The notes beneath the pieces are model-generated. The model was not told where the DNA came from and ran no database searches. It was given only the letters and a program-made list of their open reading frames with translations. Positions 1 to 43,850 of a DNA stretch of 43,850 nucleotides are shown piece by piece. The position numbers were made by a program, and so were the translations under genes. The DNA comes from an uncultured Oscillospiraceae bacterium (GTDB taxonomy: Bacteria > Bacillota > Clostridia > Oscillospirales > Oscillospiraceae): the NCBI GenBank assembly GCA_950075865.1, contig CATMVA010000019.1, forward strand, positions 1 through 43,850, written 5' to 3'. Positions within the stretch are counted from its first letter, which is position 1, and every line of letters begins with the position of its first letter.

Positions 1-141
1 CCATCAGCTCCTCCCACCTGACGGGGAAGGGGGGCTCGGTCATGGGCTCGATGGTATAGTCGGGCAGAATGTCAGGCGGAACCGCACAAAACGCTCTACA
101 GGGCCCCGCTCCCGGGCAAGCAGGGCCTCAAATTCCTCCAT
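1..141 (-). pseudogene. Remnant of an ECF-type sigma factor gene (internal deletion/frameshift)
   Basis: An ATG at 141 follows a perfect AAGGAGGTG ribosome binding site. It opens with MEEFEALLARERGPVERFVR, which resembles the start of sigma-70-family factors of gut Clostridia (region 2 usually follows directly). Instead the frame stops after 33 codons at 40-42. From about position 75 down to the window edge, another frame reads DILPDYTIEPMTEPPFPVRW without stops, which looks like the tail of a protein. The simplest reading is a sigma gene that lost its central region and its frame in one deletion. The promoter upstream (181-210) has ECF form, as expected for autoregulation. The assignment rests on a short N-terminus and the promoter, so it is tentative. 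A genuine 33-residue peptide gene is the alternative. Confidence 0.45.
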
Positions 142-180
142 TTCGCCACCTCCTTGGGCCTTGAAAACCGGTTTCACCCT

Positions 181-210
181 ATCAGACGGAAAAATGGGGG
201 GAAAGGTTCA
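181..210 (-). promoter_or_regulatory. ECF sigma-type promoter
   Basis: Read on the minus strand, TGAACC (210-205) is followed after exactly 16 bases by CGTC (188-185), within CCGTCTGAT. The AAC -35 motif and CGTC -10 motif at this spacing are typical of ECF sigma promoters. It would start transcription about 35 bases before the ATG at 141, so the remnant sigma gene probably once autoregulated. A sigma-A promoter is not visible here. Confidence 0.5.
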
Positions 211-220
211 TTTTTTCAGA

Positions 221-249
221 AAAAAGCGGAACGGCAATGCCGTTCCGCT
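221..249 (-). terminator. Intrinsic terminator of the rbfA-truB-ribF-DUF1576 operon
   Basis: A 12-base inverted repeat (225-236 with 238-249) is followed in the minus direction by a T tract (221-225). The hairpin begins within the TAG stop codon of the DUF1576 gene. Confidence 0.75.
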
Positions 250-1519
250 ATGTACCGTCTTTTTTTTGGAACCGGGGCAGCAGTTCCTCCAAAATCCCGG
301 TAAGAACCAGAGCCACGAGGCCGCCCGAGAAGCCGTTGTTGTAAAGGTTCACGCCCCCCACGAAGCCGCCGGTCCGCAGGACCACCGAGCCGTGGAGGAA
401 CCCGGCCAAGATCCCTGCCGGAACGCCGAAGACCCCGGATACCGGGGCCAAAGTAGTGCCGAAGATGGCGGCGATCTGGGCGCCGGGGGTGGTGACGTTC
501 CAGCTCATGGTCAGCCCGCCGAGGGCTACCCCAGCCATGATGGGCAGGCAGTTCCGGGGGTGCTTTCCCCCCGCTGAAAAGCCCATGAGTGTCAGGATGG
601 CCCCCACCGTGGGGCCGTTGAAGACCCCGCCGATGAGGAGAAGGTATCCTGCCCCGCAAAGACCGTTGAGGCCCATGTTGACCAAGACCGCACTTCCGCC
701 GAAGTCAGCCAGATAGTCGCAGGGGGCCCGGCCTGGGGTGCGGAGAAGGGTGAGATAGCGCCGTCCCAGTTCAGGGAGGGAGCACCGGGCGGAAAAGAGC
801 CCCAAAACAAGGAAAAGAAGGCTCAAACCGATGATAAACGCGCCGAAAAAGCCGGAGTATTCGGTGGACCAGAGGGACACCGTAGCCGGGTCAATGCCGG
901 CGGCGTGGAGGACGGGCATGAGCACCATAGCCAGCAGTCCGCAGGCAAAGCCCACGTTGTAGAGGTTCATGCCCCGGAGGATCTTTGCTGTCCCCTGGGC
1001 CAGAGGCGGGACGGCGAAGCCCACCAGAACCCCTAAAAGGACACCCACAATGGGGTGGTGGTTCTGGGAGAAGCAGACAAAGCTGACCAGAGGGCCCAGG
1101 GTGGTGGCCATCACCCCCACATTGGCGCAGGAGGAGAAGGGCACCCGTCTGGCCTTGGCCGAGAGCCATGCCCCCAGTAAAATGGGGGGCGAGTTCAGGA
1201 TGTTTTTTCCAAAGAGGGAGAAGCCGGCCACCAGCCCCAAGGTGGAGAGGGTCCCTCCGTTGATGGGGGCTTTGGAAAAATGGAGAACGGCCACGGCCAG
1301 AAGCACAGTGAGGGCCGAGCTGAGAAGGGCGGCCCCCGGCCCGCCTACGGCCGCATAATCGGAGAGGAGAACGCTCTGGGAGGTGAGGATGGCAGATAAC
1401 CCGGACAGGAGGCCGGCCGGCCCGTCCAGGGCCAGGACCGCCAGCAGGGTGCAGTAGCCCAAGGCCATGGGGAGGATGGGCCAGGTCTTCTGCGGGGGGT
1501 GCAGGGTGGCTGTATCCAT
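248..1519 (-). CDS. DUF1576 family multi-pass membrane protein
   Basis: A 423-residue, very hydrophobic protein with roughly ten or more membrane segments. Glycine-rich repeats resemble each other in the two halves (GMNLYNVGFACG near the middle, GVNLYNNGFSGG near the end), suggesting an internally duplicated fold. I recognise it as DUF1576, a family of uncharacterised membrane proteins of Firmicutes; no substrate is known to me. The ATG at 1519 is chosen because AGGAGG lies just upstream; the frame is open further but has no better start. It is last in the run rbfA-truB-ribF, 22 bases after ribF, and is probably co-transcribed. It ends in an intrinsic terminator. Transporter activity is plausible from the topology only. 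Confidence 0.8.
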   Translation of the reverse strand: MDTATLHPPQKTWPILPMALGYCTLLAVLALDGPAGLLSGLSAILTSQSVLLSDYAAVGGPGAALLSSALTVLLAVAVLHFSKAPINGGTLSTLGLVAGFSLFGKNILNSPPILLGAWLSAKARRVPFSSCANVGVMATTLGPLVSFVCFSQNHHPIVGVLLGVLVGFAVPPLAQGTAKILRGMNLYNVGFACGLLAMVLMPVLHAAGIDPATVSLWSTEYSGFFGAFIIGLSLLFLVLGLFSARCSLPELGRRYLTLLRTPGRAPCDYLADFGGSAVLVNMGLNGLCGAGYLLLIGGVFNGPTVGAILTLMGFSAGGKHPRNCLPIMAGVALGGLTMSWNVTTPGAQIAAIFGTTLAPVSGVFGVPAGILAGFLHGSVVLRTGGFVGGVNLYNNGFSGGLVALVLTGILEELLPRFQKKDGT

Positions 1520-1541
1520 GGCGGGGCCTCCTTTTCTCTTT

Positions 1542-2450
1542 TTACGGGTGAGCGGCGAAAAACGCCCGGGTCTGGTCAGCATTGCGGAGGACCATGGCCC
1601 GCAGCTCTTCCAGGGAATCGAACTTCCGCTCCGGGCGGAGAAAATCATAGAACTCCAGCCGGATCTGCTGGCCGTAGAGATCTCCCTCAAAGTCCAGAAT
1701 GAAGGGTTCGGCGGTGAGGGCCGTGCCGTCGCGAACGGTGGGGCGGACCCCCACATTGGTGACAGCCGGGAAGCTCTCCCCGTTCTCCAGCACCGCCCGT
1801 GTCACATAGACCCCGTGGGCGGGGACCAGAAGCCCTTCTGGATAGGCCAGATTGGCGGTGGGAAAGCCCAGCCGGGAGCCCAGGCGCTTGCCGTGCTGGA
1901 CGGTGGCGGTGAGCACATGGGGGTGCCCCAGGAAGCGGACCGCCCCGGCCATGTCTCCTTTGGAAATGAGGGAGCGGATGTGGGTGGAGGAGACCGTGAT
2001 GCCCTCCAACTCCACCTTGGGGATGACGTCGCAGCCGATGCCCAGCCCGGCGCAGAGGGCCTGGAGCCGCTGTGGGTCCCCCTCCCCCTTGTAGCCGAAG
2101 TGGAAATCGTGGCCCACCACCAGGTGGACCGCCCCATGGTCCCGCAGAAGGAATCCGGTGACAAACTTCCGCCAGGGGGTGGTCATCATCTTTTGGTCAT
2201 AGTGGGCCACGATGACTTCCTGGATGCCGTAGCGCCGCTCCATCAGCCCCTCCCGGTCGGCGGGGGTGGTGAGGAGGGGCACCGGCTCTTTGCCCGGAAT
2301 GAGGGTGGAGGGGTGGGCGTCGAAGGTGAAGGCGGCGGGGATGGCGTTCAGCTCGGCCGCCCGCTGGGCGCACCGGGTCAGCAGAGCCCCGTGGCCCAAA
2401 TGGACCCCGTCAAAAAAGCCCAGGGCGATGACACGTTTTTTCTGTTCCAT
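1542..2450 (-). CDS. ribF: Bifunctional riboflavin kinase / FAD synthetase RibF
   Basis: A 302-residue cytosolic enzyme that phosphorylates riboflavin to FMN and adenylylates FMN to FAD; about 300 residues is the usual bacterial length. The N-terminal FAD synthetase domain shows ALGFFDGVHLGH (nucleotidyltransferase HxGH-type motif) and ISSTHIR-like VSSTHIRSLI near residue 155. The C-terminal kinase domain shows GSRLGFPTANL and GVYVT. It starts 5 bases after the truB stop, the usual truB-ribF order in Firmicutes. No FMN riboswitch precedes it, so it is expressed with its ribosome-maturation neighbours rather than with flavin synthesis genes. FAD and FMN supply would also serve the flavoenzymes in this window. 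Confidence 0.96.
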   Translation of the reverse strand: MEQKKRVIALGFFDGVHLGHGALLTRCAQRAAELNAIPAAFTFDAHPSTLIPGKEPVPLLTTPADREGLMERRYGIQEVIVAHYDQKMMTTPWRKFVTGFLLRDHGAVHLVVGHDFHFGYKGEGDPQRLQALCAGLGIGCDVIPKVELEGITVSSTHIRSLISKGDMAGAVRFLGHPHVLTATVQHGKRLGSRLGFPTANLAYPEGLLVPAHGVYVTRAVLENGESFPAVTNVGVRPTVRDGTALTAEPFILDFEGDLYGQQIRLEFYDFLRPERKFDSLEELRAMVLRNADQTRAFFAAHP

Positions 2451-2455
2451 AAGTA

Positions 2456-3325
2456 CTAAACCTCAAAGAAACTTTTTATGGTGGACAGAGTCCCGTCCGA
2501 GACCCGGCACAGAGCCAGAAATACCCCGTCCGGACCATAGGCCCGGTATTCCCCCGGCTGGGCCGGGGTGGAGAAGCTGCCGCCATGGCAGAGCCGTTCA
2601 GCCTGCCTGGCCGTGAGAGTCAGCCGGAGCCGGTCGGCAAAGAGACTGTCCACCGGAAGAAGCAGGGCGGCGGGGTCCGGATGGTTCAGGACCTCCTCCA
2701 GGGCGTGGGCGCCGCCCAGAGAAAAGCCGCAGGCGACCGTCCGCCGGAGGGCGGCCATGCAGCCCCCGCAGCCCAAGGCTTGTCCCATGTCGTGGCAGAG
2801 GGTGCGGATGTAGGTACCCTTGGAGCAGCGGACCCGGAGGGAAAGGATATCGGGGGAACCGGCGGGGGAGACCTCCAGAGCGTGGATGGTGACGGTCCGG
2901 AGCTTCCTCTCCACCTCCACCCCCTTCCGGGCTAATTCATAGAGCTTTTTGCCGTTCACCTTGACGGCGGAGTACATGGGCGGGATCTGGCCGATCTCCC
3001 CGGTGAATTGGGGCAGAAGGGATTTCAGCCGGTCCCCGGCATCAGCGGGGACCGGCTTCTTCTCCCGGATCTCCCCCCAGATGTCCTGGGTGTTGGTGAC
3101 AACGCCGAGTTTTAGCGTGGCTATATATTCCTTCTCGTTGTCAGGCGCCAGGGATACTGCCCGGGTGGCCCGGCCCACAAAGACGGGGAGCACCCCGGTG
3201 GCCATGGGGTCCAGAGTGCCGGCGTGGCCGACGCGCTTTTCATGAAAGACGCCCCGCAGCTTGGCGCAGACATCCATGCTGGTCCAATCCTGCGGTTTGT
3301 CAATAATAATGATACCGTTGGGCAT
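2456..3325 (-). CDS. truB: tRNA pseudouridine-55 synthase TruB
   Basis: A 289-residue enzyme that converts U55 to pseudouridine in the T-loop of tRNAs. The start GIIIIDKPQDWTS and the catalytic motif HAGTLDPMATGVLP with its nucleophilic Asp are diagnostic. SKGTYIRTLCHDMG is also conserved. The PUA-like C-terminal part is present, so length is normal. It begins 3 bases after the rbfA stop and is followed by ribF. The DHH phosphoesterase (NrnA/RecJ-like) gene often found between rbfA and truB in Firmicutes is absent. Confidence 0.96.
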   Translation of the reverse strand: MPNGIIIIDKPQDWTSMDVCAKLRGVFHEKRVGHAGTLDPMATGVLPVFVGRATRAVSLAPDNEKEYIATLKLGVVTNTQDIWGEIREKKPVPADAGDRLKSLLPQFTGEIGQIPPMYSAVKVNGKKLYELARKGVEVERKLRTVTIHALEVSPAGSPDILSLRVRCSKGTYIRTLCHDMGQALGCGGCMAALRRTVACGFSLGGAHALEEVLNHPDPAALLLPVDSLFADRLRLTLTARQAERLCHGGSFSTPAQPGEYRAYGPDGVFLALCRVSDGTLSTIKSFFEV

Positions 3326-3328
3326 AGA

Positions 3329-3715
3329 TCAATCCTCTTCCGGTTCCTGGTAGGGGTTGTCCGGATTCTCCGGCTTCACCGCCTTGGGGTCCCGGAGGAT
3401 GGAGAGGATATGGGCGCCGTGGTCGATGGAGTCATCCCGGAGGAAGGTGAGTTCGGGGGTGGCCCGGAGGTCCACAGCATGGCCCAGCTCCCGCCGGAGA
3501 TACCCGGCGGCCGACTTCAAGCCCTTGACCACCTGATCGGCGTCAGACTTGTCCAGCACGCTGATATAGACCTTGGCGTATTTCAGATCGTTGGTGGTGT
3601 CCACCCGTGTGACGGAGATAAGCCCCGTGACACGGGGGTCCTTGACGGTGCGGATGAGCTCGGAGAGGGCGCGCTGGAGCTCTTCGTTGATGCGGCCCAT
3701 ACGGGTCATGGACAT
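3329..3715 (-). CDS. rbfA: Ribosome-binding factor A
   Basis: A 128-residue KH-fold protein that binds the 30S subunit and helps mature the 5' end of 16S rRNA. The N-terminus (RMGRINEELQRALSELIRT) and the block VTRVDTTNDLKYAKVYISVL are characteristic, and the C-terminus is acidic as usual. The ATG at 3715 has GAGGTGA upstream. In most Firmicutes rbfA follows infB directly. Here it is separated from infB by an XRE regulator on the same strand and a small plus-strand gene. I see no clear sigma-A promoter in the 76 bases between the XRE gene and rbfA, so it may be co-transcribed with the regulator. Confidence 0.95.
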   Translation of the reverse strand: MSMTRMGRINEELQRALSELIRTVKDPRVTGLISVTRVDTTNDLKYAKVYISVLDKSDADQVVKGLKSAAGYLRRELGHAVDLRATPELTFLRDDSIDHGAHILSILRDPKAVKPENPDNPYQEPEED

Positions 3716-3791
3716 AAAAAGTCACCTCAATTCTTTTGCAGCTTTTTTCAAAAAAGCCTTCTGTGCCTGCAAGAAATGGTTGCCCGGAAAA

Positions 3792-4001
3792 TTATTTTGA
3801 ATCAGAGAGACCCAGCAGATAATCCGCTGAAACATTTAAGTGCCGGGACAAAAGGATTAGTTTGTCATAGTCAGGTTCCCGCTTACCTTCCTCATAGTAT
3901 TGGTAAGCACGGGGCGTAACTTGTAAAATGTCAGCGATCTCTTTTCTGGAAAATCCTCGCTCTTTGCGAATCTCCTGTAAACGGACAGAAAATAGATTCA
4001 T
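3792..4001 (-). CDS. Small XRE-family HTH transcriptional regulator (module A)
   Basis: A 69-residue protein that is essentially one helix-turn-helix domain of the Cro/CI (XRE) type. RKEIADILQVTPRAYQYYEE forms the helix-turn-helix, and it ends in the familiar LNVSADYLLGLSD. It has no extra sensor domain. It is divergent from a 58-residue ORF, and the 74-base gap holds two identical-arm palindromes (4018-4032, 4044-4058) that are likely its operators. The first palindrome is 17 bases before its own ATG, so autoregulation is likely. The region is richer in A+T than its neighbours, which suggests later acquisition. It closely resembles the regulator at 20199-20423. Confidence 0.9.
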   Translation of the reverse strand: MNLFSVRLQEIRKERGFSRKEIADILQVTPRAYQYYEEGKREPDYDKLILLSRHLNVSADYLLGLSDSK

Positions 4002-4011
4002 AAAACACCTC

Positions 4012-4058
4012 TTAACAAGAACAAAATGTTCTTTTATAACAAGAGAACAATCTGTTCT
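4012..4058 (+). promoter_or_regulatory. Sigma-A promoter with two palindromic operators (module A)
   Basis: A plus-strand promoter reads TTAACA (4012-4017), a 17-base spacer, then TATAAC (4035-4040). Palindrome 1, AGAACAaaaTGTTCT (4018-4032), lies entirely in the spacer. Palindrome 2, AGAACAatcTGTTCT (4044-4058), covers the expected start site. Both have the same perfect 6-base arms and a 3-base centre, and are 26 bases apart centre to centre, about two and a half helical turns. Binding at either would block RNA polymerase. The likely ligand is the adjacent XRE protein (inference). Confidence 0.75.
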
Positions 4059-4075
4059 GAATGGAGGAAACTAAA

Positions 4076-4252
4076 ATGGACATATTGTTTGAACTGCTCT
4101 TCCGCTCGTGGGTCCCGCGCTATCGCCCGGATATGGCCCCGGATTACCTTCAGGGCGATCCGGTCCAGGCCTATGGACTGTATTCCTTCCGGAGAGGGTT
4201 TCAACTGGGGCTTTGCCTGGCGGCCATGTCTCTATGGGAATATCTGGATTAG
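4076..4252 (+). CDS. Small protein of unknown function, divergent from XRE regulator (module A)
   Basis: A 58-residue protein beginning MDILFELLF. The ATG at 4076 is preferred because GGAGG (4063-4067) lies 8 bases upstream; the earlier in-frame ATG at 4061 would overlap that site. The C-terminal part, FRRGFQLGLCLAAMSLWEYL, looks like an amphipathic helix and recalls the end of small helical proteins often found beside XRE genes in gut Firmicutes (vague resemblance, for example DUF6809). I do not recognise the family firmly. It is the direct target of the promoter with two operators, so it should be made only when the repressor is released. A hairpin follows the stop by 6 bases. Confidence 0.6.
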   Translation: MDILFELLFRSWVPRYRPDMAPDYLQGDPVQAYGLYSFRRGFQLGLCLAAMSLWEYLD

Positions 4253-4258
4253 CAAACC

Positions 4259-4281
4259 GGGGCGGGCGTAATGCCCGCCCC
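4259..4281. terminator. Hairpin between convergent small ORF and infB
   Basis: A perfect 9-base GC-only stem (4259-4267 with 4273-4281) with a 5-base loop lies between the plus-strand small ORF and the minus-strand infB stop. Neither side has a clear T tract, so it may be a weak or factor-assisted bidirectional terminator. Confidence 0.5.
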
Positions 4282-4296
4282 GTGGCAGCTGATGGA

Positions 4297-6675
4297 TCAC
4301 TTTACCTCAATTTGTTTCATGAGGTAGGCCTCTACGATGTCACCTTCCTTGATGTCCTGGTGCTTCTCGAAGGTGATGCCGCACTCGTAGCCCTGGGCGA
4401 CCTCCTTCACGCTGTCCTTGAAGCGCTGGAGGGAGGCGATGGCCCCGTCGTAGATGACCACATTGTCCCGCAGGAGCCGCATCTGGGCGCCCCGCTGGAC
4501 CCGGCCGTCGGTGACGTAGCAGCCGGCCACCATGCCCACGCCGGTGATACGGAACACGCTGCGGACCTCGGCGTGGCCGATCTCCTCCTCCTGGAACTTG
4601 GGGGAGAGCATGCCCTTCATGGCGGTCTCGATCTCCTCGATGGCGTCGTAGATCACCCGGTACATCCGCATGTCCACGTGGTCCCGCTGGGCCGAGGCCT
4701 TGGCGTTGCCATCGGGGCGGACATTGAAGCCTACGATAATGGCGCCCGAGGTGGCGGCCAGCATCACGTCGGACTCGTTGATGGCGCCCACGGCGCAGTG
4801 GATGACCCGGACCCGGACCTCCTCGTTGGAGATCTTCTCCAGGCTGGCCTTGACTGCCTCGGCCGAGCCCTGAACGTCTGCCTTCACGATGATGTTCAGG
4901 TTTTTCATCTCGCCGGCCTGGATCTGGGAGAACAGGTCCTCCAGCGTGACCTTGCCCAGAGTGCTGTCGGCGGAGCGCTTCTGGTCGGCCTTGCGCTGCT
5001 CGGCCAGCTCACGGGCCATGCGCTCGTCGGCCACGGCGTGGAAGTCGTCGCCTGCCGAGGGGACCTCGGCCATGCCGATGATCTCCACGGGGACCGAGGG
5101 CCCGGCGTGCTCCACCTTCTCGCCGTTGGCGGTGGTCATGGCCCGGACACGGCCCACGGCGGTGCCGGCGATGATCACGTCGCCCTGGTTCAGGGTGCCG
5201 TTCTGGACCAGAAGGGTGGCCACGGGGCCGCGGCCCTTGTCCAGCCGGGCCTCCACTACCGCGCCATGGGCGGTGCGGTCGGGGTTGGCCTTCAGCTCCT
5301 TCACATCGGCAGTGAGGGTGACCATCTCCAGCAGGTTGTCGATGCCCATGCCGGTCTTGGCCGAGATGGGGCAGATGATGGTCTCGCCGCCCCACTCCTC
5401 GGGCACCAGCTCGTATTCGGTGAGCTGCTGCTTGATGCGCTCGGGGTTGGCCTCGGGCTTATCCATCTTGTTGATGGCCACGATGATGGGGATCTCGGCG
5501 GCCTTGGCGTGGTTGATGGACTCCACGGTCTGGGGCATGATGCCGTCGTCGGCGGCCACCACCAGGATGGCGATGTCGGTGATCATGGCGCCCCGGGCCC
5601 GCATGGCGGTGAAGGCCTCGTGGCCGGGGGTGTCCAGGAAGGTGACCGGCTTGCCCTTCACATCCACCTGATAGGCGCCGATGTGCTGGGTGATGCCGCC
5701 CGCCTCCCCGGCAGTGACATGGGCCGAGCGGATATAGTCCAGAAGGGAGGTCTTGCCGTGGTCCACGTGGCCCATGACCACCACCACGGGAGCCCGGGGC
5801 TTCAGATCCTCCTCCCGGTCCTCAGCGGTGTCGATGAGCCGCTCCTCGATGGTGACGATGACCTCCCGCTCCACCTTGCAGCCCATCTCCTCGGCGATGA
5901 TGGCGGCGGTGTCGAAGTCGATGACGTCGCTCATGGAGGCCATGACGCCGTTCTTCATCAGGCACTTGACCACCTCGGCCCCCGTTTTCTTCATCCGGGA
6001 GGCCAGCTCGCCCACGGCGATTTCGTCGGGGATCTTGACTGTGACGGGAGCCTTCTTGGCGATCTCCAGCTGGAGGCGGCGCATCTTCTCGGCCTCCTCC
6101 TGCTTGCGCTTGTTGCCGCCGAAGGTGGCCCGCTTCTGGGCGCCCCGGTTGCGGAACTTCTCCCGTCCGGCGTCCATCTGGTGGGTCTTGGAGGAGGCGA
6201 TGCGCTCCAGCTTCTCGTCGTACTTGTCCAGGTTGACGGCGCCGCCCTTCCGGGTGTCCACCAGCTTCTTCTCGGGGACCCGTGTGGTCCGCTGCTGGAG
6301 GGGCTGCTGGAGGGGCTGCTGGGGCTTGGCGGCGGGCTTCTGTTCCTGCTGGCCGGGCGCGGCCTGAGAACCGCCGGCGGCGGGGGTAGGGGCCTTGCCG
6401 GCGGGGGGCTCCTTCTTGGCCTCGGCGGCCTTGGGAGCCTCGGCGGGGGCCGGGGCCTTGGGCTCGTGGTAGACGTCGGCAAAGATGCTCTCGATGCTCT
6501 CCACCTGGTTGTGCTGGGTCAGGTACTCGAAGACGATGGAGAGCTCCTTCTCGTCCAGGGCCTGCATGTTGTTCTTGGGGGTGGTGGCGTACTGGGCCAG
6601 GATGTCTATGATCTCCTTGGCCGTCCGGTCAAAATCCTTGGCCACGTCCCGGACACGGTATTTGATATTCAGCAA
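4297..6675 (-). CDS. infB: Translation initiation factor IF-2
   Basis: A 792-residue GTPase that brings fMet-tRNA to the 30S subunit. Order: IF2 N-terminal domain ([20 protein letters not shown]), a low-complexity Ala/Pro/Lys/Gln-rich linker (about residues 75-130), a second N-domain, then the G domain with [26 protein letters not shown] and SAKTGMG, followed by the two beta-barrel domains. The catalytic His of DTPGH is present. It follows ylxQ by 13 bases in the rimP-nusA-rnpM-ylxQ-infB operon. The usual next gene, rbfA, is displaced by the XRE module. Confidence 0.97.
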
Positions 6676-6688
6676 ATAAACGCACCTC

Positions 6689-7141
6689 TCATTCTTGTTG
6701 CTCTTTTGGCGGAGCGGCCCAGGGCTTGCCGGCCTTTTCCGCTTTCAGCCGCCGCTGCTTTTCTCTCCGGCGGCGGACGGTCTTGGCTGCTTTGTGTTCC
6801 AGCTTCTCGCTGATCTCACCGTAGCGCTGGGGATCTGCGGCGGAGAGCTTCTTCATGGCTGCGGCGGCGAAGCCCACGTCGGTGAGGGCCATGACGGCGC
6901 ATTGGGCCCGGCCCACGGCGGCCCCCAACTGAGCCTTGGTCAGCTCCACCTGAAAACAGGGGGCGTTGCCCTCCCCGGCAGCCCGCCGGGTCTTGGACAC
7001 CGTGTTGCCGGCGGCGTCGGCGGCCATCAGGATGAGCCGGACCTTGTGGTCCAGGGCGGCCGAGGCCGCCTCGTCCTCCCCCAGAAGGAGCTTGCCCGCC
7101 TTTTTGCACAGACCCAGCAGGCCCAGGAGTTCGTCATCCAT
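6689..7141 (-). CDS. L7Ae-family ribosomal protein YlxQ-like
   Basis: A 150-residue protein. The first 100 residues form an L7Ae/L30e RNA-binding domain ([18 protein letters not shown], then [12 protein letters not shown]), the domain that binds kink-turns. The last 50 residues are a Lys/Arg-rich tail ([18 protein letters not shown]) that probably contacts RNA and is longer than in B. subtilis YlxQ. The ATG at 7141 overlaps the end of rnpM by 8 bases, indicating translational coupling. Located between rnpM and infB as in other Firmicutes. An upstream in-frame extension exists but lies wholly inside rnpM. Confidence 0.88.
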
Positions 7142-7409
7142 CCCGGTCACCCGCTTCCATCTGGGCTTCCAGAGCCTCCCATACCCCGTCAGGCAGGGGG
7201 GCCGAGAAGGCCCGCTCCAGGGCTCTGGACTTACGGATTTTTTTGAGACAGGCGGGGGCAGGACACACATAAGCGCCCCGGCCCGGCTTTTTGCCTTTGA
7301 AATCCAGGGAGATCTCTCCCTCGGGGGAGCGGACCACCCGGATCAGCTCGTTTTTGGGCTTGTGCTCCCGGCAGCCGAGGCATTGGCGCACGGGGATGGT
7401 TTTGGGCAT
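7134..7409 (-). CDS. rnpM: RNase P modulator RnpM (YlxR, DUF448)
   Basis: A 91-residue RNA-binding protein of the YlxR/DUF448 family, reported in B. subtilis to bind the RNase P RNA and modulate its activity. Diagnostic blocks are RQCLGCREHKPKNELIRVVR and KGKKPGRGAYVCP, with the CxxC and a distal Cys. It sits between nusA and ylxQ in the standard order. The ATG at 7409 is preceded by GGGAGG. The gap to nusA is 83 bases and contains a GC-poor stretch but no obvious promoter. Confidence 0.92.
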   Translation of the reverse strand: MPKTIPVRQCLGCREHKPKNELIRVVRSPEGEISLDFKGKKPGRGAYVCPAPACLKKIRKSRALERAFSAPLPDGVWEALEAQMEAGDRDG

Positions 7410-7492
7410 GGGAAAGACCTCCCTTCATCGTCGCAAATTTTATGCCGTTTGCCCCGACGCAAGCGTCAGGGTTTGTTCATTGAACGAGTGGC

Positions 7493-8638
7493 TTATTCCT
7501 CTTCGGCGATGAGATCCTCTTCCTCCTCCGGCTCCTCCTCGGGCTCGGGGGCGGAGGCCGGCTTGATGTCGATCTTCCAGCCGGTGAGTTTGGCGGCCAG
7601 GCGGGCGTTCTGGCCCTCCTTGCCGATGGCCAGGGAAAGCTGGTCGTCGGGTACCACCACCCGGCAGCTCTTGCCGTCCTCCAGAATGGTGACGCTGATC
7701 ACGTCGGCGGGGGCCAGGGCGGCGCTGACATACTCGGCGGGGTCCTCGGACCACTTGATGATGTCCACCTTCTCGCCCTTGAGCTCCTCTACGATGTTGT
7801 TCACACGCTGGCCCTTGGGGCCCACGCAGGCACCGATGGGGTCCACGTTGGGATCGTTGGCCCAGACGGCCAGCTTGGTGCGGCTGCCGGCCTCACGGGA
7901 GATGGACTTGACCTCCACGGTGCCGTCGTAGATCTCGGGCACCTCCAGCTCGAAGAGTCGCTTGACCAGGCCGGGGTGGGTCCGGGAGATGAGGACCTGG
8001 GGCCCGCGGGTGGCGTTGCGGACCTCCACCACGTAGACCTTGATGCGCATGCCCTCCATATAGCTCTCGCCCTTGACCTGCTCGCCGGGGGCCAGATAGG
8101 CCTCGGTCCACTCGCTGCCCGAGGTGATTCGCAGGGAGGCCCCACCGGTGCGGGGGTCGACGCGGGTGACCAGGCCGGTGACGATCTCGTGCTCCTTGGA
8201 GGAGAACTCGTTGAAGATCATGCCCCGCTCTGCCTCCCGCATGCCCTGGATGATGACCTGGCGGGCGGTCTGGGCGGCGATGCGGCCGAAGTCACGGGTC
8301 TTGATCTCCATGGAGATCACGTCGCCCAGCTGGGCCTGGGGCAGCTTGAGCTGTGCCTCGTCCAGGCTGATCTCGGTGGCGGGATTGTCCACGGTCTCCA
8401 CCACGTCCTTCTTCAGGTACATCCGGACGGTGCCCTTCTCCTGGTTGGCGTCCACCACAATGTTCTCCCCGGCGTCGGGGTGATCTTTCTTGTAGGCCGA
8501 TACCAGGGCCAGAGTGATCTTCTCCAGCATATAGCCCTTGGGGATGCCCTTTTCCTGCTCGATCAGGTCGATGGCGGCAAAGAACTCGGTCACATCCAGC
8601 TCGTGGGACTGGGGGGCCTTCTGATTTTTCTTCGGCAT
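7493..8638 (-). CDS. nusA: Transcription termination/antitermination factor NusA
   Basis: A 381-residue RNA polymerase-binding factor that affects pausing, termination and antitermination. Order: N-terminal polymerase-binding domain, S1 domain (about 135-200), then two KH domains with [20 protein letters not shown] and [19 protein letters not shown]. It ends in a very acidic tail ([15 protein letters not shown]). This is the short Gram-positive form lacking the C-terminal repeats of E. coli NusA. It begins 18 bases after rimP. A terminator hairpin in the operon leader could let NusA control its own operon (inference). Confidence 0.97.
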
Positions 8639-8656
8639 GGTCGTTATTCTCCTTTA

Positions 8657-9112
8657 CTATACACGGACATAAAGGCGCGTCTGCGCCACGTCCTGTTTTT
8701 CAAATGTCTTTTCACCCTCGGCGGTCTCCAGGGTCACGTTGCCCTCCCGGTACTCCTTCAGCACGCCCACCCAGCTCTTGCGTCCGGCCTGGGGGCGGTA
8801 GAGCCTGACCTCTGCCTCGCTGCCCAGATAGGCCGCAAAGTGCTCGGACTTGCGCAAGACCCGGTCGGCCCCCGCCGAGGATACCTCGAAGGTGTAGCTG
8901 CCCTCGATGGGATCGTGGACATCCAAGGCGTCGCTCACCGGGCGGGAGACCGCCTCGCAGTCGTCGATGGACACCCCGCCGGGCTTGTCGATGTAGAGCC
9001 GCAGGTACCACACCCCGGCCTCCTTCACATACTCCACGTCCCAGAGGGTACAGCCCTGCGCCTCCACAAAGGGCAGAGCCAGCTCCGAAACCACCTCGGT
9101 CACCTTCGCCAT
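8657..9112 (-). CDS. rimP: Ribosome maturation factor RimP
   Basis: A 151-residue protein needed for 30S subunit maturation. The blocks LWDVEYVKEAGVWYLRLYID and FEVSSAGADRVLRKSEHF (family motif EVSSPGLDRPL) and the C-terminal SH3-like part identify it. The ATG at 9112 is chosen because GGGAGG lies 7 bases upstream; a longer reading to 9157 would run into the leader hairpin. It is first in the rimP-nusA-rnpM-ylxQ-infB operon, behind a sigma-A promoter at 9192-9220. Confidence 0.95.
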   Translation of the reverse strand: MAKVTEVVSELALPFVEAQGCTLWDVEYVKEAGVWYLRLYIDKPGGVSIDDCEAVSRPVSDALDVHDPIEGSYTFEVSSAGADRVLRKSEHFAAYLGSEAEVRLYRPQAGRKSWVGVLKEYREGNVTLETAEGEKTFEKQDVAQTRLYVRV

Positions 9113-9137
9113 AGGGCTGCCTCCCGTCAAAGTCAAT

Positions 9138-9167
9138 GAAAAAGAGTGAGGAACCAAGCCTCACTCT
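9138..9167 (-). terminator. Leader attenuator upstream of rimP-nusA-infB
   Basis: Read on the minus strand, a perfect 9-base stem (9167-9159 with 9151-9143) with a 7-base loop is followed by five T residues (9142-9138 and the stem end). This is a complete intrinsic terminator. It lies about 18 bases after the predicted transcription start and 26 bases before the rimP ATG, with no gene before it. It therefore behaves as an attenuator whose read-through would set expression of the operon, which includes nusA. Confidence 0.75.
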
Positions 9168-9191
9168 CCATTACCATCATCTTACAATGGA

Positions 9192-9220
9192 AGTATAACA
9201 CGAAACCCCTGCCGATGCAA
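9192..9220 (-). promoter_or_regulatory. Sigma-A promoter of the rimP-nusA-infB operon
   Basis: On the minus strand TTGCAT (9220-9215) and TATACT (9197-9192) are separated by exactly 17 bases. The predicted start near 9185 leaves a leader of about 70 bases containing the attenuator. Confidence 0.75.
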
Positions 9221-9273
9221 GGGTTTTTCTGAAAAAACAGGAGAAAGATCTCTATATTTATTTGAATATCCTA

Positions 9274-9302
9274 TTGACAAGTACCGGGAAAAGGGGTACT
9301 AT
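9274..9302 (+). promoter_or_regulatory. Sigma-A promoter of the SLH protein gene
   Basis: A consensus TTGACA (9274-9279), a 17-base spacer and TACTAT (9297-9302) point towards the SLH gene starting at 9377. It is divergent from the rimP promoter, with the two -35 boxes about 54 bases apart. The leader would be about 70 bases. Confidence 0.8.
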
Positions 9303-9376
9303 CATTACAGAAAACCCTTCCAAATGAAAGACGTAATCAAAAATGTAGCCAGAGAGCCGTGAAGGAGAGGGTCAAA

Positions 9377-11221
9377 GTGAAAAAACGTACCGTATCCCTG
9401 ATCCTGACCGCTGTGATGGCGGTCATGCTGGCAGCGCCTGTCCGGGGGGCCGAGATCGGCTTCTCGGACGTTTCCGACCGGCACTACGCCAAGGATGCCA
9501 TCCAGTTCTGGGCCGAGCACGGGGTCCTGTCGGGGTACACCAACGGTACCTTCCTGCCCGGCGGTACCATGACCCGGGCCGAGTTGGCCGCCATGCTCCA
9601 GAAGATCGTGGGCTATCAGGGGCGGGCCGAGAATGTCTGGTCCGACCTGCCCCAGCGGGCCTGGTATACCGACAGTATCCTTGCCCTGGCCGCCCAGGGG
9701 ATCCTGACCGGGAACGCCGGGAAGATGGAGCCCCAGGCCGTGGTCTCCCGGCAGGAGGCCTTCACCCTGCTGGCCAGAGCCATCGGCCTGACCCCCAGCA
9801 GCAAGGCCCCCGGCTTTGCCGATGACGCCGCTATCCCGGCCGAGGCTATGGGTTATCTGGCCGCCATGCGGGAGGCCGGCTACATCCGAGAGTACAACGG
9901 CGCCAACACTATCCGTCCCACCGCCCCCATCACCCGGGCCGAGGTGGTCTCGGTCCTGAGCCGGATGATTCCGGGCTATGTGAACGTCAACGGGACCTAC
10001 TCGGCCGACTGCGCCGGCAGTCTGCTCATCAACGCCGGGGACGTGACCCTGAAGGACATGACCGTGGAGGGCGACCTGATCGTGGCCGACGGCGTGGGCA
10101 ACGGGGATGTATATCTCCAAAACGTGACCGTCAAGGGGGACGTGATCCTCCGGGGCTGCGGCGAAAATTCCTTCCATATCCAGAGCGGCTCCCAGCTGGG
10201 CCGCATCGTGGTGAAAAAGACCGCCCAGGGCAAGATCCGGGTGGTAGATGAGACCGGTACAGCCGGCTCCGCCGTGGTCATCGAGGACGGCTGGGATGAC
10301 GTGATCCTGACCGGCGCCTTCGCCAGCGTTACGGTAGAAAACGACGTGACCGTGCAGCTGGTGAACGCCCAGGTGGCCGAGCTGACTGTCAACGCTGCCG
10401 GCGCCGGGATCAGCAATGCCGGCACGGTGGAGTTGCTGACCGTGAATGCCGACAACGTGACCGTGACCGGGGAGAAACCGGCCGAGGTGGAGGAGGCTGC
10501 CGGCGTTAAGGGCACCGTGCTCCCCGGCGCGGCCGCCGTGCCCAGCCCCACCCCCGCCCATCCCTTCGGCTCGGGTACGGGGACCACTACGACCACGCCC
10601 AGAAATACCCCCAGCCCCGATCCCGCACCTGTATCCCCCACCCCAAAGCCTTCCAGCACGCCAGCCCCTTCCAATACCCCGGCGCCCACTCCCACTCCGG
10701 CACTCACATCTACCCCCGCCCCGGACTGCAAGCACCACCTGATGGAGCTGGTGAAGGAGGAGATCAACAGCGACTGCTCCGGCCGGACCATCACCGAGGT
10801 GTGTAAGGTCTGCGGCAAGATGAGTCAAATGGTCGAGTCTATCCGTGACGGCGGCTGGCATGACCGTGTGGAGAACAACGACCGGGTGGAGCCCACCTGT
10901 ACCGCCTCCGGCCTGGAGGCCACATGGTACTGTGCACGTTGCGGCAGGAAGTATCCCGAGCAGTTCGGCGGCCCCAGCGGCCCGGCCGTCCGCGGCGTCA
11001 TCCCCGCTCTGGGCCATGACTATGTAAACGGTATCTGCACCCGCTGCGGCGCGAGCGAGGATGAGGATCTGGCCGACGAGAACGCCCCCATGGCAGAGGC
11101 CCCCTTCGACCAGGCCCAGGGGACCGACATCCGTCCCGCCATCCTCCTGGCCATGGGAACGGTGGTCCTGGCCCTCTATGGGATCGATCTGGTCAGCCGG
11201 AAGCGGGAACGGACGAAATAA
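9377..11221 (+). CDS. SLH-domain surface protein with C-terminal membrane anchor
   Basis: A 614-residue exported protein. GTG at 9377 is preferred because AAGGAG (9362-9367) is 9 bases upstream; the GTG at 9359 lacks a site. Order: signal peptide ending near GAEIGF; three SLH domains (about 20-75, 80-135, 140-195), which bind secondary cell-wall polymer; a region of short beta-strand repeats (about 200-380: TLKDMTVEGDLIV, VYLQNVTVKGDVIL) resembling a parallel beta-helix; a Pro/Thr/Ser linker (about 385-450); a Cys-rich part with CKVCGK, CARCGR and CTRCGA, possibly zinc-binding; and a final hydrophobic helix followed by SRKRERTK. SLH domains at one end and a membrane helix at the other imply it spans wall to membrane. 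No sortase LPxTG motif is seen. Ligand unknown. Confidence 0.88.
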   Translation: MKKRTVSLILTAVMAVMLAAPVRGAEIGFSDVSDRHYAKDAIQFWAEHGVLSGYTNGTFLPGGTMTRAELAAMLQKIVGYQGRAENVWSDLPQRAWYTDSILALAAQGILTGNAGKMEPQAVVSRQEAFTLLARAIGLTPSSKAPGFADDAAIPAEAMGYLAAMREAGYIREYNGANTIRPTAPITRAEVVSVLSRMIPGYVNVNGTYSADCAGSLLINAGDVTLKDMTVEGDLIVADGVGNGDVYLQNVTVKGDVILRGCGENSFHIQSGSQLGRIVVKKTAQGKIRVVDETGTAGSAVVIEDGWDDVILTGAFASVTVENDVTVQLVNAQVAELTVNAAGAGISNAGTVELLTVNADNVTVTGEKPAEVEEAAGVKGTVLPGAAAVPSPTPAHPFGSGTGTTTTTPRNTPSPDPAPVSPTPKPSSTPAPSNTPAPTPTPALTSTPAPDCKHHLMELVKEEINSDCSGRTITEVCKVCGKMSQMVESIRDGGWHDRVENNDRVEPTCTASGLEATWYCARCGRKYPEQFGGPSGPAVRGVIPALGHDYVNGICTRCGASEDEDLADENAPMAEAPFDQAQGTDIRPAILLAMGTVVLALYGIDLVSRKRERTK

Positions 11222-11238
11222 GACAACAGTAAACGGAT

Positions 11239-11278
11239 AAAAAGCGCCCCGCCTGTGAAAACAGGCGGGGCGTTTTTT
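11239..11278. terminator. Bidirectional intrinsic terminator
   Basis: A perfect 12-base stem (11245-11256 with 11261-11272) with a GAAA loop has TTTTTT on the plus side (11273-11278) and a run of A (11239-11243) giving a T tract on the minus side. It ends both the SLH gene and the EF-G-like gene. Confidence 0.88.
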
Positions 11279-11304
11279 CATGTCAGCGAGTTGGGGAGAA
11301 AGGC

Positions 11305-13386
11305 TCAGCCTTCCTCGGCCTCCATGGCCTTGGCTTCGGCGATGGCCTTCTCCTGGGCAGCAGGAGGGCAGTCCTCGTAGCGGATAAAGTGGAAGGTGAA
11401 GGAGCCCCGTGACTGGGTCATGCTCCGCAGGTCGATGGCGTAGGAGCTCATCTCGGCCATGGGGACCTCGGCCTCCAGGATCTGGTTGCCCTCGCCGTCG
11501 GGGTTCATGCCCATGACTCGGCCCCGGCGCTTGGTGATGTCGCCCATCACGTCGCCCATGTAGCTGTCGGGGATGGTGACTTTCAGCTCGCCCACCGGCT
11601 CCAGCAGGATGGGGTTGGCCTCGGGCATGGCGGCCTTGTAGGCCAGCTGGGCGGCCGTCTTGAACGCGATTTCCGAAGAGTCAACGGGGTGATAGCTTCC
11701 GTCATACAGGGTGGCTTTCAGGTTGACCAGGGGATACCCGGCCAGGGGCCCGTGGACCACAGCCTCCCGCAGGCCCTTTTCCACGGCGGGGAAGAAGTTC
11801 TTGGGCACGCTTCCGCCGAAGACTTCCTCGGCGAAGACCAGCTCCTCCTGATCGTAGTTGGGCTCGAAGCGGATCCACACATCGCCGAACTGGCCGGAGC
11901 CGCCGGTCTGCTTCTTGTGCCGGCCCTGCTTCTCCACCTTTTTCCGGATCTTCTCCCGGTAGGGGACCCGGGCGGGGGAGGTGACGGCCTCCACGTTGAA
12001 GCGGCTCTTCAGCTTGCTCACCAGCACGTCCACCTGGATATCGCCGGCGGCGTAGACCACCAGCTGATGGGTCTCGGCGTTGTTGACCCAGTAGAAGGAG
12101 GGATCTTCCTCGTTCATCCGGTTAAGGCCCTGGGCCACCTTGTCCTCCTGGCCCCGGGACTTGGGGGCGATGGCCACACTGTAGCAGGGCTCGGCGAAGG
12201 GGATAGGCTCCACCTTCTCCAGCTTCCGGGGGTCGCACAGGGTGTCCCCGGTCTTGAGCTTATCCATCTTGCCGATGGCGCCGATGTCGCCGCAGCCCAG
12301 CTCCTTGACCTCAGTATACTTCTTGCCCTTCATGGCATAGAGCCGGCCCAGCTTCTCGGTCTCCCCGGTACGGGCGTTGACCACGGCCATATCCGGCTTG
12401 ATGGAGCCCGACAGGACCTTTACATAGCTGTACTTGCCGTACTGGTCGGAGACCGTCTTGAACACGAAGGCGGCGGGCAGGGCGCCGGGGGCCGAGACGA
12501 AGGGGGAGGAGACCCCCTCCTCATTTTCGGCGTTCAGGGGCTGGCCGTCCAGTGGATTGGGCAGAAGCTCCACGATGGTGTCCAGCAGCATCCGGGTGCC
12601 CAGGCTCTGGGCGGCCGAGCCGCACACCACAGGGAAGAGGGACAGGTCCTTCACGCCCTGACGCAGACCGGTGATCATCTCGGCGTAGGTGAAGTCCTCG
12701 CCGGAGAAATACTTGTCCATGAAGGCCTCACTTGTCTCGGCCACCGACTCCTTCAGGGCGTCGTAAAGCTCGTCCAGAACGGCCTTCTTGTCCTCGGGCA
12801 CATCGATCTCCACCCGCTCGCCCTTGGGGCCCATCTCAAAGGCCCGCTTCTGGAGCACGTCGATGATACCGATGACCTTCTTGCTCTCGTCCCAGATGGG
12901 GGCCACCACGGGGGCGATGTTCTTGCCGAACCGCTCCCGCAGGGTGGCGAAGGCGGCGTTGTAGTCCGAGTTCTCCTCGTCGGTCTTGGAGATGTACAAC
13001 AGCCGAGGCAGCTTGCGCCCCTCGCAGTACTTCCAGGCTTTCTCGGCGCCCACGCTCATGCCCGATTTGGCCGAGCAGACGATGATGGCGGCGTCGGCGG
13101 CCTGAAGGGCCTCGGCCACCTCGCCGGCGAAGTCAAAGGCACCCGGTGTGTCCAGCACGTTGATCTTACAGCCGTTATACTCCACCGGAGCCACCGCCAG
13201 GGAGATGGAGGTCTGACGCTTCTGCTCCTCGGGATCGTAGTCACAGACGGTGTTTCCGTCGGGTACCTTGCCCAGCCGGTCGGTTCCGCCGGTGAGATAA
13301 AGCATACTTTCCGCCAGGGAGGTCTTGCCGTTGCCGGCGTGTCCCAGCAGGCAGAGGTTGCGGATGTTTTGTGCGGAATAGCTCAT
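11305..13386 (-). CDS. Elongation factor G-like GTPase (divergent paralogue)
   Basis: A 693-residue protein with the five-domain EF-G architecture: G domain, domain II, then domains III-V (GSGQFGDVWIRFEP, and MGDVMGDITKRRGRVMGM near the end). It differs from true EF-G at key sites. The P-loop is GHAGNGKTS (residues 15-23), the switch II motif DTPGH is DTPGA (79-83), so the catalytic His is Ala, and the G4 motif is SKTD (133-136) instead of NKMD. These changes are typical of the EF-G-like group of Clostridia that exists beside a normal fusA. Function is unknown; a role on the ribosome is likely but full translocase activity is doubtful. It is a single-gene unit with its own promoter and terminator. 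Confidence 0.88.
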   Translation of the reverse strand: MSYSAQNIRNLCLLGHAGNGKTSLAESMLYLTGGTDRLGKVPDGNTVCDYDPEEQKRQTSISLAVAPVEYNGCKINVLDTPGAFDFAGEVAEALQAADAAIIVCSAKSGMSVGAEKAWKYCEGRKLPRLLYISKTDEENSDYNAAFATLRERFGKNIAPVVAPIWDESKKVIGIIDVLQKRAFEMGPKGERVEIDVPEDKKAVLDELYDALKESVAETSEAFMDKYFSGEDFTYAEMITGLRQGVKDLSLFPVVCGSAAQSLGTRMLLDTIVELLPNPLDGQPLNAENEEGVSSPFVSAPGALPAAFVFKTVSDQYGKYSYVKVLSGSIKPDMAVVNARTGETEKLGRLYAMKGKKYTEVKELGCGDIGAIGKMDKLKTGDTLCDPRKLEKVEPIPFAEPCYSVAIAPKSRGQEDKVAQGLNRMNEEDPSFYWVNNAETHQLVVYAAGDIQVDVLVSKLKSRFNVEAVTSPARVPYREKIRKKVEKQGRHKKQTGGSGQFGDVWIRFEPNYDQEELVFAEEVFGGSVPKNFFPAVEKGLREAVVHGPLAGYPLVNLKATLYDGSYHPVDSSEIAFKTAAQLAYKAAMPEANPILLEPVGELKVTIPDSYMGDVMGDITKRRGRVMGMNPDGEGNQILEAEVPMAEMSSYAIDLRSMTQSRGSFTFHFIRYEDCPPAAQEKAIAEAKAMEAEEG

Positions 13387-13449
13387 AAAGGTCCTCTCCT
13401 TACGTATTGGGGGGTACAGTGGTACTTGCTGAAAGCACTGTTCTTGTCA

Positions 13450-13478
13450 ATTATAATACAAATCACCCTGCTTGACAA
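13450..13478 (-). promoter_or_regulatory. Sigma-A promoter of the EF-G-like gene
   Basis: On the minus strand TTGTCA (13478-13473), a 17-base spacer and a perfect TATAAT (13455-13450) lie about 65 bases upstream of the ATG. Confidence 0.75.
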
Positions 13479-13509
13479 CCATAATTTTGGGAAATTGCAT
13501 AAAATTCTA

Positions 13510-13545
13510 AAAAGGGAGGGCCCGCCTTGATGGGCGGACCCTCCC
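13510..13545 (-). terminator. Terminator of the seven-gene FkbH-MBOAT operon
   Basis: A 13-base GC-rich stem with one mismatch (13514-13526 with 13532-13545) and a short loop is followed in the minus direction by TTTTT. It lies directly after the MBOAT stop at 13550. Confidence 0.85.
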
Positions 13546-13549
13546 GGGC

Positions 13550-15064
13550 TCAGAATTTCTGATAAATAAATGCCTGGGCGTCGTAGCCGGGGCCGTACCA
13601 GCCCAGCACCAGCACACCCAGCACCAGCAGGACCCAGAGGGCCCACCGCAGGGGCAGAGGCCGCCTGGCGATGGCCTCCCGGAGGTCTCCCTTCTGTTGG
13701 AGCATCCCCACGATGACCAGGAGGACGAGCCCTCCGGCGGTGACCAGCAGGTCCCACCTGTCTAACCCCAGGGTGGTGGGGGAGGGGAGCCCCCCCGACA
13801 GGTCGAAGAGCCTCAGCCACATCCCCACGCCGGCGCGGAGGCTGGGGGAGCGTCCGATGGAGACGCTGAGGGTGAACAAAACGGTGGTCCGCACACGGGA
13901 GAACCAGATCCAGGCTTTGGCCTGGGGGTTGATGCGGAGCAGGGCCTTCAGCCGGTCAAAGATGGGCTGGAGGAGCATCCCCCCCACGATCATGAGGAAG
14001 AAAAAGAGGCCCGAGGAGAAGATGTACTTCCAGCTCCCCCCGTGCCAAAGGCCGATGGAGAACCAGGTCACCAGCATGGCGGCGTAGAGCAGTAGGTCCT
14101 TACCCCGCTGCTTGCCCAGCTTTTCCCGGGCGGCCTTGCCGAACCGGGTGGTGAGGGCGCGCTGGAGGGGGTACATGACGTAGTCCTTCAGCCAGGCTCC
14201 CAATGTGATATGCCACCGCCGCCAGAATTCCGACAGGCTCACCGAGTAGAAGGGGGTGCGGAAGTTCTCAGGCAGATGGATCCCGAAAAGCTGCCCGGCC
14301 CCCAGCACGATGTCCATACAGCCGCTGAAATCGGTGTAGAGCTGGAGCACATAGCCAAAGGCCCCGATGAGCACATAGACCCCGGTCTGGGGTACTGTTT
14401 GCCCACCGTAGACCGTGTCTACCACCGCCCCCAGCCGGGCCGAGAGCACCAGCTTCTTAAAGAGTCCCCACACCAGCCGCTGGAGGCCGAAGGTCACCTC
14501 CTCGTAGGAGAACCGGTGGCCCTCATAGAGAGTCCCGCCGATTTCCCCATACCGGGTGAAAGGTCCCGAGACCATCTGGGGGAAGAACCCGGCGAAGAGG
14601 ATCAGCTTCAGGGGATTTCTCTGGGGCTCGGTCTTCTCCCATTGAATGTCGCAGAGGTAGCTGACCAGCATCAGGGTATAGTAGGACACCCCCAGCGGCG
14701 CGGCCAGCTCCAGAGCAGGGAAGCGGAAGGTGCTCCCTGTGAGCCCTAGCAGGGCGTTGGCGTTGTTTGTAAAAAAGGAGCTGTCCTTCAGCACGAAAAG
14801 GACGGCCAGCTGAGCCAGAATAAAGAGAGCGCACACCCGGGAACGGACTTTGCCCGGGGCCATCTGACCGAGGAGCACCCCGCCCCACCAGGCCAGCAGG
14901 GTCTGGCCCAGAAAGAGAAGATAAAGCTGCCAGGAGGCGCCCAGGATACAGAACACCCCGCTGGCCCCCAGCAGCACCCCCCACCGGAAGCGCCTGGGGC
15001 AGAGGTAGTAAAGGAGGGCGGTCGCCCCTAAAAAGACAAAAAAAGAAAAGGATACGATGGACAA
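13550..15064 (-). CDS. MBOAT-family membrane O-acyltransferase
   Basis: A 504-residue multi-pass protein of the DltB/AlgI type, which moves acyl groups from the cytoplasmic side onto an acceptor outside. The conserved block WRRWHITLGAWLKDY carries His285 and GLWHGGSWKYIF carries the catalytic His341. FSGCMDIVLGAGQLFGI is also family-typical. About ten membrane segments are visible. It is the last gene of the operon, 13 bases after the SDR gene. No dltA, dltC or dltD partner is present, so this is not the D-alanine system. The acyl carrier protein at 16224 is the likely donor (inference). The acceptor could be a cell-wall polymer or glycan; the sequence does not say which. No SGNH-type periplasmic partner is encoded in the operon. 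Confidence 0.9.
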   Translation of the reverse strand: MSIVSFSFFVFLGATALLYYLCPRRFRWGVLLGASGVFCILGASWQLYLLFLGQTLLAWWGGVLLGQMAPGKVRSRVCALFILAQLAVLFVLKDSSFFTNNANALLGLTGSTFRFPALELAAPLGVSYYTLMLVSYLCDIQWEKTEPQRNPLKLILFAGFFPQMVSGPFTRYGEIGGTLYEGHRFSYEEVTFGLQRLVWGLFKKLVLSARLGAVVDTVYGGQTVPQTGVYVLIGAFGYVLQLYTDFSGCMDIVLGAGQLFGIHLPENFRTPFYSVSLSEFWRRWHITLGAWLKDYVMYPLQRALTTRFGKAAREKLGKQRGKDLLLYAAMLVTWFSIGLWHGGSWKYIFSSGLFFFLMIVGGMLLQPIFDRLKALLRINPQAKAWIWFSRVRTTVLFTLSVSIGRSPSLRAGVGMWLRLFDLSGGLPSPTTLGLDRWDLLVTAGGLVLLVIVGMLQQKGDLREAIARRPLPLRWALWVLLVLGVLVLGWYGPGYDAQAFIYQKF

Positions 15065-15077
15065 GTGCTCCGCCTCC

Positions 15078-15809
15078 TTACAGCCCGCCGGTGACGGCCA
15101 GATTTTGCCCGGTGACGGCGGCCGCTGCCGGGGAGAGGAGATACGCGAAAGCGGGGACCACGTCCTCCACCGTCAGCAGCCGGTGAAGGGGGGAGGCCAT
15201 CACGTTGGCCTCCTTCACGTGTTCCGAGCCCCGGAGGAACTTGGTGTCGATCATGGAGGGGGAGACGGCGTTCGCCGTCACCCCCTTGCCGGCGTACTCG
15301 GCCGACAGGGCCTTGACCAACCCCAGCAGGGCGTGCTTGGCGCAGGTGTAGGGAGCGGCGTAGGCCTTGTGGGGCTCCCACTGGACGTGGGAGGAGAGCA
15401 TGACGGCTACCCGCCCGCCGCCCGCTTTGGCCATCAGGGGCACAAAGGCCTGACAGCACAGCACCGCCGGCCGGAAGGCCACATCCAGCTCATGCTGGAA
15501 ATCGGCCCAGGAGGACTTGGAAAACCGCAGGTTCAGACTGCCCACAGGGTCGCTGGACAGGTGGACAAAGTGGCAGGGGGCCAGCCCCTGGTCCAGAACG
15601 GCCTGAACAAAGCCCTCGGTCTCCTCCAGGCTTCCAAAGTCGGCCCTCAGGGGTACCAGCCTGTCCCCCAGAGAGGCGCGGAGACCCTCCACCACTCCGG
15701 TGGAGGCGTGGTAGTGGCAGACCACCTTATCGTAGTTGTTTCCCACACGGCGGATGAGTTCAGCGCCCACGTCTGAGCTTCCCCCGGTGACCAGTAAGAC
15801 CTTATCCAT
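15078..15809 (-). CDS. Short-chain dehydrogenase/reductase (FabG-like)
   Basis: A 243-residue Rossmann-fold oxidoreductase. The cofactor loop is VTGGSSDVG (TGxxxxxG type). The catalytic residues are visible as Ser in VMLSSHVQW and Tyr/Lys in YTCAKHALLG. Length and order match 3-oxoacyl-ACP reductases, which use NAD(P)H to reduce a keto group on ACP-bound acyl chains. Its start overlaps the MaoC stop by 8 bases. Beside an ACP and a MaoC dehydratase, an acyl-ACP substrate is more likely than a free sugar, but a sugar ketoreductase cannot be excluded. Confidence 0.9.
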   Translation of the reverse strand: MDKVLLVTGGSSDVGAELIRRVGNNYDKVVCHYHASTGVVEGLRASLGDRLVPLRADFGSLEETEGFVQAVLDQGLAPCHFVHLSSDPVGSLNLRFSKSSWADFQHELDVAFRPAVLCCQAFVPLMAKAGGGRVAVMLSSHVQWEPHKAYAAPYTCAKHALLGLVKALSAEYAGKGVTANAVSPSMIDTKFLRGSEHVKEANVMASPLHRLLTVEDVVPAFAYLLSPAAAAVTGQNLAVTGGL

Positions 15810-16227
15810 CCAGTACCCCCACCTTCATGGTCCCCCGCAGATATTTGTTCCCGTCGGCCCCGGTGACACTCACCTTCACAGTGAGCCGGCCAAACCGCTC
15901 CTCCCGCTCGGTGACCGTGCCAGAGACCACCAGGTCCAGCCCCTCCCCGGGGATGAGAGGCCTGACAAATTTGACCTCCACCTCCTGGAGCAGGCTCCGC
16001 TCCCCCGGCAGGTACATACCGGCCAGGGTGGAGAGAAAGGAGGCGGTGAGCATCCCATAGGCCACCTCGCCGGCGTAGCCCTTGCTCCGGGCGTAGTCCC
16101 CGTCAGTGTGGAGGGGATTCTCGTCCCCGGTGATCCGGGCAAAGAGGGCCATCTCCTCCGGCCCGATGCGGACCGGGAAGGACTCGGTGTGGCCCACCGG
16201 GATCTCTTCAAAGGTGTAGTGGTTCAC
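15802..16227 (-). CDS. MaoC-like hotdog dehydratase/hydratase
   Basis: A 141-residue single-hotdog protein. The family motif is seen as FARITGDENPLHTDGDYA, with the Asp and His used in (R)-specific hydration of enoyl thioesters or dehydration of 3-hydroxyacyl thioesters. The GTG at 16227 overlaps the ACP stop in a GTGA arrangement, so the two are translationally coupled. In this operon it probably acts on an ACP-bound intermediate made by the SDR. Some family members act on CoA esters instead. Confidence 0.85.
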   Translation of the reverse strand: MNHYTFEEIPVGHTESFPVRIGPEEMALFARITGDENPLHTDGDYARSKGYAGEVAYGMLTASFLSTLAGMYLPGERSLLQEVEVKFVRPLIPGEGLDLVVSGTVTEREERFGRLTVKVSVTGADGNKYLRGTMKVGVLDG

Positions 16228-16469
16228 TGGGTGGCCCTCGCCAGGATCAGATCCACCGACTCGCCCACGTCCTTCATGCCGGTGATCTCCCCCATGGTAA
16301 ACTTCATACCGAACTCCTCCTCCAGAGCCACGATGAGGTTGATGTGCTCCAGGCTGTCCCAATCCTCAATGTCAGCGGCGGTGGTGGCGTCGTTCACCGT
16401 GATGGTCTCGTCGTCAAAAATGTCCCGAAAGACCTTGTTGACCCGCTCAAAGGCTTCTTCTCTTGTCAT
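16224..16469 (-). CDS. Acyl carrier protein (dedicated)
   Basis: An 81-residue acidic four-helix protein. DWDSLEHINLIVALEEEFG holds the DSL motif with Ser39, which receives the phosphopantetheine arm. It is not the housekeeping fatty-acid ACP by context: it is buried in the FkbH-transketolase-MBOAT operon. FkbH-like enzymes load a glyceryl unit from 1,3-bisphosphoglycerate onto such ACPs (known for polyketide and tetronate pathways), so it may carry glyceryl or a product of it here (inference). AGGAGG lies just before the ATG at 16469. Confidence 0.92.
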   Translation of the reverse strand: MTREEAFERVNKVFRDIFDDETITVNDATTAADIEDWDSLEHINLIVALEEEFGMKFTMGEITGMKDVGESVDLILARATQ

Positions 16470-16519
16470 GGTAGGTTCCTCCTTGTAAATGATGATAAAA
16501 GTGGCCCAGTCAAAAAACC

Positions 16520-17485
16520 TCAGAACTGAGAGGTCGGGTCCTCAAGGTCCAGATTTGGGAGCTTGATCCCCGCAAAAAGCTTTGTGGTCAAACACCGGCT
16601 GTCCAGCCCGTTGAGCTGCCGGACCTCCTTGGTGGTGCCGTAGCCCTCGGCGAAAGTGTTTCGGAGTCCGAAGCATTTCAGGGGGATCCGGACGCCGGAG
16701 GCCACCAGGACCTCAGCCACCGCTGAACCCAGCCCTCCGGTCACGCTGTGCTCCTCCACCGTGAAGGCTCTTATTTTGCCGTCCAGGGCCGAGAGGATCT
16801 CGCCGCCGGGAAAGGGCTTCAGGGTGGGCACGTCCCAGAGGGCTACGCTGAGCCCCTGGCCGCGGATGGTCTGGACCGCCTCGTAGACCTCCTCCAGGAT
16901 GGTCCCGGTGGAGAAGACCACATAATCCTCCCCAGGCAGGATCAACTCGGGCACCTCGGGGCGGAACACGTAATTTTCCGGATAGAACTCGCTCTCCCCG
17001 GCCATCCCCATGCGGATGTACACCGGCCCTGGGATCCGGACGGCCAGCGAAACCATGGCGGCAAGCTGCCGTGGGGTGGAGGCCGAGAGCAGAGTCAGGT
17101 TGGGCAGGGCCCGGAGGGCGGCGATGTCCTCGGTGGTGTGGTGGGAGGGTCCCAGGGTGCTCCACTGGCCCATCCCCGTCCCCATGCCGATGCCCACCAG
17201 CTTCACATTCCGGCGGGGCAGACACACATCGTCCCGGATGAACTCATAGGCCCGGTAGGCCAGAAAGGCCCCGGTGGTGTAGACGAAGGGGATCTTCCCC
17301 ATGGCCGCCATGCCCGAGGCGGCCGAGACCTGAAGGGCCTCGGCGATGCCGAAGTTATAGCACCGCTCCGGGAAGTCCCGTGCCAGAAGCCTGTCGTAGT
17401 CGGTGCCGCTGTCCGACAGCAGGGAGCAGACCCGCTCGTCCCGGGCCATCAGGTCGTAGAGGGCGGTTATATAGGCCGTTTGCAT
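16520..17485 (-). CDS. Transketolase-like protein, C-terminal half (pyrimidine-binding subunit)
   Basis: A 321-residue subunit matching the pyrimidine-binding and C-terminal domains of transketolase. YNFGIAEALQVSAASGMA carries the conserved Glu that activates thiamine diphosphate, and the C-terminal domain has FTVEEHSVTGGLGSAVAEVL. It works with the N-terminal subunit encoded just upstream, whose end overlaps it by 19 bases. The ATG at 17485 is used. Split transketolases of this kind occur in specialised pathways as well as in pentose metabolism. Here an ACP follows 50 bases downstream, suggesting a C2 (glycolaldehyde) transfer within the ACP pathway (inference). Confidence 0.88.
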   Translation of the reverse strand: MQTAYITALYDLMARDERVCSLLSDSGTDYDRLLARDFPERCYNFGIAEALQVSAASGMAAMGKIPFVYTTGAFLAYRAYEFIRDDVCLPRRNVKLVGIGMGTGMGQWSTLGPSHHTTEDIAALRALPNLTLLSASTPRQLAAMVSLAVRIPGPVYIRMGMAGESEFYPENYVFRPEVPELILPGEDYVVFSTGTILEEVYEAVQTIRGQGLSVALWDVPTLKPFPGGEILSALDGKIRAFTVEEHSVTGGLGSAVAEVLVASGVRIPLKCFGLRNTFAEGYGTTKEVRQLNGLDSRCLTTKLFAGIKLPNLDLEDPTSQF

Positions 17486-18285
17486 ACTTCCAGCTCCTCC
17501 TCGGTGATGTTCAGCTCCTCGCAAAAAACCTTCAGTTCCCGGCGGTTGGGCATCCGGAAATGCCAGCCCGGGGCGTCCTCCATCAGGGATACCCCCTTGC
17601 CCTTCACCGTGCGGGCAATGAGACACCGGGGCTTTCCGATTTCCCAGTTTCCGGTGAGGGCGGCCTTCAAGGCCCCCTCGTCGTGGCCGTCACAGTCCTT
17701 CACGTCCCAGCCGAAAGCGGCGAACCGCCCCCCCAGGTCGTCGGGGCCGGTGATATGCTCGATAAAATCCATCTTCTGGATGCGGTTGCGGTCAATGATG
17801 ACGGTCAGGTTGTCCAGGCCGTAGGCACACGCCCCCTGAGCCCCCTCCCAGACCGAGCCCTCCTGGCACTCCCCGTCCCCTAAAATGACATAGACCCGGT
17901 TGGGTTTTTTATCCTGCCGGAGGGCCAGCGCCATGCCCACCGCCACCCCGAGCCCGTGGCCCAGGCTCCCGGTGGAGGTCTCCACCCAGGGACACTCCCC
18001 CACATGGGGCTCCCCGCCCAGCAGGGACCCGGGCAGGCAGAAGGAATCCAGCTCCTCCCGGCTGAGGCACCCGGCCTCGTGCAGGACCACATAAAAGGCC
18101 AAAGCCCCGTGGCCCTTGGAGAGGATCAGAATGTCCCGCCCCTCCCAGCGGGGGTCGTTGGGGGCGTAGGCCAGTACCCCGCCCAGCCACAGGGTCCGCA
18201 GGATCTCCACCAGGGAGAAGGAGCTGGCCAGATGGGCCGCCCCGGCCTTGTAGGCCCGGAGAAAGATCTCTTTCCGCTCGTTCAC
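17467..18285 (-). CDS. Transketolase-like protein, N-terminal half (thiamine diphosphate-binding subunit)
   Basis: A 272-residue subunit equal to the diphosphate-binding domain of transketolase. SKGHGALAFY, STGSLGHGLGVAVGMALA and the metal/diphosphate motif GDGECQEGSVWEGA...N are all present. GTG at 18285 forms a GTGA overlap with the FkbH-like stop, so translation is coupled. Together with the next gene it makes one complete transketolase-type active site. Pentose-phosphate use cannot be excluded, but its position between FkbH-like and ACP genes argues for a dedicated role. Confidence 0.88.
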   Translation of the reverse strand: MNERKEIFLRAYKAGAAHLASSFSLVEILRTLWLGGVLAYAPNDPRWEGRDILILSKGHGALAFYVVLHEAGCLSREELDSFCLPGSLLGGEPHVGECPWVETSTGSLGHGLGVAVGMALALRQDKKPNRVYVILGDGECQEGSVWEGAQGACAYGLDNLTVIIDRNRIQKMDFIEHITGPDDLGGRFAAFGWDVKDCDGHDEGALKAALTGNWEIGKPRCLIARTVKGKGVSLMEDAPGWHFRMPNRRELKVFCEELNITEEELEVCKRPI

Positions 18286-20063
18286 ACGCTCACCTCGATA
18301 TAGGCGTTTTGGTTTGTGTAGCCGGAGATGTCCAGCTCGTAGGTCTTGTTCCCGTTCCCGTCGGTCTCTAAAAGGGTGAAACCCATGGCCTCGTAAAACT
18401 CCCGCACCATGGCGTTCTTGGCGGTGGGGTAGTAATGGCCCCGGAGCCGCACAAGCTCCCGCTCCCGGCATTGCCGGACCAGCTCGTCCAGCATGGCCTT
18501 CTCCATGTCCCGCTTCAGCACCCGGCAGGACATGAGCCACAGAATAATGTCGCAGGTATCCCCCTTCGCCTTCCCGGCGGTGAGGGCTACCACCCCGTTG
18601 GTGCCGAACCTGTCGTCCAGCTTGCCCGCCAGGGTGATGCAGTTCGGATCAGCGGCCATGGCCCCGATCTCCTCCGGAGTACACCGGAGGGTGGTCAGGT
18701 TGAACTGGTTGCTCTTGTTGGTGAGCTGGGCGATCCTCTGGAGGTAGGGCTCCTCAAAAGGCCGGATGGAGGCCTTCATCTCCAGCGAGCGCAGATACTC
18801 CCCATAGTCGGTAAAGGTGGCCTGGAGCCGGCTCCGGGCCGCATTGTCCCTGTACATCTCCCCCCGCTTCAGGTCGTCCCCCGTGAGGGCGGTGACCTCA
18901 AAGAAGCCGGAGCGGTCCAGGATCCCGAGGAACCCCTCGGGCTTGTCCCCCACCTCGGGGACACAGGCTCCCGGCACCTGCTGGCGGACGATCTCCCGCT
19001 CGGCGGGGTTGTCGTCCACAAAGACGAAGGCCTCGGGGAGAAGGGAGAGCTCGTGGGCCATGTCCACCAGGTTCCGGGACTTGGGGTCCCAGTTGGCCTT
19101 GATGAGGATAAAGTCCTCCGGCCTCAGCACCTCCTCCGGGTGGTTCAGCCCGGCCAGGGCGTTCTCCGGGTCGTTTTTGCTGATGATGTTGAGGATGACC
19201 CCCAGCGCCTTGTGGGCCTTCAGATAATCCTGAAATTCGCTGTACACCTGGCCCAGGGAGGTCTCCTGTCCCACCTGGATGCCCTCGACCCCGTCGTCCC
19301 CGATGACCCCGCCCCACAGGGTGTTGTCCAGGTCCAGGGCAAAGGCCTTCTTGTTCTTCCCGAAGAGGGACTTGACCATATTGGCCACGCTGAAAGCCAG
19401 CCGGGGGATGGCGGGCACGGCCAGGGCGTACTTGTACATGTGCCAGTAGAAGGGGTCGCTCCAGGCCTCCAGGCCGTAGTCGGCGGCCAGGTAGTTCAGA
19501 TCATGGAGGTAGAATCCCTCGTGGCCCTGGGCGTACTCGGCAAAGCGCAGGTTGAGCCGGGTGACGAAGTTCACCCGTCCGTGGAGGTCGGCAGCGTCCC
19601 GGTTGCCCATGAGCCGCCAGAAAGGATACTCAAAGTTGTTCTGAATGACCGGACAGGCGTAGACCTCTCCCAGCCGCTCCCACATCCCCTCAAAGCGGGC
19701 GTACTGGGCACGCAAAAGCTCCTCTACCTGCTCCGGGCTGTCGGTGAGGGCGGGGAAGGCAGTCAGGTTCCGCAGGGAGGTGTGGACATAGATCACGTCG
19801 GGCCTGAACTCCTCCAGCGCCGGGTTGGGGAACATGGCGTCCTGCCAGTACTGGGCGTATTCGCTCTCATAGAAGGCGGGGCGGATGCCCTGGTTCAGCA
19901 GGAAAAGCTCCAGCATGTCCCTGATATCGTGGGTGGTGGAGCCGCCCAGAATGGCGATACGCTTGTCCAGCCAGTCCCTCTGCTCCTCCAAAAGCTGCCG
20001 CTTCAAAGCCTTCCGCTTCTTCAGCAGCAATGCCCCGTCAAAGGGATATTCCAGCTCCCGCAT
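18282..20063 (-). CDS. FkbH-like HAD-IIIC protein with C-terminal GNAT-like domain
   Basis: A 593-residue protein. ATG at 20063 has GGAGGTG 6 bases upstream; the ATG 14 codons earlier has no site. Domains: N-terminal region (about 1-230) with GGST at 40-43 and DVIYVHTSLRN near 90, resembling the SGNH-like fold seen in long FkbH proteins (tentative); HAD-IIIC phosphatase domain from about 240 with the DLDNTLWGG motif (Asp244, Asp246, Thr248), IISKNDP and FVDDNPAERE; C-terminal acetyltransferase-like domain (about 440-593). Family members dephosphorylate 1,3-bisphosphoglycerate and load glyceryl onto an ACP. It is first in a seven-gene operon with its own promoter. The actual acyl unit here is unknown. 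Confidence 0.88.
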   Translation of the reverse strand: MRELEYPFDGALLLKKRKALKRQLLEEQRDWLDKRIAILGGSTTHDIRDMLELFLLNQGIRPAFYESEYAQYWQDAMFPNPALEEFRPDVIYVHTSLRNLTAFPALTDSPEQVEELLRAQYARFEGMWERLGEVYACPVIQNNFEYPFWRLMGNRDAADLHGRVNFVTRLNLRFAEYAQGHEGFYLHDLNYLAADYGLEAWSDPFYWHMYKYALAVPAIPRLAFSVANMVKSLFGKNKKAFALDLDNTLWGGVIGDDGVEGIQVGQETSLGQVYSEFQDYLKAHKALGVILNIISKNDPENALAGLNHPEEVLRPEDFILIKANWDPKSRNLVDMAHELSLLPEAFVFVDDNPAEREIVRQQVPGACVPEVGDKPEGFLGILDRSGFFEVTALTGDDLKRGEMYRDNAARSRLQATFTDYGEYLRSLEMKASIRPFEEPYLQRIAQLTNKSNQFNLTTLRCTPEEIGAMAADPNCITLAGKLDDRFGTNGVVALTAGKAKGDTCDIILWLMSCRVLKRDMEKAMLDELVRQCRERELVRLRGHYYPTAKNAMVREFYEAMGFTLLETDGNGNKTYELDISGYTNQNAYIEVSV

Positions 20064-20095
20064 AGCTTCCACCTCCACATAATTTTTCATCTTAT

Positions 20096-20124
20096 ATGTT
20101 ACCACAATTTCCCCGCTTTCACAA
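20096..20124 (-). promoter_or_regulatory. Probable sigma-A promoter of the FkbH-MBOAT operon
   Basis: On the minus strand TTGTGA (20124-20119), a 17-base spacer and TAACAT (20101-20096) lie just after two terminators and about 33 bases before the start codon. The boxes are imperfect, so the promoter may be weak or activated. Confidence 0.55.
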
Positions 20125-20136
20125 GAAAAAATGCGG

Positions 20137-20159
20137 AAAAAGCGGCGGCCTGAGCCGCC
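20137..20159 (-). terminator. Second terminator behind XRE module B
   Basis: A 6-base GC stem (20144-20149 with 20154-20159) is followed in the minus direction by GC and TTTTT. It backs up the stronger hairpin at 20169-20192 and insulates the FkbH operon. Confidence 0.7.
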
Positions 20160-20168
20160 TATAACAAA

Positions 20169-20192
20169 CCCCGGCGGAAAATTCCGCCGGGG
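20169..20192 (-). terminator. Terminator of the XRE regulator gene (module B)
   Basis: A perfect 11-base inverted repeat (20169-20179 with 20182-20192) lies 7 bases after the XRE stop. In the minus direction it is followed by TTTGTT. Confidence 0.75.
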
Positions 20193-20198
20193 TCTCCT

Positions 20199-20423
20199 TT
20201 ATGCTATGGGGTGCTTGTTGTCTGTGCGGCCCGTCAGATAATCCAGCGACACCTTGTACAGATCCGCGATCCGAACCAGGATATCCAGCCTGGGCTCCCG
20301 GGTCATCAGCTCATAATTCTGATAGGCCTTCTCTGTAATGTCACAATAAATCGCGACCTGACCCTGGGTCAGGCCCATCTCTTTTCTGCATGATTTTAAC
20401 CGCTTGGCCAAAATATCCTTCAT
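20199..20423 (-). CDS. Small XRE-family HTH transcriptional regulator (module B)
   Basis: A 74-residue protein consisting of a single XRE helix-turn-helix domain. LTQGQVAIYCDITEKAYQNY is the helix-turn-helix and VSLDYLTGRTD the typical end. The ATG at 20423 is preferred over a GTG at 20432 because AGGTG lies 8-12 bases upstream of the ATG. That ribosome binding site is itself inside the left arm of a long inverted repeat, so operator binding and translation start overlap. It is divergent from an 80-residue ORF. Size, sequence and layout match the regulator at 3792-4001. Confidence 0.9.
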   Translation of the reverse strand: MKDILAKRLKSCRKEMGLTQGQVAIYCDITEKAYQNYELMTREPRLDILVRIADLYKVSLDYLTGRTDNKHPIA

Positions 20424-20428
20424 TCGCA

Positions 20429-20500
20429 ACACCTACGATCGTTCTTGACAAAGACAGTATACGGGATTACAATAACCGATATACCAACGATTGTAGGTGT
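20429..20500. promoter_or_regulatory. Inverted repeat bracketing a sigma-A promoter (module B)
   Basis: Two 15-base arms (20429-20443 and 20486-20500) are inverted copies with 14 of 15 matches. Each contains a smaller palindrome or near-palindrome (ACGATCGT in the left arm). Between them lies a plus-strand promoter: TTGACA (20445-20450), a 17-base spacer and TACAAT (20468-20473). The left arm abuts the -35 box and the right arm covers about +6 to +20. The XRE protein of module B is the likely binder (inference). Confidence 0.7.
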
Positions 20501-20541
20501 AAAGCTTTTTTGTTGAGGAGGGAGCAGTTTTGGAGGATACA

Positions 20542-20784
20542 ATGAATCAGGCTCTTTATGCGAAAGCCCTGGGAGACCTTATCCTGAGATATGAGAAAAG
20601 CCTTTCCCCTGATGTGCTGGCAAAGCAGACGGAAAGCAACGCCCTGTCCCTGCTGGAAGAGATCAGAACCATTCTGACCGACGACAGTCTTTCCGACCCG
20701 GAATGCTTTTACAAGATCGACGCCATCGTGATGGCTTTCTACCGGGCGGGGGTCTCGCTGGATCGCCACTGGCAGGCAGATTGA
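20542..20784 (+). CDS. Small protein of unknown function, divergent from XRE regulator (module B)
   Basis: An 80-residue protein, MNQALYAKALGDLILRYEK at the start. ATG at 20542 has GGAGG 5 bases upstream; a TTG at 20530 behind GAGGAGGGAG would add four residues. It is predicted all-helical and acidic, ending YRAGVSLDRHW. I recognise the general type (small helical proteins encoded beside XRE regulators in gut Clostridia) but no function. It is not obviously homologous to the small ORF of module A, although the C-terminal aromatic/RxG segment (FYRAG here, FRRGF there) is faintly similar. Expression is probably repressed through the flanking inverted repeat. Confidence 0.7.
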   Translation: MNQALYAKALGDLILRYEKSLSPDVLAKQTESNALSLLEEIRTILTDDSLSDPECFYKIDAIVMAFYRAGVSLDRHWQAD

Positions 20785-20850
20785 CCGCGGGTGGCCGCCG
20801 CCCTTGCCGGGTCCCCCTGTCTGCTGTTCGTTTACACAAGGCCGGACAAG

Positions 20851-20890
20851 AAAACCGCCCTGTTTCCATTCGGAAACAGGGCGGTTTTTT
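20851..20890. terminator. Strong bidirectional terminator
   Basis: A perfect 17-base stem (20851-20867 with 20872-20888) with a 4-base loop has A runs and T runs on both ends. It terminates the small ORF of module B and the minus-strand deacetylase gene ending at 20901. Confidence 0.92.
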
Positions 20891-20900
20891 GCTGTTTCTG

Positions 20901-22262
20901 TCACTCCACCGGGTGCTGTCTGCCTACGCCGTCGATGGTGTAGTCCACGCAGTATTCCCCGGGGAGGATGAGCTCCGAGATGGGGACGAAGGTGTAGCCC
21001 TCGTCCATAAGGGTCTCCAAAATGGTGGGGAGAGCCTCGGGGGTGTGCTCCGCGGAATTGTGGCAGAGGATGATGGAGCCGGCCTTGGCCTTGGAGGTCA
21101 CCCGCTCCACGATCTCGTCGGCCGAGATGCCGCTCCAGTCCAGGGAGTCCACATCCCACTGGATGGGCTCCATGCCTAGGGAGCGGATGGCCGAGAGGGC
21201 ATTGTTGTCATAGTCCCCGTAGGGGAGGCGGATGAGGGTGGGGCGGACGCCGGTGATGGCCTCCACCTTGTCGTTGCAGGCCTCCACGTCGGCGATGACC
21301 TCCTCGCGGGAGCGGCCGGCAAGGTGGTCGTGGTGGCTGGAGTGGTTCATGACCTCGTGTCCGGCCTCAGCCACCGCCTTGACCGACTCGGGGTAGGTGT
21401 CCACCCAGTCCCCGATCAGGAAAAAAGTGGCCCTGACGTCATACTCGTCCAGTATTTCCAAAAGCTTGGCGGTGTTCTCGCCGCCCCAAGCGGCGTCAAA
21501 AGAGATGGCCAGCCGCTTTTCCTCCTGCTGGACGCAGTAGATGGGCAGCATACGGGACGGAGTGGCCACCGGGGACGGGGTCTGGGACTCCGCAGCCTGA
21601 GATACAACTTGGGATACGGCGGGGGACAGGGCCGGGGCCTCCGCTGGGTCGATGTCGAGGGCGTCGTTGGGCGCGGACACCGGAGAGACGGTAAGGAGCC
21701 CCGCGGAATTGTATGGGACGTCCTCCTCCGGATCCCCGGTGGTGGGGACACTGCTGTCAGACGGAGGGTCTCCTTCGGCCTTGGGGATGGAAGCGGTCCG
21801 CACGGCGGACTTGAACAGAACGGCGCTGGGCTGGGGCGTGGGGGCGTCCATGCCGTATGACGCGGCCTCCCCGTTCTCCGGGGCGGCGTCCTGAAAGAGG
21901 GCCGCCTCTGGCACGCCTTCCCCCGTCCTGTCGGCGTTGCGGCCCATGCCCCAGGCCCCCAGCAGGACCAGGGCCAGAGCGGCGGCCGAAGCCGCCCACC
22001 GCTTCCATTGGAAGGTTTTCCGGACGGGCAGGGGGACAATGTTGTCCGGGGGCAGGGCGGCCATGATCCGGTCGGCAAGCCCGGCGGGGGGCTCGGCTCC
22101 GGGTAGGGAGGAGAGGGCGTCGTGGATATCCTTCAGGTCTCGGGCCATGGCCCGGCAGGCGGGACATTGGGCCAGGTGGACGTCCAGGACAAGGGTATCC
22201 TCGGGAGAGAGAGCCCCGTCCAGTGAGGCGCTGATCAGCTCAATATAGTTGTCACAGAACAT
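20901..22262 (-). CDS. Anti-sigma factor fused to an extracellular polysaccharide deacetylase
   Basis: A 453-residue single-membrane-pass protein. The ATG at 22262 follows AAGGAGG. Residues 1-60 form a zinc-binding anti-sigma (zf-HC2/ZAS) domain with Cys3 and His29-x3-Cys33-x2-Cys36. A membrane helix spans about 90-107. A long Ser/Pro/Ala-rich linker (about 108-240) leads to a NodB-type deacetylase domain (about 250-440) with SFDAAWG (256-260 region), HSSHH (307-311), RLPYG (345-349) and LCHN (His401). The second Asp of the usual TFDDG is Ala, as in the FDAAW subgroup. The cognate ECF sigma gene lies 33 bases upstream in the same operon. The enzyme would be held on the outer membrane face while the ZAS domain binds sigma inside. 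Fusion seen directly; signalling role inferred. Confidence 0.9.
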   Translation of the reverse strand: MFCDNYIELISASLDGALSPEDTLVLDVHLAQCPACRAMARDLKDIHDALSSLPGAEPPAGLADRIMAALPPDNIVPLPVRKTFQWKRWAASAAALALVLLGAWGMGRNADRTGEGVPEAALFQDAAPENGEAASYGMDAPTPQPSAVLFKSAVRTASIPKAEGDPPSDSSVPTTGDPEEDVPYNSAGLLTVSPVSAPNDALDIDPAEAPALSPAVSQVVSQAAESQTPSPVATPSRMLPIYCVQQEEKRLAISFDAAWGGENTAKLLEILDEYDVRATFFLIGDWVDTYPESVKAVAEAGHEVMNHSSHHDHLAGRSREEVIADVEACNDKVEAITGVRPTLIRLPYGDYDNNALSAIRSLGMEPIQWDVDSLDWSGISADEIVERVTSKAKAGSIILCHNSAEHTPEALPTILETLMDEGYTFVPISELILPGEYCVDYTIDGVGRQHPVE

Positions 22263-22295
22263 GGGGTCCCCTCCTTTCTTGTCTGTGTTCATCTC

Positions 22296-22883
22296 TTAGA
22301 CGCCCTCCGTTGGAGAAAAGTTCCCCTCTTTTTGCAAAAAATCCCGAAGAGCCAGCCGGGCCCTGGCGATCCTGGACTTGACGGTGCCTTCCTCCAGGCC
22401 CAGAGTCTGGGCGATCTCGGTGTAGCTCAGGCCCTCCAGCTCCCGGAGGACCAACACCTCCCGGTGCTGGGGAGCCAGGGCGGCCAGGCCCCGGCGCACC
22501 GCCTTTTCCGCTTCCTGCCGTTCCAGTTCCCGCTCGGGGGAGTACCGCTCGTCGGGCAGGTCCAGCTGGGCGGCATCCTCCCCCTCCTTGTCCTCCAGAG
22601 TGATGGAGTGGGTGCTCCGCCGCTTCTCCCGGCGGAGGAAATCCAGGCACAGGTTGGAGGTCAGCCGGTAAAGCCAGGTGGAGAAGGCGCTACGGCCATC
22701 GAACTTGGAAAGGTTCACGAAGGCTGAGAGGAAGGCCTCCTGGGTGAGGTCGGCGGCGTCCTCGGGATTACCCGTCATCCGGTAGGCCAGGGAGTAGGCC
22801 ATGGCCTGGTTCTGCTCCACCAGGCGGGAGAAGGCCTCCCGGTCCCCCGAGCGGGCCGAGCATATCAATTCCTGTTCTGTCAC
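22296..22883 (-). CDS. ECF sigma factor (SigW-like)
   Basis: A 195-residue RNA polymerase sigma factor with only regions 2 and 4. Region 2 includes YRMTGNPEDAADLTQEAFLS and FSTWLYRLTSNLCLDFLRR; region 4 includes LPDERYSPERE as linker, then HREVLVLRELEGLSYTEIAQ and EEGTVKSRIARAR. GTG at 22883 is chosen because GAGGAGGTGA lies upstream; an ATG at 22940 has no site. The next gene is its anti-sigma factor, the standard arrangement. The upstream gap (22884-22971) has a small hairpin but no clear ECF or sigma-A promoter, so it may be partly co-transcribed with dusB. Confidence 0.93.
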   Translation of the reverse strand: MTEQELICSARSGDREAFSRLVEQNQAMAYSLAYRMTGNPEDAADLTQEAFLSAFVNLSKFDGRSAFSTWLYRLTSNLCLDFLRREKRRSTHSITLEDKEGEDAAQLDLPDERYSPERELERQEAEKAVRRGLAALAPQHREVLVLRELEGLSYTEIAQTLGLEEGTVKSRIARARLALRDFLQKEGNFSPTEGV

Positions 22884-22971
22884 CGATCTCACCTCCTCGC
22901 CGCAAGCTCCATATTTTTCGCTGCGTCTCGTCTCCCGCAAAGGGCTTGCGCCCTTTACAGGGGCCTCATTT

Positions 22972-23955
22972 TTAATCCTCCGGGTCCATCAGGTCCCGGC
23001 AGATGCCTTTAGTGATCTCGCTTACCTGCTCCAGGGTCTCCACCCGGGCGATCTTCTCCTTATAATACCCGGCGTAGGGGATGCCCTTGAGATACCAGGC
23101 GTAGTGCTTCCTGGCCTCCAGACAGGCAATGTGCTCCCCCTTGTGCTCGGCGGCCAGCCGGATCTGCCGCTCGGCGGTCTGGCACCGCCGGGCCAGTGGG
23201 GGCCGCTCCGGAATGGGTTCGCCCTTCAAAGCGGCGGCGCACTGGGCGAAGAGCCAGGGGTTGCCGAAGGCCCCCCGGCCAACCATGACCATGTCGGCCC
23301 CGGTGCGCTTCAGAATGTCCGCCGCGTCCTTGGGGGAGAACACGTCCCCGTTGGCGATGACCGGGATGGAGAGGGATTCCTTCAACTGCCGGATGGCGTT
23401 CCAGTCGGCCATGCCCGAATACATCTGGACCCGGGTACGTGCATGGAGGGTGACGGCGGCCACCCCCGCGTCCTGGAGCCGTTTGCCCAGCTCCAGATAG
23501 TTGAGGTGCCCCTTGTCCCAGCCCAGGCGGATCTTAGCGGTGACCGGCTTTCCTCCCGCCCCCCGGATGACGGCGGCGGCCACTTTAGCAGCCTTCTCCG
23601 GATCCCGGGCCAGGCCGGAGCCTTCTCCGTTGTTGCAGACCTTGGGTACCGGGCAGCCCATGTTGATGTCAATGACGTCGCAGCCCGAGTACTCGGCGGC
23701 GATGGCCGCGCCCTTTTCCATGCAGTCCTCCTCACAGCCGAAGAGCTGGATGGCGGCGGGCTGCTCCCCATCCCCCAGCTTCAGCAGGGGCAGGGTCTTT
23801 TTGCCCTGATAGCACAGGGCCTTGGCCGAGGCCATCTCGGTGACGGTGTAGCCCGCCCCCAGCTCCCGGCAGATGGTCCGGAAGGCCAGGTCGGTGACCC
23901 CTGCCATGGGGGCCAGAGCAAGAGGAGTCTCAATATTTACGCCGCCGATTCGCAT
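22972..23955 (-). CDS. dusB: tRNA-dihydrouridine synthase (DusB-like)
   Basis: A 327-residue FMN enzyme that reduces uridines in tRNA D-loops with NADPH. It has the TIM-barrel start LALAPMAGVTDLAFR, the active-site INMGCPVPKV with Cys101, TAKIRLGW, and VMVGRGAFGNPWLF for FMN phosphate binding. Length is normal. It has its own sigma-A promoter (23986-24014). The start ATG at 23955 follows AAGGAGGAGC. It is transcribed ahead of the sigma/anti-sigma pair but with an 88-base gap. Confidence 0.94.
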   Translation of the reverse strand: MRIGGVNIETPLALAPMAGVTDLAFRTICRELGAGYTVTEMASAKALCYQGKKTLPLLKLGDGEQPAAIQLFGCEEDCMEKGAAIAAEYSGCDVIDINMGCPVPKVCNNGEGSGLARDPEKAAKVAAAVIRGAGGKPVTAKIRLGWDKGHLNYLELGKRLQDAGVAAVTLHARTRVQMYSGMADWNAIRQLKESLSIPVIANGDVFSPKDAADILKRTGADMVMVGRGAFGNPWLFAQCAAALKGEPIPERPPLARRCQTAERQIRLAAEHKGEHIACLEARKHYAWYLKGIPYAGYYKEKIARVETLEQVSEITKGICRDLMDPED

Positions 23956-23985
23956 ATCCGCTCCTCCTTGCTCATAGATTTATCT

Positions 23986-24014
23986 ATTGTACCACCCTTT
24001 GGCTTTTTTGGCAA
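23986..24014 (-). promoter_or_regulatory. Sigma-A promoter of dusB
   Basis: On the minus strand TTGCCA (24014-24009), exactly 17 bases, then TACAAT (23991-23986), about 30 bases before the start codon. Confidence 0.75.
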
Positions 24015-24025
24015 TGGTTCCATGA

Positions 24026-24059
24026 TTCGCCACAAAATTTCCAATATCTGGAATATACT
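24026..24059 (+). promoter_or_regulatory. Possible Spo0A-dependent promoter of spoIIE
   Basis: TTCGCCA (24026-24032) matches six of seven bases of an inverted 0A box (TTCGACA), and TATACT (24054-24059) is a good -10 box about 22 bases later, the unusual spacing known for Spo0A-activated sigma-A promoters such as spoIIE of B. subtilis. A palindrome TTCCA-N5-TGGAA (24039-24053) lies between. The assignment is from weak similarity. Confidence 0.35.
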
Positions 24060-24092
24060 GAAGCCGGAAACCATACATAGGAGGAACCGGCA

Positions 24093-26408
24093 ATGGGGTC
24101 GAAACGGACAGGCAAGATGGAGCAGGGGGGAGAACGGGTGGAGAAGGTGATCCTCCGTTCCCCCGCGTTGACCGGGGCAGCCGAGGGGCTGATCCGCTTT
24201 CTGCTGGGGGCGGTCCTGGCCGGGGGGGAGATCCTGGGGACGGGCGCCCCCTTCGGAATCGGATTGGTGGCCTGCTCGGGCTCGGGGCCCGACGGGCTGT
24301 GTGCCATGGCGGGGGCCAGTTTGGGCTACCTCTTTTTCCGCGCGCCGGCCATGGGGCTGCGGTATGCCGCCGCCTGCGTGCTGGTCTTTTCGGTGGCTTT
24401 CGCCTTCTACGACGTGAAGGTATATAAGAAGGTCTGGTTCATGCCCCTGGTGGCCGCCGGGATGGATGCCGCCACCGGCTTTGTCTACCTGGCCGATGTG
24501 AACTGGAGCCTGGGCCAGGCGGCCCTCTTTGGCAGCGAGGTGGTCCTGACCGGGTGCTCGGCCTACTTTTACCGCATCGCCTTCTCCCGCTGGAAAAGCC
24601 GCCGGGAGATCCCCCTGACCACCCGGCAGATTGTCAGCCTGCTCTTCCTGCTGGGGAGCCTGCTGGTCTCCCTGGCCGGGATCACCTTCTTCGGGGACCT
24701 GTCCCTGGGGAGGATCCTGGCCGTGCTGCTGGTGATGGGCGCCGCCCACGCCGGCGGTTTAGGGGTGGGCGCCGCTGGCGGCGTGGCCGTGGGCCTGGGG
24801 ATGGATCTGTGCGCCGGGGGCGTGGGTTTTTACACCACGGCCTACGGCTTTGCCGGCCTTCTCACCGGGGCGGGGTGGAAGCAGGGGCGGCTCTTCGGGG
24901 CCATCACCTACGTGGTGGCCAACGCCGTGGCCGTGCTCTGGGCCTGGGAGGATCCCATCCGCTTTTCCGCCCTCTACGAGGTCTTTATCGCCTCGGTCCT
25001 TTTCCTGCTGATCCCCGACCGGTATCTCCGGCGGCTGGGGGCACTGCTGAGCCGCCAGGAGGAGGGTGCGGTCAGGCGGCGGGTGTGTGAGTACGTGAGC
25101 CGGAAGCTCTCCCTGTGCGCCGGGGCCTTCCGCTCGGTTCGGGACAGCCTGCGGGCGTCCTTCCCCGACCCCGGTCTCAACGACGGAGACCCGGCCAAGA
25201 TCTTTGACCGGGCGGCCCAGCGGGTGTGCGCCCAGTGCCCCCTCCAGGGCACCTGCTGGCAGCGGGACTATGTGAGCACGTACAGCGCCCTCAACGACGC
25301 TCTCCCCGTCATGCTGGACCGGGGAAAAGGGGAGGGGGGCGATTTCCCCGGCTGGTTCACCGCCCGGTGTATCCACTTTCCCCGGTTCCTCCAGGCGGCC
25401 AACGAGGAGGTGGTTGCCCTGCGCTACCGCCGGCATTACCAGAGCCGCCTGCGGGAGAGCCGTGGGGCGGTGTGCCGCCAGTATGAAACTTTGTCCGATA
25501 TCCTCTCGGCGGCGGCGGCCGAGCTTTCGGCTGAGCTCACGCCCGACCCGGCCCGTGAGCGGCGGCTCAAGCAGCACCTGGCCGACCTGGGCCTGGAGGG
25601 AGAGACGGCGGTCTACTATGACGAGGCCGGTCATCTGCGTCTGGAGTTGGAGGGGGAGGGGATGGAGGTCCTGGCCACCCCCCAGGAGCAGAAGGCCCTT
25701 TCCGACCTGATGGGCATGCCTATGCGCTGTGGGGAGGAGCTGCCCGGCCGGGTGACCCTGGTCCAGGCCGAGCCCCTGATGGCAGTGGCCGGCATCGCCG
25801 CCCGCCGCCGGGAGGGCCAGACCGAGAGCGGGGACACGGGCACCTGGTTCAAGCGGGAGGACGGCAGCCTCTTCGTCCTTCTCTGCGACGGTATGGGCAG
25901 CGGTGAGTGGGCCCACCGGGAGAGCGCCCTGGCCGTACGGCTGCTGGAGGAGTTCCTCCGCTCGGGGATGGACTCGGCCGCAGCCCTGCGGACGGTGAAC
26001 TCCGCCCTGGCCCTCCGGAATGAGGAGTCGGGGGCCTTCACCACGGTGGACCTGCTGCGCCTCGACCTCTACACCGGGTCGGGGGAGGTCTGCAAGCTGG
26101 GGGCCGCCCCCACCTATCTGCGGAAGGGGGGGACGGTGGGCCGCTTCACCGGCGCCGCCCTGCCCGCGGGGCTGGCCCCGGGCAGCCCCGACGTGACCAG
26201 GCTGGACCTGGTTCCGGGGGACTGTGTGGTCCTGACCAGCGACGGAGTGGCCGACGGGGAGGCCGACGACTGGCTGCGGGAACTGGTGGCCGCCTTCGAC
26301 GGGGAAAGCCCCAGGGAACTGGCCCAGACAGTGATGGAGGAGAGCGAGAAGCGGGTGGGACCCGCCGACGACCGGACCACGGTGGTCATTCAATTGAAAA
26401 GAAGGTAA
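24093..26408 (+). CDS. spoIIE: Stage II sporulation protein E, membrane PP2C phosphatase
   Basis: A 771-residue protein that dephosphorylates the anti-anti-sigma factor SpoIIAA in the forespore and so activates sigma-F. The N-terminal third (about 25-310) has many hydrophobic segments, matching the ten-helix membrane region. A central regulatory region includes the Cys pair CAQCPLQGTCW. The C-terminal PP2C domain has LLCDGMGSGEWA (Asp599), FTTVDLL, LTSDGVADGE and PADDRTTVVI with the metal-binding acidic residues. The ATG at 24093 has AGGAGG upstream. Its presence shows the organism belongs to an endospore-forming lineage. Confidence 0.95.
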   Translation: MGSKRTGKMEQGGERVEKVILRSPALTGAAEGLIRFLLGAVLAGGEILGTGAPFGIGLVACSGSGPDGLCAMAGASLGYLFFRAPAMGLRYAAACVLVFSVAFAFYDVKVYKKVWFMPLVAAGMDAATGFVYLADVNWSLGQAALFGSEVVLTGCSAYFYRIAFSRWKSRREIPLTTRQIVSLLFLLGSLLVSLAGITFFGDLSLGRILAVLLVMGAAHAGGLGVGAAGGVAVGLGMDLCAGGVGFYTTAYGFAGLLTGAGWKQGRLFGAITYVVANAVAVLWAWEDPIRFSALYEVFIASVLFLLIPDRYLRRLGALLSRQEEGAVRRRVCEYVSRKLSLCAGAFRSVRDSLRASFPDPGLNDGDPAKIFDRAAQRVCAQCPLQGTCWQRDYVSTYSALNDALPVMLDRGKGEGGDFPGWFTARCIHFPRFLQAANEEVVALRYRRHYQSRLRESRGAVCRQYETLSDILSAAAAELSAELTPDPARERRLKQHLADLGLEGETAVYYDEAGHLRLELEGEGMEVLATPQEQKALSDLMGMPMRCGEELPGRVTLVQAEPLMAVAGIAARRREGQTESGDTGTWFKREDGSLFVLLCDGMGSGEWAHRESALAVRLLEEFLRSGMDSAAALRTVNSALALRNEESGAFTTVDLLRLDLYTGSGEVCKLGAAPTYLRKGGTVGRFTGAALPAGLAPGSPDVTRLDLVPGDCVVLTSDGVADGEADDWLRELVAAFDGESPRELAQTVMEESEKRVGPADDRTTVVIQLKRR

Positions 26409-26412
26409 GAGC

Positions 26413-26442
26413 AAGGGGGGAGACCGTTTGGTCTTCCCCCTT
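26413..26442. terminator. Probable terminator after spoIIE
   Basis: A 13-base stem with one G-T pair (26413-26425 with 26430-26442) and a 4-base loop lies 5 bases after the spoIIE stop. Only two T residues end it, so it may be weak. Its right arm abuts the trkA -35 box. Confidence 0.55.
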
Positions 26443-26468
26443 GAAATTCGGGAAAAATGTGCTAAAAT
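26441..26468 (+). promoter_or_regulatory. Probable sigma-A promoter of trkA-trkH
   Basis: TTGAAA (26441-26446), a 16-base spacer and TAAAAT (26463-26468), with the trkA ATG 40 bases further on. Confidence 0.6.
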
Positions 26469-26508
26469 CAGTATCAAAGCATCAAGCATAGAAAAAGGAC
26501 GGGAAGCT

Positions 26509-27873
26509 ATGGATATCATTATCGTGGGCGACGGCAAGGTGGGAGCCGCCCTGGCCGGACAGCTGTCGGCCGAGGGGCACGACGTCACCATCGTGGATTC
26601 GGACGCCCAGGCCCTGAACGAGACCGCCCAGCGGATGGACGTGATGTCGGTGACGGGCAACGGGGCCAATATGGCCACACTCCGCACCGCCGGGGCCGAG
26701 ACCGCCGATTTGATCATCGCAGCCACCAGCCGGGACGAGCTGAACCTGCTCACCTGCCTCACCGCCAAAAAGCTGGGTGTGGGCCACGCCATCGCCCGGA
26801 TCCGCAACCCGGAGTACGCCGAGCAGTTGGAGGAGATGAAGGAGGAGCTGGGCCTATCCCTGACGGTGAACCCGGAGCAGGCCGCCGCCCAGGAGGCCTA
26901 CCACCTGCTCCAGTTTCCCACCTTCCTCAAGCGGGATTCCTTCGCCAAGGGGCGGGTGGAGATCGTGGCCATCCCGGTGGAGAAGGGCTCCAAGCTGGCT
27001 GATATCCCCCTCTTTAAGCTTTACGAGATCGCCGGGGTCAACGTGCTGGTCTGCGCCGTGGAGCGGGAGGACGCCGTCCACGTGCCCTCGGGCTCCTTCA
27101 CCCTGCGGGAGGGAGACACCATCTATGTCACCGCCGGTATCAACGACCTGGCCCTGCTGGTGAAGAACCTGGGGCTGGTGGAGCGGCGGGTGAAGAACCT
27201 GCTGATGATCGGCGGGTCCCGGATCGCTTTCTATTTGGGTAAGCGGTGTCTGGACAGCGGCATGAACGTGAAGATCATCGAGCGGGACCACCAGCGCTGC
27301 GTGGCCCTCTGCGAGGCCATGCCCAGGGCCACCATTATCGAGGCCGACGGATCCCGCCAGGACGTGCTGGACGCCGAGGGCTTCAAGGGCTTCGACGCCG
27401 TGGTCTCCCTCACCGGCATCGACGAGGAGAACCTGGTCCTCTCCCTGCTGGCCACCCACCAGGGGGTGAGCAAGGTCATCACCAAGATCAACCGCCTGGA
27501 ATATAACGATATGTTCCGCAAGGTGGGGTTGGGTTCCATCATCAGCCCCCGTGGCCTGTGCTGCGCCCACATTGCCCGGTATGTCCGGGCCATGTCCAGC
27601 GCCGGCGGGGCCGACAGCGTGCTCACCCTCCACCCCATCGTGGACGGCAAGGTGGAGGCCCTGGAGTTCCTGGCCACCGCCGAGACCCGACACCAGGGGG
27701 AGAAGCTGAAGGACATCCCCACCCGGCCGGGCACCCTGGTGGCCTGCATCACCCACCAGGGCCATACCATTATTCCCAAGGGCGACAGCAGCTTCACCGC
27801 CGGGGATACCGTCATTGTGGTCACCACCTGCGACAAGGCCATCACCGACCTGAACGGGATCTTTGACGACTGA
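26509..27873 (+). CDS. trkA: Trk system potassium uptake regulator TrkA
   Basis: A 454-residue cytosolic protein that gates the TrkH potassium channel in response to bound nucleotides. It is the full-length form with two RCK units: N-terminal Rossmann motif IIVGDGKVGAALAGQL, TrkA_C domain (about 140-215, ending REGDTIYVTAG), a second Rossmann-like unit LMIGGSRIAFYLGKRC, and a second TrkA_C (to FTAGDTVIVVTT). The ATG at 26509 is used; upstream codons lack a ribosome binding site. trkH starts 15 bases later, so they form one operon. Confidence 0.95.
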   Translation: MDIIIVGDGKVGAALAGQLSAEGHDVTIVDSDAQALNETAQRMDVMSVTGNGANMATLRTAGAETADLIIAATSRDELNLLTCLTAKKLGVGHAIARIRNPEYAEQLEEMKEELGLSLTVNPEQAAAQEAYHLLQFPTFLKRDSFAKGRVEIVAIPVEKGSKLADIPLFKLYEIAGVNVLVCAVEREDAVHVPSGSFTLREGDTIYVTAGINDLALLVKNLGLVERRVKNLLMIGGSRIAFYLGKRCLDSGMNVKIIERDHQRCVALCEAMPRATIIEADGSRQDVLDAEGFKGFDAVVSLTGIDEENLVLSLLATHQGVSKVITKINRLEYNDMFRKVGLGSIISPRGLCCAHIARYVRAMSSAGGADSVLTLHPIVDGKVEALEFLATAETRHQGEKLKDIPTRPGTLVACITHQGHTIIPKGDSSFTAGDTVIVVTTCDKAITDLNGIFDD

Positions 27874-27888
27874 GAGGGAAGTGTATCC

Positions 27889-29340
<1,452 letters not shown>

Positions 29341-29348
29341 GAACCGCA

Positions 29349-29385
29349 AAAAAGGAGCTCCGTCCACCGGACGGAGCTCCTTTTT
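29349..29385. terminator. Strong bidirectional terminator
   Basis: A 12-base GC-rich stem extended by five A-T pairs (29349-29365 with 29369-29385) with a 3-base loop lies between convergent trkH and the flavoenzyme gene, with T runs for both directions. Confidence 0.92.
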
Positions 29386-29399
29386 GCTGTTTTGTGTTC

Positions 29400-31901
29400 T
29401 TACACTGCCCGGGCAGCCAGGTTGCCGGTGAGGACTGCCTTCTGAATGTTGTGGGGCTGGGCGCAGTCGCCCACGGCGTGGACCTCGATGCCGGCGGCCT
29501 CGATCTCCTTGGCCAGAGACAGGTTGGGCACCATGTCGTAGAATTCCACCACGCTGTCGCAGGAGATGACTTTCTCCAGACCCACATCGGTGGTGACGGT
29601 GATACTGTCTCCGCTGACGCTCTTGGCGGCGGCGTTATTGATGATCTGCACACCCTTGCTCTTCAGGTGGGGCAGCATGTAAGTACGGAACCAGCCGGAC
29701 TGGCCCTTATCCACGTCGGCGGCAGAGCCCGAGTGGACGATGGTGACCTTCTTGCCCTGGCTCACCAGATAGGCGGCGAAGTCCACGGCCTGGACGGCCC
29801 CACCCAGAATGACTACCCGCTCGCCCAGCGTGGAGGAGCCGAAGGCCTGCTCGGGGGAGAAGACGTTGGCGCCGGAGAGCTTGCTCTCCCGGGCGCCGCC
29901 CACGGCCAGGATGACGGCGTCGGGCTTCTGTTCCTTCACCAGGGCGGCGTCCACTCTGATGTTGAGCTTGACGGTCACGCCGTTCTTCTCCAGCTGATGG
30001 GCGGCGTAGGTCACATAGTCGTCAAACCGCTCATGGTCGCCTTTCACACCCCGGGCAAAGTGGAGCAGACCACCCAGCTTGTCGGCGGAATCGTAGATGG
30101 TGACGGTGTGGCCCCGCTCAGCGGCCACCCGGGCGGCTTCCAGTCCGGCAGGGCCGGCGCCGATGACCATCACGTTCTTCTTGGCGGCAGCGGGGGTGGG
30201 GGTGAAGCCCTCGGGCATGGTGTCGGTGTAAGCGTTGAAGTAGGCGGCGTTCATCCGGCAGGAGGAGGGTACCTTGGCGGGGCTGTTGTTGTCGTGGCAG
30301 TGCATGCACTTGGCGCAGGGGCGGATGTCCTCGCGGCGGTGCTCCTTGATCTTGGTGACCAGTTCAGGATCGCAGTTCAGGGGCCGGTTCATGAAGATCA
30401 GATCAATATCGCCCCGCTTGACAGCCTCGTTCAGGTAGTCGGGGCCTACCCGCAGGTCCATGTAAGCCGCGCAGCCCACAGGGATCTTGACGGCCGACTT
30501 GATGGCCTTGACGATGGGCAGGAAGGAGGCGAAGCCCGAGTGGCTGCCGTCCACCAGCCCGCCGTAGTGGGAGGTGAAGTCGAACTGGGTACCGTAACCG
30601 GTCAGGCCGTTGTAGCCGGGGGCAATGTGCTGGACATCGGGGGCCCAGATGTTCATTTCCTGGCCGTTGACGCCCACCCGGACCTGGAGCCAGTCGGCAC
30701 CGGCGCCCTCCAGGGCCTTGGCGATCTCCTGGCACTCCTCTACGGTGAGGAACAGGTCGTTGTCGCCCAGAGAGACGTCGTTCTCCTCCAGGCCGTTGAT
30801 GAGGGCGCCCACGGGGTAATCGGTGCCGTTGACTGCCTTGATCTTCTCGATCATGCGGCGGTATAGCCGGGTACGGTTCTCGATGGACTGGGGGCCATAC
30901 TCATCCTCCCGGCGGTTGACCCGGCGGGTGAGGAATCCGTTGAGGCCGTCGGCACTGGCGCCCTTGATCTCGATGCAGTCGATGCCGGCCCGCTTGGCCC
31001 GCTCGGCCGAGGTGCCCACCCGGTCGATGAAGGCGTCCAGGTCGGCCACAGGGGTCTCGTTGATCTTGGAATCGGGCACGGTGGGGGCCAGGCCGCCGAA
31101 GCAGATCTGAAGACCTACCTTGCCGCCGGCGTTGTGGATGCGGTCCACTAGGGGCTTGAGCTCGGCCAGGCCGGCCTCCAGATCCTCGGGCTTGCCCAGG
31201 GAATCGGGGAGCAGGCCGGAATTGCGGACCACGCCGCCGGCAAAGATGTTCAGGGACACGCCGTTGTCAGCCATCGTGCCGTACCAGTCAGTGGCTACGG
31301 TGATGTTGCTGCCGGCGCTGTCCTTCCAGGGACCGCTGCCGGCCGACTTGATGATGCGGTTGGACAGAGTCATGGTGCCCAGCTGGACGGGGGAGAACAC
31401 TTCTGCGCAGTCCCCATCGAAAGAGTCGAAGCTGTCATCCTGGGGGTTCAGGGGAGCGGGGGCGGCGGGCAGGCCCAGGGCCTGGGCGGTACAGGAATTG
31501 ACGCCCTCCCGGATGGCGGTGGTACAGAGGGAGGCGCCGGATACCCCGTCCACCCCCTCGGTCTTGCCGGCGTCCACGATGCGGGCGCAGTACTGCTCCA
31601 TGGCCGAGGAGAAGGGGGTGAAGTAGTCAGCGTGGGCGGTACGCAGGACCCGGTACTTCACGTCGGTGAGGGAGCTCTGGCTGAAGGTACAGGTGACCTC
31701 CACGCTGGCATAGGAGCTGGACTGGACGCTGGAGTAGGTGCCAGCCTTAAAGACGGCGGGGGCCTCGGGGGCGGGAGCAGCGCTGGGAGTGCCGGTGGGT
31801 GTGTCTCCGCCGCAGGCGCTCAGCACGCCCATGGCGGCAATGCCGGCGGCGCCGGCTACGGTTCCTTTCAGGAAATCGCGGCGGGAAAGGGAATTGCTCA
31901 T
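29400..31901 (-). CDS. Tat-exported, probably flavinylated old-yellow-enzyme-type oxidoreductase
   Basis: An 833-residue multidomain flavoprotein. Order: Tat signal (SRRDFLKG, Arg7-Arg8) with a lipobox LSAC (Cys30); FMN-binding domain (about 50-140) with D118-x-x-S-G-A-S124, fitting the site where ApbE attaches FMN; TIM-barrel domain of the old yellow enzyme/2,4-dienoyl-CoA reductase type (about 166-505); a 4Fe-4S motif Cys529-x2-Cys532-x2-Cys535-x12-Cys548; and a pyridine-nucleotide/FAD module with GAGPAG at 581-586. Similar cores reduce C=C bonds of enoates. Here it is a lipoprotein outside the membrane, where NAD(P)H is lacking, so electrons probably come through the bound FMN from a membrane donor (inference). 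No apbE gene is in the window. The acceptor is unknown. AGGAGG precedes the ATG. Confidence 0.88.
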   Translation of the reverse strand: MSNSLSRRDFLKGTVAGAAGIAAMGVLSACGGDTPTGTPSAAPAPEAPAVFKAGTYSSVQSSSYASVEVTCTFSQSSLTDVKYRVLRTAHADYFTPFSSAMEQYCARIVDAGKTEGVDGVSGASLCTTAIREGVNSCTAQALGLPAAPAPLNPQDDSFDSFDGDCAEVFSPVQLGTMTLSNRIIKSAGSGPWKDSAGSNITVATDWYGTMADNGVSLNIFAGGVVRNSGLLPDSLGKPEDLEAGLAELKPLVDRIHNAGGKVGLQICFGGLAPTVPDSKINETPVADLDAFIDRVGTSAERAKRAGIDCIEIKGASADGLNGFLTRRVNRREDEYGPQSIENRTRLYRRMIEKIKAVNGTDYPVGALINGLEENDVSLGDNDLFLTVEECQEIAKALEGAGADWLQVRVGVNGQEMNIWAPDVQHIAPGYNGLTGYGTQFDFTSHYGGLVDGSHSGFASFLPIVKAIKSAVKIPVGCAAYMDLRVGPDYLNEAVKRGDIDLIFMNRPLNCDPELVTKIKEHRREDIRPCAKCMHCHDNNSPAKVPSSCRMNAAYFNAYTDTMPEGFTPTPAAAKKNVMVIGAGPAGLEAARVAAERGHTVTIYDSADKLGGLLHFARGVKGDHERFDDYVTYAAHQLEKNGVTVKLNIRVDAALVKEQKPDAVILAVGGARESKLSGANVFSPEQAFGSSTLGERVVILGGAVQAVDFAAYLVSQGKKVTIVHSGSAADVDKGQSGWFRTYMLPHLKSKGVQIINNAAAKSVSGDSITVTTDVGLEKVISCDSVVEFYDMVPNLSLAKEIEAAGIEVHAVGDCAQPHNIQKAVLTGNLAARAV

Positions 31902-31964
31902 TGGAAGATCCTCCTCTTTCTATATGGTGTCAAAATTATAACATGGAGGGGGATGGAAGGCGAA

Positions 31965-32001
31965 TTAAACAGGGTTAAAACCAATTAATTTTGAATTAAC
32001 G
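31965..32001. promoter_or_regulatory. Phased TTAA repeats in the divergent flavoenzyme/kinase promoter region
   Basis: TTAA occurs at 31965, 31975, 31985 and 31996, that is with 10, 10 and 11 base steps, as TTAAAC, TTAAAA, TTAATT and TTAACG. Direct repeats at one helical turn are the usual binding pattern of OmpR/PhoB-family response regulators. The array ends 13 bases before the kinase -35 box. The regulator encoded at 33890-34591 is the obvious candidate (inference). Confidence 0.5.
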
Positions 32002-32013
32002 CATTTTTGGTGA

Positions 32014-32042
32014 TTGGCATTTCGCCCAAAAAGCGGTATGAT
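32014..32042 (+). promoter_or_regulatory. Sigma-A promoter of the sensor kinase gene
   Basis: TTGGCA (32014-32019), a 17-base spacer and TATGAT (32037-32042). The start codon is 36 bases beyond the -10 box. On the other strand a TATAAT (31941-31936 on the minus strand) near the flavoenzyme gene lacks a good -35 box, as expected for an activated promoter. Confidence 0.7.
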
Positions 32043-32078
32043 AAAATGGAAACAAAGAGAGATGGAAGGAGGCGAGGT

Positions 32079-33926
32079 ATGCGCCGGTATTCCAACATCA
32101 TCATGACCCTTCTGCTGATGGGGATATTTTTCGGGGTCCTGGTACAGATCAATGCCTCCTCTCCTCGGGTGGGGGCGGAGAAGCTGGGGCGGACCGGGAT
32201 CCCCACAGACCGGCTGGTGCTGCTGGAGGGCGGGACATATGTCACCGACGCCCAGGGCCGGGAGAGCCGCCGTTTTACCATTCACTGGGAGGGGGATGGC
32301 TGCCTTTTCGTGCCAAAGGCAGCGGGGAACACCCTTCTGGTCAACGGGGAGCCGTGGGACGATCTGGACGACAGTAAGCTGCGTCTGTTCCAGTTTTCCG
32401 ATGCCCCCAGTCTCGACCATACCTATGAGGTGGAGGTGCGCAGCGCAAAGGGGAGGCTGGTCGGCTATGGCTCTTGCGTGTATATCGGTCCTCTCCCGGC
32501 GGTGAGCGCCTGTGTCAGTAGTCAAATCGTCAGCCGGTATATGGTCACGGGCATTTGTTTCTGCATCCTGATCTTTTCCCTGGTGCTCTATGCCTGGAAG
32601 CGGAGCGAGACCTATCTTTTCTGGCTGGCTGCGTATGCCTTTCTGATGCTGCTGCGGACCCAGGATGCCCTGGGCATCGGCTGGATCGTGGGGGTGGAGA
32701 GCCCCCTGTTCCGGGCCCTGGACCATTTTGTGGTCACCAGTCCCATCTTCCGTCTGGTCTATCAGGGCCTTTCGGCCTACCTGAACTATCAGGTCCTCAA
32801 GCGGTTCCTGTCGGCCAGACTGCTGGGACGGTCCATCATGGTCTATATCCTGGCCTTTGACCTGCTCCAATTCCTGGGGGGACTGTGGCCGGAGAGTGGG
32901 CTCGTCCTGAGCCTTTTGTATCATGGGGTCCTCTATGCCTGCCAGATCGTCTGCATCCAGAAGGACCGGGACCTGCCCTGGCTGGAGCGGCATATTCTAT
33001 CGGTGTCCTGGGTATTTACCGTGGTGTTCCAGATGCTGCTGACCTTGAGCACTTACGGGGTGATCCCCCAGGGGGACGTGGGGCTTCAGTTCCATATTCC
33101 GCCCATTGTCTCCTGTATGTATCTGATCGGCTTCTTTATCGTCGCCTGCCGTCGGTTTGCCATCAAGTTCCAGGAGGCCGACGACCTCAACGCCGACCTG
33201 GAGGCCGCCATTCAGGAAAAAACAAAGGAGCAGACCGCGTTTATCCGCAGTATGCTCCATAATCTGAAAACACCCCTGTTTTCCCTGGTGGGGTACAGCG
33301 ATATGGCGGCCGAGAGTCTGGAGAGCCACCCCGCCGACGCTGGCCGCTACCTGGCCAAGGTCAGCGACAAGGCCCAGTACGTCAGCGGTATGCTGGACCA
33401 CATTTTCCTCCTGACCCAGATGGACGCCAACCAGATGGTTTTCCAGCAGGTGCCCGTCCGCCTGGCCGAGACCCTCCGGGCCGTGGAGGAGAGCGCCCGG
33501 CTCAAGGGGAAGGACAAGGGGGTGACGGTCACCCTGACTTCCCCCGAGGACGCCTTCTGCCTGGGGGACCCCCTCTATCTCCAGCAGGCCTTCCAGAACA
33601 TGGCCGACAACGCGGTGGAGCACGTGGAGGAAGGGGGCGAGCTGGACATTTCGGTCACCGGCGAGGGGGAGAGCTGGATCGTCACCCTCCGGGACAATGG
33701 CCGAGGGATCGCTCCCGGGGAATTGCCCAGGATCTTTGACCGCTACTATTCCAACCACCACGGTAAGCGAAGCTCCTCCGGGCTGGGCCTTGCCATCGCC
33801 AAAGAGATCGTGGAGCACCACGGCGGGACCATCACGGTGGAGAGTGAACCGGGAAAGGGGACGGCCTTTTCCGTCACCCTCCCAGGGGATCAGGAGAGAG
33901 GTTCGGCCCCCGCCGAGAAGATGTAA
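32079..33926 (+). CDS. Membrane sensor histidine kinase (7TM-type input)
   Basis: A 615-residue kinase. The ATG at 32079 has AAGGAGG 6 bases upstream. Order: an N-terminal membrane helix; an external domain (about 30-165); a cluster of about seven hydrophobic segments (about 170-370), recalling 7TM sensor kinases (7TMR-DISM-like, tentative); a coiled coil; HisKA with MLHNLKTPLF (His394); then the ATPase domain with NMADNAVEH, RDNGRGIAPGEL and SSGLGLAIAKEIVEHHGG. The H-box reads HNLKTP rather than HELRTP. Its 3' end overlaps the convergent response regulator gene by 37 bases. The signal is unknown. Confidence 0.92.
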   Translation: MRRYSNIIMTLLLMGIFFGVLVQINASSPRVGAEKLGRTGIPTDRLVLLEGGTYVTDAQGRESRRFTIHWEGDGCLFVPKAAGNTLLVNGEPWDDLDDSKLRLFQFSDAPSLDHTYEVEVRSAKGRLVGYGSCVYIGPLPAVSACVSSQIVSRYMVTGICFCILIFSLVLYAWKRSETYLFWLAAYAFLMLLRTQDALGIGWIVGVESPLFRALDHFVVTSPIFRLVYQGLSAYLNYQVLKRFLSARLLGRSIMVYILAFDLLQFLGGLWPESGLVLSLLYHGVLYACQIVCIQKDRDLPWLERHILSVSWVFTVVFQMLLTLSTYGVIPQGDVGLQFHIPPIVSCMYLIGFFIVACRRFAIKFQEADDLNADLEAAIQEKTKEQTAFIRSMLHNLKTPLFSLVGYSDMAAESLESHPADAGRYLAKVSDKAQYVSGMLDHIFLLTQMDANQMVFQQVPVRLAETLRAVEESARLKGKDKGVTVTLTSPEDAFCLGDPLYLQQAFQNMADNAVEHVEEGGELDISVTGEGESWIVTLRDNGRGIAPGELPRIFDRYYSNHHGKRSSSGLGLAIAKEIVEHHGGTITVESEPGKGTAFSVTLPGDQERGSAPAEKM

Positions 33927-34591
33927 CCGTCCCGCATGTGGGTGCGGATGTATCTGGGGCGGGATGGGTCGTCCTCGATCTTCTGGCGCAGGTGGGTGAT
34001 GTGGACAAACAGGGTCCGCAGGTCCCCCACGCTGGGCCGCTGCCACACAGCGTTGTAAAGTTCGTCAAAGCTGATGAACCGGCCCGGGTTCCGCATAAAG
34101 TAGCAGAGCAGCTCGTATTCGGTGGGGGAGAGAGAGACGGGCGCTCCCGCCTTGGTCACGGCATGGAGGGCCGGATCCAAGGTCAGCGCCCCGGCGGTGA
34201 GTTGGGGGGAGGTGTCCCCTCTGGGCAGGGAATAGCGCCGCAGGTTGGCCTCGATCCGGGCCAGCAGCACCGGGGCCCGGAAGGGCTTGATGAGATAGTC
34301 GTCCCCGCCCATGTTCAGGGCCCGGATGACGGTCTCGTCGTCGCTGAGGCAGCTGATGAAGATAATGGGGCAGAAGGTGGTCTTACGCAGTTCCTCACAG
34401 AGGCTCAGGCCGTCCCGACCGGGCAGCATGATGTCCAGCAGGATCAGGTCGTAACGCCGCAGGGACATGAGGGGCAGTGTCTCCTCGGCGCTGTGGGCCA
34501 CCGTGACGCTGTAATCGGGATTTTTCAGCAGATAGAACTGGAGGATCTCGCAGATCTCCAGATCGTCCTCGATGAGTAGGATCTGAGCCAT
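33890..34591 (-). CDS. OmpR-family response regulator
   Basis: A 233-residue regulator. Receiver domain with IEDD (acidic pair 9-10), phosphoacceptor Asp53 in LILLDIMLPGRDG, and Lys102 in LIKPF. The C-terminal winged helix (about 135-233) has LSPTEYELLCYFMRNPGRFIS and ends TRHMRDGYIF-like (RTHMRDGYIFS). The ATG at 34591 has AAGGAGGG upstream. It is transcribed toward the kinase and their coding ends overlap by 37 bases (33890-33926). It has its own sigma-A promoter. Pairing with the kinase is inferred from adjacency. Confidence 0.93.
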   Translation of the reverse strand: MAQILLIEDDLEICEILQFYLLKNPDYSVTVAHSAEETLPLMSLRRYDLILLDIMLPGRDGLSLCEELRKTTFCPIIFISCLSDDETVIRALNMGGDDYLIKPFRAPVLLARIEANLRRYSLPRGDTSPQLTAGALTLDPALHAVTKAGAPVSLSPTEYELLCYFMRNPGRFISFDELYNAVWQRPSVGDLRTLFVHITHLRQKIEDDPSRPRYIRTHMRDGYIFSAGAEPLS

Positions 34592-34617
34592 AGGGCCGCC
34601 CTCCTTTCCATGATACA

Positions 34618-34646
34618 ATGATAACAAGGTTGGCCGGGAAAATCAA
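34618..34646 (-). promoter_or_regulatory. Sigma-A promoter of the response regulator gene
   Basis: On the minus strand TTGATT (34646-34641), a 17-base spacer and TATCAT (34623-34618), about 27 bases before the start codon. Confidence 0.65.
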
Positions 34647-34652
34647 GACGGG

Positions 34653-34698
34653 AAACCGGGCTTCCTCCGTTTTCGGAGAAAGCCCGGTTTGTTTTTTT
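34653..34698 (+). terminator. Terminator beyond the response regulator promoter
   Basis: A 17-base stem with one mismatch (34653-34669 with 34674-34690) and a TTTT loop is followed on the plus strand by seven T (34692-34698). The minus side has only TTT. No plus-strand gene lies between the kinase end (33926) and here, so its best-fitting job is to end a long kinase transcript running antisense through the response regulator. It may also end cutC weakly. Confidence 0.7.
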
Positions 34699-34724
34699 CT
34701 GGTTTCATCAGCCTTGGAGCATCC

Positions 34725-35483
34725 TCAACCCAGACCATGCACCAGCCGGGCGCAGGCGGCTATTTCCTCCTCGTCGGTCTGCCAGAGCTCGTATTCCGAC
34801 AGGGAGGGCAGACCCATGGAGACCCCCTCCTTCCGGTAGACCATGCCGCTGTCCACCGGGCCCCGGCGGGCGGTGGTGTGAAAGACCCGGACCCCTGACT
34901 GCTCGTAGATGGCCCGGATGTTGTCCCGGTTCACCCCGCTGCCCGCCATCATGTCGATCCGGCCGCCGGCCTTCTGCCGCAGCTTACCCAGCAGGGGAGC
35001 CCCCAGCAGGGCCTTCTGGGCCTGGCCCGAGGTGAGGATGGTGCGGCAGCCCAACGCTATCGCCGTCTCCAAAGCCTCAAAGGGATCACGGGTCATGTCG
35101 AAGGCGCGGTGGAGGGTGACCTCCATCTCCCCGGCTCGGTCCAGAAACCGGGCCATGGCCTCCCGGTCCAGGGTCCCCTCAGCGGTCAGGGCGCCTACGG
35201 CCACCCCGTTGGCCCCCAGGTTCCGAAACCGGGCGACTTCGCCCTCCATCTCCTCCAGCTCGGCGGGGGAGTAGAGGAAGTCCCCGAACCGGGGGCGTAT
35301 GAGTACATTGATCTTCACGTCGCAGTCCCGCCGTACCTGCTCAAACAGGCTCTGGGAGGGGGTGATGCCCCCGATGGCCAGGCCGGCGCATAGCTCCAGC
35401 CGGTCGGCGCCCCCGCGGGCGGCCGCCATGGCCGAGGCGTAGGAGTCTACGCAACCCTCCAACAAAGGTCGGTTCACGGTCAT
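34725..35483 (-). CDS. cutC: CutC family protein (copper homeostasis/TIM-barrel)
   Basis: A 252-residue TIM-barrel protein. The start LEGCVDSYASAMAAARGGADRLELC and INVLIRPRFGDFLYS, VTLHRAFDMTRDP and ILTSGQ are typical of CutC. The family was linked to copper tolerance in E. coli, but its biochemical activity is unclear. The ATG at 35483 has AAGGA 7 bases upstream. It stands 62 bases after the phosphoglucomutase end on the opposite reading order (cutC lies downstream), with a hairpin in between. Confidence 0.92.
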   Translation of the reverse strand: MTVNRPLLEGCVDSYASAMAAARGGADRLELCAGLAIGGITPSQSLFEQVRRDCDVKINVLIRPRFGDFLYSPAELEEMEGEVARFRNLGANGVAVGALTAEGTLDREAMARFLDRAGEMEVTLHRAFDMTRDPFEALETAIALGCRTILTSGQAQKALLGAPLLGKLRQKAGGRIDMMAGSGVNRDNIRAIYEQSGVRVFHTTARRGPVDSGMVYRKEGVSMGLPSLSEYELWQTDEEEIAACARLVHGLG

Positions 35484-35508
35484 CCCTCTTTCCTTGGGAG
35501 AATAGGGG

Positions 35509-35533
35509 AAAAGGGGCCCTCGGGGCCCCTTTT
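35509..35533 (-). terminator. Terminator of the phosphoglucomutase gene
   Basis: A 7-base GC stem extended by four A-T pairs (35509-35519 with 35523-35533) and a 3-base loop, with TTTT at the minus-strand end. Confidence 0.7.
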
Positions 35534-35545
35534 GTGGTGTTTCCC

Positions 35546-37273
35546 TTATTTTTTAAGCTCCTCCGCCCAGGCGGCGTATTTCGCCACCTTTTCGGCGCAC
35601 TCGGCCTTGGTCGCGCCGTTGGCCAGGATGTAGACCTTCACCTTGGGCTCGGTGCCCGAGGGGCGGACCAGGATGCTGGTGCCGTCGGCCATCTCGTAGC
35701 GCAGGACGTTGGAGCCGGAAAGCTCCATCCTGCTGTCGGTGCCGCAGGCCACGCAGTGGACGCTGCCGTCCTTGTAGTCCTTCTGCTCCCGGACGGCCAC
35801 CCCGGCGATCTCCACCGGGGGCTGGGTGCGGAGGGAGGCCATCAGGTCGGCCATCTTCTTCAGCCCGTCCAAACCGGGCATCACCAGGTTCAAGGTCTTT
35901 TCCTGATACTCGCCGTACTTGGCGTACAGCTCCTGAAGGGCGTCGTAGAGGGTCATGCCCCGGTCATAATACCAGGCGGCCATCTCGGCAGCCACGGTGC
36001 AGGCGGTGACCGCGTCCTTGTCCCGGACGTAGTCACCCATCATGTAGCCGTAGCTTTCTTCGTAGGAGAAGATGACCTTGCCCTCGCCGCTCTGCTCCAG
36101 AGCGTTCTTTTTCTCGGCCATGAACTTGAAGCCGGTGAAGGTGTCGAACATCTTGATCCCGTTGACCTCGCAGACCTTCCGGGCCATCTCGGTGGTGACG
36201 ATGGTCTTGAGGGCCACGGCGTTCTCGGGCAGAGTGCCCATCCGCTTCTTGGCCCCGATGACGTAATCCAGCAGCAACACGCCGGTCTGGTTGCCCGTGA
36301 GGACGATGAACTTCCCGTCGCTGCCCCGGACCATCAGGCCCACCCGGTCGGCGTCGGGGTCGCTTCCCATGATGAAGTCGGCCCCCTCCTTGTCGGCCAG
36401 CTCCACCGCCAGAGCGAAGCCCTCTGGGTTCTCCGGGTTGGGGGAGACCACGGTGGGGAAGTTGCCGTCAATGACCATCTGCTCGGGCACGCAGATGATG
36501 TGCTTCATGCCCAGGCGTCTGAGAGCCTCGGGGATCAGCTTGTAGCCCGTGCCGTGGAAGGGGGTGTAGATGATTTTGAAGTTGTCAGCCACCTTGGCTA
36601 CCGCGGCCTTGTCGGTGGCCTGTGCCATCACGTTGGCCAGGAACTTCTCGTCGGTCTCCTCCCCCATGATGGTGACAAAGCCCTGCTTCACGGCCTCGCC
36701 GTAGTCCATCCGCTTCACGCTGTCAAAGACGTCGTTCTGCTCCATCCGCTTGGCGATAGCGTCGGCGTGGTGGGGGGGAAGTTGGGCGCCGTCGGCCCAG
36801 TAGACCTTGTAGCCGTTGTACTCCTTGGGGTTGTGGCTGGCCGTCACGTTGACGCCGGCGATGCAGCCGTACTCCCGGATGGCGAAGGACACCTCAGGGG
36901 TGGGGCGGAGAGAATCAAAGATCCGGGTGGGGATGCCGTTGCCAGCCATGACGGCACAGACCTCCTCGGCATACTCCCGGCCGTGGTTGCGGCAGTCGTG
37001 GCAGACGGCCACGCCCTTTTTCACCGCCTCAGGCCCCTCGGCCAGAATGACTTCGGCAAAGGCCTGGGTGGCGTGGCGGATGACGTGGCGGTTCATCTGG
37101 TGCAGGCCCACGCACATGGTGCCCCGCAGTCCGGCGGTGCCGAACTCCAGAGGGGCGAAGAACCGGGACTCGATCTCCTTCTCGTCGCCGGCGATGGACT
37201 CCAGTTCGCGGCGTTCCTCGTCGCTGAGGGCGGGGGAGCGGAGCCATCGTTCATATGTATCACGATAAGACAT
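35546..37273 (-). CDS. Phosphoglucomutase/phosphomannomutase (alpha-D-phosphohexomutase)
   Basis: A 575-residue cytosolic enzyme interconverting hexose 1- and 6-phosphates, feeding sugar nucleotides for wall and surface glycans. Motifs: active-site Ser in VTASHNPKEYNGYK, metal-binding GSDPDADRVG, sugar-binding SYEESYGYM, and the phosphate-binding VRPSGTEPKVKVY near the C-terminus. Length fits the PgcA-type family of Firmicutes. The ATG at 37273 follows GGAGGTC. Single-gene unit with its own promoter and terminator. Confidence 0.94.
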   Translation of the reverse strand: MSYRDTYERWLRSPALSDEERRELESIAGDEKEIESRFFAPLEFGTAGLRGTMCVGLHQMNRHVIRHATQAFAEVILAEGPEAVKKGVAVCHDCRNHGREYAEEVCAVMAGNGIPTRIFDSLRPTPEVSFAIREYGCIAGVNVTASHNPKEYNGYKVYWADGAQLPPHHADAIAKRMEQNDVFDSVKRMDYGEAVKQGFVTIMGEETDEKFLANVMAQATDKAAVAKVADNFKIIYTPFHGTGYKLIPEALRRLGMKHIICVPEQMVIDGNFPTVVSPNPENPEGFALAVELADKEGADFIMGSDPDADRVGLMVRGSDGKFIVLTGNQTGVLLLDYVIGAKKRMGTLPENAVALKTIVTTEMARKVCEVNGIKMFDTFTGFKFMAEKKNALEQSGEGKVIFSYEESYGYMMGDYVRDKDAVTACTVAAEMAAWYYDRGMTLYDALQELYAKYGEYQEKTLNLVMPGLDGLKKMADLMASLRTQPPVEIAGVAVREQKDYKDGSVHCVACGTDSRMELSGSNVLRYEMADGTSILVRPSGTEPKVKVYILANGATKAECAEKVAKYAAWAEELKK

Positions 37274-37307
37274 GGGAAACGACCTCCATCCATAATATGG
37301 TATGGTA

Positions 37308-37337
37308 ATTGTATCACAAAAGGACGGGTGATTTCAA
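37308..37337 (-). promoter_or_regulatory. Sigma-A promoter of the phosphohexomutase gene
   Basis: On the minus strand TTGAAA (37337-37332), an 18-base spacer and TACAAT (37313-37308), about 34 bases before the start codon. Confidence 0.65.
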
Positions 37338-37359
37338 TAGCAAGTTGGGGGATTTGAAT

Positions 37360-37387
37360 AAAAAAGAGGCGACCTCTGGCCGCCTCT
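37360..37387 (-). terminator. Terminator of the YycJ-rlmH unit
   Basis: A stem of about 9 base pairs with one mismatch (37365-37374 with 37378-37387) is followed in the minus direction by a run of six T, six bases after the rlmH stop. Confidence 0.82.
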
Positions 37388-37392
37388 CCGGG

Positions 37393-37875
37393 TTATTTGT
37401 GATACGGTCCCCCCGCGTTGATCTGGAAGGCCCGGTAGACTTGTTCCAGCAGCATGACCCGGGCCAGGTGGTGGGGGAAGGTCATGGGGGATATGGAAAG
37501 GCGGACGTGGGCCTGGGCTTTCAAGCTCTCGTCCAGGCCGTAGCTGCCGCCAATGAGGAAGCAAAGCTGGTTGGTGGGGCCGATCTCCCAGGTTTGCAGG
37601 CGTTTTGCCAGCTCCTGGCTGGAGAGAAGCTGCCCCTCGACGCACAGGGCCACCACCCGCGCTCTGGGGGGCAGCTTCTGGCGGATGGCCTGGGCCTCCT
37701 TTTTCAGGGCGGCCACAATGAGGGCGGGGGAGGGGTCCTGGGGCAGCCGCTCCTCGGGCAGCTCCAAAATGGTGAGTCGACAGAAGGGGGACAGCCGCTT
37801 CTGATACTCGGCCACGGCGTCGGCGTAGAATTTTTCCTTCAGCTTGCCCACGCAGATGATCTGCACATTCATCAT
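37393..37875 (-). CDS. rlmH: 23S rRNA pseudouridine-1915 N3-methyltransferase RlmH
   Basis: A 160-residue SPOUT methyltransferase that methylates pseudouridine 1915 in helix 69. The SAM-binding knot shows FLIGGSYGLDES and the C-terminal run LSISPMTFPHHLARVMLLEQ followed by the invariant C-terminal YHK. Starts 3 bases after the upstream hydrolase gene, so the two are co-transcribed, as is common in Firmicutes. Confidence 0.95.
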   Translation of the reverse strand: MMNVQIICVGKLKEKFYADAVAEYQKRLSPFCRLTILELPEERLPQDPSPALIVAALKKEAQAIRQKLPPRARVVALCVEGQLLSSQELAKRLQTWEIGPTNQLCFLIGGSYGLDESLKAQAHVRLSISPMTFPHHLARVMLLEQVYRAFQINAGGPYHK

Positions 37876-37878
37876 GCT

Positions 37879-38664
37879 CTACACCTCGTACGCCGGCGAA
37901 GGCTCGCTGCGGGGAGCCACCGCCAGGGTGATGTCCTTCTCCGGGTCGATGCCAGCCCCCCGGAACACGGTTTCGGCGGTAGTCAGCGCCCGGGCCGGCG
38001 TGTTGTTCTGGGCCGACAGGTGCCCCAGCAGCACGGTCCTGGCTCCGGCTTCCACGCACCGGAGAGCCAGGCCGGCCCCCGCCTCGTTGGACAGATGCCC
38101 CCGGTTCCCCAGGATCCGGAGCTTGAGCGGGTAGGGGTAAGGCCCGGACATGAGCCAGTCCTCGTCATGGTTGGACTCGCACAGCACCAGGTCGGCTCCC
38201 GCCACGCTCTCCAGCACCCCGTCACTCACATAGCCCAGGTCGGTGACCACCGCTGCCCGGCGCTTCCCGTCGGTGAAAGCGAACCCCATAGGCTCGGTGG
38301 CATCGTGGGAGGTGGAAAAGCCCGTCACCCCAAGCCCTTCCAGCTCGATAGACCGGCCCGGCTCCACCTCCCGGAGGGTGTCCAGGGGGAAGGCGATGCG
38401 CCGCCGCAGCTCCAGAGCGGTGCCCGGGCTGGCATAGACCGGCAGGGCGAACTGCTTGGTCAGGGTGGCCAGCCCGGCGATGTGGTCGGAGTGCTCGTGG
38501 GTGATCAGGATCCCCGTGATGTCCCCGGGGGAGAGGTCCAGCTCCCGGAGAGCGGTCACGATCCGGCGGCAGGAGATGCCGCAGTCCACCAGAAGGCGGG
38601 CCCCGGCCCCGGAGATCAGGATGCAGTTGCCCGAGGATCCACTGGCCAGGGTGCGAAGTTCCAT
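37879..38664 (-). CDS. MBL-fold metallohydrolase YycJ/WalJ-like
   Basis: A 261-residue metallo-beta-lactamase-fold protein. It starts ELRTLASGSSGNCILI and has the metal motif THEHSDHIAG, STSHDA and LLGHLSAQNN. YycJ/WalJ proteins are putative exonucleases linked to DNA repair and coordination of wall synthesis with division in Firmicutes. AAAGGAG is 7 bases before the ATG. A 27-base inverted repeat lies 20 bases upstream of the start, with no recognisable promoter between it and murA. Confidence 0.9.
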   Translation of the reverse strand: MELRTLASGSSGNCILISGAGARLLVDCGISCRRIVTALRELDLSPGDITGILITHEHSDHIAGLATLTKQFALPVYASPGTALELRRRIAFPLDTLREVEPGRSIELEGLGVTGFSTSHDATEPMGFAFTDGKRRAAVVTDLGYVSDGVLESVAGADLVLCESNHDEDWLMSGPYPYPLKLRILGNRGHLSNEAGAGLALRCVEAGARTVLLGHLSAQNNTPARALTTAETVFRGAGIDPEKDITLAVAPRSEPSPAYEV

Positions 38665-38684
38665 GGAAAGGCTCCTTTGTGTAT

Positions 38685-38757
38685 GTAGGGGCCGGTGTCC
38701 TCACCGGCCCGAACGTAGTACGGTGCTGTGCGGGCCGGTGAGGACACCGGCCCCTAC
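38685..38757. repeat. Perfect 27-base inverted repeat of GTAGGG-type palindromes
   Basis: The two arms (38685-38711 and 38731-38757) are perfect inverted copies separated by 19 bases. Each begins or ends with GTAGGGGCC and is itself palindromic (CCGGTG...CACCGG). It belongs with the copies at 40454-40510 by outline (GTAGGG, variable palindrome, GCCCG). It could form a cruciform or a very stable RNA hairpin. No function is evident. Confidence 0.8.
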
Positions 38758-38780
38758 GGATCTTTGACTTTATGAAGAAA

Positions 38781-38806
38781 AAAGCTTCGGCGGGCAGTGG
38801 CGAAGC
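38781..38806 (-). terminator. Second terminator downstream of murA
   Basis: GCTTCG (38784-38789) pairs with CGAAGC (38801-38806) around an 11-base loop, followed in the minus direction by TTTTTT. Tandem with the hairpin at 38841-38875. Confidence 0.55.
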
Positions 38807-38840
38807 CGAATGACGTCCCTCGTTGTTTCTTCGCCGCAAA

Positions 38841-38875
38841 ACAAAACGGCGAGCGCCTTACGGCGCTTCGCCGTT
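38841..38875 (-). terminator. First terminator downstream of murA
   Basis: A stem of about 13 base pairs with one bulged base (38845-38857 with 38861-38875), then TTTTGTTTT in the minus direction. Confidence 0.75.
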
Positions 38876-38892
38876 CGTGGAAGCGAAAGCGG

Positions 38893-40188
38893 TCAGCCCA
38901 CCTGCGTCGCGTGGTGCTCCTCATCGGGGAACTCTTCCACCCGGATATCGGCTCCCAGACGGATCAGCTTTCCGATGATATCCTCATAGCCCCGCTCAAT
39001 GTGCTGGATCTTGCCGATCTCGGTAGTGCCCTGAGCGGAGAGTCCGGCAATGATGAGTGCGGCCCCGGCCCGCAGGTCACAGGCCTCCACCGCCGCGCCG
39101 GTGAGGCGGCTGACCCCCTCAATGACGGCCACCTTGCCGTCCACCTGGATCTGGGCGCCCATGCGGCGGAATTCGTCCACATAGCGGTAACGGTTATCGT
39201 AGACCCCCTCGGTGAGTACGCTGGTACCCGCGGCCAGACAGAGACAGGCCGCCACCTGAGGCTGCATGTCGGTGGGGAAACCGGGGTAGGGGAGGGTCTT
39301 CACATTGGCCCGGTGCAGGGGGGTGGTCCGGCGGACCCGCACCGCGTCGTCCATCACGTCGATCTCGGCCCCCATCTCAGAGAGCTTGGCCGTGATGCAC
39401 TCCAAATGCTTGGGGATCACGTTCTTTACCAGCACGTCCCCGCCGGTGGCGGTGACGGCGGCCATGTAGGTGCCCGCCTCGATCTGGTCGGGGATGATGG
39501 AGTAGTTGCCCCCGTTCAGGCGCTCCACGCCCCGGACCTTGATCACGTCGGTGCCGGCGCCCATGATGTTGGCCCCCATGGAGTTCAGGAAGTTGGCCAG
39601 GTCCACGATATGGGGCTCCTTGGCCACGTTTTCAATGATGGTGGTGCCTTGGGCCAGGGTGGCGGCGATCATGATGTTCATGGTGGCCCCCACCGAGACG
39701 ATGTCCAGATAGATGGTGCTTCCGGTCAGCCGCTCCCCGTGGGCCCGGGCCTGAATGATGCCGCCCACCACCTCCACATCGGAGCCCATGGCCACCAGCC
39801 CCTTGATGTGCTGGTCAATGGGCCGTCCGCCGAAGTCACAGCCGCCGGGCAGAGCCACCTCGGCCGAGCCGAACCGGCCCAGCAGAGCGCCCACCAGGTA
39901 GTAGGAGGCCCGGATCTTTCTGGCCAGAGCATCGGGCACCTGGGCGTTGCGGATGTGGGAGCAGTCGATCTCCATGGTGGTCCGGTTCACCGTGCGCACG
40001 TCGGCGCCCAGCTCCTGGAGAATGTTCAGGATTAGGGTCACATCGCTGATTTGGGGGATATTCTCAATGCGGCAGACCCCGTCCACCAGCAAAGCGGCAG
40101 GCAGAATGGCTACGGCCGCGTTCTTTGCGCCCGAGATATCCACCTCACCGTTGAGCGGCTTGCCGCCGCGAATCACATATTTTGTCAA
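38893..40188 (-). CDS. murA: UDP-N-acetylglucosamine 1-carboxyvinyltransferase MurA
   Basis: A 431-residue cytosolic enzyme that adds enolpyruvate from phosphoenolpyruvate to UDP-GlcNAc, the first committed step of peptidoglycan synthesis. Lys22-Asn23 in SGAKNAAVAI and the active-site Cys117 in LPGGCDFGGRPIDQHIKG are present; Cys rather than Asp at this place predicts fosfomycin sensitivity by the usual rule. A TTG start at 40188 is chosen because GAGGGTG is 6 bases upstream and it gives the family's normal N-terminus (TKYVIRGGKPLNGEV). An ATG 51 bases earlier is less likely. Firmicutes often have two copies; which one this is cannot be told. Confidence 0.95.
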   Translation of the reverse strand: MTKYVIRGGKPLNGEVDISGAKNAAVAILPAALLVDGVCRIENIPQISDVTLILNILQELGADVRTVNRTTMEIDCSHIRNAQVPDALARKIRASYYLVGALLGRFGSAEVALPGGCDFGGRPIDQHIKGLVAMGSDVEVVGGIIQARAHGERLTGSTIYLDIVSVGATMNIMIAATLAQGTTIIENVAKEPHIVDLANFLNSMGANIMGAGTDVIKVRGVERLNGGNYSIIPDQIEAGTYMAAVTATGGDVLVKNVIPKHLECITAKLSEMGAEIDVMDDAVRVRRTTPLHRANVKTLPYPGFPTDMQPQVAACLCLAAGTSVLTEGVYDNRYRYVDEFRRMGAQIQVDGKVAVIEGVSRLTGAAVEACDLRAGAALIIAGLSAQGTTEIGKIQHIERGYEDIIGKLIRLGADIRVEEFPDEEHHATQVG

Positions 40189-40210
40189 AAGAAGCACCCT
40201 CGCTCTTATA

Positions 40211-40239
40211 TATATAATAGTAGGCCAAACGCCGGCCAA
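40211..40239 (-). promoter_or_regulatory. Probable sigma-A promoter of murA
   Basis: On the minus strand TTGGCC (40239-40234), a 17-base spacer and TATATA (40216-40211). The leader would be short, about 16 bases, and includes the GAGGGTG ribosome binding site. Confidence 0.5.
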
Positions 40240-40526
40240 GTCTATTGTACCCGTTTTTACGTGAAATCACCCATCATCATGGTATGATACAATAGCATTA
40301 TATAAGGAAGGGGTGGAAAAGTAAAGCCCTTTTGCCAAGATTCTGTAAAAAAGTTAGGAGTTAGGGCGGAATTCCCTGTGGGCCATGGGCATAATTGCCC
40401 CCCGTTCCAACAAATGACCGAAAAAATCTCCTTTTTTGCGTTTCTGCCCCTGTGTAGGGGCGGATATCATCCGCCCGCAAGAAAAGTAGGGTCGCACAGT
40501 GTGCGCCCGCAGGAAAGGAGAAAATT
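40240..40526. other. Gene-free stretch before the phage-tail-like ORF
   Basis: Together with the murA leader this is about 340 bases without a gene. It contains A/T-rich DNA (40260-40360) with several -10-like words (TATGAT at 40283-40288, TACAAT at 40288-40293) but no matching -35 boxes, a small GGGCATAATTGCCC palindrome (40387-40400), and the two palindromic repeats at 40454-40510. No ORF or RNA gene is supported. Confidence 0.6.
40454..40510 (+). repeat. Tandem pair of 25-base GTAGGG palindromes
   Basis: Copy 1 (40454-40478) and copy 2 (40486-40510) share GTAGGG at the left and CGCCCGC at the right, but their inner palindromes differ: CGGATATCATCCG in the first, CGCACAGTGTGCG in the second. 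Both arms changed together, so base pairing is kept. They are separated by 7 A-rich bases (32-base period). The right copy ends 16 bases before an ATG. Confidence 0.75.
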
Positions 40527-40913
40527 ATGTCAACCAACAAAACTCAAAACTATGACCTGCATGCTTGGGAGCCCGACGATGACTTTCAGCTCCACGAGAT
40601 CAACGCCAACTTCGCAGCCCTGGACGCTCAGGCTATCCGCATTTTTTGGGGCACCTACGTTGGAACAACGAAGGACATTTCCATCACCACCACCCAGCGC
40701 ATCGATCTGCCCGTGACTCCCAAGGCAGTGATCCTCTTCAACGGCGGCGGGGTCTCACCCAATTACGGCCACGCCGGGATCATGGCCCCCGGCTATCCCA
40801 TCTCATCAAAGCTCATGCCCATTGATGACACGGGCTTCACCGTAGCCAGCGAGCCCTCCGGCCTGAAATACAATGAAAAAGGCTATACCTATCACTACAT
40901 CGTCCTTTATTGA
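40527..40913 (+). CDS. Orphan phage-tail-like protein
   Basis: A 128-residue protein. The N-terminal 40 residues (NYDLHAWEPDDDFQLHEINANFAALDAQ) resemble the start of phage tail or fibre-type proteins common in gut Clostridia (NYxLxxWxxxDxxxxxExNxNFAxLD). The rest (ITTTQRIDLPVTPKAVILFNGGG, DDTGFTVAS) is beta-rich and resembles a small receptor-binding or tail-tip domain in such proteins. The usual coiled-coil middle is missing, and no other phage genes are near. AAAGGAG precedes the ATG at 40527. It could be a domesticated remnant or a short bacteriocin-like component; I cannot tell. A terminator follows directly. Confidence 0.65.
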   Translation: MSTNKTQNYDLHAWEPDDDFQLHEINANFAALDAQAIRIFWGTYVGTTKDISITTTQRIDLPVTPKAVILFNGGGVSPNYGHAGIMAPGYPISSKLMPIDDTGFTVASEPSGLKYNEKGYTYHYIVLY

Positions 40914-40919
40914 GCCGAA

Positions 40920-40955
40920 AAAGGGACCCCCGGAAATTCCGGGGGTCCCTTTCTT
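40920..40955. terminator. Bidirectional terminator
   Basis: A stem of about 15 base pairs (40920-40934 with 40938-40952) with a 3-base loop, T tracts on both strands. It ends the phage-tail-like ORF and the S-layer gene. Confidence 0.9.
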
Positions 40956-40978
40956 ATGACCTTTTGTCAGCCGGGAAA

Positions 40979-43850
40979 TTACTCGGCGATCTTGATGGTC
41001 AGGTTGTACATCCGTCCGCTCTCGGTGGTGACCTGCAGGATGTTGCCGGCGGCAACGTCAGCAGTGGTCACAGCCTCGCCGGTGGCGTCAATGACCTTGG
41101 CGTTCTTGGCGCCGGTCAGAGCCTTGGCAGCGGCAACCAGATCATTACCGCTCGTGCTGGCGGCAACGGTAGCCTCAGTGCGAGCATCGTTGACGGCGGT
41201 GATCACAGCGCCAGTCTCGAACTCCACCTCGGTGGCCAGCTCGGCCAGGACGTTGTTCACATCCACCACCAGGATCTTGTTGGTAGCGTCGGCGTAGACG
41301 TTCTCAATGAAGTCGCCCAGGTCGGACTTGGCGGCCATCTGGATGGCGGCACCCTCGACGCCCTTGCCGTTCTTAGTGTCCACGTACATGACGGTCCACT
41401 TGTCGCTCTCCAGCTTCTGCTCGCCGCCGGCCGTCAGCTTGAAGGTCTCGTCGCCGTCAAAAGCGGTGATGGCGTCGGCCACCAGGCCGTCAGCCACGGC
41501 CAGCTTGCCGATGGTGTTGTTGGTGCTCTCCTCGAAGGTGACGAACTTGCCCTTGGTGTAAGCGGCGGCAGCGGCGGCGTCAATGCTGCCGGTCTTCAGG
41601 GAGGTCACGGTCACGGTGCGGGTGGTCTCGCCGTCGAAGATCTCCATCTCCAGAGCGGCCTTGTCGTTCACCTTGACGTAAGCGGCCTTGTCGCTGATGA
41701 TCCAGCCCAGACCCTCAGTGGCGGCCTGGCCGGGCAGAGTGGCGGCAGCGCCCAGGTCGATGATAGCCATGGAGACGTAGGGGAAGCCGTTCTTGTCGGC
41801 GGAGTAGATGGTGCCGGCAGTGGGAGTAGTCTCACCCCAGACGTTGACCTCGGAGCCCTTGATCACAGCGGCCTTGAACTTGCCGGTGCTGTGAACGAAG
41901 ACCACGGCGTCGTTGTCGAAGCGGTACTTGGTGCCGCTGATGGTGACCTGGCCCTTCTCGATCTTGTTGGTGCCCAGATCCTCGGCATCCAGCTTGCTCC
42001 ACTCACCGGTGGTGGCAACGGCAGTCAGGTTGTAGTTGCCGTTCTCGTCCTTCTCGGCAGTGTACAGAGTGTTCTCGGTGGGCTTCACACTGTCCTTTTC
42101 AACCTCGTCGTACTTCTCGTTGGTGCTGTTCCAGATACCGGCCACATTCAGCTCGGTGACCTCGCCGGTGGCGGTGATGATCCGGACGGGATAGAGAGCG
42201 GGAGTGCCCTTGAAGGAGCTGGCGGCAGCGAAGTCGCCCACGGCGGTGACCATGAACACGTCAGCCACACCGGCGGCAGCGGCGCTCTGGCCGGCGGCCT
42301 TCTGGGAGACGATGTAGCCGTTCAGGATGACCACGTCGAACTCGCCCAGGGTCTTGAGGCCATCAAAGATGGCGGTGGTATTGGCAGTGTACCAAGTGCC
42401 GTTCACACGGACCTGGTCGGTGCCCTTGGTGGCGTCCACCTTGGCACCCTCAGTGACAGGAGCCTTCTCGATCTTGGCCTTGTTGTCAGCGGTGTTGGCG
42501 GCGGGGGTCACCAGGACCTGGTCGTTCTTCTTGATGCCCTCGTACACGTCCACCTTGGAGGTGGTGTAGGTGTCCACGCCAGTCACGGTGAACTGGGTGC
42601 TGCCCACATAACCCACGGTGCCGAACTTCACGGGGGTGGTCACCAGACGGGCAACGGTCTTGCCGTTGTCAGAGACAGCGACGACCTTGTTGTACTCCTT
42701 GCCGGTGGTGGTGAAAGTGTTCAGGAAGACGGAGGTGTTGGTGTTCTGATCCTTGACAGCGATCTTGTCAAAGGTGTCAGCCAGAGTCAGCTCCTTGCCG
42801 TCCAGCTCGATCTTCTTGGAAGCGCCCTTGGCGGTATCCAGGCCGCCCAGGTTGCCCTCGGCCAGAACAACGCTGTTGTCCACGAAGCCGTAGGTCTTGA
42901 TGTTGGAGCCAACGTTCTTGTAAAGAACGGTGACATTGTGGCCGATCAGGTTGCTCACGTCCTCGGCAACAACATACTCGTTGTTGACCTTGTAGCCCTT
43001 CTCGTCCTTGTCATACTTGACGGTGGAGACCACGATGTCCTTGGTCTGGGTGCCCAGGTACTTCTCGCCCAGCTTCTCGGTGGTGTCCTTGGTCTGCTTG
43101 TTGATGGCGTAGGTCTTGGTGGCTCCAGTGGTACCGGTGGGCTTCAGGCCGTGGGACTCGGCCACAGCGGCGGCGTCAGCGGCGGAAGAGTAGACCTCGC
43201 CCTGCAGCTTGGCAGCGGTGGCCTCGTCGCCGGTCACGGTCAGCTCATAGTAGGTGGTGATAACGACCTCAGCGTCGGCCATGTTGCCGTTCAGGGCGTT
43301 GTAAGCCATCTGAGCCATCTGGTCACGAGTGATGATGGTGTTGGTGGGATCGGCGATCTCCTCGTCGATGCCGGCGTACAGGTCAACGCCCTCATCCCGG
43401 GCCTGGACCTCGGTCAGCAGAGCCCAGTTGCTGGGATCCTCAATGCCATAGCCCATGGCGTTCAGGATCATACGGGCGGCCTGAGTGGAGGTCAGCTTGC
43501 CCTCGGGATCGAACTTCCCGCCGCCGATGCCGCCCACGATGCCGAAGCTGTTGCAGTACTCGATGTAGCTCTCGGCCCAGTGGTTGTCGATATCGGTGTA
43601 AGTGGGGGTGGGCTTGGTGCCGAACTTGGGGGCCACGCCCTTATTGCGGATCACCGCGATGATGGTGGCCATCTCGGCCCGGGTCAGAGTGCCCTTGGGG
43701 TCGAAATTGTTGTTCTCCTTGCCCGAGATGATACCCAGGGCAACGAGAGTCTCGACGGCTTCAGCGTGATCGATCTGATCCTTGTCGTTGAAGTCCGCCG
43801 CGCTGGCGCCGACGACCATCATGCCCATAACCATGACGGAAGCCAGAGCC
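40979..43850 (-). CDS. Large SLH-domain S-layer protein (5' end beyond window)
   Basis: At least 956 residues are in the window. The frame stays open to the edge (ALASVMVMGMMVVGASAADF), so the signal peptide is cut by the window and the true start lies outside; the ATG at 43834 is internal to the signal peptide. Three SLH domains follow: near 12-60 (VALGIISGKENNNFDPKGTLTRAEM), 70-125 (FGIVGGIGGGKFDPEGKLT) and 130-185 (IITRDQMAQMAYNAL). The remaining 750 residues are Thr/Ala/Val/Lys/Asp-rich, almost free of Cys, and show no enzyme motifs. Codon use is strongly restricted (GAG, AAG, GTC, ACC), unlike most neighbours and typical of very highly expressed genes. It is a good candidate for a main surface-layer protein, anchored to secondary cell-wall polymer. 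Confidence 0.88.
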   Translation of the reverse strand, partial: ALASVMVMGMMVVGASAADFNDKDQIDHAEAVETLVALGIISGKENNNFDPKGTLTRAEMATIIAVIRNKGVAPKFGTKPTPTYTDIDNHWAESYIEYCNSFGIVGGIGGGKFDPEGKLTSTQAARMILNAMGYGIEDPSNWALLTEVQARDEGVDLYAGIDEEIADPTNTIITRDQMAQMAYNALNGNMADAEVVITTYYELTVTGDEATAAKLQGEVYSSAADAAAVAESHGLKPTGTTGATKTYAINKQTKDTTEKLGEKYLGTQTKDIVVSTVKYDKDEKGYKVNNEYVVAEDVSNLIGHNVTVLYKNVGSNIKTYGFVDNSVVLAEGNLGGLDTAKGASKKIELDGKELTLADTFDKIAVKDQNTNTSVFLNTFTTTGKEYNKVVAVSDNGKTVARLVTTPVKFGTVGYVGSTQFTVTGVDTYTTSKVDVYEGIKKNDQVLVTPAANTADNKAKIEKAPVTEGAKVDATKGTDQVRVNGTWYTANTTAIFDGLKTLGEFDVVILNGYIVSQKAAGQSAAAAGVADVFMVTAVGDFAAASSFKGTPALYPVRIITATGEVTELNVAGIWNSTNEKYDEVEKDSVKPTENTLYTAEKDENGNYNLTAVATTGEWSKLDAEDLGTNKIEKGQVTISGTKYRFDNDAVVFVHSTGKFKAAVIKGSEVNVWGETTPTAGTIYSADKNGFPYVSMAIIDLGAAATLPGQAATEGLGWIISDKAAYVKVNDKAALEMEIFDGETTRTVTVTSLKTGSIDAAAAAAYTKGKFVTFEESTNNTIGKLAVADGLVADAITAFDGDETFKLTAGGEQKLESDKWTVMYVDTKNGKGVEGAAIQMAAKSDLGDFIENVYADATNKILVVDVNNVLAELATEVEFETGAVITAVNDARTEATVAASTSGNDLVAAAKALTGAKNAKVIDATGEAVTTADVAAGNILQVTTESGRMYNLTIKIAE

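What the first reader, a model, noticed from the sequence alone, without database searches (positions are those of the whole stretch)
13550..20063. Seven-gene FkbH / split transketolase / ACP / MaoC / SDR / MBOAT operon: a possible undescribed acyl-modification pathway
The seven genes are on one strand with 19-, 8- and 4-base overlaps, one promoter and one terminator, so they form a unit. FkbH-like proteins load a C3 glyceryl unit on ACP. A split transketolase could add or swap a C2 unit, SDR and MaoC could reduce and dehydrate it, and an MBOAT could move the product to the cell surface. There is no ketosynthase (so no normal polyketide or tetronate route) and no dltA/dltD (so not D-alanylation). 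The product may be a short polyhydroxy acyl group on a surface glycan or polymer. Polyhydroxylated short acyl groups on nonulosonate-type flagellin glycans are one distant precedent I recall.
Basis: partly seen in the sequence, partly recalled or inferred. Interest (0 to 1): 0.78.

Follow-up and report, generated by a model that had tools for sequence, protein, structure and literature searches.

The report
Glycerate-loaded surface-acylation operon with transketolase
Seven adjacent bacterial genes, most of which recur together in a range of other bacteria, likely build a small sugar-acid-like group on a carrier protein and would pass it through a membrane enzyme to the cell surface, a predicted route for decorating cell envelopes that we found in no paper we searched.

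Summary
The seven genes and their overlaps are real and form one unit. An interval that holds no other ORF of 100 aa or more in 10 of 11 same-genus genomes holds them in the window genome. FkbH lies with both transketolase halves in 17 of 80 loci fetched by a genome-collection scan, 13 of them with the MBOAT too; the 18 FkbH-linked transketolases fall on one side of one branch. The core is FkbH + ACP, often with a DltB-like MBOAT and an SGNH-family partner. 40 of 42 MBOAT ORFs, the window's included, end in the FxYxxF 'acyl-shuttle' shown in PatA to carry the acyl group (PMC12148441). So this most likely is a Dlt/PatAB-like envelope acylation system whose carrier protein is charged with glycerate by FkbH. 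Transketolase + MaoC + reductase look like an acyl-tailoring cassette: SDR and aldo-keto reductase replace each other, and in one genome the cassette sits between nonulosonate genes and an AAC(3)-like enzyme. The acyl group and the acceptor are inferred or unknown. The window operon has no SGNH gene, but the genome keeps a resident SGNH gene that lost its own MBOAT: a likely partner. New variant of a known kind.

The parts
18282..20063 (-). FkbH-like glyceryl loader (593 aa): FkbH_N domain, HAD-IIIC phosphatase domain (DLDNTLW), FkbH C-terminal part
   Evidence: TIGR01686 262.8 bits and PF21211 37.1 bits; only solved relative by sequence 3slr BF1531; 84 of 394 genomes of the order, own genome included, hold an FkbH match at E<=0.001
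17467..18285 (-). Transketolase N-terminal half (ThDP-binding)
   Evidence: PF00456 123.6 bits; profile of relatives hits the solved split transketolase 6yak at 256 bits; on one side of one branch with the 17 other FkbH-linked TK-N
16520..17485 (-). Transketolase C-terminal half (PYR + C domains), with an altered sugar-phosphate pocket
   Evidence: PF02779/PF02780; 6yaj 164 bits; the Arg of the RxAYG motif is Q, N or L in 18 of 18 operon copies
16224..16469 (-). Stand-alone acyl carrier protein (81 aa, WDSLEH)
   Evidence: ACP models 33-35 bits, below their cut-offs; phosphopantetheine Ser conserved in 15 of 15 aligned relatives
15802..16227 (-). MaoC / R-specific hydratase-dehydratase
   Evidence: PF01575 52.9 bits; closest solved 1iq6 (R)-specific enoyl-CoA hydratase; D and H of the D.NPLH signature in 15 of 15 aligned relatives
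15078..15809 (-). SDR reductase (YxxxK); an aldo-keto reductase stands in its place in 8 relatives
   Evidence: PF13561 114.5 bits; SDR/AKR exclusive pattern
13550..15064 (-). DltB-like MBOAT, His341 and C-terminal acyl-shuttle hexapeptide FIYQKF (Tyr501)
   Evidence: PF03062; model best matches DltB 6bug/8jem; H341, Y501 and F504 invariant in 13 of 13 aligned, window included; motif class in 40 of 42 MBOATs
13514..13545 (-). Rho-independent-type terminator after the MBOAT
   Evidence: 13-bp stem followed by TTTTT
20199..20432 (-). Small XRE/RstR-like regulator just upstream, inside the extra stretch; hairpins at 20144-20193 separate it from FkbH
   Evidence: HTH_3 46 bits; no match in the corresponding stretch of 11 relatives; hairpins. 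Link to the operon is by position only

Best explanation
The seven genes form one operon-like unit, apparently gained at a conserved site, that likely loads a glycerate unit on a dedicated carrier protein, is predicted to tailor it with transketolase, dehydratase and reductase, and would hand the acyl group to a DltB-like MBOAT for transfer to a cell-surface polymer. Shown: gene identity, conserved linkage, one transketolase group, extra DNA at a conserved site, conserved catalytic residues, the predicted DltB fold and the C-terminal FxYxxF motif. Inferred, from FkbH chemistry proposed for other pathways: 1,3-bisphosphoglycerate is used to make glyceryl-S-ACP. Inferred, from PatA/DltX work: the MBOAT (His341) moves the acyl group from the ACP to its own Tyr501 in FIYQKF on the outside, and an SGNH protein passes it to the polymer; here the likely partner is the resident SGNH gene at G000:C11, which has lost its own MBOAT. 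Inferred and weakest, the chemistry I commit to: MaoC eliminates the 3-hydroxyl of glyceryl-ACP to give enol-pyruvyl/pyruvyl-ACP; the transketolase adds a two-carbon hydroxyacetyl unit to that 2-keto group, as acetohydroxyacid synthase does with pyruvate; SDR (or AKR in relatives) reduces the new ketone. The product would be a branched C5 polyhydroxyacyl group. In variants without transketolase (FkbH-ACP-MaoC-SDR) the same logic would give lactyl-ACP, and in FkbH-ACP-MBOAT variants plain glyceryl.
For: Linkage: FkbH+TK-N+TK-C in 17 of 80 fetched loci (the best 80 of 515 confirmed relatives); 15 of 17 also show ACP and MaoC (L088 and L120 end at a contig edge) and 13 of 17 an MBOAT (L080, L088, L120 end at a contig edge; L081 has an AAC(3)-like enzyme instead). 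TK-N tree: 18 linked of 81 on one side of one branch, SH-aLRT 94, 0 of 500 shuffles as low. FkbH tree: 15 of 18 TK-type FkbHs in one clade (97), the other 3 elsewhere, at least 2 changes forced: the TK cassette met FkbH more than once. Extra DNA at a conserved site: 10 of 11 relatives have no other ORF of 100 aa or more between EF-G and the zf-HC2 gene. MBOAT: FxYxxF in 40 of 42, H341/Y501 in 13 of 13, DltB fold. SGNH-family gene in the cluster in 11 of 12 relatives with room; SGNH model matches SGNH hydrolases weakly, DltD among them. Reductase: SDR (5 loci + window) and AKR (8 loci) never together. Catalytic residues kept. Partner: resident SGNH without MBOAT in the window genome, MBOAT directly beside it in 12 of 12 relatives with a 45-55 % match. 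FkbH -> glyceryl-ACP (PMC7489565, passages); FxYxxF mechanism (PMC12148441, passages).
Against: No biochemistry of the product exists here. Nothing shows that the transketolase acts on an ACP-bound group; it could make a free precursor. Most AKR-type operons read FkbH-AKR-TK-TK-MaoC, which would also fit oxidation before the transketolase step. L083 shows neither SDR nor AKR from FkbH up to its MBOAT, where the contig ends, so the reductase may not be universal. The window operon itself has no SGNH gene, and the resident SGNH also exists in relatives without the operon, so the pairing is circumstantial. L081 lacks the MBOAT, so surface transfer is not the only fate of the module. Two of 42 MBOATs lack FxYxxF (L071 short ORF; L097 LMYGNF), and L071 and L078 lack the WHG tripeptide. 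The acceptor polymer is unknown. Most loci are metagenome-assembled.
Confidence: 0.68

Rival explanations
1. Same loading and surface transfer, but different tailoring: the reductase first oxidises glyceryl-ACP to 2-hydroxy-3-oxopropionyl-ACP (an alpha-hydroxyaldehyde, the usual acceptor type of transketolase), the transketolase adds C2 to give a linear C5 trihydroxy-4-oxoacyl group, and MaoC dehydrates it.
For: Gene order FkbH-AKR-TK-TK-MaoC in most AKR-type operons; 2-hydroxy-3-oxopropionyl-ACP is a proposed intermediate in the FkbH methoxymalonyl route (PMC7489565 passages).
Against: Leaves no sensible job for MaoC + SDR in loci L075-L077, which lack the transketolase in the fetched stretch; AKRs mostly reduce in cells (general knowledge).
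Confidence: 0.2
2. The transketolase halves charge the ACP with a C2 glycolyl unit from a ketose phosphate, as QncN/QncL/QncM and SclQ1-4 are said to do, and the exported group is glycolyl or a glyceryl/glycolyl mixture.
For: Split ThDP-domain and PYR/C-domain proteins next to an ACP, as in PMC6335953 (passages).
Against: Those systems have a lipoyl-attachment + acyltransferase protein; none was found in the seven genes by Pfam. It leaves FkbH, MaoC and the reductase without a role. The sugar-phosphate pocket is altered: RxAYG Arg is Q/N/L in 18 of 18.
Confidence: 0.1
3. The exported group is plain glyceryl; transketolase, MaoC and SDR serve another sugar or lipid step and are only co-transcribed.
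For: FkbH-ACP systems without the cassette are common in the order: ACP beside FkbH in 40 of 44 and an MBOAT in 28 of 44 fetched loci.
Against: The cassette stays with FkbH/ACP in 18 loci, in varied gene orders, mostly with a reductase of one of two unrelated kinds, and has joined more than one FkbH lineage.
Confidence: 0.15
4. A small diffusible metabolite or an acylated nucleotide-sugar is made, and the MBOAT acylates a lipid- or sugar-linked intermediate rather than a finished envelope polymer.
For: L081 pairs the module with NeuB, a cytidylyltransferase and an AAC(3)-like enzyme instead of an MBOAT; L120 lies by a cytidylyltransferase and a polysialyltransferase-like gene.
Against: The window and 13 of 17 relatives have an MBOAT; of the 12 relatives whose MBOAT C-terminus is visible 11 have FxYxxF (L097 has LMYGNF), and 11 of 12 have an SGNH-family gene in the cluster.
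Confidence: 0.15
5. An ordinary D-alanylation (Dlt) operon or a decayed remnant.
For: The MBOAT is DltB-like by sequence and fold.
Against: No AMP-binding loader in the operon; MBOAT below the DltB cut-off (134.5 against 375 bits); all seven frames intact with catalytic residues kept.
Confidence: 0.02

Closest known systems
Dlt teichoic-acid D-alanylation (DltA-DltC-DltB-DltX-DltD)
   Same: Dedicated carrier protein, DltB-fold MBOAT, expected SGNH partner, acyl-Tyr shuttle logic
   Different: FkbH instead of the adenylating DltA; hydroxyacyl (inferred) instead of D-alanine; shuttle hexapeptide fused to the MBOAT instead of a separate DltX; extra tailoring enzymes; SGNH unlinked in the window genome
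PatA-PatB / AlgI-AlgJ-X type MBOAT-SGNH O-acetylation
   Same: MBOAT with C-terminal FxYxxF; SGNH/DHHW/AlgX-like partners in relatives
   Different: PMC12148441 states that these systems lack a carrier protein and use acyl-CoA; here an ACP and its loader are encoded with the MBOAT
FkbH-ACP glycerate pathways (methoxymalonyl-ACP, tetronates)
   Same: FkbH next to a stand-alone ACP
   Different: No ketosynthase, FabH-like tetronate enzyme, O-methyltransferase or acyl-CoA-dehydrogenase-like enzyme among the seven; the end enzyme is an MBOAT
QncN/QncL/QncM and SclQ1-4 glycolyl-ACP formation
   Same: Split transketolase-type ThDP enzyme encoded next to an ACP
   Different: No lipoyl/acyltransferase component; FkbH, MaoC, reductase and MBOAT are extra
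Split transketolase of Carboxydothermus hydrogenoformans (6yaj/6yak)
   Same: Two-gene transketolase; 164 bits (TK-C) and 256 bits (TK-N profile)
   Different: RxAYG Arg and the SHGG..GED motif, kept in same-genus housekeeping-type copies, are changed in the operon group
Cyanobacterial suomilide/banyaside clusters (FkbH domain + MBOAT)
   Same: FkbH domain and an MBOAT in one cluster
   Different: NRPS pathway; FkbH starts the peptide, and the MBOAT is proposed to acylate the sugar moiety of the product (PMC13122637, PMC10143770 passages)

Membership tests
Dlt D-alanylation | DltA-type adenylating D-alanine loader in the operon | tested here: not met
   No AMP-binding domain in the seven proteins; FkbH in its place
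Dlt D-alanylation | DltB at equivalog level | tested here: not met
   TIGR04091 134.5 bits, cut-off 375; fold DltB-like
Dlt D-alanylation | DltD-like SGNH partner in the operon | tested here: not met
   None in the window by the A2 profile; one unlinked copy at G000:C11
MBOAT-SGNH envelope acyltransferases | MBOAT with catalytic His and FxYxxF shuttle | tested here: met
   H341 and Y501 invariant in 13 of 13; FIYQKF at the C-terminus
MBOAT-SGNH envelope acyltransferases | SGNH-family partner | tested here: inconclusive
   In the cluster in 11 of 12 relatives with room (10 by the A2 profile, of which L085's lies just before FkbH rather than after the MBOAT; L097 an AlgX-like protein); in the window genome only an unlinked candidate
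MBOAT-SGNH envelope acyltransferases | Transfer of an acyl group to an envelope polymer | not testable with these tools
   Needs biochemistry
FkbH/ACP glyceryl loading | FkbH domain with DxD(N/D)T and an ACP in the cluster with DS(L/F) | tested here: met
   TIGR01686 262.8 bits over its cut-off; motifs in the window and in 17 of 17 (FkbH) and 15 of 15 (ACP) relatives
FkbH/ACP glyceryl loading | Use of 1,3-bisphosphoglycerate | not testable with these tools
   Taken from other FkbH pathways (PMC7489565 passages)
Tetronate or methoxymalonyl route | Ketosynthase/FabH-like enzyme, or FkbI/K-like dehydrogenases with O-methyltransferase | tested here: not met
   None among the seven proteins
Transketolase | ThDP motif GDG..N and catalytic Glu | tested here: met
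   GDGECQEG...DRN in the window; my motif pattern matched 15 of 18 TK-N, the 3 misses (L083-L085) not looked at further; Glu of GI(A/S/G)E in 17 of 17 relatives
Transketolase | Canonical sugar-phosphate pocket (RxAYG Arg; SHGG..GED) | tested here: not met
   Arg is Q/N/L in 18 of 18 operon copies, R in 8 of 8 unlinked copies and in the 4 of 8 housekeeping-type copies long enough to show it; SHGG..GED in 8 of 8 housekeeping-type copies and in no operon copy; residue roles recalled
Qnc/Scl glycolyl-ACP | Lipoyl-attachment/acyltransferase component | tested here: not met
   No such Pfam domain in the seven proteins; definition from PMC6335953 passages

The most novel reading that the evidence does not exclude
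A transketolase has been recruited as a carbon-carbon ligase on a carrier-protein-bound acyl group: glyceryl-ACP is dehydrated to pyruvyl-ACP, extended by a two-carbon ketol unit and reduced, giving a branched C5 polyhydroxyacyl group that an MBOAT places on the cell surface through an acyl-tyrosine shuttle, a third way (after adenylation and acyl-CoA) to feed envelope acylation, organised as an interchangeable cassette that also serves nonulosonate acylation.
Probability: 0.3. Interest if true: 0.87.

Novelty: new variant of a known kind. Interest (0 to 1): 0.72.

Why it matters
Envelope acylation by MBOAT-SGNH pairs shapes charge, autolysis and immune recognition of bacteria (general knowledge), and the known donors are D-alanyl-DltC or acyl-CoA. 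A glycerate-derived acyl-ACP route, apparently widespread as FkbH-ACP-MBOAT in this clostridial order and elaborated with a transketolase cassette, would add a new class of surface group tied to glycolysis, and a possible new reaction type for transketolase. One of the 17 relatives is from a record labelled as a strain rather than a MAG (Lachnospiraceae strain X68, L092), so the chemistry looks directly testable.

Tried and rejected
Ordinary Dlt operon: rejected (no adenylating loader, MBOAT below cut-off). Tetronate or polyketide route: rejected (no ketosynthase among the seven). Housekeeping transketolase: disfavoured as the operon's role; the own genome has another TK-C-length frame at C6:45346 (31 % identity). 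Chance grouping: rejected. Qnc/Scl-type glycolyl loading: disfavoured, no lipoyl component. FkbH as anchor led to no transketolase relatives: 0 of 44 fetched FkbH loci had TK-N or TK-C; the TK-N profile scan found them. The PdaB-like protein proved a poor synteny anchor because hits matched only parts of it; EF-G was used instead. The bryostatin loading-module precedent for glyceryl-to-lactyl (FkbH-ACP-DH-KR) is recalled; two searches gave no paper.

Literature, ten searches: FkbH+MBOAT gave 2 papers on cyanobacterial aeruginosins/suomilides (passages read in 90, 91); FkbH+transketolase+ACP gave 2, listing only; DltX+MBOAT+teichoic gave 5, of which passages of PMC12148441 were read; FkbH+polysaccharide+glyceric acid 0; transketolase/ACP/ketose/glycolicacyl (3 of 4 terms) gave 5, passages of PMC6335953 read; MBOAT+ACP+SGNH+FXYXXF (3 of 4 terms) only PMC12148441; bryostatin searches; bisphosphoglycerate+FkbH+ACP gave 5, passages of PMC7489565 read; transketolase+ACP+O-antigen+MaoC (3 of 4 terms) 9 listings that from title and abstract start looked unrelated. 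'Not in print' rests on these searches of an open-licence library only.

Weak points of counts: the TK-type set was chosen by TK-N similarity and then by FkbH in the flank; MAG labels of L097 (Desulfovibrio) and L120 (Peptococcaceae) may be binning errors; the ORF calls come from a crude script of mine; several of the 15 same-genus genomes are incomplete (67-99 %); the protein after SDR in L075-L077 is at most GNAT-like (Pfam E 0.044, below cut-off, for L077; no Pfam family at E 0.01 for L076); names MiaA and AnsA are by eye. The only Foldseek match of the SGNH model at E <= 0.001 is a designed scaffold; the natural SGNH matches are weaker.

Full report
OBSERVATION. The seven ORFs, their strand and the 4-, 19-, 4- and 8-base overlaps are as described. 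Pfam and NCBIfam confirm FkbH (TIGR01686, 262.8 bits), both transketolase halves, a weakly scoring ACP, MaoC, SDR and MBOAT. A strong terminator follows the MBOAT; no convincing sigma-70 promoter was found before FkbH.

THE UNIT IS CONSERVED. FkbH has no match in 15 of 15 same-genus genomes (67-99 % complete) but matches in 84 of 394 genomes of the order, own genome included. In 44 FkbH loci chosen from those match lists, mostly the best ones, ACP was beside FkbH in 40, an MBOAT lay within the fetched stretch in 28, MaoC + SDR in 3 (L075-L077) and a transketolase half in none. In 17 of 80 FkbH lies with TK-N and TK-C: L080-L089, L092, L093, L095-L097, L110, L120, labelled Oscillospiraceae, Lachnospiraceae, Clostridiaceae, Defluviitaleaceae, Eubacterium, Peptococcaceae, Desulfovibrio, Clostridiales and unclassified. 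ACP and MaoC are present in 15 of 17 (L088 and L120 end at contig edges) and the MBOAT in 13 of 17 (L080, L088, L120 end at contig edges; L081 has an AAC(3)-like protein). L082 has all seven genes in the window's order; L093 and L096 have all seven in another order; gene order varies elsewhere, and in L086 and L097 FkbH and the transketolase genes are some 4 kb apart.

TREES. In a tree of 81 TK-N the 18 FkbH-linked ones are one side of one branch (SH-aLRT 94; 1 change against a shuffled mean of 16.6, 0 of 500 as low; rooted at the midpoint only). Ten unlinked copies whose surroundings I listed (L090, L091, L094, L098, L100, L104, L105, L109, L116, L117) lie, by the look of their neighbours, in glycan-type clusters with radical-SAM and nucleotidyltransferase-like proteins; these neighbours were not run through Pfam. 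In the FkbH tree (61 rows) 15 of 18 TK-type rows form one clade (97), while L095 and L097 fall in a distant FkbH lineage and L081 near L075-L078 on a long branch; at least 2 changes are forced. So one transketolase group has been combined with more than one FkbH lineage.

EXTRA DNA AT A CONSERVED SITE. EF-G, a zf-HC2 protein and a sigma factor flank the site in 11 of 11 relatives examined, a Dus protein in 10 (L183 was cut short). In 10 of 11 the zf-HC2 gene follows EF-G with no other called ORF of 100 aa or more (small ones of 58-89 aa in some); in the eleventh (G002) some 10 kb of other genes sit there; in the window the operon and a small XRE gene do.

THE END ENZYME. The MBOAT model (pLDDT 83.8) matches DltB best (6bug, 8jem). 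Its last residues are FIYQKF. 40 of 42 MBOAT ORFs with a visible stop in 61 loci (the second, Dlt-like MBOAT of L085 counted) end in FxYxxF; exceptions are L071, a shortened ORF, and L097, LMYGNF; the WHG tripeptide is missing in L071 and L078. The same pattern occurs in 22 of 809 called ORFs of at least 100 aa, a number that includes those MBOATs which the gene caller kept. H341 and Y501 are invariant in 13 of 13. PMC12148441 (passages) shows that this hexapeptide in PatA is auto-acetylated and that PatB uses the acetyl-Tyr peptide, and says that MBOAT/SGNH pathways other than Dlt lack a carrier protein. The present systems combine a carrier protein with the fused hexapeptide. They are not alone in that: four same-genus relatives (L209-L211, L213) and L085 carry an ACP-MBOAT(FxYxxF)-SGNH set, with an AMP-ligase before it in L209-L211 and L085 (L213 begins inside the ACP at a contig edge).

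THE SGNH PARTNER. Of 12 relatives with room after the MBOAT, 10 have an SGNH protein in the cluster by profile A2 (in L085 it lies just before FkbH) and L097 an AlgX-like protein; the ORF after the L110 MBOAT has no Pfam hit. The window has none. The model of the L084 protein (pLDDT 83.3) matches SGNH hydrolases only weakly; DltD 7dxm is rank 8 with E 3.4e-3 and the only match at E <= 0.001 is a designed scaffold; the alignment keeps invariant Gly, Ser, His and Asn of the (G/A)xS and HxN blocks. The window genome holds one A2 match, at C11:79739-80761, between MiaA-like and AnsA-like genes (named by eye), with no MBOAT. In 12 of 12 relatives with a 45-55 % match to it the SGNH gene directly follows an MBOAT (coordinates; nine loci read, where MiaA is in view in 7, AnsA in 3). 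The window genome has thus, by parsimony, lost that MBOAT and gained the operon's. A second own MBOAT (C9) has its own DHHW protein. A partner swap is the simplest reading; it is not shown.

THE TAILORING CASSETTE. SDR occurs in L081, L082, L093, L095 (a distant one, 22 %), L096 and the window; an aldo-keto reductase in L084-L087, L089, L092, L097 and L110 (Pfam run on L085 only); never both. L080, L088 and L120 have neither and end early; L083 has neither from FkbH up to its MBOAT, where the contig ends, and may be a true exception. That points to a keto-reduction in most. MaoC keeps D and H of the hydratase signature in 15 of 15. TK-C keeps the catalytic Glu in 17 of 17, but the Arg before AYG is Q in 10, N in 7 and L in 1 of 18 operon copies while 8 of 8 unlinked copies have R; the SHGG..GED stretch of 8 of 8 same-genus housekeeping-type copies is absent from operon and unlinked copies. 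In E. coli transketolase these residues bind the sugar phosphate (recalled). This fits an acceptor or donor other than a sugar phosphate.

OTHER ENDS. In L081 the module FkbH-TK-TK-ACP-MaoC-SDR stands between NeuB/cytidylyltransferase/radical-SAM genes and an Antibiotic_NAT-DUF4910 fusion. In L120 it lies by a cytidylyltransferase and a polysialyltransferase-like protein. The module therefore looks like a portable acyl-ACP source that several transferases can use.

CHEMISTRY, INFERRED. FkbH proteins of other pathways are said to load glyceryl from 1,3-bisphosphoglycerate on an ACP (PMC7489565, passages). Because MaoC + SDR also occur with FkbH-ACP without transketolase, I take MaoC to act on glyceryl-ACP itself, giving pyruvyl-ACP, which SDR can reduce to lactyl-ACP (the bryostatin loading module is a recalled parallel). 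With the transketolase present, addition of C2 to the 2-keto group and reduction would give a branched C5 group. The rival with prior oxidation to the aldehyde is kept open.

VERDICT. A real, conserved and mobile-looking gene unit; very likely a carrier-protein-fed MBOAT envelope acylation system with a new loading and tailoring route; product and acceptor open. No paper on such a system was found in the searches listed.

Noticed in passing
L194:9237-10262 (-) (own genome C11) and L202-L208, L214, L215: A genus locus with MBOAT(FxYxxF) followed by SGNH (MiaA-like gene in view in 7 of 9 stretches, AnsA-like in 3 of 9) lacks only its MBOAT in the window genome; the SGNH frame is intact.
   Followed up: yes
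L209-L211, L213 (same genus), L085:14071-18666: Dlt-like sets AMP-ligase - ACP - MBOAT(FxYxxF) - SGNH: a carrier protein combined with a fused acyl shuttle, with an adenylating loader (L213 is cut inside the ACP).
   Followed up: partly
L075, L076, L077: FkbH - ACP - MaoC - SDR - at most weakly GNAT-like protein, without transketolase or MBOAT in the fetched stretch: a possible lactyl-ACP system.
   Followed up: partly
L081:3464-15182: The six-gene acyl module between nonulosonate genes (NeuB, cytidylyltransferase, radical SAM) and an Antibiotic_NAT-DUF4910 fusion.
   Followed up: partly
L007, L008, L044, L047, L050, L053-L055 and others of the core set: MBOAT - DHHW (one or two; one copy in L008 with a YbbR domain) - FkbH - ACP operons recur in the order (DHHW confirmed by Pfam for five proteins of four loci): probably plain glyceryl surface acylation.
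   Followed up: partly
window 20901-22292 (-): A zf-HC2 domain fused to a PdaB-like polysaccharide deacetylase; the genus counterparts at this locus match mainly in the N-terminal part.
   Followed up: no
L186 (G002) between EF-G and the zf-HC2 gene: A different insertion of about 10 kb at the same site as the window operon, so the interval may be an insertion hotspot.
   Followed up: no
L104, L109, L117 (about 10000-16000): Related transketolase halves in glycan-type clusters, split apart by other genes between TK-N and TK-C, with radical-SAM-like proteins next to them.
   Followed up: no
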